Assembly: GCA_027020785.1 (NCBI GenBank)
Contig: JALUVI010000155.1
Location: 1 to 37,326, forward strand
DNA: 37,326 nt
Direction of reading: 5' to 3'
From: Planctomycetota bacterium
Lineage (GTDB): Bacteria > Planctomycetota > UBA1135
The position numbers were made by a program, and so were the translations under genes. How positions within the stretch are numbered: the stretch's first letter is position 1; each line of letters opens with the position of its first letter. Below are positions 1-37,326 of the stretch, piece after piece. Under the pieces are notes generated by a model, which was not told the DNA's origin, made no database searches, and was given only the letters and a program-made list of their open reading frames with translations.

Positions 1-1
1 G

Positions 2-541
<540 letters not shown>

Positions 542-542
542 C

Positions 543-1625
543 TCACTCGCGCGGCGTCGGGTACCACGCGATGCCGTCGGGCTCGCGTCCCGTAGCGAAG
601 GTGCGGAGCACGACCAGGTCCGACACGGCGACCTCGGCGACGCGGTCGGCGTGGGCCAGGGACACGTAGGCGCGACCGCCGTCGCCGGAGAGGGTGATGC
701 CGATCGGGGTCGGACTGTCGCCCATCGCGGAGCCGAACAGGCGGTCGGCGCCGTCGCCGCGGGCGAGGGCGCCGAAGTCGAGGGTTCCCGCCGCTTCGGG
801 GGCCGGGCCGGTCAGGTCGTAGGCGCGGAGCACGCCGGCGCGGGCGCAGCTGACCAGGAGCCGCGCCCCGTCGGGGGTGACCGCGGCCCGGATCGGGAAC
901 CCTTCGGCCTCGAGACGGTGGCGCACCGACAGGTCCTCCGGGTCGAGGGCGACCACGTCGTCGGCCTCGCGGTCGGTGACCCAGAGGAGGCCGTGGACCG
1001 GGTCCCAGGCCAGGCCCTCGGACCCGGCGCCGGTCGCGACGAAGCGCTCCACCACGTAGTGGAGGACCGGACGCCCGTCGGCAAGGGGCGGGCCCGCCTC
1101 GGCGCGGACCCGGGTCACGCCGCCGTCGGCGAGGTGGGCGACGTAGAGGCGGCCGTCGTCGTCGCTCGCCACCATGTGCCCGAGACGGTGGGGGAGGGCG
1201 ACCTCCTCGCGGACCACCCAGTCCAGCGGATCCAGGCGGAGCAGCGAGCGGCGTTCCTCGGCGGTGACCCAGAGCTCTCCGGTGGTGGGCGTCACGGCCA
1301 GGCCGTGCGGGCGGGCCGGCTCGCCGAGGTCCACGGTGCGCAGCGCCCGATCGCGGCGCAGGTCGAGCACGGTCAAGGTGGCGCCGGGCGTGCGCCCGCC
1401 GTAGTTCGCCACCACGGCGCGCCGCGCGCCGGGCAGGACCAGGACCTCGTGCGGGCCGACCCCGGTCGGGATGCGGGCCAGGGTGGCGCCGTCGGCGAGG
1501 TCCACCACCTGGGCCGCGGCCTCGGACTTGAGCAGGACGACGAGGCGGCCGGGATCGCGGTCCTGGGCCGGAGCCGGGGCGGCGGCGAGGAGGAGCGTGA
1601 GGACGAGGGCGAACGGTCGGGACAT
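543..1625 (-). CDS. Secreted YVTN/YncE-type beta-propeller protein
   Basis: N-terminal signal peptide (MSRPFALVLTLLLAAAPAPAQ) followed by repeated propeller blades (GPHEVLVLPGARRAVVANYGG, RPHGLAVTPTTGELWVT, GLAWDPVHGLLWVTDRE). Confidence 0.8.
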   Translation of the reverse strand: MSRPFALVLTLLLAAAPAPAQDRDPGRLVVLLKSEAAAQVVDLADGATLARIPTGVGPHEVLVLPGARRAVVANYGGRTPGATLTVLDLRRDRALRTVDLGEPARPHGLAVTPTTGELWVTAEERRSLLRLDPLDWVVREEVALPHRLGHMVASDDDGRLYVAHLADGGVTRVRAEAGPPLADGRPVLHYVVERFVATGAGSEGLAWDPVHGLLWVTDREADDVVALDPEDLSVRHRLEAEGFPIRAAVTPDGARLLVSCARAGVLRAYDLTGPAPEAAGTLDFGALARGDGADRLFGSAMGDSPTPIGITLSGDGGRAYVSLAHADRVAEVAVSDLVVLRTFATGREPDGIAWYPTPRE

Positions 1626-1675
1626 GGCGGGACGCGAACCGGGGGCTTCCGTATCCTTACGCAGCGGAGGCGCCC

Positions 1676-2104
1676 ATGGCCGTAGAAATCACCGTTCGCT
1701 ACCTCGGAGAGCTGCGCTGCGAGGCCGTCCACGGCCCCAGCGGGACCTCCCTCGTCACCGACGCCCCGACCGACAACCACGGCCGCGGCGAGAGCTTCTC
1801 GCCGACCGACCTGGTGGCCACCGGACTCGGCAGCTGCATCCTCACCATCCTGGGCATCGTCGCCGACCGGCACGGCTGGGACCTCTCCGGGGCGCGGGTC
1901 CGCGTCGTCAAGCACATGACGGAGCAGGGGCGCCGCCGCATCGAGCGCCTGGAGACCGAGGTCTCCCTGCCCGGCGCGTGGGACGCGGAGCAGCGCCGCT
2001 TGCTCCAGCGCGCCGCCGAGACCTGCCCCGTGAAGTCCACCCTGGAGGCCGGCGTGGCGATGCCGATCGCTTGGCGTTTCGGCGCGGAGGAGGCGGAGTC
2101 GTGA
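1676..2104 (+). CDS. OsmC/Ohr family protein
   Basis: 142 aa with SPTDLVATGLGSCILTILGIVADRHGWDLSGARV and the second Cys in AAETCPVKSTL; GGAGG ribosome-binding site 5-9 nt upstream of the ATG. Confidence 0.9.
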   Translation: MAVEITVRYLGELRCEAVHGPSGTSLVTDAPTDNHGRGESFSPTDLVATGLGSCILTILGIVADRHGWDLSGARVRVVKHMTEQGRRRIERLETEVSLPGAWDAEQRRLLQRAAETCPVKSTLEAGVAMPIAWRFGAEEAES

Positions 2105-3099
2105 GCGACGCGGCCAGGACCTACCTCTCGGGCATCCAGCCGAGCGGCCTGCTCCACCTCGGCAACTACTTCGGAGCCATCGAACGGCACGTCGCCCTGC
2201 AGGAGCGGCCGGGGCGGCACTACTACTTCATCGCCGACTACCACGCCCTGACCACCGTCCACGACGCCGAGCTGCTGCGGCGCAACGTGTTCGAGACCGC
2301 GGTGGCCTACCTCGCGCTGGGCCTGGACCCCGAGCGCGCCGTCCTGTTTCGACAGAGCGACGTCCCCGAGGTCACCGAGATCGCCTGGTTGCTGGCCTGC
2401 GTGACGGGGATGGGGCTCCTCGAGCGCGCCCACTCCTACAAGGACAAGGTGGCGCGCGGCATCAAGCCGAGCGTCGGTCTGTTCACCTACCCTGTGCTGA
2501 TGGCCGCCGACATCCTGGCCTACGACAGCGAACTGGTCCCGGTCGGACGCGACCAGGTCCAGCACGTCGAGATGACCCAGGACATGGCGACCCGTTTCAA
2601 CGAGACCTTCGGAAGCCGCGTCTTCGTGCGTCCGGAGATGTTGATGCCGGAGACCGCAGCGGCGCGCAAGGTGCCGGGGCTGGACGGCCAGAAGATGTCC
2701 AAGTCCTACGGCAACGACCTCTGGATCTTCGAGAGCGGCAAGAAACTGCGGAAGCGGGTCAACCGCATCGTCACCGACAGCCGTCCCCCGGAGGAGCCGA
2801 AGGACCCGGACGAACTGTTCCTGTTCGACCTGCTGGCCCTGTTCCTGCCGCCCGACGAGCTGGAGGGGCTCCGCGACGCGGTGCGCCGAGGCGGCCCGGG
2901 GGCGCCGGGCTACGGCGACCTCAAGGCCCGCCTCGCCGAGGCCATCGAGGAGCGCTTCGCACCGGCGCGCGCCAGGCGCGAAGAGCTGCTGGCGCACCCC
3001 GAACGGGTCGAGGAAGTCCTCTCCGCCGGCGGCGCCGAGGCGCGCCGCAAGGCGACCGAGGTGCGCGACCGGGCCTACCGCGCCTGCGGCCTGCGCTGA
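2101..3099 (+). CDS. trpS: Tryptophan--tRNA ligase
   Basis: GTG start overlapping the previous stop by 4 nt; SGIQPSGLLHLGNYFGAI (HIGH-like) and GQKMSKSYGND (KMSKS) motifs. Confidence 0.97.
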   Translation: MSDAARTYLSGIQPSGLLHLGNYFGAIERHVALQERPGRHYYFIADYHALTTVHDAELLRRNVFETAVAYLALGLDPERAVLFRQSDVPEVTEIAWLLACVTGMGLLERAHSYKDKVARGIKPSVGLFTYPVLMAADILAYDSELVPVGRDQVQHVEMTQDMATRFNETFGSRVFVRPEMLMPETAAARKVPGLDGQKMSKSYGNDLWIFESGKKLRKRVNRIVTDSRPPEEPKDPDELFLFDLLALFLPPDELEGLRDAVRRGGPGAPGYGDLKARLAEAIEERFAPARARREELLAHPERVEEVLSAGGAEARRKATEVRDRAYRACGLR

Positions 3100-3124
3100 C
3101 GCCCTCCCTTCCCGGGGTGCGCTC

Positions 3125-4216
3125 CTAGTCGATCCACTCCGCCACGAACAGGTTGGTGTCGTGCGGATGGGCGTTGTTGCGGTTGCTGGCGAAGATCAGC
3201 CGCCGGCCGTCCTTCGAGAACATCGGGAACCCGTCGAAGCTGGGGCAGTAGGTGATCCGCTCGTTGTCGGAACCGTCCTCGGAGATCATCCAGAGGTCGA
3301 AGTTCCGACCGCCGCCGGCCTGATTGCTCGAGTAGATGATGCGACGACCGTCGGGATGCCAGTAGGGCGCGAAGTTGGCCGCTCCGTTGTCGGTGACCTG
3401 GCGCTTGTTGGAGCCATCCACGTCCATCACCATGATCTGCAACGCCATCGGCTCGATCACGTCCTGGTCGAGCAGTTCCTGGTATCGCGCGATCTCCTCG
3501 GGGGACTTGGGGTGGTAGGCCCGATAGACCAGCCGCTTGGAGTCCGGCGAGAAGAAGGGGCCGCCGTCGTAGCCGAGCTCGTCGGTGAGTTGGATCAGGC
3601 CGGTCCCGTCCACGTTCATGACGTAGATGTCCAGGTCGCCGTTGCGGCGGCTGGTGAAGGCGATCTTGGTGCCGTCCGGCGAGACCACGGCCTCGGCGTC
3701 GTAGGCGGGCGAGGGCGCCAGCGGGGTCAGCTCCCAGGTGTCCAGGTCACGGACCCACAGGTCGAACTCGGGGTAGATCTTCCACACGTAGCCCATCGAG
3801 TAGTCCGGCGGTTCCAGGCAGTCGTCGGCCGCGGCGTGCGTACTGGCGAACACGACCTTGCGATCGCCGGGCATGAAGAAGGAGCAGGTGGTTCGCCCTC
3901 GACCGGTGCTGACCAGCCGGCGCGCGCCGGTGAGGAGGTCGAGGAGGTAGATCTGATCGCATTCCGCGTCGCCCACCTTGGCCTGGTAGACGATGCGGGT
4001 GTCGTCGCTCGAGAAGTAGCCCTCGGCGCTCTCGCCTTCGGTGGTGAGGCGGCGGATGGCGCCGAAGTGCCGTTCACCGGCGAAGCGGAGCGGCTCCGGG
4101 GTCGGCAGGCCCGGTTCGGGGTCCACCGGCAGGGGCACCGGGGGCTCCTGGTTCGGATGCGGTTCCTGTGCGCTCGCGGTGAGGGCCAGGCTGGGTAGGA
4201 GGAGGAGGGTCCACAT
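3125..4216 (-). CDS. TolB-like/PD40 WD-type beta-propeller secreted protein
   Basis: Signal peptide [17 protein letters not shown]; repeated PD40 motifs ([73 protein letters not shown]). Confidence 0.9.
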
Positions 4217-4466
4217 GTTCGTCCTTGGGGCGAGGGGGAGTCGGCCGCGGCAGCGGCACGGGATCGTATCCGCCCCGACACAGCGGATGACAGCGCAGGA
4301 TACGGCGCAGGGTCAGCCAGCCGCCGCGCAGCGCTCCGTGCCGCTCCAGGGCTTCCAGGGCGTAGGCCGAGCAGTGCGGGACGAACCGACACTTGTCGGG
4401 GCCGAGGAGCGGTGAGACCAGCAGCGCGTAGGCTCGGACCAGGAGCTGGAGGAGGCGGCGGGTCAC
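4074..4466 (-). CDS. yidD: Membrane protein insertion efficiency factor YidD
   Basis: [67 protein letters not shown]; 4-nt overlap with rnpA; extra Pro-rich C-terminal tail. Confidence 0.93.
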
Positions 4467-4900
4467 GGATGCTCCTCCGCCGACGCGGCGTCCGGGCCGC
4501 GCGCCGCGAGGCGCTCGGCGAGTTTCCCGGCGAGGGTGACCAGCTCCTCCTCGACGGCCCGGACCCGCTCACCGTGGAGGGCGGGTAGCGGGACCAGCAC
4601 GAAGTCCAGGGCCGGGAGCTCGGGGCGACGCAACCGGAAGGCTTCGCGGAGCAGGCGGCGGGCGCGGTTGCGGGCCACCGCCGAGCGATCGTACTTGCGT
4701 CCGACCGACAGTCCGAGCCGGGGCTCGCCGGTCGGGGACGGCGCGGCGACGGCTAGGATGAGGCGACCTCGGGCGCGAACGCCCTCCTTCCACACGCGCG
4801 AGAACTCGGACTTGCGACGGATCCGCGTCGTCCGCGGCAAGCGCAGGGGGCGGGGCCGCCGGGGCCCGGCGCCGTTCCCTTGGGGCGGGGCCTCGAGCAT
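4463..4900 (-). CDS. rnpA: Ribonuclease P protein component
   Basis: [31 protein letters not shown]...[29 protein letters not shown] (RNR motif); adjacent yidD. Confidence 0.95.
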
Positions 4901-5369
4901 GGACTGCCCCCAGGATACCCCCGCCAGGAGGCTGCTTCGCCTCGTCGAGCCGGCCCCCGAGCTGCCGCCGGCCCAGACCGCCGACTCCCTCCTGGCCGCC
5001 TGGGCGGACGGGTGGCGGGAAGCAGGGGTCTGGCTGCTCCTGGTCCCGGAGACCCGGCTCGCCGCGTGGGAGGAGGCCTTGACGCCCCGGATGCGACGCG
5101 CCGCGGCCGTCCCCGCCGCGATGGGGGAGCGCGGACGGGCCGCGCTGCGGGTCGGCCTCCACCATGGCGGAGCCCTGCTCGCAGGCGGTAGGATGGGCGC
5201 CGACGGCTGGTCCCCCGCCCTCCTCACCCGGCTCCAGCCGGGCCCCGGGCTGGTCGCGGGATGGGCCGCACCGGCCGCCGTCCTCGGCCTGGCCGCGTGC
5301 GAGGACTTCCCCGCCGAGCTCGCCGCCGTCCGTCCCGAACCCTTCCCCGTACGTACCCGTCCCTGCCCC

Positions 5370-6704
5370 ATGCCCTTGACCCGCTCCGCCATCACCCCCC
5401 AGGACGTCCACGAGATCCTCGGCCGCTGGATCCTCGCCGACGGCTATCCCTTGGTCGTCGACCTGGAGCGCAGCAGCGGCACGGTGTTGGTGGACGCGCG
5501 CGAAGGGCGTGAGTACCTCGACTTCTTCGGCTGCTTCGGCGCCTCGCCGTTGGGCTGGAACCCGCCCGAGCTGCGTGACCCGGCCTGGCTCGCCAAGGCC
5601 GCCGACGCCGCGGTCAACAAGCCCAGCAACTCGGACCTCTACTCCGTGCCGATGGCCGAGTTCGTCGAGCGCATGGCGGAGGTCGCGCGTCCCGAGGGTT
5701 ACGAGGACATGTTCTTCGTCGACGGCGGCGCCCTGGCGGTCGAGAACGCACTCAAGATCGCCTTCGACTGGAAGGTCCGCCGCAACCGCGCCAAGGGCGT
5801 GGACGCCGACGTCGGCCAGCGCGTGCTCCACTTCGAGCGCGCCTTCCACGGCCGCAGCGGCTACACCATGTCGTTGACCAACACCTCGCCCGAGAAGACG
5901 GCGTACTTCCCCAAGTTCGAGGGGTGGCCGCGGGTGGCGGCGCCGGCCCCCGAGTTCCCGCTCACCCAGGAGCGGCTCGCCGACCTGGTCCGCGACGAGG
6001 AGGAGGCCCTGGCCCGGGTGGATGCGGCGTTCGAGCGCTACGGTGACGACATCGCGTGCATCGTCGTCGAGCCCATCCAGTGCGAGGGCGGCGACCGCCA
6101 CTTCCGTGGCGAGTTCCTCCGTGGGCTCCAGGCGCGCGCCGAGCGCTGGGATTGTCTCTTCGTCCTCGACGAGGTCCAGACCGGTTTCTTCACCACCGGC
6201 AGGGCGTGGTGCTTCGAGCACTTCGACGACCTGCGTCCCGACGTCTTCGCCTTCGGCAAGAAGTCGCAGCAGTGCGGCGTCATGGCTGGGCCCAGGGTGC
6301 GTCAGGTGCCGGGCAACGTGTTCGAGACGTCCAGCCGGATCAACTCGACCTGGGGCGGCAACCTGATGGACATGGTGCGGGCGACCCGCATCCTGGAGGT
6401 GATCCGCGACGAGGACCTCGCCGCCAACGCCGCGGCCCAGGGGGCCCACTGGCTCGAGGGCATGCGCGAGCTCGAGAAGCGCCACGACGTGGTCCGCAAC
6501 AGCCGCGGTCGCGGCCTGATCATGGCCTTCGACCTGCCCGACGGTCTGCAGCGCGACCGCATGGTCGAGGCCCTGCGCGAAGGCGGTCTGCTCGGCCTGC
6601 CCTGCGGGGAACGCAGCGTCCGCTTCCGTCCGCACCTGCGCGTCCGGCGCGACGAGGTGGACCGCGCTCTCGAGATCACCGAAGCGGCGCTGGCGCGACT
6701 GTAG
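5370..6704 (+). CDS. lat: L-lysine 6-transaminase (PLP class III aminotransferase); the frame stays open upstream to at least 4899
   Basis: ITPQDVHEILGRWILADGYPLVVDLERSSGTVLVDAREGREYLDFFGCFGASPLGWNPPEL; PLP-Lys region DVFAFGKKSQQCGVMAGPR. Confidence 0.93.
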   Translation: MPLTRSAITPQDVHEILGRWILADGYPLVVDLERSSGTVLVDAREGREYLDFFGCFGASPLGWNPPELRDPAWLAKAADAAVNKPSNSDLYSVPMAEFVERMAEVARPEGYEDMFFVDGGALAVENALKIAFDWKVRRNRAKGVDADVGQRVLHFERAFHGRSGYTMSLTNTSPEKTAYFPKFEGWPRVAAPAPEFPLTQERLADLVRDEEEALARVDAAFERYGDDIACIVVEPIQCEGGDRHFRGEFLRGLQARAERWDCLFVLDEVQTGFFTTGRAWCFEHFDDLRPDVFAFGKKSQQCGVMAGPRVRQVPGNVFETSSRINSTWGGNLMDMVRATRILEVIRDEDLAANAAAQGAHWLEGMRELEKRHDVVRNSRGRGLIMAFDLPDGLQRDRMVEALREGGLLGLPCGERSVRFRPHLRVRRDEVDRALEITEAALARL

Positions 6705-9700
6705 CCGCGCCGAGGGCGGCTTCGGCTTCGGCCAGGGCCGCCGGCACGCCCGCGACGCCGGCCTCGCCGTAGAGGGCGTCCTCCATGGCCCGCACCGCGG
6801 CCAGGAGGTCCGGGTCCGTCCCGGCCCCCGCCTCCTCGAGGAGGGGGCGGATCTCGGCGGCGTCGCGGCCGCGCTCGGCGAGGAGGGCGGCACGCTCCAG
6901 CTTCCCCCAGAGCCGCCGCGCCGCGCGGTGGGCCGCGCCGCGCTCCAGCGCCTGCGCCCGCTCCGCCGCCAGCTTCCCGAGGGGCAGGTCGGGGAACTGC
7001 TCGGCGACGCGCCGCCACAGCCGGGCGGCATGGAGGACGCGCCCCCGTTCGGCGGCGGCCTCGGCGGCGGTGAACCAGCGCCTTCCGACGGCTTCGACCT
7101 CGGCCAGGAGGTCGCGGGCCTCGAGCACCGCCGGGTGGAAGTCGTTCGCCACCGCGGCCAGCGGTGCGAGGAGGGCGGTCGCTTCGGCGAGACGACCTTC
7201 GCTCCACGCCCGGCGCGCCTTCTCCAGGTCACCTCGGTGGTCGGCGATGGTCCACAGCCCGCGGCGGTCGGTGAGTTCGTCCAGCGCCGTGTCCACCGGG
7301 GTCAGGGTGGGGTCCTCGGGGTCCCAACCGGCGCCGATGGCGAGGTTCGGGTCGCCCTCCCAGGCGACCCGGCCGTCCACGTCCACGATCACGATGCGCG
7401 GCAACTCCCAACCGTCGGCGCCGACGTGGTAGGCGTGGTAGTTGGCCAGCTGGTCGTCCCACAGCACCGCCACGCCCGGTAGGGGGTGGTTCTCGAGCCA
7501 CGCCGCCACCATGTCCTTCGGCTTCTCGTTGGTGTGGATCAGGACCACCTGCAGGCCGACCTCGGCGTAGTCCTCGGCGAGGCGCGCATAGTAGTCGGCG
7601 GTCGGGATCGCCTCCTCCTGGGGCAGGGTCCAGAACGCGATCAAGGTCGGCAGGCCGCGGCGCTCGGCGAGCGTGACCGGGCCGCCCTGGAGCCAGGTGC
7701 CGCCGGTCGGCTCCGGCGGAGGGAAGCCGAGGAACACTCCGGGAGTGCGCAGCGACTCGTCCTCCTCCAGGCGCTTGCGCGCCAACTCGCGCTCGATCCT
7801 GGCTGCGGGATCGTAGGGGTCACGCGCCAGCACCCGGACGTTGCGGAACTCGGAGCCTCCGGTCCCGGCGATCAGGCCGAAGGCGCCGCGGACGCTCTGT
7901 CGCGGCATGCGCACGCTGCGCAGCCAGCGCCCCTCGAGGTACAGGTCCACCACCGCTTGGTCGCCCTCCTCGGCGACCACGTCGATGCGCAAGAGGGTCC
8001 ATTCCTTCGGGTCCACCGGAACCTGGAGGTGGTCGCGCAGCGTCCACTCGGCCCCGTTCTTGGTCGCGACGTCCAGGAAGCCCTTGGTATGCAGCAGCAC
8101 CGCGTGGGTGTGGTCCTGGTCCTTGCGCCCGAAGCAGAGCCCGGCCATCGTCGGCTCCTTGGTCAATCGCAACTCGGCTTCGATGCTGAAGTCGCCCTCG
8201 AACGGCGTGTCGTAGGCGAGCTCGTGGGTCATGATGGCGCCCTCCTCGGCGAGTGCGGGGTCCATCTCGACCCAGGCCCGGACGACCTTGCCGTAGGCCG
8301 AGAAGGCGGGGTCGTGCGACCAGCCGTCCAGCCCGTACTCGTCGTAGGCGAGCTTCCAGCGCGCCAGGCTCTTGCCGGTCTCGCGCGCGACCTCGGCGTA
8401 GAGTTCCAGCGCCTCCGGAACCGACCACGACGCACTCATCCGCCGGGCGATCTCCATCGCCATCAGCGGCATGCCGCGCTCGCGATAGCGGCGGGCCAGC
8501 GCCAGCCCGTCCTCGGCCAGCTTGCGCTTGAGCTGGGCCTGGCGCCGCGCCAGCGGGTCGAGGTCCACCATCCACCGGCGCGCCTCCTCGAGGCGCGGGT
8601 CCTCGGTGCGTCCCCGCAACTCCATCTCGCGGACGAAGCCGCGGTAGAGCGCCGCGGCCCGGTCCTTCTCCTTCTGCATGCGCAACGCCTCGGCCTGCTT
8701 CCACAGGATCTCGGGGTCGCTCGGCGACTGCTGGAAGGCCTGCTCGTAGAGTTCCGCGGCCAGTTCCACGTCGCCGCGCTCCAGGGCGGCGTCGGCGAAG
8801 GCGAGCACGTCGTCGGCGGCCTCGCCCTTGCCGAGCTGGGCGTCGCGCAGCCGCAGGATCCAGTCCCTCCAGATCCCGTTCAGTTCGGCGACCGACCGCG
8901 CCGGCGCCTCGGGGGCGGCGAGGACGATGGACTCGAAGTGCTCGACGCGCTGGTCCGAGGGCACGTGCGCCGCACCGGAGAGGTAGTACTCGTGCAGCGG
9001 GTCGCGCAACACCGCCCGACCGGTCTCGGGGTCGCGCCAGTTGTAGAGGAAGTAGACGACGCCCCAGGTCGGCGCGTACCACGGCGGTCCCCACTCGTAC
9101 TCGCCGCGGATCAGGATCTCCAGGGTCGGCGCGGTGGGGGGAGTGGCCCATTCCCCGCTCTCGTCGCGGACCCCGTCGCTGGGCCCCGACATCCAACCCT
9201 GGTCCATTCGCTTGGCCAGGGCGAACAGGCGTCCGGGGTTGACCTGGTTCCACTTCACCGAACCGTTGGACAGGATGATGGTGCCCTCGAAGAAGCTGGC
9301 GTAGGCCTCGTTGAGCCAGCCCGGGACCCCGCCGCGGCCGGTCAGCGCCACGAACTGGTGCGCCGCCTCGTGGAACAGGGTGTGGTACATGCCGCGGATG
9401 GAGTCGTCGTCCCGCACCGGGTCGTCGCCGCCGGAGACGTAGGTCTCCACCGCGTCGCCGGTGAAGTGCCCGGCGGACCACTTCACCGGCGGTCCCTTGC
9501 CGAGGGTGAGGTACTCGTCGCGCGTCTTGAAGATGTGGACGTCGATCCGCGGCGTCGGGTCGCCGTCGAGCTCGTAGCGGAAGAACTGCCGATAGGCCCG
9601 GTTCATCTGCTCCATGGCGATGGCGGCGGTCTTCAACACCAGGTAGCCGGCATTGGTCCGAACCCGATAGTTCTCGGTCTCCTCCACCCAGGCGTCCTCC

Positions 9701-10353
9701 CATTCCAGGTGCTTGGGGTCCTCCTCGGCGAGCCACTCGGGGTCCACGCCCTCCAGCGGATCCGACCCGGCGTACAGGTCCTCGACGGCGACGTCGGCCC
9801 CGCCTTCGCGTCGGATCGCGCGCATCCGCGCCAGGGCGCGCGCGTCGTGCGGGTCGAGGTGGAGGATCTCCTCGAGTACGGCGAGCGCCGAGTGGTAGCG
9901 CTTCTTGCGGCTGTAGTCCTTCTCCAGCCGCGCCAGCTCCTTCAGGTAGTCCGCGGTCAGTTCGCGGAATCGTCGGGCGTCGGGGTCGAGCGCCGCCAGG
10001 CGCTCCTCGACGGCCTTGCGCACCTTGCGATCGACCCTCCCGCGCTCGGCGGCGTCGGCCACCGACAGCCAACGATGCAGCGCGTAGACCGCGGTGTCCA
10101 GGTCGTCCAGCGCCTCGGCGGCGTCGGCCCACGCCAGGAGCACTCCGAGGTGGCGGTCGTCGCGTTCGAGCGCACGCTCGACCTCGCGCAGGGCCCGCTC
10201 CGGTGCGCCGACGACCAGGGCCTCGCGGGCGGCGAGCAACTGCTGGTCCAGGAACGGGTCTCCGCCACCCGCCCCCTGGGCCCGGAGCGGCGCAGCGACC
10301 GTTCCGGCCACGAGGAAGCCGGCCAGGGCGAGGGGCAGGGCGGAGCGCTTCAT
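6676..10353 (-). CDS. Large secreted multidomain protein: TPR repeats, HExxH (gluzincin/DUF1570-like) peptidase domain, LamG/concanavalin-like region, thioredoxin-like domain without CxxC, C-terminal helical region
   Basis: ATG at 10353 with signal peptide MKRSALPLALAGFLVAGTVAAPLRAQ; HTLFHEAAHQFVALTGRGGVPGWLNEAYASFFEG; PTLIAFWTLPQEEAIPTADYYARLAEDYAEVGLQVVLIHTNEKPK...PRIVIVDVDGRVAWEGDPN. Confidence 0.8.
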   Translation of the reverse strand: MKRSALPLALAGFLVAGTVAAPLRAQGAGGGDPFLDQQLLAAREALVVGAPERALREVERALERDDRHLGVLLAWADAAEALDDLDTAVYALHRWLSVADAAERGRVDRKVRKAVEERLAALDPDARRFRELTADYLKELARLEKDYSRKKRYHSALAVLEEILHLDPHDARALARMRAIRREGGADVAVEDLYAGSDPLEGVDPEWLAEEDPKHLEWEDAWVEETENYRVRTNAGYLVLKTAAIAMEQMNRAYRQFFRYELDGDPTPRIDVHIFKTRDEYLTLGKGPPVKWSAGHFTGDAVETYVSGGDDPVRDDDSIRGMYHTLFHEAAHQFVALTGRGGVPGWLNEAYASFFEGTIILSNGSVKWNQVNPGRLFALAKRMDQGWMSGPSDGVRDESGEWATPPTAPTLEILIRGEYEWGPPWYAPTWGVVYFLYNWRDPETGRAVLRDPLHEYYLSGAAHVPSDQRVEHFESIVLAAPEAPARSVAELNGIWRDWILRLRDAQLGKGEAADDVLAFADAALERGDVELAAELYEQAFQQSPSDPEILWKQAEALRMQKEKDRAAALYRGFVREMELRGRTEDPRLEEARRWMVDLDPLARRQAQLKRKLAEDGLALARRYRERGMPLMAMEIARRMSASWSVPEALELYAEVARETGKSLARWKLAYDEYGLDGWSHDPAFSAYGKVVRAWVEMDPALAEEGAIMTHELAYDTPFEGDFSIEAELRLTKEPTMAGLCFGRKDQDHTHAVLLHTKGFLDVATKNGAEWTLRDHLQVPVDPKEWTLLRIDVVAEEGDQAVVDLYLEGRWLRSVRMPRQSVRGAFGLIAGTGGSEFRNVRVLARDPYDPAARIERELARKRLEEDESLRTPGVFLGFPPPEPTGGTWLQGGPVTLAERRGLPTLIAFWTLPQEEAIPTADYYARLAEDYAEVGLQVVLIHTNEKPKDMVAAWLENHPLPGVAVLWDDQLANYHAYHVGADGWELPRIVIVDVDGRVAWEGDPNLAIGAGWDPEDPTLTPVDTALDELTDRRGLWTIADHRGDLEKARRAWSEGRLAEATALLAPLAAVANDFHPAVLEARDLLAEVEAVGRRWFTAAEAAAERGRVLHAARLWRRVAEQFPDLPLGKLAAERAQALERGAAHRAARRLWGKLERAALLAERGRDAAEIRPLLEEAGAGTDPDLLAAVRAMEDALYGEAGVAGVPAALAEAEAALGAATVAPAPLR

Positions 10354-11393
10354 ACCGGAGCGGCGGGAGGACGACGGCGGAGTTGCCCGCAGGCGGCCTC
10401 GGCGGAGCGGCCGAGGCTGCGCCGCAGCGTGACCGAGAGCCCGGCCTCGCGCAAGGTCGCGGCGAAGGAGCGCCGGTCGGCGAGGGGAGGACGCGCGAAG
10501 GGCAGCCCCTCCACCGGGTTGTAGGGGATGAGGTTGACGTGGCAACGTCGTTCCCGCAGCAGTTCGGCCAACGCCTGGGCCTGCTCCGGCCGGTCGTTGA
10601 CCCCGGCCAGGAGGACGTACTCGACGGTGTACTCGCGCCCGGTGGCGCGGAAGGCGGCGTCGGCCTCGTCGAGCGTCTCGGCGATGCTGCGTCGGGCGAC
10701 TCCGGGCACCAACTCTCGGCGCAGCGCGTCGTCCGGTGCGTGGAGCGACAGGGCGACGTGGACCGGGCGTCCCCACGCCGCGAGCGTCTGGAGCGCCCCC
10801 CGCGGCCCCACCGTGCTCACCGTGACCCTTCGCGCGCCGAGGCCGAGACCGTCCTCGTCGAGGAGGACGTCCAGCGCGGCGAGGGTGGCCTCCAGGTTGT
10901 GGCCCATCTCGCCCATGCCCATGACGACGAGCCGCCCGAAGCCGCCCTCGCCGAGCGCCCACAGCGCCTGGGCCAGGATCTCGCCCGGGGTCAGGTTGCG
11001 CTCCAGCCCGTCCATGCCGCTGGCGCAGAAGGCGCAGCGGATCGGGCAGCCGACCTGGGTGCTGATGCACAGGGTGTGGCCGCGGGTCCCGGGCATGCGC
11101 ACCGCCTCGACGCGCGCCCCGTCGCGCAATTCCAACAGGGCTTTGACTGCGCCGTCCTCGGCGACGCGGCGGCCGACCTCCCGAGCCGGCGGCAGCGGCC
11201 AGCGCTCGGCCAGCCGGGCGCGCAGGGCGGCCGGCAGGTCGGTCATCGCGTCCCAGTCCGCGGCGCCGCGCCGCCACAGCCAGCGCGCCGCGCTCCGCGC
11301 CTGGAAGGGGCGTCCTCCGAGCGCGGCGAAGGCCTCGGGCCAGGTCGCGGGGTGGCGGTCCAGCAGGTGGTCGGGAGGAGCGGGACGCGACAC
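10350..11393 (-). CDS. rlmN: RlmN/Cfr-family radical SAM 23S rRNA (adenine-C2)-methyltransferase
   Basis: GHTLCISTQVGCPIRCAFCASGMDGLERNLTPGEI (CxxxCxxC), VVMGMGEMGHN, YVLLAGVNDRPEQA, C-terminal CGQL; GTG start inferred at 11393. Confidence 0.88.
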   Translation of the reverse strand: MSRPAPPDHLLDRHPATWPEAFAALGGRPFQARSAARWLWRRGAADWDAMTDLPAALRARLAERWPLPPAREVGRRVAEDGAVKALLELRDGARVEAVRMPGTRGHTLCISTQVGCPIRCAFCASGMDGLERNLTPGEILAQALWALGEGGFGRLVVMGMGEMGHNLEATLAALDVLLDEDGLGLGARRVTVSTVGPRGALQTLAAWGRPVHVALSLHAPDDALRRELVPGVARRSIAETLDEADAAFRATGREYTVEYVLLAGVNDRPEQAQALAELLRERRCHVNLIPYNPVEGLPFARPPLADRRSFAATLREAGLSVTLRRSLGRSAEAACGQLRRRPPAAPV

Positions 11394-11406
11394 GGGCCTC
11401 TGCGGT

Positions 11407-12366
11407 TCAGGCCGATCCGCGACCGGCGGCGGCCCGCTCGCGGTCGCGCAGGGTGCGGTAGATCTCCCAGCCCCAGAGCAGGGCGGTGGCGTCGTCCGGC
11501 GGGTTGCAGCCGCCGACCCCTTCGTGCCCGCCGCCGCCGTAGCCACGCATCAGCTCACCGAGGTGGACCCCGTCGTCCGCGGGCGGGTTCCACGGGTTGC
11601 GCGAGGCCGTGATGTGGGCCCCGGCTCGGGTCGGCAGGAGCGTCACGGCGTAGTGCAGTTCGGGGTGGAGGTAGAACGGGGCGAAGCGCTCGCGGCGGAT
11701 CTTCTTGGAGCGCAGATCGGCGAGCAGGACGTCGGGGGAGCGTTCCAACACGTGCGCCGGGAAGGCCTCCAGCGCCGCGTCGCGATTGCGGCAGGAACGC
11801 TGCCAGCAGCGGTCCACGTCCACGTCGTCGGCGGCCCGCGCCAGCGGGCGCGTCCGCAGCAGGTGGACCAGGCGGTCGGAATAGGCGTCGTCCGGAGCGC
11901 AGGTCAGCGAGCGGCTGACCCGGATGGCGGGTTCGAGCCCGAACAGGGCCTGCTCGGGCGAGGCGTAGCGCGCCGCGTCGATCACGTTGGACCAGTGCAC
12001 CAACTCCTCGAAGTGCCGCGGCGGCTCCCAGCCCCAACGCCGTCGCGCGTGCTCGACCAGGATCGGAGGACAACTCGGCGCGGTGGGGTCGAAGTGGTGG
12101 GTGTCCGACTCCTCGTAGGCGGCTTCGTCGGCCGGGTCGAGGAAGGTGGTCGGGTGGTGGTCGAACCAGTACTCGGCACGCCGGTGGAAGTGGAAGTCCA
12201 CCAGGGCGAAGCGCTGGCCGATGCCGAAGGACTCCCAGTCGAGGGTGCGGTCGTAGTTGACCCCGGCCCAGCGCACGTCCTTCTCGCCGCGCACCGCTTC
12301 CAGGGCCTCGACGAGGATGGCGGCCGAGGCGATGCCGTCGAAGTCGCGGTGGTAGTAGACGATCAT
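11407..12366 (-). CDS. DHH-family phosphoesterase
   Basis: MIVYYHRDFDGIASAAI, ALVDFHFHRRAEYWFDHHPTTF (DHH), C-terminal GYGGGGHEGVGGC (GGGH of DHHA1-like domain). Confidence 0.82.
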   Translation of the reverse strand: MIVYYHRDFDGIASAAILVEALEAVRGEKDVRWAGVNYDRTLDWESFGIGQRFALVDFHFHRRAEYWFDHHPTTFLDPADEAAYEESDTHHFDPTAPSCPPILVEHARRRWGWEPPRHFEELVHWSNVIDAARYASPEQALFGLEPAIRVSRSLTCAPDDAYSDRLVHLLRTRPLARAADDVDVDRCWQRSCRNRDAALEAFPAHVLERSPDVLLADLRSKKIRRERFAPFYLHPELHYAVTLLPTRAGAHITASRNPWNPPADDGVHLGELMRGYGGGGHEGVGGCNPPDDATALLWGWEIYRTLRDRERAAAGRGSA

Positions 12367-14087
12367 GGCTGGTGGACCGAGTAGAGTCGGGCGTCGAGGA
12401 AGGCGCGCCAGTCCTCCTGGGGCGCCAGGCGGCCGAGTCCGGCCTCGAGGTCGGCGGTGTCCCAGCGGCCGCCGGAGCGGGCGCGTTCGGCGAGCCACGC
12501 CTCGAAGTCCTCGCCTCCGACCCGGGCGGCGACGGCCTCCCACAGCAGCGGGCCGGCGGTCAGCAGCCGACGCGGGCCGAAGAGGTCGGCAGGGCCGAGC
12601 AGGGACAGCGGCATCGGCAGCGGACCGGCGAGGCCCTCGCGGGCGCGCCACGACTCGCGCAAGCGCCGCGCCGCGGCGGAGTCGCCGGCGCGTTCGAGCA
12701 GCCGAGCCGCAGCCCATTCGGCGAGCGAGGCCTCGAGGAAGGGCGCCGCGGTGCCGTCGCCGTGGAGCCGGCCACCGAAGACCTGCTGCATCAGCAGGCG
12801 GGCTGCGTGCACCACGCGCGGCTCACCGTCCAGGCTGCCGTCGGCGGGCGCGTCCCACCAGCCGCGGGTCTCGTCGAGGACCACGACGTCGCCGAAGACG
12901 CGATCGCCGAGGCCGGGATGGCTGACCACCACGGCGGGCGCCGGGACGCCGAGCCAGTCGCGGCGCGCCGCGGCGAGGCGGCCCAACAGGCGCGGCGCCT
13001 CGTCGGGGAGGACGGCCTGGGCGTCCAGCCGCAGGCGGGTGGGGATCGGAGCCCCTTCGCGCTCGGCATAGCGCCCGACCAGGAACCCGGGCCACAGGCG
13101 ATCGGCGCCGACCACCACCGGCTCCGTGCGGAACTCCTCGCCGCCGGGGTCGAGCTCCGAGGCCACTGCGCCGTCCGGGCCGAAGGCGGTGAAGTGGGCC
13201 GGGTGGAGCAGGACCAGACGCCACGCCGGCGGCGCGACGGCGCCGGGGCCGGGGTCGGGGACGGCCAGCCAGCCGGCGTCGAGGGCGGCGAGGCCGCCGT
13301 TGCGGTCGGGAGCGAGCCCCCAGGACGCGACCGGCGCCTCGGGGGAGAGCACCAGGCGGTAGCGCACCTCGAGCGGACCGCTCTCCAGGACGTCGGCGCC
13401 TTCGGGGAACAACCACGGCAGCGTCCCGGCCTCGGGCTCGGCGTCGGCCTCGCGGCGGACCCGGACCTCCAGCTCGGCGGGGCGGTCGGGCACGGCCGGC
13501 CGCCAGCGCGCCCGGACCTCGAGGCCGCCGGGGAAGGGGCGCGCCAGCGAGCCGGGGCGTCGGCCGCGATCGGGATCGCGTCGGGGCAGCGGCGCCGGGG
13601 CCCAGGACGGCCCCGGCAGGAAGGTGGCGAGCGCGGCCTCGGCGGCCTCGGCTTCGGCGGCCGGGCCCTCCCAGGTGGCCTGGAGCAGCACGTCGCCGAG
13701 GACGCGGAAGCGTTCCAGGACCACCATGGCGCGGTCCCGATGGCGGTAGGCGATGCGGTGCCCGGCGGCCTCGCCCCCGGCCCAGGCGCCGCGCCACGGG
13801 CGGACCTCGTGCTCGACGCCCTCCAGCAGGCTGCGCCACAATCCGTTGCGCACCTCGCGCGCCACCGCCTCGGGCCGGGCGCCGGGGGCTTCCAGGAGGA
13901 AGCGGCGCACCAGCATCCGGGCGTCGTCGCGGCGCGACTCCCAGGCCTCGGCGGCGGGGGACTCGACCCGGTGGAACTCCGCCCAGCCGTCCGGCAGGGT
14001 CATCCGGAACGGCGGGGCCGAGGCCTCGGCCTGCGGCGCCGGAGCCGCGGCCGCCAGCACCAGCAGGGCGGCGAGCGACGCGACCAC
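12363..14087 (-). CDS. Secreted protein of unknown function; possible degenerate M1-like peptidase fold
   Basis: GTG start, signal-like N-terminus VASLAALLVLAAAAPAPQA; overlaps downstream DHH gene by 4 nt; VVHAARLLMQQVFGG...APFLEASLAEWAAARLLE resembles an M1 active-site helix pair without HExxH. Confidence 0.7.
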   Translation of the reverse strand: MVASLAALLVLAAAAPAPQAEASAPPFRMTLPDGWAEFHRVESPAAEAWESRRDDARMLVRRFLLEAPGARPEAVAREVRNGLWRSLLEGVEHEVRPWRGAWAGGEAAGHRIAYRHRDRAMVVLERFRVLGDVLLQATWEGPAAEAEAAEAALATFLPGPSWAPAPLPRRDPDRGRRPGSLARPFPGGLEVRARWRPAVPDRPAELEVRVRREADAEPEAGTLPWLFPEGADVLESGPLEVRYRLVLSPEAPVASWGLAPDRNGGLAALDAGWLAVPDPGPGAVAPPAWRLVLLHPAHFTAFGPDGAVASELDPGGEEFRTEPVVVGADRLWPGFLVGRYAEREGAPIPTRLRLDAQAVLPDEAPRLLGRLAAARRDWLGVPAPAVVVSHPGLGDRVFGDVVVLDETRGWWDAPADGSLDGEPRVVHAARLLMQQVFGGRLHGDGTAAPFLEASLAEWAAARLLERAGDSAAARRLRESWRAREGLAGPLPMPLSLLGPADLFGPRRLLTAGPLLWEAVAARVGGEDFEAWLAERARSGGRWDTADLEAGLGRLAPQEDWRAFLDARLYSVHQP

Positions 14088-14089
14088 CG

Positions 14090-15415
<1,326 letters not shown>

Positions 15416-15421
15416 GCCCCC

Positions 15422-15427
15422 AGTCTA
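15422..15427 (-). promoter_or_regulatory. Putative -10 element TAGACT 6 nt upstream of clpX ATG
   Basis: Minus strand reads gTTAGACT-GGGGGC-ATG; no -35 recognised. Confidence 0.4.
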
Positions 15428-15477
15428 ACCGAAGGGCGGCGGCTCCAGGCGGGGGGGGGAGGAATCCGGGAGCGGGG

Positions 15478-16095
15478 TCAGCCTTCCACGGCGGCGCCGA
15501 TGATCTGGTCCACCAGGCCGAACTCGACGGCCTCCTCGGCGCTCATGAAGCGATCCCGGTCGGTGGCCTTCTCGATGGCCTTGGGCGTCTGTCCGGTGTG
15601 CTCGGCCAGGATGTGGTTGAGGACCTTGCGCAGCTTCAGGATCTCGTTGACCTGGATCTCCATGTCGGCCGCGGTCCCCTGGGTCCCGCCCCAGGGCTGG
15701 TGGATCATCACCCGCGAGTGGGGGAGGATGTAGCGCTTGCCCCGGGTGCCGCCGGCCAGCAGGATCGCCCCCATGCTGGCGCACTGCCCGATGCAGTACG
15801 TGGCGACGTCGCACTCGATGTACTGCATGGTGTCGTAGATGGCGAGCCCGGCCGTCACCGACCCTCCGGGCGAGTTGATGTACATCTGGATGTCCTGGGC
15901 CTTGTTCTGCTTGGCCAGGAACAGCAGCTGGGCGACGATCACGTTCGCCACCATGTCGTCGATACCGGTGCCCAGGAACACGATGCGGTCCTCGAGCAGG
16001 CGGCTGTAGAGGTCGTACACCCGCTCGCCCCTCCCCGTCTTCTCGATGACGTAGGGGACGGAGAAGGCCTGCGGAATCGGGTCGGTGTCGCTCAT
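15478..16095 (-). CDS. clpP: ATP-dependent Clp protease proteolytic subunit ClpP
   Basis: [40 protein letters not shown]-type segment ([22 protein letters not shown]); [24 protein letters not shown]. Confidence 0.98.
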
Positions 16096-16129
16096 GGCGT
16101 GTGGGTTGTAGGGGCGCGGCGCCCCGGAC

Positions 16130-17473
16130 TCAAGCGGTCGGCCCCTCCTCGAGCACCGCCGGCTCCTGGGCCTCGAGGACGCGGTCCACCAGCACGCGAC
16201 GCGTCTTGTCCATGACGATGTCGCTGCGCAGCTCCTCGAGGCGGTCGTCCTCCTGGAACCACTCCCACAGATCGTCCGGCGGGAGGCCCTGCCGCATCGC
16301 GAGCTGGGCCACGGCCCGTTTCAACTCGCTCTCGGAGACCCGCACCTTCTCCTGCTGCGCCACCTTGCGCAGCACGAACCAGTGCTTCAGCCGCTGCTCG
16401 CAGGCCTGGCGCAGTTCGGCGGCGTGCTCCTCGGCTTCCTTGCGGACCTCCTCCTCCGGGCGTCCGGCCTGGACCAGCCGTTGGATGCGGTCCTCGGTGG
16501 TGGCGCGGGCCTCTTCGTCCACCATCCGCTCGGCGAGTTCGAACGGCTTCAGCGCCAGGATGCGCTCGACGATCTCGCGGGCCATCCGGTCGCGGTCCTC
16601 GGCCTCGTTCTGCCGCGTCAGCTGCTCGACCACCGCCTTGCGCAGGGCCTCGGGGCCGTCCAGCCGCAGGTCCTCGGCGATCTCCTCCTCGGTCGCCGGC
16701 CGGGGCTGGACCACGCGCCGGATGGCGAAGACGGCCTCGCCGGAATGGCCCACCCAGTCCTCGATCTCGAAGCCCTCCAGGAAGGTCACGGGGATGCGCG
16801 CCTCCTCGCCGGCGCGCTTGCGCCGCAGCGCAGCCTCGTAGGCCTCGGGCTCGGCCCCGTAGATGGGCGTGTCCAGGTCGAGCCGCAGCCCCTCGGCCTT
16901 CGGCCCCTCGACGCCGTCGCGCACGAAGGTGAGGTCGCCCTCGGCCGGGAAGCCCTCCTCGAGCTCACCGCCCTCGACCTCTTCGAAGCGTTCGTGCTGC
17001 TCCGCCAGCGCCGCCAGCGCCCGTCGCACCTGCTCCTCGGTGGGGGTGACGTCGCCCTTCTCGACCACGATCTCCTTCCACTCCGGAAGCTCGACCTCGG
17101 GACTCGTCTCGACCTCGAACGTCAGCTCGAGGTCCTCGCCCGCGTCCAGGTCGTAGGCGTCGGGGTCGAGCGCGTGGATCTTCATCGCCCGCGCGTGCAA
17201 GCCGACGGCGCGCAGCGCATCGTCGATGACGTGCTGGAACAGGTGCTCACGCACCTCGGCCTCGACGCTCGGCCCGAGCAGCTCGCGCGCCAGCTTCGTC
17301 GGCACCTTGCCCGGCCGGAAGCCCGGGACCTTGAGGCCGGCGGCGGCGCGCCGGACGGCGTGGTCGGTCTCCTCCCGGACGCGCGCGGCGGGAACCCGGG
17401 CGACGATCCGGTAGCAGCAGGGGCCCAGGTCCTCCTTCTCGGCCTGGATGGGGGTCTTGGCGTGGTGCGACAC
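16130..17473 (-). CDS. tig: Trigger factor (peptidyl-prolyl isomerase / ribosome-associated chaperone)
   Basis: [22 protein letters not shown] signature; position in tig-clpP-clpX order; GTG start at 17473 inferred. Confidence 0.95.
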
Positions 17474-17544
17474 GATGGCGGGGGCGCGCGGGGGCGCGAC
17501 GGCGCATTGTCCCGCACCGCGCCCCCCGCGTCCAGTCGCCGCGT

Positions 17545-18804
17545 TCAGCGTCGCTGCGGGAAGAAGCGGCGGAAGGCCGAGCGGTCGGCCACCTCGGCGA
17601 ACTCGGGCCACGCGGCGGCCTCGGCCAGCTGCTCGGGGGTCAGTTCCGACGCCTCCAGCCAGGCCTCGGCCTCCTTGAAGTGGCGGCCGGCGACGGCGGC
17701 TCGGGCCGCCCACAACCAGTCCTGCGGCTGGACCACGCGCAGCATGCCCTGGCCTTCCAGCGCCGAGAAGACCTTCTTGTAGAGGCGGTACGACTCGCCG
17801 TCCTCGCCGACCTCCATCAGCCGCCGCGCCAGTCGCAGCTTGGGGGTCACCGAGTTGGGCCGGGCCTCGACCGCCTCGTGGTAAGGTGCGAGCAACCAGC
17901 GCTCGGCATTGCGCTCGCCGAGTCGGTGGAGCGCCCAGGCGATCTCCTCGGCGACGGCGTCGCGGGGGCCCTCCTCGATGGCCTCGAGGAGGCTGCGGCG
18001 GCCGTCGCGCCAACGGAAACGGGGCACGCCGGCTTCGAAGGCGCGCAACGCGGCGACCCGTAGGTCGGCCGGACGGCGCGGGTCCACCACGTGTTCGACC
18101 AGCCATTCGCCACGATCCTTCTCGGGATGGGCGGCGAGGAAGTCGAAGGCGGCGGCCAGCACCTCGGGCCGACGGTCGCGGAACACGGCCTCGGGCAGGC
18201 GGAGTCCCTCGGAGGTCTCGCGCCCGGCCAGGTTGCGGAGAGCGGCGGCGAGAGCCGGACCGTCCGCGGCCTCGGCGTCGAGCCGCGCCATGAGCCCGGG
18301 CGCCCATGCGGCCGGGCCGTGGGTCAGGAGGGCCACGGTCGCGGTCTGCCCGAGGGCGCCCGGATCGGCCTCGGCCAGCCGTCGAGCGCGCTCCCAGACG
18401 TCACGGCCGCCGCGCTCGACCGCGATGGTGAGGGCGGCGCCCTGCAGGGACGGGGGGAGGTCCGCTACGCGGTCCATCAAGGCGCTCGCGCCGACCGGGT
18501 TGGCCACCCGCGCCAGGATCGCGAGGGCGCGGCGCGCCCCGTCGAGGGCCCCGCCCTCGCCGGCGGCTCGGTCGAGGGCCGCCAGGGCGAACTCCTGGAC
18601 CGGCGCCCCGGCCGCCGCCAGGGCGTCGAGGGCGGCCCGGTCGCCGGCCGCCGCCTTGGGCCACTCGGCCTCCCAGGCGGCTCGGGCACGCTCGCGGGCC
18701 GGGGCGGTGCGGCGCTCGAGCTCCAACCGCCATGCATCCAGCCCGGACGGCGGCTCCTGCACCGACGGCGGCGTGGGCAGGGCGAGCAGGGCGAGCAGGA
18801 GCAT
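17545..18804 (-). CDS. HEAT/ARM-like alpha-helical repeat protein, probably secreted
   Basis: Signal-like MLLLALLALPTPPSVQEPP; repeated Ala/Leu/Arg-rich helical segments (EFALAALDRAAGEGG, ALMDRVADLPPSLQGAALTIAVERGG). Confidence 0.7.
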   Translation of the reverse strand: MLLLALLALPTPPSVQEPPSGLDAWRLELERRTAPARERARAAWEAEWPKAAAGDRAALDALAAAGAPVQEFALAALDRAAGEGGALDGARRALAILARVANPVGASALMDRVADLPPSLQGAALTIAVERGGRDVWERARRLAEADPGALGQTATVALLTHGPAAWAPGLMARLDAEAADGPALAAALRNLAGRETSEGLRLPEAVFRDRRPEVLAAAFDFLAAHPEKDRGEWLVEHVVDPRRPADLRVAALRAFEAGVPRFRWRDGRRSLLEAIEEGPRDAVAEEIAWALHRLGERNAERWLLAPYHEAVEARPNSVTPKLRLARRLMEVGEDGESYRLYKKVFSALEGQGMLRVVQPQDWLWAARAAVAGRHFKEAEAWLEASELTPEQLAEAAAWPEFAEVADRSAFRRFFPQRR

Positions 18805-18826
18805 GGGGGGCGGCGGCGGCGGGCGC

Positions 18827-18835
18827 CTAGAATAG
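18827..18835. promoter_or_regulatory. Palindromic -10-like element CTAGAATAG / CTATTCTAG between divergent genes
   Basis: Contains TAGAAT on the plus strand (toward mnmG) and TATTCT on the minus strand (toward the HEAT-like gene). Confidence 0.4.
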
Positions 18836-18938
18836 CCCGTGGAGCGTCGTGGTTCCCGCTCCCGTGCGGACGGAGCGGTGCGGGCCAGCCCGGGCCCCCC
18901 GTGGCGCCGCCGCCGAACAGCGAGAGTCCCAGGAAGCC

Positions 18939-20876
18939 ATGGTCATGGAGAGCGCCTTCGACGTCGTCGTGGTCGGTGGCGGCCACGCCGGTCTGGAGGC
19001 CGCGGCCGCCGCGGCCCGGCTCGGCGCCGCGACGGCCCTGGTCAGCCTCGACCCCGACGCCATCGGCCGGATGTCCTGCAACCCCGCCGTCGGCGGCATC
19101 GGCAAGGGCCAGCTCGCCCGCGAGGTGGACGCCCTGGACGGCCTGATGGGGCGCGCCGCCGACGCCTCGGCGATCCAGTTCCGGTTGCTGAACACGCGCA
19201 AGGGCCTCGCGGTCCAGAGCCCGCGCACCCAGAACGACCGCGCCCGCTACGAGGTCGCGGCGCGCGAACTCCTCGCCGAGCAGGGCGGCGTCCACGTCGT
19301 CGCCGGCGAGGTGGTGGACCTCCGCTTCACGGGTACGGGAGCGGCCCGCCGCCTCGTCGCGGTGGTGCTCGCCGACGGGCGCGAGCTCGCGGCGCGCGCC
19401 GCGGTCCTGACCACCGGCACCTTCCTGGAGGGGGTGCTCCACACCGGTCGGGACCGGCGCGAGGGCGGGCGCGTCGGCGAGCGGGGGGCGGCGCGGCTCG
19501 GCGACGCGCTGCGCCGTCTGGGGCTTCCGACGGCGCGCCTCAAGACCGGCACGCCGCCGCGTCTCGCGGCCGATTCGGTGGACCGCTCGGTCATGGAGGA
19601 GCAGCCCGGCGATGCGGCGCCGGTCGGCTTCTCCTTCCTGGCCGAGGCCGCGCCGCGCGAGCAGGTGTCGTGCTGGCTGACCCGCACCACCGCGCGGACG
19701 CACGAACTGGTCCGCGCCCACCTCCACGAGGCGCCGATGTACGCCGGCCGCATCCAGGGACGCGGTCCGCGCTACTGCCCCTCCATCGAGGACAAGGTGG
19801 TGCGCTTCGCCGAGAAGGAGTCGCACACGCTGTTCCTCGAACCGGAAGGCTGGGACTCGCCGCTCCTCTACGTGAACGGGCTGTCCACCTCGCTGCCGGC
19901 GGCGGTCCAGGTCGAGGTGGTCCGCAGCTGCATCGGCATGGAGCGGGCGCGCATCGTGCAGCCGGGCTACGCCGTCGAGTACACCCACGTCGCGCCGCGC
20001 GCGCTGCGCCGCACCCTCGAGCTGCGCGAGCACCCCGGGCTGTTCCTGGCCGGCCAGATCTGCGGCACCAGCGGCTACGAGGAGGCCGCGGCCCAGGGGC
20101 TGCTCGCCGGGGTCAACGCGGCGCTGCGCGCCCGGGGCGACGAACCCGACTTCGTGCCGGGGCGCGACGAGGCCTACCTCGGCGTGCTGGTGGACGACCT
20201 CGTGGTGTGCGACCCGAGCGAGCCGTACCGCATGTTCACCTCACGGGCCGAACACCGCCTGCTCCTGCGCCACGACGACGCCGACCTGCGGTTGACGCCG
20301 CGGGCGATGGCGCTCGGCCTGGCGCGGCCGGAGCGGGTGCGCGCCTTCACCGCGCGCCGCGAACGCCTCGACCGGGCGAGGCGAGCGCTCGCCGCGACCC
20401 CCGACCCGCGCGACGACGGCAGCCGTGGTCGGCGCCGCACGCTCTGGGACGTGCTCGGCGCGCCGCGCCGCGACCCCGGTGCGGAACCCGGCGCGGGCGC
20501 CATGAACGCGGCGGCGGGGTCGGGATGGGAGGCGGTGTCGGCACTCCACCCCGAGGCCGCCGGCTGGGGGCTGACCCGCGGCGACCGCGCCACCCTGCTC
20601 GCCGAAGCCACCTATCGCGGCTACGCCGAGCGCCAGCGCCGCTGGGTCGAGCGCGGCGGCGAGCGCGAGCGGACCGCGATCCCCGAGGCCTTCGACTACG
20701 GCGCGGTCCGCGGCCTGCGGGCGGAGGCCCGCGAGGCGCTCGGGGTGGCGCGGCCGGCCACCCTGGGGGCGGCCGGCCGCCTCGCCGGGGTCACCCCGGC
20801 CGACGTCGCCCTGCTGGAGGTCGCCCTGCGCCGCGCCGGGGTCAGGCCGACACCCCTTCGGGCAGCGAACCGGTGA
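18939..20876 (+). CDS. mnmG: tRNA uridine-5-carboxymethylaminomethyl modification enzyme MnmG (GidA)
   Basis: FDVVVVGGGHAGLEAAAAAARLGAATALVSLDPDAIGRMSCNPAVGGIGKGQLAREVDALDGLMGRAAD; GPRYCPSIEDKVVRF; GTSGYEEAAAQGLLAGVNAAL. Confidence 0.97.
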   Translation: MVMESAFDVVVVGGGHAGLEAAAAAARLGAATALVSLDPDAIGRMSCNPAVGGIGKGQLAREVDALDGLMGRAADASAIQFRLLNTRKGLAVQSPRTQNDRARYEVAARELLAEQGGVHVVAGEVVDLRFTGTGAARRLVAVVLADGRELAARAAVLTTGTFLEGVLHTGRDRREGGRVGERGAARLGDALRRLGLPTARLKTGTPPRLAADSVDRSVMEEQPGDAAPVGFSFLAEAAPREQVSCWLTRTTARTHELVRAHLHEAPMYAGRIQGRGPRYCPSIEDKVVRFAEKESHTLFLEPEGWDSPLLYVNGLSTSLPAAVQVEVVRSCIGMERARIVQPGYAVEYTHVAPRALRRTLELREHPGLFLAGQICGTSGYEEAAAQGLLAGVNAALRARGDEPDFVPGRDEAYLGVLVDDLVVCDPSEPYRMFTSRAEHRLLLRHDDADLRLTPRAMALGLARPERVRAFTARRERLDRARRALAATPDPRDDGSRGRRRTLWDVLGAPRRDPGAEPGAGAMNAAAGSGWEAVSALHPEAAGWGLTRGDRATLLAEATYRGYAERQRRWVERGGERERTAIPEAFDYGAVRGLRAEAREALGVARPATLGAAGRLAGVTPADVALLEVALRRAGVRPTPLRAANR

Positions 20877-21780
20877 GGATCTCGCAGATCTCGAGGTAGC
20901 GGGCGCGGGTGCGCTCCAGCACCTCGGTCGGGATCGGCGGCGCCGGCGGGGTGCGGTCCCAGTCCTCCTGGGAACGCAGCCAGGCGCGCACGATCTCCTT
21001 GTCGTAGCTCGGCGGCTCCTCGCCCTCGACCACCTGGTCGGCGGGCCAGTAGCGTGAGCTGTCCGGGGTCAGCACCTCGTCGATGAGGACCAGCTCGCCG
21101 TCGAGGCGGCCGAACTCGAACTTGGTGTCCACCAGGACGACGCCGCGCTCGGCGCAACGCTGCGCCGCCTGTTCGAACAGCCGGAAGGACAGCGCGCGGA
21201 TGCGCTCGGCGTCGTCGGCGTCGCCGATGATCGCCGTCGCCTGCTCCCAGGTGATGGGCTCGTCCTTCTCGTCCTTGGTGGTCGGCGTCAGGAGCACCTC
21301 CGGCAGACGCGACGACTTCTGCAGCCCGTCGGGCAGCTCGTGCTCCCACAGCCTCCCGGTGGCGGCGTACTCGCGCCAGCCGCTGCCCGCGAGGTAGGCG
21401 CGGAGGACCACCTCGACGTCCACGCGTTCGGCCAGCCGGGTCCAGGTGGCGCGACCGCGCAGGGCGTCGTGGAACGCCTCGGGCAGGTCGGGGATCGCGG
21501 CGACGTCGGTGGTGATGCGCGCCGCCGGCATCCAGTCGGCGACCTCGCGCAGCCAGTGCTCGGTGACGTGGGTCAGCACCCGGCCGCGGTCGGGGATCGG
21601 CTCGCCGAGCACGACGTCGAAGGCGCTCAAGCGGTCGGTCGCGACCATCAACGCCTTGCCGGGGTGCTTCGGATGCCGGTACACGTCGCGGACCTTGCCG
21701 CGATAGGCGAGTTCCCACCCCGGGATCTCGACGCCGCCGAGATAGCCGAGGGTGGAGGAGGAGGAAGCGGACGTCTCCAT
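20842..21780 (-). CDS. purC: Phosphoribosylaminoimidazole-succinocarboxamide synthase (SAICAR synthetase)
   Basis: YRGKVRDVYRHP...LMVATDRLSAFDVVLGEPIPDRGRVLTHVTEHWLREV; VLVDTKFEFGRLDGELVLIDEVLTPDSSRYWP. Start placed at 21780 rather than 21789 (see findings). Confidence 0.96.
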   Translation of the reverse strand: METSASSSSTLGYLGGVEIPGWELAYRGKVRDVYRHPKHPGKALMVATDRLSAFDVVLGEPIPDRGRVLTHVTEHWLREVADWMPAARITTDVAAIPDLPEAFHDALRGRATWTRLAERVDVEVVLRAYLAGSGWREYAATGRLWEHELPDGLQKSSRLPEVLLTPTTKDEKDEPITWEQATAIIGDADDAERIRALSFRLFEQAAQRCAERGVVLVDTKFEFGRLDGELVLIDEVLTPDSSRYWPADQVVEGEEPPSYDKEIVRAWLRSQEDWDRTPPAPPIPTEVLERTRARYLEICEILTGSLPEGVSA

Positions 21781-21787
21781 GCCCCGC

Positions 21788-21793
21788 ATCCTA
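21788..21793 (-). promoter_or_regulatory. Putative -10 element TAGGAT 7 nt upstream of purC ATG (21780)
   Basis: Minus strand reads ggcTAGGAT-GCGGGGC-ATG; no -35 recognised. Confidence 0.4.
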
Positions 21794-21807
21794 GCCGCGC
21801 GCCGCCC

Positions 21808-22968
21808 TCATCCTGCGTCTTCCCGGGCGTCTTCGCGTCGCTCTCCCGAACCTTCCTTTCCGCTCCCCGGCATGGAGGGACGCCCCAACAGACGGCGGAC
21901 CCGGCCCGACCACGAGACCCGTCCTCGATCGAGATGGGCGAGTCGCCGCTCGAGGCGCCCGACCCGGCGTCGCAGGGCCGACACGTGGTTGCCGAGTCGG
22001 ATCCTCTGCCGCCAGACCTCGGACAACACGGGGAGGACGTCGGCGAGTTCCACGTCGGGAGAGCCGGTCGAGGCCGGCGGATCGGCGGGGAAGGCCAGGG
22101 CCTCCGCCTCGTCGCGACGGAACCAGTCGGCGGCGAGACGGCGGTTCTCCTCGGCGTGCCGCGCGCGCAGCTCGAGGAAGAGGTCCTCGGTGAGGGGGGG
22201 CGGCGGAGGCTCCGGGCTGCGTTCCGCGAAGCGGCGCTCGAGCAGGCCGACGAGGCGCTCGCGGTCCGGGATCGGCGCCTCGCCGAGCAGACGCAGCACC
22301 TCCACCACGTCCCAGCGCAGGGAAGGATTGTGGAGCGGCGCATCGGCGAGGTCGTCGGCCTGCAGTTCGGTGTCCAGCTGGGCGAGGAACTCGGAGGTGA
22401 CGTCGCCGTCGCGCCAGGCCTCGGGGACGAAGGGACGCACCCGCATCGCCTCCGCGCCGACCCTCTCGGCCCACCGCTCGACGCCTTCGAGGAAGGCCAC
22501 CGGGCGACGTCGCACGAAGTCGGCGAAGGACGACGCGGTCCCGCGACGTCGCTGCAGCGAGTTGTAACGCGACAGGTGCCAGGCATCCTGGCGGCGCACG
22601 AAGAGGACGACGACGGTGCGGGGGAAGCGCTGCAGCAGGGCGTCCATCGCTTCCGGACGATGGCGCTCGCGACGCCACAGCATCTCCGAGGAGACGACGA
22701 CCCCACGTGGTCGGGCGGCGGCGACCTCGGCCTCCAGCTCCTCGAGCTGGGCAGCCAGGGGAGGGACGTCCCGGAGGTCGGGAGGCGGGTGGCGGTGCAT
22801 CGCCGCAGCCAGGACGTGATGCGCCCCGCTCGGCAGGCGCCCGGCCTTCGGGTAGAGGAGCCCGCGCCGCGCCAGGGCGTCCGGGCTCGCCGCGAGCCGC
22901 GCCTGGATCGTCGTCGTCGCCGTCTTGTTGGTCCCGACGTGCAGGTAGAGGGTCGGCCCGCAAGTCAC
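21808..22968 (-). CDS. Sulfotransferase-like P-loop protein
   Basis: LYLHVGTNKTATTTIQARLAASPDALARRGLLYPKAG (5'-PSB-like motif); VVVLFVRRQDAWHLSRYNSLQR (3'-PB-like). Start could be ATG 22980 or GTG 22968; GTG preferred. Confidence 0.75.
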   Translation of the reverse strand: MTCGPTLYLHVGTNKTATTTIQARLAASPDALARRGLLYPKAGRLPSGAHHVLAAAMHRHPPPDLRDVPPLAAQLEELEAEVAAARPRGVVVSSEMLWRRERHRPEAMDALLQRFPRTVVVLFVRRQDAWHLSRYNSLQRRRGTASSFADFVRRRPVAFLEGVERWAERVGAEAMRVRPFVPEAWRDGDVTSEFLAQLDTELQADDLADAPLHNPSLRWDVVEVLRLLGEAPIPDRERLVGLLERRFAERSPEPPPPPLTEDLFLELRARHAEENRRLAADWFRRDEAEALAFPADPPASTGSPDVELADVLPVLSEVWRQRIRLGNHVSALRRRVGRLERRLAHLDRGRVSWSGRVRRLLGRPSMPGSGKEGSGERREDAREDAG

Positions 22969-22975
22969 GTGCGCC

Positions 22976-22981
22976 AGCATA
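22976..22981 (-). promoter_or_regulatory. Putative -10 element TATGCT 7 nt upstream of GTG 22968 of the sulfotransferase-like gene
   Basis: Minus strand reads TATGCT-GGCGCAC-GTG. Confidence 0.35.
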
Positions 22982-23013
22982 GGAGGACGGACCGGGACAC
23001 GGCTGCGCCGGGT

Positions 23014-23019
23014 TACGAT
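23014..23019 (+). promoter_or_regulatory. Putative -10 element TACGAT 6 nt upstream of aroA GTG
   Basis: Plus strand reads ggtTACGAT-GCGGCC-GTG. Confidence 0.4.
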
Positions 23020-23025
23020 GCGGCC

Positions 23026-24342
23026 GTGGTCGCGGGCGTTCGTCTTCCGGGTTGCAAGTCGTCGAGCCAGCGCGCGCTCGTCCTGGCTGCGCTCGCTCGC
23101 GGCGAGAGCCGCCTGATCGGCGCGTCGCGCTGCGCCGACACCCGAGAACTCGCTGCGGCGCTCCGTGCCTGCGGGGTCGAGGTCGCGGAATCACCCGAGG
23201 GCGAGCTCCACGTGTGCGGTCCCGACGGACCCTGGCGGCCCCCCGAACTCCTCGAGGTCGGCGAGGGCGGGAGCACGTTGCGTTTCCTGGCGCCCGTCCT
23301 CGCCGCCCGCGCCCCGGGGCGGCGGGTGCGGCTGCTCGCCCGCGGCAGCCTGGCGCGACGCCCCCAGGACGACCTCGTGAGCCTGCTCCGCGCCGCCGGG
23401 GCCGAGGCGCACTGGGAGCGGGTCGGCGACGGCGCCTGCCTCGAGGTGTGCGGCGGTGCGGACGTTCCGCGGTCCGAGGTGGAACTGCGGGCGCGGACCT
23501 CGAGCCAGCCGCTCTCGGGCCTGCTGATGGCGGCGGGCGAGCGACCGCTGCGCCTGGTCCTGACCCAGCCGCCGCCGTCCTGGGGCTACCTCGAGCTGAC
23601 CCTGCGCTGGCTCGAGCGCTTCCGCGGGGCCGGCGCCGTCGGCGTCGCCTGGGACGGCGCCGCGCTGACCCTGGAGGTCGCCCGGCGGCGCGGCCGCGGC
23701 GGCGCCTGCGCCGTCCCCGGAGACGCCTCGGCCGCGGTGTTCTTCGCGACGGCGGCGGCGGTGACCGGGCGCGAGGTCGCGGTGTCGGGTTACGACCCCG
23801 AGCATCCGGACGCGCGATTCCTCCTCGCCTGTGCGGAACGCTTCGGCGCCTGGGAGGTCGCGGACACGGTGGGGGAGGTCCGCTTCCGTCCGCGCACGAC
23901 GCCCCGCGCGGACGAGGTCGTCCTCGACCTCGACTCCGCCCCCGACGCCGGCCCGGCGCTCGCCGTCCTGGCCGCACTCGCGCCGGCGTCGCCGTCGCGC
24001 GGCGTCCTGTTCCGCGGCCTCGGCCGGCTGCGCGCCAAGGAGTCGGATCGGGTCGCGGCGATGCGGCGGCTGGCCGAGGCCTGCGGCGCCGCGGTGGCGG
24101 TCGAGGACGAGGGCGCCGCGCTCCGCATCGTCGCCGCCCGCGGGCGTGCCCGGGAAGGGCGGGCGACGGCCGAGGTTTCCCGCGTCGTCGCCGCCGACGG
24201 CGACCACCGCGTCGCGATGGCGGTCGGCGTCGCCTCGCTGGTGCTGCCCGGGTTGCGTCCGGACGACCCGGAATGCGTGCGCAAGTCGTTCCCGGACTTC
24301 TGGGAGGCGCTCGAAGGGGTACGCAAGGAGGTCGGGCCATGA
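23026..24342 (+). CDS. aroA: 3-phosphoshikimate 1-carboxyvinyltransferase (EPSP synthase)
   Basis: VRLPGCKSSSQRALVLAALARGES; EGGSTLRFLAPVL; SSQPLSGLLMA; RLRAKESDRVAAM; DHRVAMAVGVA; DDPECVRKSFPDFWEAL. GTG start. Confidence 0.95.
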   Translation: MVAGVRLPGCKSSSQRALVLAALARGESRLIGASRCADTRELAAALRACGVEVAESPEGELHVCGPDGPWRPPELLEVGEGGSTLRFLAPVLAARAPGRRVRLLARGSLARRPQDDLVSLLRAAGAEAHWERVGDGACLEVCGGADVPRSEVELRARTSSQPLSGLLMAAGERPLRLVLTQPPPSWGYLELTLRWLERFRGAGAVGVAWDGAALTLEVARRRGRGGACAVPGDASAAVFFATAAAVTGREVAVSGYDPEHPDARFLLACAERFGAWEVADTVGEVRFRPRTTPRADEVVLDLDSAPDAGPALAVLAALAPASPSRGVLFRGLGRLRAKESDRVAAMRRLAEACGAAVAVEDEGAALRIVAARGRAREGRATAEVSRVVAADGDHRVAMAVGVASLVLPGLRPDDPECVRKSFPDFWEALEGVRKEVGP

Positions 24343-25490
24343 TCGGAAACCGGCCCTCCACGGTGTGCCGACTCGTCCGTCGCTGCTCGCTGCGGGACGG
24401 GGCGAGGCCGTGGCCGCCCCCGAGCGAACTCCGTGGGAAGGCCCTGCGCTCGCCCGTCCCGGGCCGAGGATCGGGGCGACGCAGGCACACCCTCCGGGGC
24501 CGATTCCCTGGAATCCTCGCGGTGGCCCTCCTCGCCGCCTGCGGCTCCGGCCCGATGGTGGACGCGGACTTCCGCGGCGAGGCCCTCACCCGGCTCGGGA
24601 TGGACGCGCCCGACGACCCCCTGGCCTGGCCGCCCGAGCGGTGGCGCCGCATGGCCGATCTGGCCGCGGATCTGGACCGGCCCGAGGCGGAGCTGCGGGC
24701 GCTGGTGGCGCTGGCGGCGTGGGACCCCGGAGACCTGGAGGTGCTGGAACGGCGGGTCGCACTGCTCGAAGAAGCGGGGCGGGACGAGGAGGCGGCCCGG
24801 CTGCTCGAGGACACCGCGCGCTCCGGCGCGGTGGTCGGCTTCCCGCGCCGGCGGCTGCTCGAGGACGCCGCGCGCATCCGGCGCCGGCTCGGACAGTTCG
24901 CGCTCGCCGCCGCCGACCTGGAGGAGGCGCTGCGCGACCTCGACCCCGAAGCCGCCGACCGGGCGGTGCCGGGGAGCGTCCGCGCCTTCGCCGAGGGACG
25001 GTTCCGGGAACCGTCCGAGGCCCGGGCCGTGCTGCGGCTCCATCCCGACCCCGAGCTCCGGCGCGCCGCGGTGCGCTGGCTGGCCGACCGACGCTTCCCC
25101 GAGGAGCTCCCCACCTTCGTCGCGGCGCTGGCCGACCCCGACCCGGAGGTGGTCCGCGTCGCCGTCGCCGAACTCGCAGCGCGCACGCCGGAGGAGGGGC
25201 GCGGCCGGGTCGCTCCGGCGCTGCTGGCGCTCGCCGGCGGCGACGACGAGGAGCTCGCCCTCGAGGCGCTCGACGCCCTGGAACGCCTCGCGACCGAGGC
25301 CGAGGTCCCGGGTCTGCTCGCGCTGCTCGCGACCGAGGACCGCGCCCGTTTCCGCGCCGTGCGGCGCGTGCTCGAAGCCCTGGCCGGTCCGGGCGTGGAC
25401 GACGGCGGCGGCCTCGACCCCGACCCCGCGCGGCGCGAGGCCGTGCGCGCCTTCTGGCGGGCGTGGTGGCAGGAGCGGGGCGGCGCCTGA
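24339..25490 (+). CDS. HEAT-repeat lipoprotein
   Basis: Overlaps aroA stop (ATGA); lipobox-like ILAVALLAACGSG; HEAT-like repeats (RRAAVRWLADRRFPEELPTFVAALADPDPEVVRVAVAELAAR). Confidence 0.75.
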   Translation: MIGNRPSTVCRLVRRCSLRDGARPWPPPSELRGKALRSPVPGRGSGRRRHTLRGRFPGILAVALLAACGSGPMVDADFRGEALTRLGMDAPDDPLAWPPERWRRMADLAADLDRPEAELRALVALAAWDPGDLEVLERRVALLEEAGRDEEAARLLEDTARSGAVVGFPRRRLLEDAARIRRRLGQFALAAADLEEALRDLDPEAADRAVPGSVRAFAEGRFREPSEARAVLRLHPDPELRRAAVRWLADRRFPEELPTFVAALADPDPEVVRVAVAELAARTPEEGRGRVAPALLALAGGDDEELALEALDALERLATEAEVPGLLALLATEDRARFRAVRRVLEALAGPGVDDGGGLDPDPARREAVRAFWRAWWQERGGA

Positions 25491-25502
25491 ACAATCGCGG
25501 CG

Positions 25503-26486
25503 ATGCGGGTCCTCCTCACCGGCGGTTGCGGCTACATCGGGGGCACGACGGCGCGTCTGCTCCGCCGTCTCGGTCACGAGGTGGTGGTCCTCGACGACCT
25601 CTCCACCGGCCATCGCGCCGCCTGGGACGGCGCCTTCCACCGCTGCGACCTCACCGATGCCGCGGCCCTGTCCGCCGCGCTCGCCGCCGCCGGCGGGACC
25701 TGGGACGGCGTCGTCCACTTCGCCGCCCGCGCCTACGTCGGCGAGAGCGTGGCCCAGCCGTTGCGCTACTGGCGCCAGAACCTGCTGCCGGTCCTGCACC
25801 TGTGCGAGGCGCTGCCGGGCGTGCCGTTCGTGTTCTCGTCCACCTGCGCGGTCTATGGAGAGCCGGAGACCGTCCCCATCGCCGAGGACCTGCCGCCGCG
25901 GCCGGTGAACCCCTACGGCGAGACCAAGCTGGCCGCCGAGCGGCTGCTCGCCGCGCGCGAGCGCGCCGGGCAGGGCCCGGCGGTGGCGCTGCGCTACTTC
26001 AATGCGGCCGGCGCCGAGCCCGACGGCGAACACGGCGAGGACCACGACCCGGAAGAGCGCCTGATCCCGCGGGCGATGCGGGCCGCGCTCGGCGTGGGCC
26101 CGCCGCTCGAGGTCTTCGGCGACGACTGGCCCACCCCCGACGGCACCTGCATCCGCGACTACGTCCACGTCCTCGACCTCGCCGACGCCCACGTCGCCGC
26201 CCTCGAGCGCCTGCACCGCGGGGACTCCGGCGGCGTCTGGAACCTCGGCACCGGCCGCGGCCACAGCGTGCGCGAGGTCCTCGCCGCGGTGGAGCGCGCC
26301 CTCGGAACCCCGGTGCCGCACGCGGTCCGCGGCCGCCGCCCCGGCGACCCCGCCGTCCTGGTCGCCGCCCCGGCCCGCGCCGAGCGCGACCTCGACTGGA
26401 CGCCGCGGTATCCGGAACTGGAGGCCATCGTCGAGACGGCGGCGGCGTGGTTCCGGAGGCACCCGCGGGGCTACGCGGACGCCTGA
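25503..26486 (+). CDS. galE: UDP-glucose 4-epimerase (SDR family)
   Basis: MRVLLTGGCGYIGGTTARLLRRLGHEVVVLDDLSTGH; VFSSTCAVYGEPE; PYGETKLAAE (YxxxK); WPTPDGTCIRDYVHVLDLADAHVAALE. Confidence 0.95.
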   Translation: MRVLLTGGCGYIGGTTARLLRRLGHEVVVLDDLSTGHRAAWDGAFHRCDLTDAAALSAALAAAGGTWDGVVHFAARAYVGESVAQPLRYWRQNLLPVLHLCEALPGVPFVFSSTCAVYGEPETVPIAEDLPPRPVNPYGETKLAAERLLAARERAGQGPAVALRYFNAAGAEPDGEHGEDHDPEERLIPRAMRAALGVGPPLEVFGDDWPTPDGTCIRDYVHVLDLADAHVAALERLHRGDSGGVWNLGTGRGHSVREVLAAVERALGTPVPHAVRGRRPGDPAVLVAAPARAERDLDWTPRYPELEAIVETAAAWFRRHPRGYADA

Positions 26487-26748
26487 CGGAAACTGGCGGC
26501 GAAGATTGGGTCGCCCCGCGGGCGCCCCTTCCACCGGTGTGACCCAGGTCGAACGGGTTCGTCTTCCTCCTCGGAGCCGGTGGTTCCTCCGCGATGCGGG
26601 CAGCGCGGGCCCGACCGGTGGACCACCCGGCCCCGACCGAGCCCGGGAACGGCTCGGAGCGGGGGAGTCCTGTCCTTCGCCCCCTGCGGGACGGCGCGCC
26701 CGCCCCGGCTCCGACCCCGACCCACCCTGCGGGGCCAGTTTCCGACCT

Positions 26749-26777
26749 TTGCGGCACGCTCCCGAATCGGGCACACT
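26749..26777 (+). promoter_or_regulatory. Putative promoter TTGCGG-N17-CACACT, 8 nt upstream of the M28 peptidase GTG
   Basis: 17-nt spacer and -10-like CACACT just before GTG 26786; weak hexamer matches. Confidence 0.3.
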
Positions 26778-26785
26778 GCCCGGAA

Positions 26786-28435
26786 GTGCCCCGCGTCCCG
26801 TCCCCACGCATCCCGGCGCCGCGTCGCGCCCGCCTCGTCCCGCAGGTCGTCGCCCTGGCCCTCGCGGCGGCGGTCGCGTTCCCCGTCCCGGGGCAGGAGC
26901 CCGCGTCGGGGGGCACGACGGCGAGTGCGGCGGCGCCGGCCGACGTGCGCGAGCTCGCGGCGCGCATCACCGAGGACGGCGTCGGCGAGGACGTCCGCGC
27001 CCTGGCCGACCGCTCCATGCGCGGGCGCGGCACCCTCACGCCCGACTTCGAGCGCGCCGCAGCCTACGTCGAGGCGGAACTGGCCGCGCTCGGCCTGCAG
27101 CCCGCCGGCGACGACGGCTACCGCCTCCACTACCCGTTGCCCTGCGTCGTCCCCGGCGACGACGCCGCCTGCGTCTGGTTCCCGCCCGGCGCCGCCCCCG
27201 TGGCCCTGACCCCCGAGCGCGAGTTCGTCCCGGTGCCCGGCTCCACCGCGGCCTCCGTCGAGGGCGAGCCGGTCCTGGTCGGCTGGGCCATCGAGGCCAA
27301 GGACGAGCGTTGGGACGACGTGGACCGCCGCGACGTCCGCGACCGCATCGTCTTCGCCTTCACCCGCGAGCCCTGGGCCGACACGAAGAAGGGCAAGCGT
27401 TTCGACGGTCCGGACTCGACCCGCCACTCCGAACTCGTGCGCAAGGCCCGCGCCGTCGCCGACGCCGGCGGGTTGGCCCTGGTCCTGGTCCCCGACCCCG
27501 ACCTGTTCCCCGACGAGGACGAACTCGTCCCCGGCCTGTGCCCCTTCGTCGCCCTCGGCCGCATCGACGCCCGCGCCCTCGAGCAACGCATGGGCTTCCC
27601 CGACCTCCCCGTGCTCTGCGTGTCGCGGGCGGTCGTCTCACGCGTCTTCGACACCGACGTCACGGCCTGGATGCGCACGCGCGAGAAGCGCAAGCGCCCC
27701 GACGCCCTGTTCGCACCGAAGGGGACGCGCATCGGCGTCGCCGTGGACTGGAAGAAGGAGGACCGCGAGACCTACGACCTGGTGGCCCGCATCCCCGGCA
27801 CCGACGAATCCGGCGAGGCGGTGGTCGTCGGCGCCCACCTCGACCACGTCGGACTCGGCCTGGTCCAGGACTTCGGCCGCGCGCGACTGGACGTCTACCC
27901 CGGCGCGGACGACAACGCCAGCGGCGCGGCGGCGCTCTTGAACGTCGCCGCCGCCTTCGCCGGCGTCCGCCCCCGACGCGACCTCCTGTTCGTGTGGTTC
28001 AGCGGCGAGGAACTCGGCCTGCTCGGGTCGCGCGCCTACTGCGACGACCCGGCGCACCCGCTCGAGCGCACCGTCGCCATGCTCAACATGGACCAGATCG
28101 GGCGCACCCGCGACGAGGAGGCCAACGTCGGCGGCACCTGGGACCACCCCGAGTGGGAGCGGTTCGTGTCCGCCCAGGCCAAGCGCATCCGCTCGCGCCT
28201 GAAGCTCGACTTCGACGGCGGGCGCGACGTGTTCGCCCGCAGCGACCACTACTCGTTCCACCGCCGCGGCGTCCCGGCGCTGTTCTTCTTCGAGGGACGC
28301 ATCCAGGAGAACCCGGTCTACCACCGCCCCGGCGACGTGCCGGACACCCTCGACCCCGAGAAGACGACCCGTGTGGCGCGCATCGTCGCCGCCTGCGCCT
28401 GGGCGCTCGCCGTGGAGGGCGAGGATCTGCGATGA
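26786..28435 (+). CDS. M28-family metallopeptidase with PA-type insertion
   Basis: EAVVVGAHLDHVGLGLV...YPGADDNASGAAALLNVAAAF, LFVWFSGEELGLLGSRAYCDDP, MLNMDQIGR, SDHYSFHRRGVPALFFFEG; GTG start inferred at 26786. Confidence 0.9.
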   Translation: MPRVPSPRIPAPRRARLVPQVVALALAAAVAFPVPGQEPASGGTTASAAAPADVRELAARITEDGVGEDVRALADRSMRGRGTLTPDFERAAAYVEAELAALGLQPAGDDGYRLHYPLPCVVPGDDAACVWFPPGAAPVALTPEREFVPVPGSTAASVEGEPVLVGWAIEAKDERWDDVDRRDVRDRIVFAFTREPWADTKKGKRFDGPDSTRHSELVRKARAVADAGGLALVLVPDPDLFPDEDELVPGLCPFVALGRIDARALEQRMGFPDLPVLCVSRAVVSRVFDTDVTAWMRTREKRKRPDALFAPKGTRIGVAVDWKKEDRETYDLVARIPGTDESGEAVVVGAHLDHVGLGLVQDFGRARLDVYPGADDNASGAAALLNVAAAFAGVRPRRDLLFVWFSGEELGLLGSRAYCDDPAHPLERTVAMLNMDQIGRTRDEEANVGGTWDHPEWERFVSAQAKRIRSRLKLDFDGGRDVFARSDHYSFHRRGVPALFFFEGRIQENPVYHRPGDVPDTLDPEKTTRVARIVAACAWALAVEGEDLR

Positions 28436-29946
28436 CGGCGACGGCGGTGCTCGCCGCCGCCCTGCTGGCCCAGGCGGCCCCCGCCGCGGTCCGCCCGGCA
28501 GCGTCAACGGACTGGCGGGACGAGGTCTTCGCCCGCGTCGCCGAACTCGAGGCCGAAGGCGACATCCGCGTCGGGCTCCGCGTGGAGCTGCTGGACGGAA
28601 CGGTCCTGGTCGAGCACCGCGCCGCCAGCCCCTTCGTCCTCGCCTCCAACGTCAAGCTGTTCACCACCGCGGCGGCGCTCCTCGACCCCGGCCCCGACCA
28701 CCGCTGGTCCACCCGCGTGCACCGCGACGCCGCGGACGGAACCGTGTGGGTGGTCGGAGGCGGCGACCCCTCGCTGCGCCGCCTGCCCGACGGCGACGCC
28801 GGCGCCGCCTTCCTCGACGCCGCGGCCGCCTCCCTGCGCGCCGCCGGCGCCGCCGCGGCGCCACGCCTGGTGGTGGACGCCCGCGCCTTCCCGCCCCCGT
28901 ACCGCCCGCCGCTGTGGCCGGAGGACCAGTGGCAGGCCGAGTACGCCGCGCCGACCGCCGCCCTGGTGGTCGAGGGCGGCTGCCTGGAGCTCGCCGCCGA
29001 CGGCCGCGGCGGGGTGGTCGTCCGGCCCGAACTCGGCGACTCGGCCCCGGAGCTCCGCCGCACCGACCCCGACGCCGCCACCTTCGCCGCCTGGTGGACG
29101 CGCCCCGACCGCGTGCTGCGCCTGCGTGGCCGACCCCGGGGCGTCCTCCGACTCGCGGTCCACGACCCGGTGGACGTCGCCGCGCGCTGGCTCGCCCACG
29201 GCCTGCGCTCACGGGGGATCGAGGTCGGCGAGGTCGTCGTCGCCGCCGACGACGATCCACTCCCGCCGCCCGATTCCCTCCTCCTGGACCATCCCTCGGC
29301 CTGGACCCTCGCCGACGCCGTCCACGTCTGCGACAAGGACAGCGACAACTTCGTCGCCGAGACCCTGTTCCGCACCCTCGGTCTCCTCGACGCCGGAGTC
29401 GGCTCGCTCGAGGCGGGACGGGCCGCGGTCCGCGCCCGTCTGGAACGTCTCGGACTCGACCTCGCGACCTGGAACCAGGTGGACGGAAGCGGCCTCTCGC
29501 GACGCGCCGACCAGCCGGTGGACACCGGGTCCCCGGCGCTGCTCTGCGCCCTGCTCCGCGCGGTCTCCGATCCGAAACGCTTCCCGCCCGAGGCCGGCCG
29601 CGTCCTGTTCCGCGCCCTGCCCATCGGTGGGGTGGACGGCCGGCTCGCGACCCGCATGCGCGGCCCTCCCTTCCAACCCAACCGGGTCCACGCCAAGACC
29701 GGGTTCATCCACGGCGCCAGCTCCCTGTCGGGCTGGCTGCTCCTGCCCGACGGCCGTCCCGCGGTGTTCTCGATCGTCGTCAACTACCGCCGCGACGGAA
29801 CCCCGCGCACCAACAACGCCCGCTTCAAGGACTTCCGCGATGCGGTGCTGGCCGCCGTGCTCCGTGCCCACCCCGCCCCGGCGCCGACCGCCACGCCCAC
29901 GCCGGACGCGTCCGCACGGGACGCCGAGGAACCGTCGTCGCGATGA
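28432..29946 (+). CDS. dacB: D-alanyl-D-alanine carboxypeptidase/endopeptidase (PBP4, S13 family)
   Basis: SNVKLFTTAAALL (SxxK), KDSDNFVAETLFR (SxN), HAKTGFIHGASSLSGWL (KTG). Confidence 0.93.
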   Translation: MTATAVLAAALLAQAAPAAVRPAASTDWRDEVFARVAELEAEGDIRVGLRVELLDGTVLVEHRAASPFVLASNVKLFTTAAALLDPGPDHRWSTRVHRDAADGTVWVVGGGDPSLRRLPDGDAGAAFLDAAAASLRAAGAAAAPRLVVDARAFPPPYRPPLWPEDQWQAEYAAPTAALVVEGGCLELAADGRGGVVVRPELGDSAPELRRTDPDAATFAAWWTRPDRVLRLRGRPRGVLRLAVHDPVDVAARWLAHGLRSRGIEVGEVVVAADDDPLPPPDSLLLDHPSAWTLADAVHVCDKDSDNFVAETLFRTLGLLDAGVGSLEAGRAAVRARLERLGLDLATWNQVDGSGLSRRADQPVDTGSPALLCALLRAVSDPKRFPPEAGRVLFRALPIGGVDGRLATRMRGPPFQPNRVHAKTGFIHGASSLSGWLLLPDGRPAVFSIVVNYRRDGTPRTNNARFKDFRDAVLAAVLRAHPAPAPTATPTPDASARDAEEPSSR

Positions 29947-30779
29947 CCTCCGACACCGCCGCCGAACGCGACCTGGAGACCGCCCGCGCCCTGGCCGAGG
30001 AGGCGGGGCGGCTCCTCCTCGCGTGGCGGGAGCGGCTCGACGAGATGGAGGTGGGCAGCAAGTCGGCGGCGCGCGACCTCGTGACCGAGGCCGACCTCGC
30101 CAGCGAGCGCCTGCTGCTCCAGGGGCTGGAGCGCGCCTTCCCGCACGACGGCGTCCTCGCCGAGGAGAGCGGACGCCACGGCGGCGACGGGCCGGCGTGG
30201 TACGTGGACCCGCTCGACGGCACGGTCAACTTCGTCCACCGCCTGCCGATGTTCGCGGTCAGCCTGGCCCGGGTGGTGGACGGCGAACCCGAGCTCGCCG
30301 TGGTCCACCTGCCGCTCCTCGGCGAGACCTTCACCGCACGGCGCGGTGGCGGGGCTCGTCTCGGCCGCCGCCAGTTGCGGGTCAGCGCAGCCGACCGCCT
30401 CGCCGACGCCCTGCTCGCCACCGGCTTCCCGTACCGCCGCCACGTCCTCGTCCGCAACAACCTCGAGGAGTTCGTGCGCCTGTTCCTGCACCAGCGCGGC
30501 ATCCGCCGCATGGGCTCGGCGGCGTGCGACCTCGCCTACGTCGCCGCCGCCCGCCTGGACGCCTTCTGGGAGCTCCACCTCGCGCCCTGGGACGTCGCCG
30601 CCGGCGGGCTGCTCGTGCGCGAGGCCGGCGGCGTGGCGGACACCTTCCGACCGGGCGGCGACTGGCTCCACGGCCGCAACCTCCTCGCCGGCCCCGCGCC
30701 CCTGGTCGCCGAACTCCGCCGGCTCCTGCTGGCCGACCGGGGCCCCGACTACCCCGAACTCGGGGAACGCGAGGCGTGA
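29943..30779 (+). CDS. Inositol monophosphatase family protein
   Basis: ARDLVTEADLASERLLLQGL; AEESGRHGGDGPAWYVDPLDGTVNFVHRLPMFAVSLA; WELHLAPWDVAAGGLLVREAGG. Confidence 0.95.
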   Translation: MTSDTAAERDLETARALAEEAGRLLLAWRERLDEMEVGSKSAARDLVTEADLASERLLLQGLERAFPHDGVLAEESGRHGGDGPAWYVDPLDGTVNFVHRLPMFAVSLARVVDGEPELAVVHLPLLGETFTARRGGGARLGRRQLRVSAADRLADALLATGFPYRRHVLVRNNLEEFVRLFLHQRGIRRMGSAACDLAYVAAARLDAFWELHLAPWDVAAGGLLVREAGGVADTFRPGGDWLHGRNLLAGPAPLVAELRRLLLADRGPDYPELGEREA

Positions 30780-33700
30780 GCGCCGACCGCGCCGACCACC
30801 TGCGGATCCGCGGGGCGCGCGCCGGCAACCTCCGCGAGCTCGACCTGGAGTTGCCGCTCGGCGCCTGGACCGCGGTCCACGGACCGAGCGGCGCCGGCAA
30901 GAGCGCGCTCCTCTTCGGCGTGCTCGCCCCGGTGGCGCGGCGCCGCTTCCGCGTCCTGGCCGACCCCGCCGCGCTGCCGGAGAGCGAGCTCGGCTGGCTC
31001 GAGCGGGTGGCCGACGAGGTCGCCCACCTGCCGCCGGTGGTCGCCAGCGCCGGCGAAGTGCCCCGCGGCCGCCGCGGCGTCCGGCTCGGCGACGCCTGGC
31101 GCGCCTGGGAACTCCTCGACCGCACCTGGCGCGCCCACGGCGAGTGCCGCTGCCCCGCCTGCGGGCACGCGTGGCGGCCCTGGACGCCGCAGACCGTCGC
31201 CGCCGAACCGTGGTCGGAGGGCGCGGTCCTCCACGTCTTCCGTGTCGGCGGGGGCGAGGAGCGCGACGCGCTGCTCGCCGCCGGCTGGACCCGCTGGCGG
31301 CGGGCCGAAGCGTCGGCGCTGGAGCGCCTGGAGGAGGCGCCCGACGTCCTGCCGGACGACGCCCTCCTCCTGCTCGACCGGATGCGCTTCCGCGACGAGC
31401 GCCGCGAGCGCCTCGCCGAGGCGCTGGCCGAGGGACAGCGCTCGGGCCGCGCCCTGCGCCTCGAGTGCGACGGCGCGCCGCGCGTCCTCCCCGGCACGAC
31501 GCGTTGCCCCGCCTGCGCCGCGGCGCTGCCGCCGCCGCCCGCCCAACCCGGGCCCGAGGCCCCCGGGCGCGTCCTGGCGGGCCGCCCCTGGAACGCCTGG
31601 GCGGCGGCCCCGCTCCGCGACTGGCTCGACCTGCCGCTCGAGCGAGCCGACCCTGCGGCGCGGCGGCTCGACCTGCTCGAGCGCTGCGGCCTCGGCCACC
31701 TCGCGCCGAACCGCACCCTCGGCTCGCTGTCCCTCGGTGAAGCGCGCCGCGTCGAGCTGGTGTCGTGGTTGGCCGTGGTCCGCCGCGGACAGCTCCTGCT
31801 CCTGGACGAGCCCGGTATGGGCCTCCACGGCCACGAGCGTCTGCTCCTGGCCGAGCTGCTCCACGAGCTCGTCGCCCGCGGCAACACCGTGCTCACGGCC
31901 GACCCGGCGCGCGAGTTCCTGGAAGCCGCCCACGGCTGGCTCGCCCTCGGCCCCGGCGGCGGCGAGGCCGGCGGCCGCATCGTCGCCCACGGCGGCCCCG
32001 ACGAGCTGCCGCCCGAGCCGCTGCCGCCGGCGCGCGACGCGCCGGTCGTCGACCGGCCGACGCTGGTCTTCCGCGACCTCCGCGCGCGCCACCTCGCCAT
32101 CCCCGAACTCGCCCTGCCGCTCCGCTCGGTCGTCGCCGTCTGCGGCGTCTCGGGAAGCGGCAAGTCCACCCTGCTGGAGGACGAACTCGTGCCCCGCCTG
32201 CGCGACGGTCGGCCCGGCCGCGACTTCGTCGGCGCCCTCCCCGAGGGCGGCGTCGGCGTCCTGCTGGAGCGCAAGCTCGGACACGCCGCGGTGAGCACCG
32301 TGGCCACCCTGTCCGGGGCCTGGAGCGAGCTCCGCGCCCTCTTCGCCGAAGGCGAGGAGGCGCGGATGCGCGGCCTCGCCGCCGCCGACCTCGGCCTGCG
32401 GCCCGGCGCCGGGGCCTGCGAGGCCTGCCGCGGCCGCGGCGCGACCCCCGAGGACCTGCCGTGCCCGACCTGCGACGGGCTGGGGCTGCGCCCCGACCTC
32501 CTCGAGCTGCGCCGCCGCGGACGTAGCCTGCGCTGGTGGCTGACCCGGCCGCTGGAGGACCTCCGCGTCCACCTGCCGCCGCGCAGCCGCCTGGCCCGCA
32601 TCCTCGAGCGCCTGGTCGCGCTCGGCCTCGGCCCGCGCCGCCTCGGCGAGCGCGGCCGCCACCTCTCGCTCGGCGAGCGCGGCCGCATCGCCCTGGCGCG
32701 GGCGCTCGCCACCGCCCGCGCCGACCGCCCGCGGCTGTTCCTGCTCGACGAGCCCTGTCTCGGTCTGCCGCACTCCGAAGCGCGTCGGGTGGTGGACCTG
32801 CTCCACCGACTCGTCGCCGAGGAGGGGCACTCCTTCTGGGTGGTGGAGCACCACGAACTGTTCCTGCGCGAGGCCGATCACCTGATCGAGCTCGGCCCGG
32901 GCGCAGGCGAGGCGGGCGGTCGCCTGCTCCATGCCGGGCCCCCGGCCGCACTGGACGGGGCCGACACCCCGACCGCGCGCTGGTGGCGGGCGCGCTCGGC
33001 CCCGCCGCCGGCGCCGCCGCCGCGCTCGGCGCCGGAACCGCCGCGCAGCGCGGTGCTGACCGGCGGTCTGGACGCCTCCGACCGCCGCGCGCTGGAAGCC
33101 CTCCTGCGCCGCGAGCTGGTGTCCCGCTCGCCGCTCGAGGCCGACCTCGCCGACGTCGGCGCCCCGGCCGGGGGGCCGAACGAGACCGACGCTGCGCCCG
33201 CCCGAGCGCTCGAAGGTGGGGGGGCGGCCCCTGCCGCCGTGCCCTGCGCCTGGCCGGTGACGCCCGGCCCGCGCCGCAGCCTGGGGGCGGTTCTGGGACT
33301 GGACTCGCTCCGCGAGCCCCTGCGCCGCCGGGCGGCGCCGCGCTGCCCGCGCTGCGGCGGCGCCGGGCCGTGGCCCGGACTCGAGGAGGCCGCCGCGGCC
33401 CACCCTCCGGGGCCGCACCTGTTCGTGCTGGAGCCGCCCGCGGCCTTCGTCGCCCGCGAGGAGCACGGCCGCCTGCTCCTCGCCGCCGGGCTGCGGCGCA
33501 CCCTGCGCCCGAACGGCGACGGTTTCGTCGAGCGTCGCGCCGGGCGAGGCGAGACGCCGCAGCTGGTCGCCGGAGAGCGCATCGTCCTCGACCGCTTCGC
33601 CGCCGACGAGCCGGACGCGCCGGGGCGGCTGCGCGACCTGCTCCACGCCCTCGAGTCCTTCGGTGCGGCGGCGCTCGAGGCGCGGGCCCCCGAGCCGCCG

Positions 33701-34840
33701 TTCGCCCCGCGCTGGACCTTCCACCCGGGACGCTGCCGCGACTGCGGCGCCGAGGTGGCGGCGCGACCGCACCTCGGCCCGCTCGACCTCGAGCGGCTCG
33801 GAGACGCCCGCCTCGGCGCCGTGCTCACGACCGTGGCCCGCGAGGCGCCGGAGCTGGAGGGCCCGCGGAGGCTCGCCGCTCTGCTCGCCGACACCGCCCT
33901 GCTGGAGCGGCGGCTCGGCACGCCCCTGGGCCGGCTGACCGCGCCCGAGGCCCGTCTGGCGCGGCTGGCGGGACTGCTGGCCTTCCCCGTTCCCGGCGTC
34001 CTGCTCCTCGCCGACGCTCCGCTCGCCGGCCTGCCCGCCGGGGTCGCGCGGCGCCTCGGGACCGCCATGCTCGACGACGACGCCGGCGGCGCCTTCCTCT
34101 TCACCGATCCGGAGGGCTTCGTGCGCCCGCCGGACGCTGGAGCGACGCCCGAGGTGGAGGCCGAGCCGCGGCCGCGCCCGATGGCGCTCGGCTTCGACCC
34201 CGACGCCTTCGCCGAGCCGCCGCGCGCCGCGGAGGCGATGCGACTGCGTGAAGCGCTCGGGCTGGAAGAGGCGCTGCGCCGCCACTTCCTGCGCACCGAC
34301 GAGGCCCGCGTGCTGGGGCTCGGCCCCGACGACCTCGACCGGCGGCGCTCGCCGCTGCGCTGCGCGCGCTGCGGCGGCGCGGGCGAGGAGCCGCTGCACC
34401 CCGCGACCGGGATCGCCTGTCCGGCCTGCGGCGGGAGCGGCTTCGGGCCACGCACCGCCCGGCTCGAGGACCGCGGCCTGTCCTGGAACGCCCTGGGACG
34501 GCGCACCGTGGCCGAGCTCGCGGTCCACTTCCGCGACACCCCGCGGCTCCACGCCGTGCTCGCCGAGGCCGCAGCGCTGGGGCTCGGCCCGCTGGCGTTG
34601 GACGCGCCGCTCGGGCGCCTGCCGCTCGGGGTGCGCTCCCTGGCTCCGCTCGCGGCCCGCGCCGCGGCGCTCGGCGAGGGCGGGGCGCGGGCCGACGACG
34701 TCCTCCGGGTGGCGCTGGCCGCGGCCGGGCTGACGCCCTTCCAGGCGGCGGCGCTGGTCCCTAGAATGGCGGGTTTCCGCGGCCTCGTCGCGGACCTCGA
34801 GTGGTCCGAGACCCATCCGGCCCTGCTTCCGTCCCCTTGA
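30776..34840 (+). CDS. Tandem UvrA-like ABC ATPase, 1354 aa, four UvrA-type half-units (two with Walker A, two degenerate)
   Basis: GTG start overlapping upstream stop (GTGA). Walker A GPSGAGKSAL and GVSGSGKSTL; signatures LSLGEARRVEL and LSLGERGRIAL; Walker B LLLLDEPGMGLH and LFLLDEPCLGL; UvrA-type Zn pairs CEACRGRG...CPTCDGLG and CARCGGAG...CPACGGSG; GPGAGEAGGRLLHAGPP. Confidence 0.88.
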   Translation: MSADRADHLRIRGARAGNLRELDLELPLGAWTAVHGPSGAGKSALLFGVLAPVARRRFRVLADPAALPESELGWLERVADEVAHLPPVVASAGEVPRGRRGVRLGDAWRAWELLDRTWRAHGECRCPACGHAWRPWTPQTVAAEPWSEGAVLHVFRVGGGEERDALLAAGWTRWRRAEASALERLEEAPDVLPDDALLLLDRMRFRDERRERLAEALAEGQRSGRALRLECDGAPRVLPGTTRCPACAAALPPPPAQPGPEAPGRVLAGRPWNAWAAAPLRDWLDLPLERADPAARRLDLLERCGLGHLAPNRTLGSLSLGEARRVELVSWLAVVRRGQLLLLDEPGMGLHGHERLLLAELLHELVARGNTVLTADPAREFLEAAHGWLALGPGGGEAGGRIVAHGGPDELPPEPLPPARDAPVVDRPTLVFRDLRARHLAIPELALPLRSVVAVCGVSGSGKSTLLEDELVPRLRDGRPGRDFVGALPEGGVGVLLERKLGHAAVSTVATLSGAWSELRALFAEGEEARMRGLAAADLGLRPGAGACEACRGRGATPEDLPCPTCDGLGLRPDLLELRRRGRSLRWWLTRPLEDLRVHLPPRSRLARILERLVALGLGPRRLGERGRHLSLGERGRIALARALATARADRPRLFLLDEPCLGLPHSEARRVVDLLHRLVAEEGHSFWVVEHHELFLREADHLIELGPGAGEAGGRLLHAGPPAALDGADTPTARWWRARSAPPPAPPPRSAPEPPRSAVLTGGLDASDRRALEALLRRELVSRSPLEADLADVGAPAGGPNETDAAPARALEGGGAAPAAVPCAWPVTPGPRRSLGAVLGLDSLREPLRRRAAPRCPRCGGAGPWPGLEEAAAAHPPGPHLFVLEPPAAFVAREEHGRLLLAAGLRRTLRPNGDGFVERRAGRGETPQLVAGERIVLDRFAADEPDAPGRLRDLLHALESFGAAALEARAPEPPFAPRWTFHPGRCRDCGAEVAARPHLGPLDLERLGDARLGAVLTTVAREAPELEGPRRLAALLADTALLERRLGTPLGRLTAPEARLARLAGLLAFPVPGVLLLADAPLAGLPAGVARRLGTAMLDDDAGGAFLFTDPEGFVRPPDAGATPEVEAEPRPRPMALGFDPDAFAEPPRAAEAMRLREALGLEEALRRHFLRTDEARVLGLGPDDLDRRRSPLRCARCGGAGEEPLHPATGIACPACGGSGFGPRTARLEDRGLSWNALGRRTVAELAVHFRDTPRLHAVLAEAAALGLGPLALDAPLGRLPLGVRSLAPLAARAAALGEGGARADDVLRVALAAAGLTPFQAAALVPRMAGFRGLVADLEWSETHPALLPSP

Positions 34841-36549
34841 GCTCCGACGACCGCCCGCTGATCCTCCAGTCCGATCTCTCGATCGTCCTGGAGACCGCGC
34901 ATCCCGACTTCGAGGCGATGCGCGACGGGCTCCTGCCGTTCGCCGAGCTGGTCAAGTCGCCGGAGTACCTCCACACCTACCGCGTGACGCCGGTCTCGGT
35001 GTGGAACGCGGCCGCCACCGGGATGGACGCCGACGCGGTGCTCGGCTTCCTCGAGGCCCACGCCCGCTACGGCGTGCCCGAGGTCTTCGCGCGCGAGGTC
35101 CGCTCCTGGTTCCACCGCGCCGACCTGTTCACCCTCCGCGCCGGTGACGACGGCGATTTGGTGCTGGAGTGCGCCGAGCCCGAGGTGCTGCGCGAGCTCC
35201 TCCACGACGTCGGCCTCGCCGAGCTCCTCGGCGTGGATCCCGCCGGGCTGGAGGGCGACCGGGTGCGCGTCGCGGCCGGCCTGCGGGGGCGGCTCAAGCA
35301 CGCGCTGGTCGGGCTCGGCTACCCGGTGCGCGACGTCGCCGGCTACGTCGAGGGCGCGCCGCTCGAGATCCGGCTGCGCCGGACCTCGCAGCGCGACGGC
35401 GCGCCCTTCGAGCTGCGGCCGTACCAGCGCGAGGCGGTCGAGGCCTTCCACCGCGGCGGCTCGGCGCTCGGCGGCTCCGGCGTGGTGGTCCTGCCCTGCG
35501 GCGCCGGCAAGACCGTGGTCGCGCTGGCGGCGATGGCCGCGGTGGGGGCGCACACCCTGGTGCTGACGCCGAACACGGTGGCGTTGCGGCAGTGGCGCGA
35601 GGAACTGCTCGACAAGACCGAACTGTCGCCGGAGGACGTCGGCGAGTACTCCGGCGAGTCCAAGGAGATCCGGCCCGTCACCCTGACCACCTACCAGATC
35701 CTGACCTACCGCCGCAGCAAGGAGGAGGACTTCCTGCACTTCGAGCTGTTCACGCGGCAGGACTGGGGACTGGTGGTCTACGACGAGGTCCACCTGTTGC
35801 CGGCGCCGGTGTTCCGCGCCACCGCCGAGATCCAGGCGCGGCGGCGGCTCGGGCTGACCGCGACCCTGGTCCGCGAGGACGGCAAGGAGGACGAGGTCTT
35901 CTGCCTGGTCGGGCCGAAGCGCTACGACGCGCCGTGGAAGGACCTGGAGCGGCGCGGCTACATCGCGGCGGTGCGCTGCGTCGAGGTCCGGGTGCCGATG
36001 GACCCCGACCTGCGGGTGCGCTACCTGGCGGCGACCAAACGCGCGCGGCTGCGGCTGGCGGCCGAGAACCCGGCCAAGGAGGACGTCGCCGCGGCGCTGG
36101 TCGAGCGCCACGCCGGCGAGCGCATCCTGCTCATCGGGCAGTACCTGGACCAGCTCCGCGCGCTCGCCCACCGGCTCGGGGTGCCGATGGTCCACGGCAG
36201 GATGCCGAACGAGGAGCGCGAGGAACTGTACGCCGCGTTCCGCGAAGGCCAGGTGCCGACCCTGGTCGTCAGCAAGGTCGGCAACTTCGCCATCGACCTG
36301 CCCGACGCCAACGTCGCCATCCAGGTCAGCGGCACCTTCGGCTCGCGGCAGGAGGAGGCGCAGCGGCTCGGACGCATCCTGCGACCGAAGCGTGACGGCG
36401 GTGGCGCCACGTTCTACAGTCTGGTCACCGAAGGCACCGTGGACCAGGACCACGCCGACAACCGACAGCGCTTCCTGGCCGAACAAGGCTACCGCTACGA
36501 GATCGTCCCCGCTGCGGCCGTGCTCTCGGAATCCCCCTCTCCCCGCTGA
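34837..36549 (+). CDS. XPB/Rad25-type DNA repair helicase (SF2)
   Basis: RPLILQSDLSIVLETAHPDFEAMRDGLLPFAELVKSPEYLHTYRVTPVSVWNAAATG; VVLPCGAGKTVVAL; VVYDEVHLLPAPVFR; GLTATLVREDGKEDEVFCLVGPKRYD; QVSGTFGSRQEEAQRLGRILRPK. TTG start overlapping upstream stop (TTGA). Confidence 0.92.
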   Translation: MSSDDRPLILQSDLSIVLETAHPDFEAMRDGLLPFAELVKSPEYLHTYRVTPVSVWNAAATGMDADAVLGFLEAHARYGVPEVFAREVRSWFHRADLFTLRAGDDGDLVLECAEPEVLRELLHDVGLAELLGVDPAGLEGDRVRVAAGLRGRLKHALVGLGYPVRDVAGYVEGAPLEIRLRRTSQRDGAPFELRPYQREAVEAFHRGGSALGGSGVVVLPCGAGKTVVALAAMAAVGAHTLVLTPNTVALRQWREELLDKTELSPEDVGEYSGESKEIRPVTLTTYQILTYRRSKEEDFLHFELFTRQDWGLVVYDEVHLLPAPVFRATAEIQARRRLGLTATLVREDGKEDEVFCLVGPKRYDAPWKDLERRGYIAAVRCVEVRVPMDPDLRVRYLAATKRARLRLAAENPAKEDVAAALVERHAGERILLIGQYLDQLRALAHRLGVPMVHGRMPNEEREELYAAFREGQVPTLVVSKVGNFAIDLPDANVAIQVSGTFGSRQEEAQRLGRILRPKRDGGGATFYSLVTEGTVDQDHADNRQRFLAEQGYRYEIVPAAAVLSESPSPR

Positions 36550-37326
36550 TGGCCGGCGTCCCCCTCGCCCGCGCGCTCGCGCAGCGCTCCGACTCGGAAC
36601 TGCTGGACCTGCACGACCGCTGGGTCGGCGGCGCGCCGCCGCGGGGGCGCGCGGCGCTGCTGCAGGAGCTGCGCAACGCCCTCGCCGACCCGGCCCGGGT
36701 GCGCGGCGAGGTCGCGGCCCTGTCCGACGAGGAGCAGGCCGTGTTCGAGGCCCTGTGCGCCCGCATCGGACCGACCGAGACGGCGCGGTTGCGCGAGGAC
36801 CTCGGGCCGGCCGCGCGCCGCAACGGCGACCTGGTGTCGTTGCTCGCCGACCTCCTCGCTCGTGGTCTGGTCGCGCGGCTCGCCGCCCGCAGCCCCGGCG
36901 CCGAGCCGCGGTGGGCGGTGCCGCGCGAAGTCGCCGCTGCGTTGCGCGCTCCGCGCACGGCTCCGGAAGGCGGCCCGCCGGCGCTGTCGCTCCTGGACTG
37001 GCTCGAGCGCAGGGCCGGGCAGACCGGCGGCGCGGCGCGCAAGCTCTACCGCCTGGTCGCCGACGAAGGCGGCATCCGCGCCCGCGTCGCCGGGCTGGAG
37101 GCGCCGCATCGTGAAGCGGTGCGCCGTCTCGCCGTGGACCACGGCGGGCTGCTCGCCTGGGACCGCGTGGACGAGCTCGGGGCGGGGGACGCGGAGGCCT
37201 TGGTCGAGGCCCTGGCCGGCGCCAGCCTCGGCGCCGCCGGCGAGCTCGACCTCGAGGACTTCGGTCTGCGCCAGCGCGGCCGGGTCGTCGCCCTGTTCCA
37301 CGAGGTCGTCGTCGCCGTACTGCAGG
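36549..37326 (+). CDS. Helicase-associated, winged-helix-like protein (3' truncated by window edge; absent from the supplied ORF list)
   Basis: Open frame from ATG 36549 to the window end: MAGVPLARALAQRSDSELLDLHDRWVGGAPPRGRAALLQELRNALADPARVRGEVAALSDEEQAVFEALCARIGPTETARLREDLGPAARRNGDLVSLLADLLARGLVARL...; ATG overlaps XPB stop by 1 nt. Confidence 0.75.
   Translation, partial: MAGVPLARALAQRSDSELLDLHDRWVGGAPPRGRAALLQELRNALADPARVRGEVAALSDEEQAVFEALCARIGPTETARLREDLGPAARRNGDLVSLLADLLARGLVARLAARSPGAEPRWAVPREVAAALRAPRTAPEGGPPALSLLDWLERRAGQTGGAARKLYRLVADEGGIRARVAGLEAPHREAVRRLAVDHGGLLAWDRVDELGAGDAEALVEALAGASLGAAGELDLEDFGLRQRGRVVALFHEVVVAVLQ

Follow-up and report, generated by a model that had tools for sequence, protein, structure and literature searches.

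Gene order of the locus and its recurrence

Examination of a 37,326-nucleotide stretch of planctomycete DNA (contig JALUVI010000155.1 of assembly GCA_027020785.1), hereafter the window, revealed near its end a run of overlapping genes in which a UvrA-like gene is followed by a gene for an XPB-type helicase and by a third open reading frame (Table 1). The UvrA-like gene starts with the GTG at position 30776, overlapping the stop codon of an inositol monophosphatase gene. XPB starts with a TTG, the TTGA at 34837-34840 being common to this start and the UvrA-like stop, and the third reading frame begins at 36549 within a TGATG common with the XPB stop and is cut by the assembly at the contig end, position 37326. 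These coordinates and overlaps, already given in a preliminary description of the locus, proved exact on re-check. The translational coupling that it proposed is not specific, because the same four-base overlaps tie the UvrA-like gene to the inositol monophosphatase gene and, in relatives, where the overlapping run is longer, to a gene for an S13 peptidase. Such sharing of bases between stop and start codons was therefore rejected as evidence for a complex. The operon also contains cell-envelope genes.

Table 1. Features of the locus, with positions in the window and supporting evidence
Feature	Position	Strand	Evidence
Inositol monophosphatase family gene	29949..30779	+	PF00459, 207 bits; upstream, same overlapping run
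Reduced tandem UvrA, 1354 aa, the genome's only UvrA	30776..34840	+	TIGR00630 265 bits vs cut-off 729.8; whole-genome search
Walker A, NBD-I, GPSGAGKS, residues 36-43	30881..30904	+	Lys invariant in 16/16 orthologues
UvrB-binding-domain-like region, residues 124-240	31145..31495	+	E. coli UvrA R176, R206, R216 conserved 16/16; E222 not
Site of missing insertion domain and second zinc pair, residues ~252-296	31529..31663	+	Absent in 16/16 orthologues
Signature I altered to LSLGE, and Walker B I (LLLLDEP)	31727..31813	+	Invariant 16/16
Walker A, NBD-II, GVSGSGKS, residues 457-464	32144..32167	+	Motif comparison
Zn3 module, CEAC ... CPTC, spacing 15 instead of 23	32417..32473	+	DNA-contacting hairpin 8 residues shorter, 16/16 orthologues
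Signature II (LSLGE) and Walker B II (LFLLDEP)	32663..32755	+	Motif comparison
Pseudo-half, remnant second UvrA unit	33263..34837	+	CxxC pairs present; Walker A and signature absent; purifying selection
Bacterial XPB helicase, N-terminal PF13625 domain	34837..36549	+	NF045503 809 bits vs 610
Predicted p52/Tfb2-like XPB partner, N-terminal part only	36549..37326	+	ORF open at contig end; orthologue domains and AF2 model

The neighbourhood comparison called for in the preliminary description found the UvrA-like/XPB/winged-helix order recurring in relatives: uvrA lies directly upstream of xpb in each of the 28 related loci that have space for it, which come from planctomycetes or unlabelled MAGs. 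Across a phylum-wide sample, uvrA has this upstream place in 10 of the 28 XPB-bearing genomes, and among named phyla the arrangement was not found outside the planctomycetes. Since the order of the trio is present in every host-family member with sequence at that place and in several planctomycete lineages, it is not due to chance. The genes upstream vary among lineages while the trio is constant; the trio of overlapping genes is genuine, and its grouping exceeds chance.

A reduced tandem UvrA without a canonical counterpart

The first gene of the trio is a remnant tandem UvrA. Its TIGR00630 score lies far below the canonical class I score, and with 203 bits it also falls short of the curated score of 3054 of NF001885, the model for Chlamydia-type tandem UvrA. 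Conservation was counted over 16 full-length orthologues. With class I UvrA (TIGR00630; 3UWX, 9GY7) the protein shares the fold of half 1 (Foldseek E 4.7e-43), zinc pairs 1 and 3, the UvrB-contact arginines and two ABC sites, whose Walker A and B motifs and catalytic Glu are intact in 16/16; R712, R722 and R724 are retained, as are most DNA-binding arginines. The half-1 model aligns with the UvrA of UvrA-UvrB structures; it covers residues 1-755 of 1354 at a mean pLDDT of 70.6, residues 59-123, 252-295 and 542-569 being untrustworthy. Unlike class I UvrA, the window protein carries the LSLGE signature and an extra ATP-less half, and the parts for damage discrimination are reduced in all 16 full-length copies, the insertion domain being missing and the Zn3 hairpin shortened. 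The H-switch His of NBD-I is replaced, just downstream of Walker B I, by a Pro that is fixed in 16/16; with E222 lost as well, UvrB loading by the reduced UvrA may be altered.

Other planctomycetes (e.g. L057, Planctomycetes bacterium Pla86) have a duplicated UvrA at the same place in the gene order, but the L057 type has four Walker A sites and both of its units score over the UvrA cut-off. Chlamydia-type tandem UvrA likewise consists of two full units, whereas the second unit in the window has no Walker A. Class II UvrA (UvrA2, Ecm16) resembles the window protein in being without an accessory domain; in that class, however, it is the UvrB-binding domain that is missing and the insertion domain that is kept. 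Class II or antibiotic self-resistance UvrA was therefore rejected as an identity, the domain losses being opposite. A pseudogene was rejected in view of the 16 full-length copies with invariant motifs and a dN/dS of about 0.04 for the single close pair relied on, other pairs having been set aside for saturated dS or base-composition bias. Selection on the reduced UvrA, its ATP-less second half included, is purifying.

No UvrA over the cut-off was detected in any of 26 host-family genomes (16 genera, 73-91% complete), and a whole-genome search of the window's genome returned none besides the reduced tandem UvrA. The same search was positive in 64 of 69 genomes of the phylum. Incomplete assembly was rejected as the cause, given 0/26 at this completeness. 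UvrB and UvrC are present and intact in all 25 host-family genomes searched, and Mfd is over its cut-off in the genome of the window. Compared with the UvrB of the order, host-family UvrB is most diverged in domains 2 and 1b, which are known UvrA contacts (PMC7616783), and domain 2 is conserved within the family.

In a tree of UvrA units, the family copies form one clade on a branch of 2.5 changes per site, and XPB-adjacent UvrAs without insertion domain fall beside it; because long branches meet there, the tree does not decide whether the domain was lost once. The adjacency of XPB and UvrA predates the losses. XPB-adjacent copies in f2, f7 and G082 have lost the insertion domain, and the separate copies examined have kept it. 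UvrAs without this domain also occur away from XPB (G093, G117).

XPB and a partner with a p52-like predicted fold

The second gene encodes a true XPB, over the NF045503 cut-off, with PF13625 at residues 8-131 and an ERCC3_RAD25_C domain. Orthologues of the third gene are mostly 598-670 aa long and carry PF13625 (XPB-N-terminal) at the C-terminus, in 19/19 full-length family members; judged from these, the product of the third gene combines winged helices with an XPB-N-terminal/clutch domain. The XPB-type helicase and the helicase-associated winged-helix partner of the preliminary description are thus both upheld, and neither of the two outcomes that it had named as contrary, a UvrA-like gene not conserved beside XPB and a third gene unlike such partners, came true.

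Foldseek with the AF2 model of one orthologue (L010) returned p52/Tfb2 for all of the top 16 matches, the best at E 1.6e-8 with some 510 columns aligned, and the first non-TFIIH match at 8e-3; TM-scores are low (0.2-0.3), so that the match is one of fold and the domain arrangement possibly differs. Profile searches with the third protein gave the XPB NTD at 2.6e-6 and the TFB2 chain at 0.012, and PF03849 (p52/Tfb2) was seen in 2 of 20 family members, below its cut-off (best E 0.014). The predicted fold fits the TFIIH subunit p52/Tfb2 best, the fold search carrying most of the weight, since the sequence comparisons by themselves fall short of establishing homology with p52.

As in the XPB-p52 pair of TFIIH (Ssl2-Tfb2), an XPB with N-terminal domain is accompanied by a protein whose winged helices are followed, at its end, by a homologous clutch domain. 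In TFIIH, p52 binds the N-terminal domain of XPB and stimulates the XPB ATPase. Unlike that pair, the one in the window is bacterial and lies next to UvrA, and the comparison covers XPB and p52, with no p8, p34, p44, p62 or XPD seen. Archaeal XPB-Bax1, proposed for excision repair, also combines XPB with a co-encoded partner, but Bax1 is a nuclease binding the XPB thumb and HD2, whereas the window partner has a p52-like predicted fold and a Pfam scan of its orthologues found no nuclease family. In mycobacteria too, XPB adjoins a PF13625-type gene; to our knowledge this pair is not joined to uvrA, and mycobacteria retain canonical UvrA. XPB and its partner are adjacent in unrelated phyla as well, and they occur without a neighbouring UvrA in other planctomycetes and other phyla, hence XPB-p52 has a role independent of UvrA.

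A candidate front end for nucleotide excision repair

When residues 290-400 are missing, E. coli UvrA no longer discriminates damage and favours repair directed by Mfd (PMC3025350), and so, with such a loss in nature, something else is needed to find lesions. Against this, the same paper reports that UvrA of B. stearothermophilus had no apparent functional defect when its insertion domain was missing and a short oligonucleotide served as substrate in vitro (PMC3025350). The loss of the damage-feeling parts from a sole UvrA beside XPB and a p52-like protein suggests that damage finding was handed to the TFIIH-like pair. The preliminary description had proposed a bacterial hybrid system for lesion recognition and unwinding, with a divergent UvrA-like lesion sensor; the grouping of the three genes stands, but the sensor role is not supported, since the UvrA-like protein has kept its ATPase and UvrB-contact parts and lost those for sensing.

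The cassette may thus be a variant front end of nucleotide excision repair. XPB and the third protein would pair as in TFIIH, with winged helices and a clutch domain docking the XPB N-terminal domain, and would mark or open the lesion, together with Mfd at a stalled polymerase. The reduced UvrA, with its ATP sites, most DNA-binding arginines and the UvrB-contact arginines retained but deprived of the parts distinguishing damaged from normal DNA, would act as a damage-blind matchmaker loading UvrB at the marked lesion, and UvrB-UvrC would verify and cut as usual. We see even chances that UvrA is such a UvrB loader and that the lesion is located or opened by XPB-p52. That a whole bacterial family moved lesion finding in this way is a more tentative proposition. 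Physical contact of the three proteins, hand-off of the lesion and repair still proceeding through UvrBC are what we infer. Counted against this explanation are the XPB-p52 pairs elsewhere without UvrA, the insertion-domain-less UvrAs away from XPB, the losses of E222 and the H-switch, and the cell-envelope genes of the operon.

The reduced UvrA might instead have left excision repair and now serve, as a structural component or as an ATPase, in an XPB-p52 complex with another task, for example in replication or transcription, with UvrBC working without UvrA or loaded by a different protein. Its very long branch, its changed signature and H-switch and the selection maintaining an ATP-less half fit such a departure, but the arginines of the UvrB interface are invariant and the UvrA-contact domains of UvrB bear fixed family-specific changes yet are conserved among its members, in the manner of co-evolution; we regard it as unlikely. 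A role confined to transcription-coupled repair, with Mfd bringing both UvrA and UvrB to a stalled polymerase and XPB-p52 forming a separate activity that lies close by through ancestry, is favoured by the Mfd of the window's genome, by the age of the XPB-UvrA adjacency and by the better retention of Mfd-directed than of global repair in the E. coli deletion (PMC3025350). It would leave unexplained why every family genome has kept uvrA with xpb-p52 yet lost canonical UvrA, and why XPB-adjacent copies, but not the separate ones examined, lost the domain, and it seems rather improbable. It is very unlikely that the adjacency is simply historical, with shared expression from a long housekeeping operon as the only link between the three proteins: the overlaps that join the phosphatase and peptidase genes agree with this, but the trio stays where upstream genes change, XPB and its partner keep together in unrelated phyla and the UvrA losses are fixed in the XPB-adjacent position.

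According to the main biochemical study of bacterial XPB, bacteria had yielded no further subunit of TFIIH (PMC3353954); a 2026 review considers the function of bacterial and archaeal XPB elusive and archaea to be without a TFIIH-like assembly (PMC13024598). No description of the cassette was found in the open-access literature, which is not in itself proof of novelty. A p52-like partner beside XPB, together with a sole UvrA lacking its damage-sensing parts, allows the role of bacterial XPB to be tested within a concrete pathway. The cassette would be a natural experiment separating the UvrA elements for lesion detection from those for UvrB loading and, if the proposed division of labour is true, a bridge, found in nature, from the bacterial to the eukaryotic way of initiating nucleotide excision repair.

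Gene content of the locus

Positions and overlaps of the three open reading frames at the contig end matched the preliminary description exactly. Of its claim that the three are coupled by overlap, the overlaps themselves are real; overlap as such is little evidence, because the start of gene 1 also overlaps the upstream inositol monophosphatase gene (PF00459) and, in relatives, the run of genes extends upstream through an S13 peptidase gene. The genes tabulated upstream are closely packed, in part overlapping, and recurrent in the family, so that the trio forms the end of a longer operon. The window, 37326 bases, makes up an entire contig of its source assembly, which is 2.47 Mb long and 90.75% complete.

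Coordinates of the trio and of the genes preceding it
Feature	Position
M28-type peptidase (by reading), S13 peptidase, inositol monophosphatase	26594-30779
Gene 1, UvrA-like	30776-34840
Gene 2, XPB helicase	34837-36549
Third gene, p52-like partner	36549 to contig end

Gene 2 encodes an ordinary, intact XPB: it scores 809 bits with NF045503 (DNA repair helicase XPB; cut-off 610) and has an N-terminal PF13625 domain. The contig end leaves 259 codons of the third gene, and this truncated piece alone gave no convincing Pfam match. Orthologues in the same position are mostly 598-670 amino acids long in the family and reach about 745 elsewhere, and all 19 full-length members of their alignment carry PF13625 at the C-terminus. 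The most divergent cassette copies in the family are those of genus g11 (loci L176, L177 and L200), where the third gene spans only about 598 amino acids.

In the PDB, the profile of the third-gene family matched the N-terminal domain of human XPB at E 2.6e-6 and yeast TFB2 at E 0.012. With an AlphaFold2 model of one orthologue (locus L010, 1599-3620; pLDDT 88.8), the 16 top PDB matches were all TFIIH p52/Tfb2, with E down to 1.6e-8 and alignments of about 500 columns; XPB came next, and the first unrelated match had an E of 8e-3. TM-scores were low (0.2-0.3), as can occur with flexible multi-domain chains, and for this reason the protein is, on the predicted structure, called p52-like rather than p52 proper. 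In TFIIH p52, winged helices come first and a C-terminal clutch, which has the same fold as the XPB N-terminal domain, pairs with that domain (PMC6422496); the domain order of the third-gene protein is the same.

A UvrA gene lies directly upstream of XPB in 28 of the 28 loci with upstream room that are labelled planctomycete or just bacterium and hold the third gene or UvrA, and in none of the XPB loci whose label names another phylum. Of 69 genomes sampled evenly across the phylum, 28 had XPB over the cut-off, and in ten of these UvrA lies directly beside it as we read the coordinates. Adjacency of XPB and the third gene is wider than the trio and includes Bacillota and rumen bacteria.

Architecture of the reduced UvrA

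Gene 1 is what remains of a tandem UvrA: its product has 1354 amino acids, and related planctomycete loci hold in the same place a UvrA open frame of about 1930-2300 amino acids, most with four Walker A sites. The first half (residues 1-745) has a UvrA fold, its model matching a UvrA-UvrB-DNA structure in Foldseek at E 4.7e-43, and the second retains CxxC pairs and lacks Walker A and signature. A comparison of two genomes from the same genus gave a dN/dS of 0.04 (0.03 and 0.06 for the first and second half), so purifying selection acts on both halves. Locus L171 (genome G036) carries the gene in two separate frames of 366 and 1077 amino acids, which may reflect misassembly or decay of this copy.

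Sixteen full-length family copies were aligned with E. coli UvrA. At both ATP sites the lysine of Walker A and the Asp-Glu of Walker B are invariant. All 16 copies have LSLGE instead of LSGGE in both signatures and proline instead of the H-switch histidine of the first ATP-binding domain, lack the insertion domain and the second zinc pair, and have a Zn3 hairpin eight residues shorter. Among sites mutated in a study of E. coli UvrA (PMC3025350), the DNA-binding residues R712, R722 (Lys in one copy) and R724 are conserved and R730 is lost; in the UvrB contact, R216 is conserved and E222 is lost. R176 and R206, which we take to be UvrB interface residues, are also conserved.

UvrAs lacking the insertion domain also stand beside XPB in families f2 and f7 and in genome G082 (family f24), each with a separate full UvrA elsewhere. 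Genomes G093 and G117 probably have others at a distance from XPB, as copies G093:C34 and G117:C32 matched only outside the insertion-domain region; both genomes also hold XPB and its partner. In the UvrA-unit tree long branches meet, and on it the loss may have happened once or more than once. In four tandem UvrAs of about 1580-1670 amino acids (G063:C9, G058:C15, G003:C27 and G025:C303) both units are without the UvrB-binding region, the matches covering 2-115 and about 264-902; from their sequences these appear to be a duplicated class II-like UvrA.

Excision repair in the family

In the 26 family genomes (16 genera) no UvrA reaches the curated cut-off of 729.8 bits, the best match scoring 241; with the same model, 64 of the 69 sampled genomes of the phylum yield a full UvrA. 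The main UvrA match is gene 1 in nearly every family genome, and it is fragmentary in those assemblies that are most broken. In three other planctomycete genomes of the sample (G092, G111 and G119) UvrA had no match at E 1e-100, owing either to assembly gaps or to real loss.

UvrA, XPB and PF13625 proteins are each of known kinds. The 2012 study of mycobacterial XPB noted that other TFIIH subunits were unidentified in bacteria (PMC3353954), and a 2026 review calls bacterial XPB function elusive (PMC13024598). No description of the joint operon, the p52-like partner fold or the family-wide replacement of canonical UvrA was found in a search of open-access papers.

UvrB and UvrC occur in all 25 family genomes searched, and in the genome of the window their genes lie side by side. 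UvrB domains 2 and 1b, which contact UvrA (PMC7616783), are further from E. coli in the family than in its order (35 vs 44% and 54 vs 61%), and domains 1a and 3 show no such shift; within the family, domain 2 is 64% identical. Judged from sequence, the shift resembles co-adaptation and is correlative. Domain 2 of the family UvrBs (L197, L198, L204-L215) carries family-wide changes, TQHxRAE and VEVWPI, beside the conserved FRxRG motif.

Deletion of residues 290-400, the insertion domain, leaves E. coli UvrA with poor damage discrimination and a bias towards Mfd-directed repair (PMC3025350); Ecm16 lacking its insertion domain does not bind DNA (PMC10192343). One main rival explanation is that Mfd, found over cut-off in the window's genome, alone delivers the reduced UvrA; the other is that the remnant has lost its repair role.

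Since the sole UvrA of the family is of the insertion-domain-less form, other means of lesion finding are needed, and since the genes fixed beside it encode an XPB-p52-type DNA-opening pair, we propose this pair for lesion location or opening. We infer the protein interaction, the lesion hand-off and the direction of help in such a pathway, in which XPB and its p52-like partner would supply lesion location or opening, the reduced UvrA would load UvrB, and UvrB and UvrC would then act as usual.
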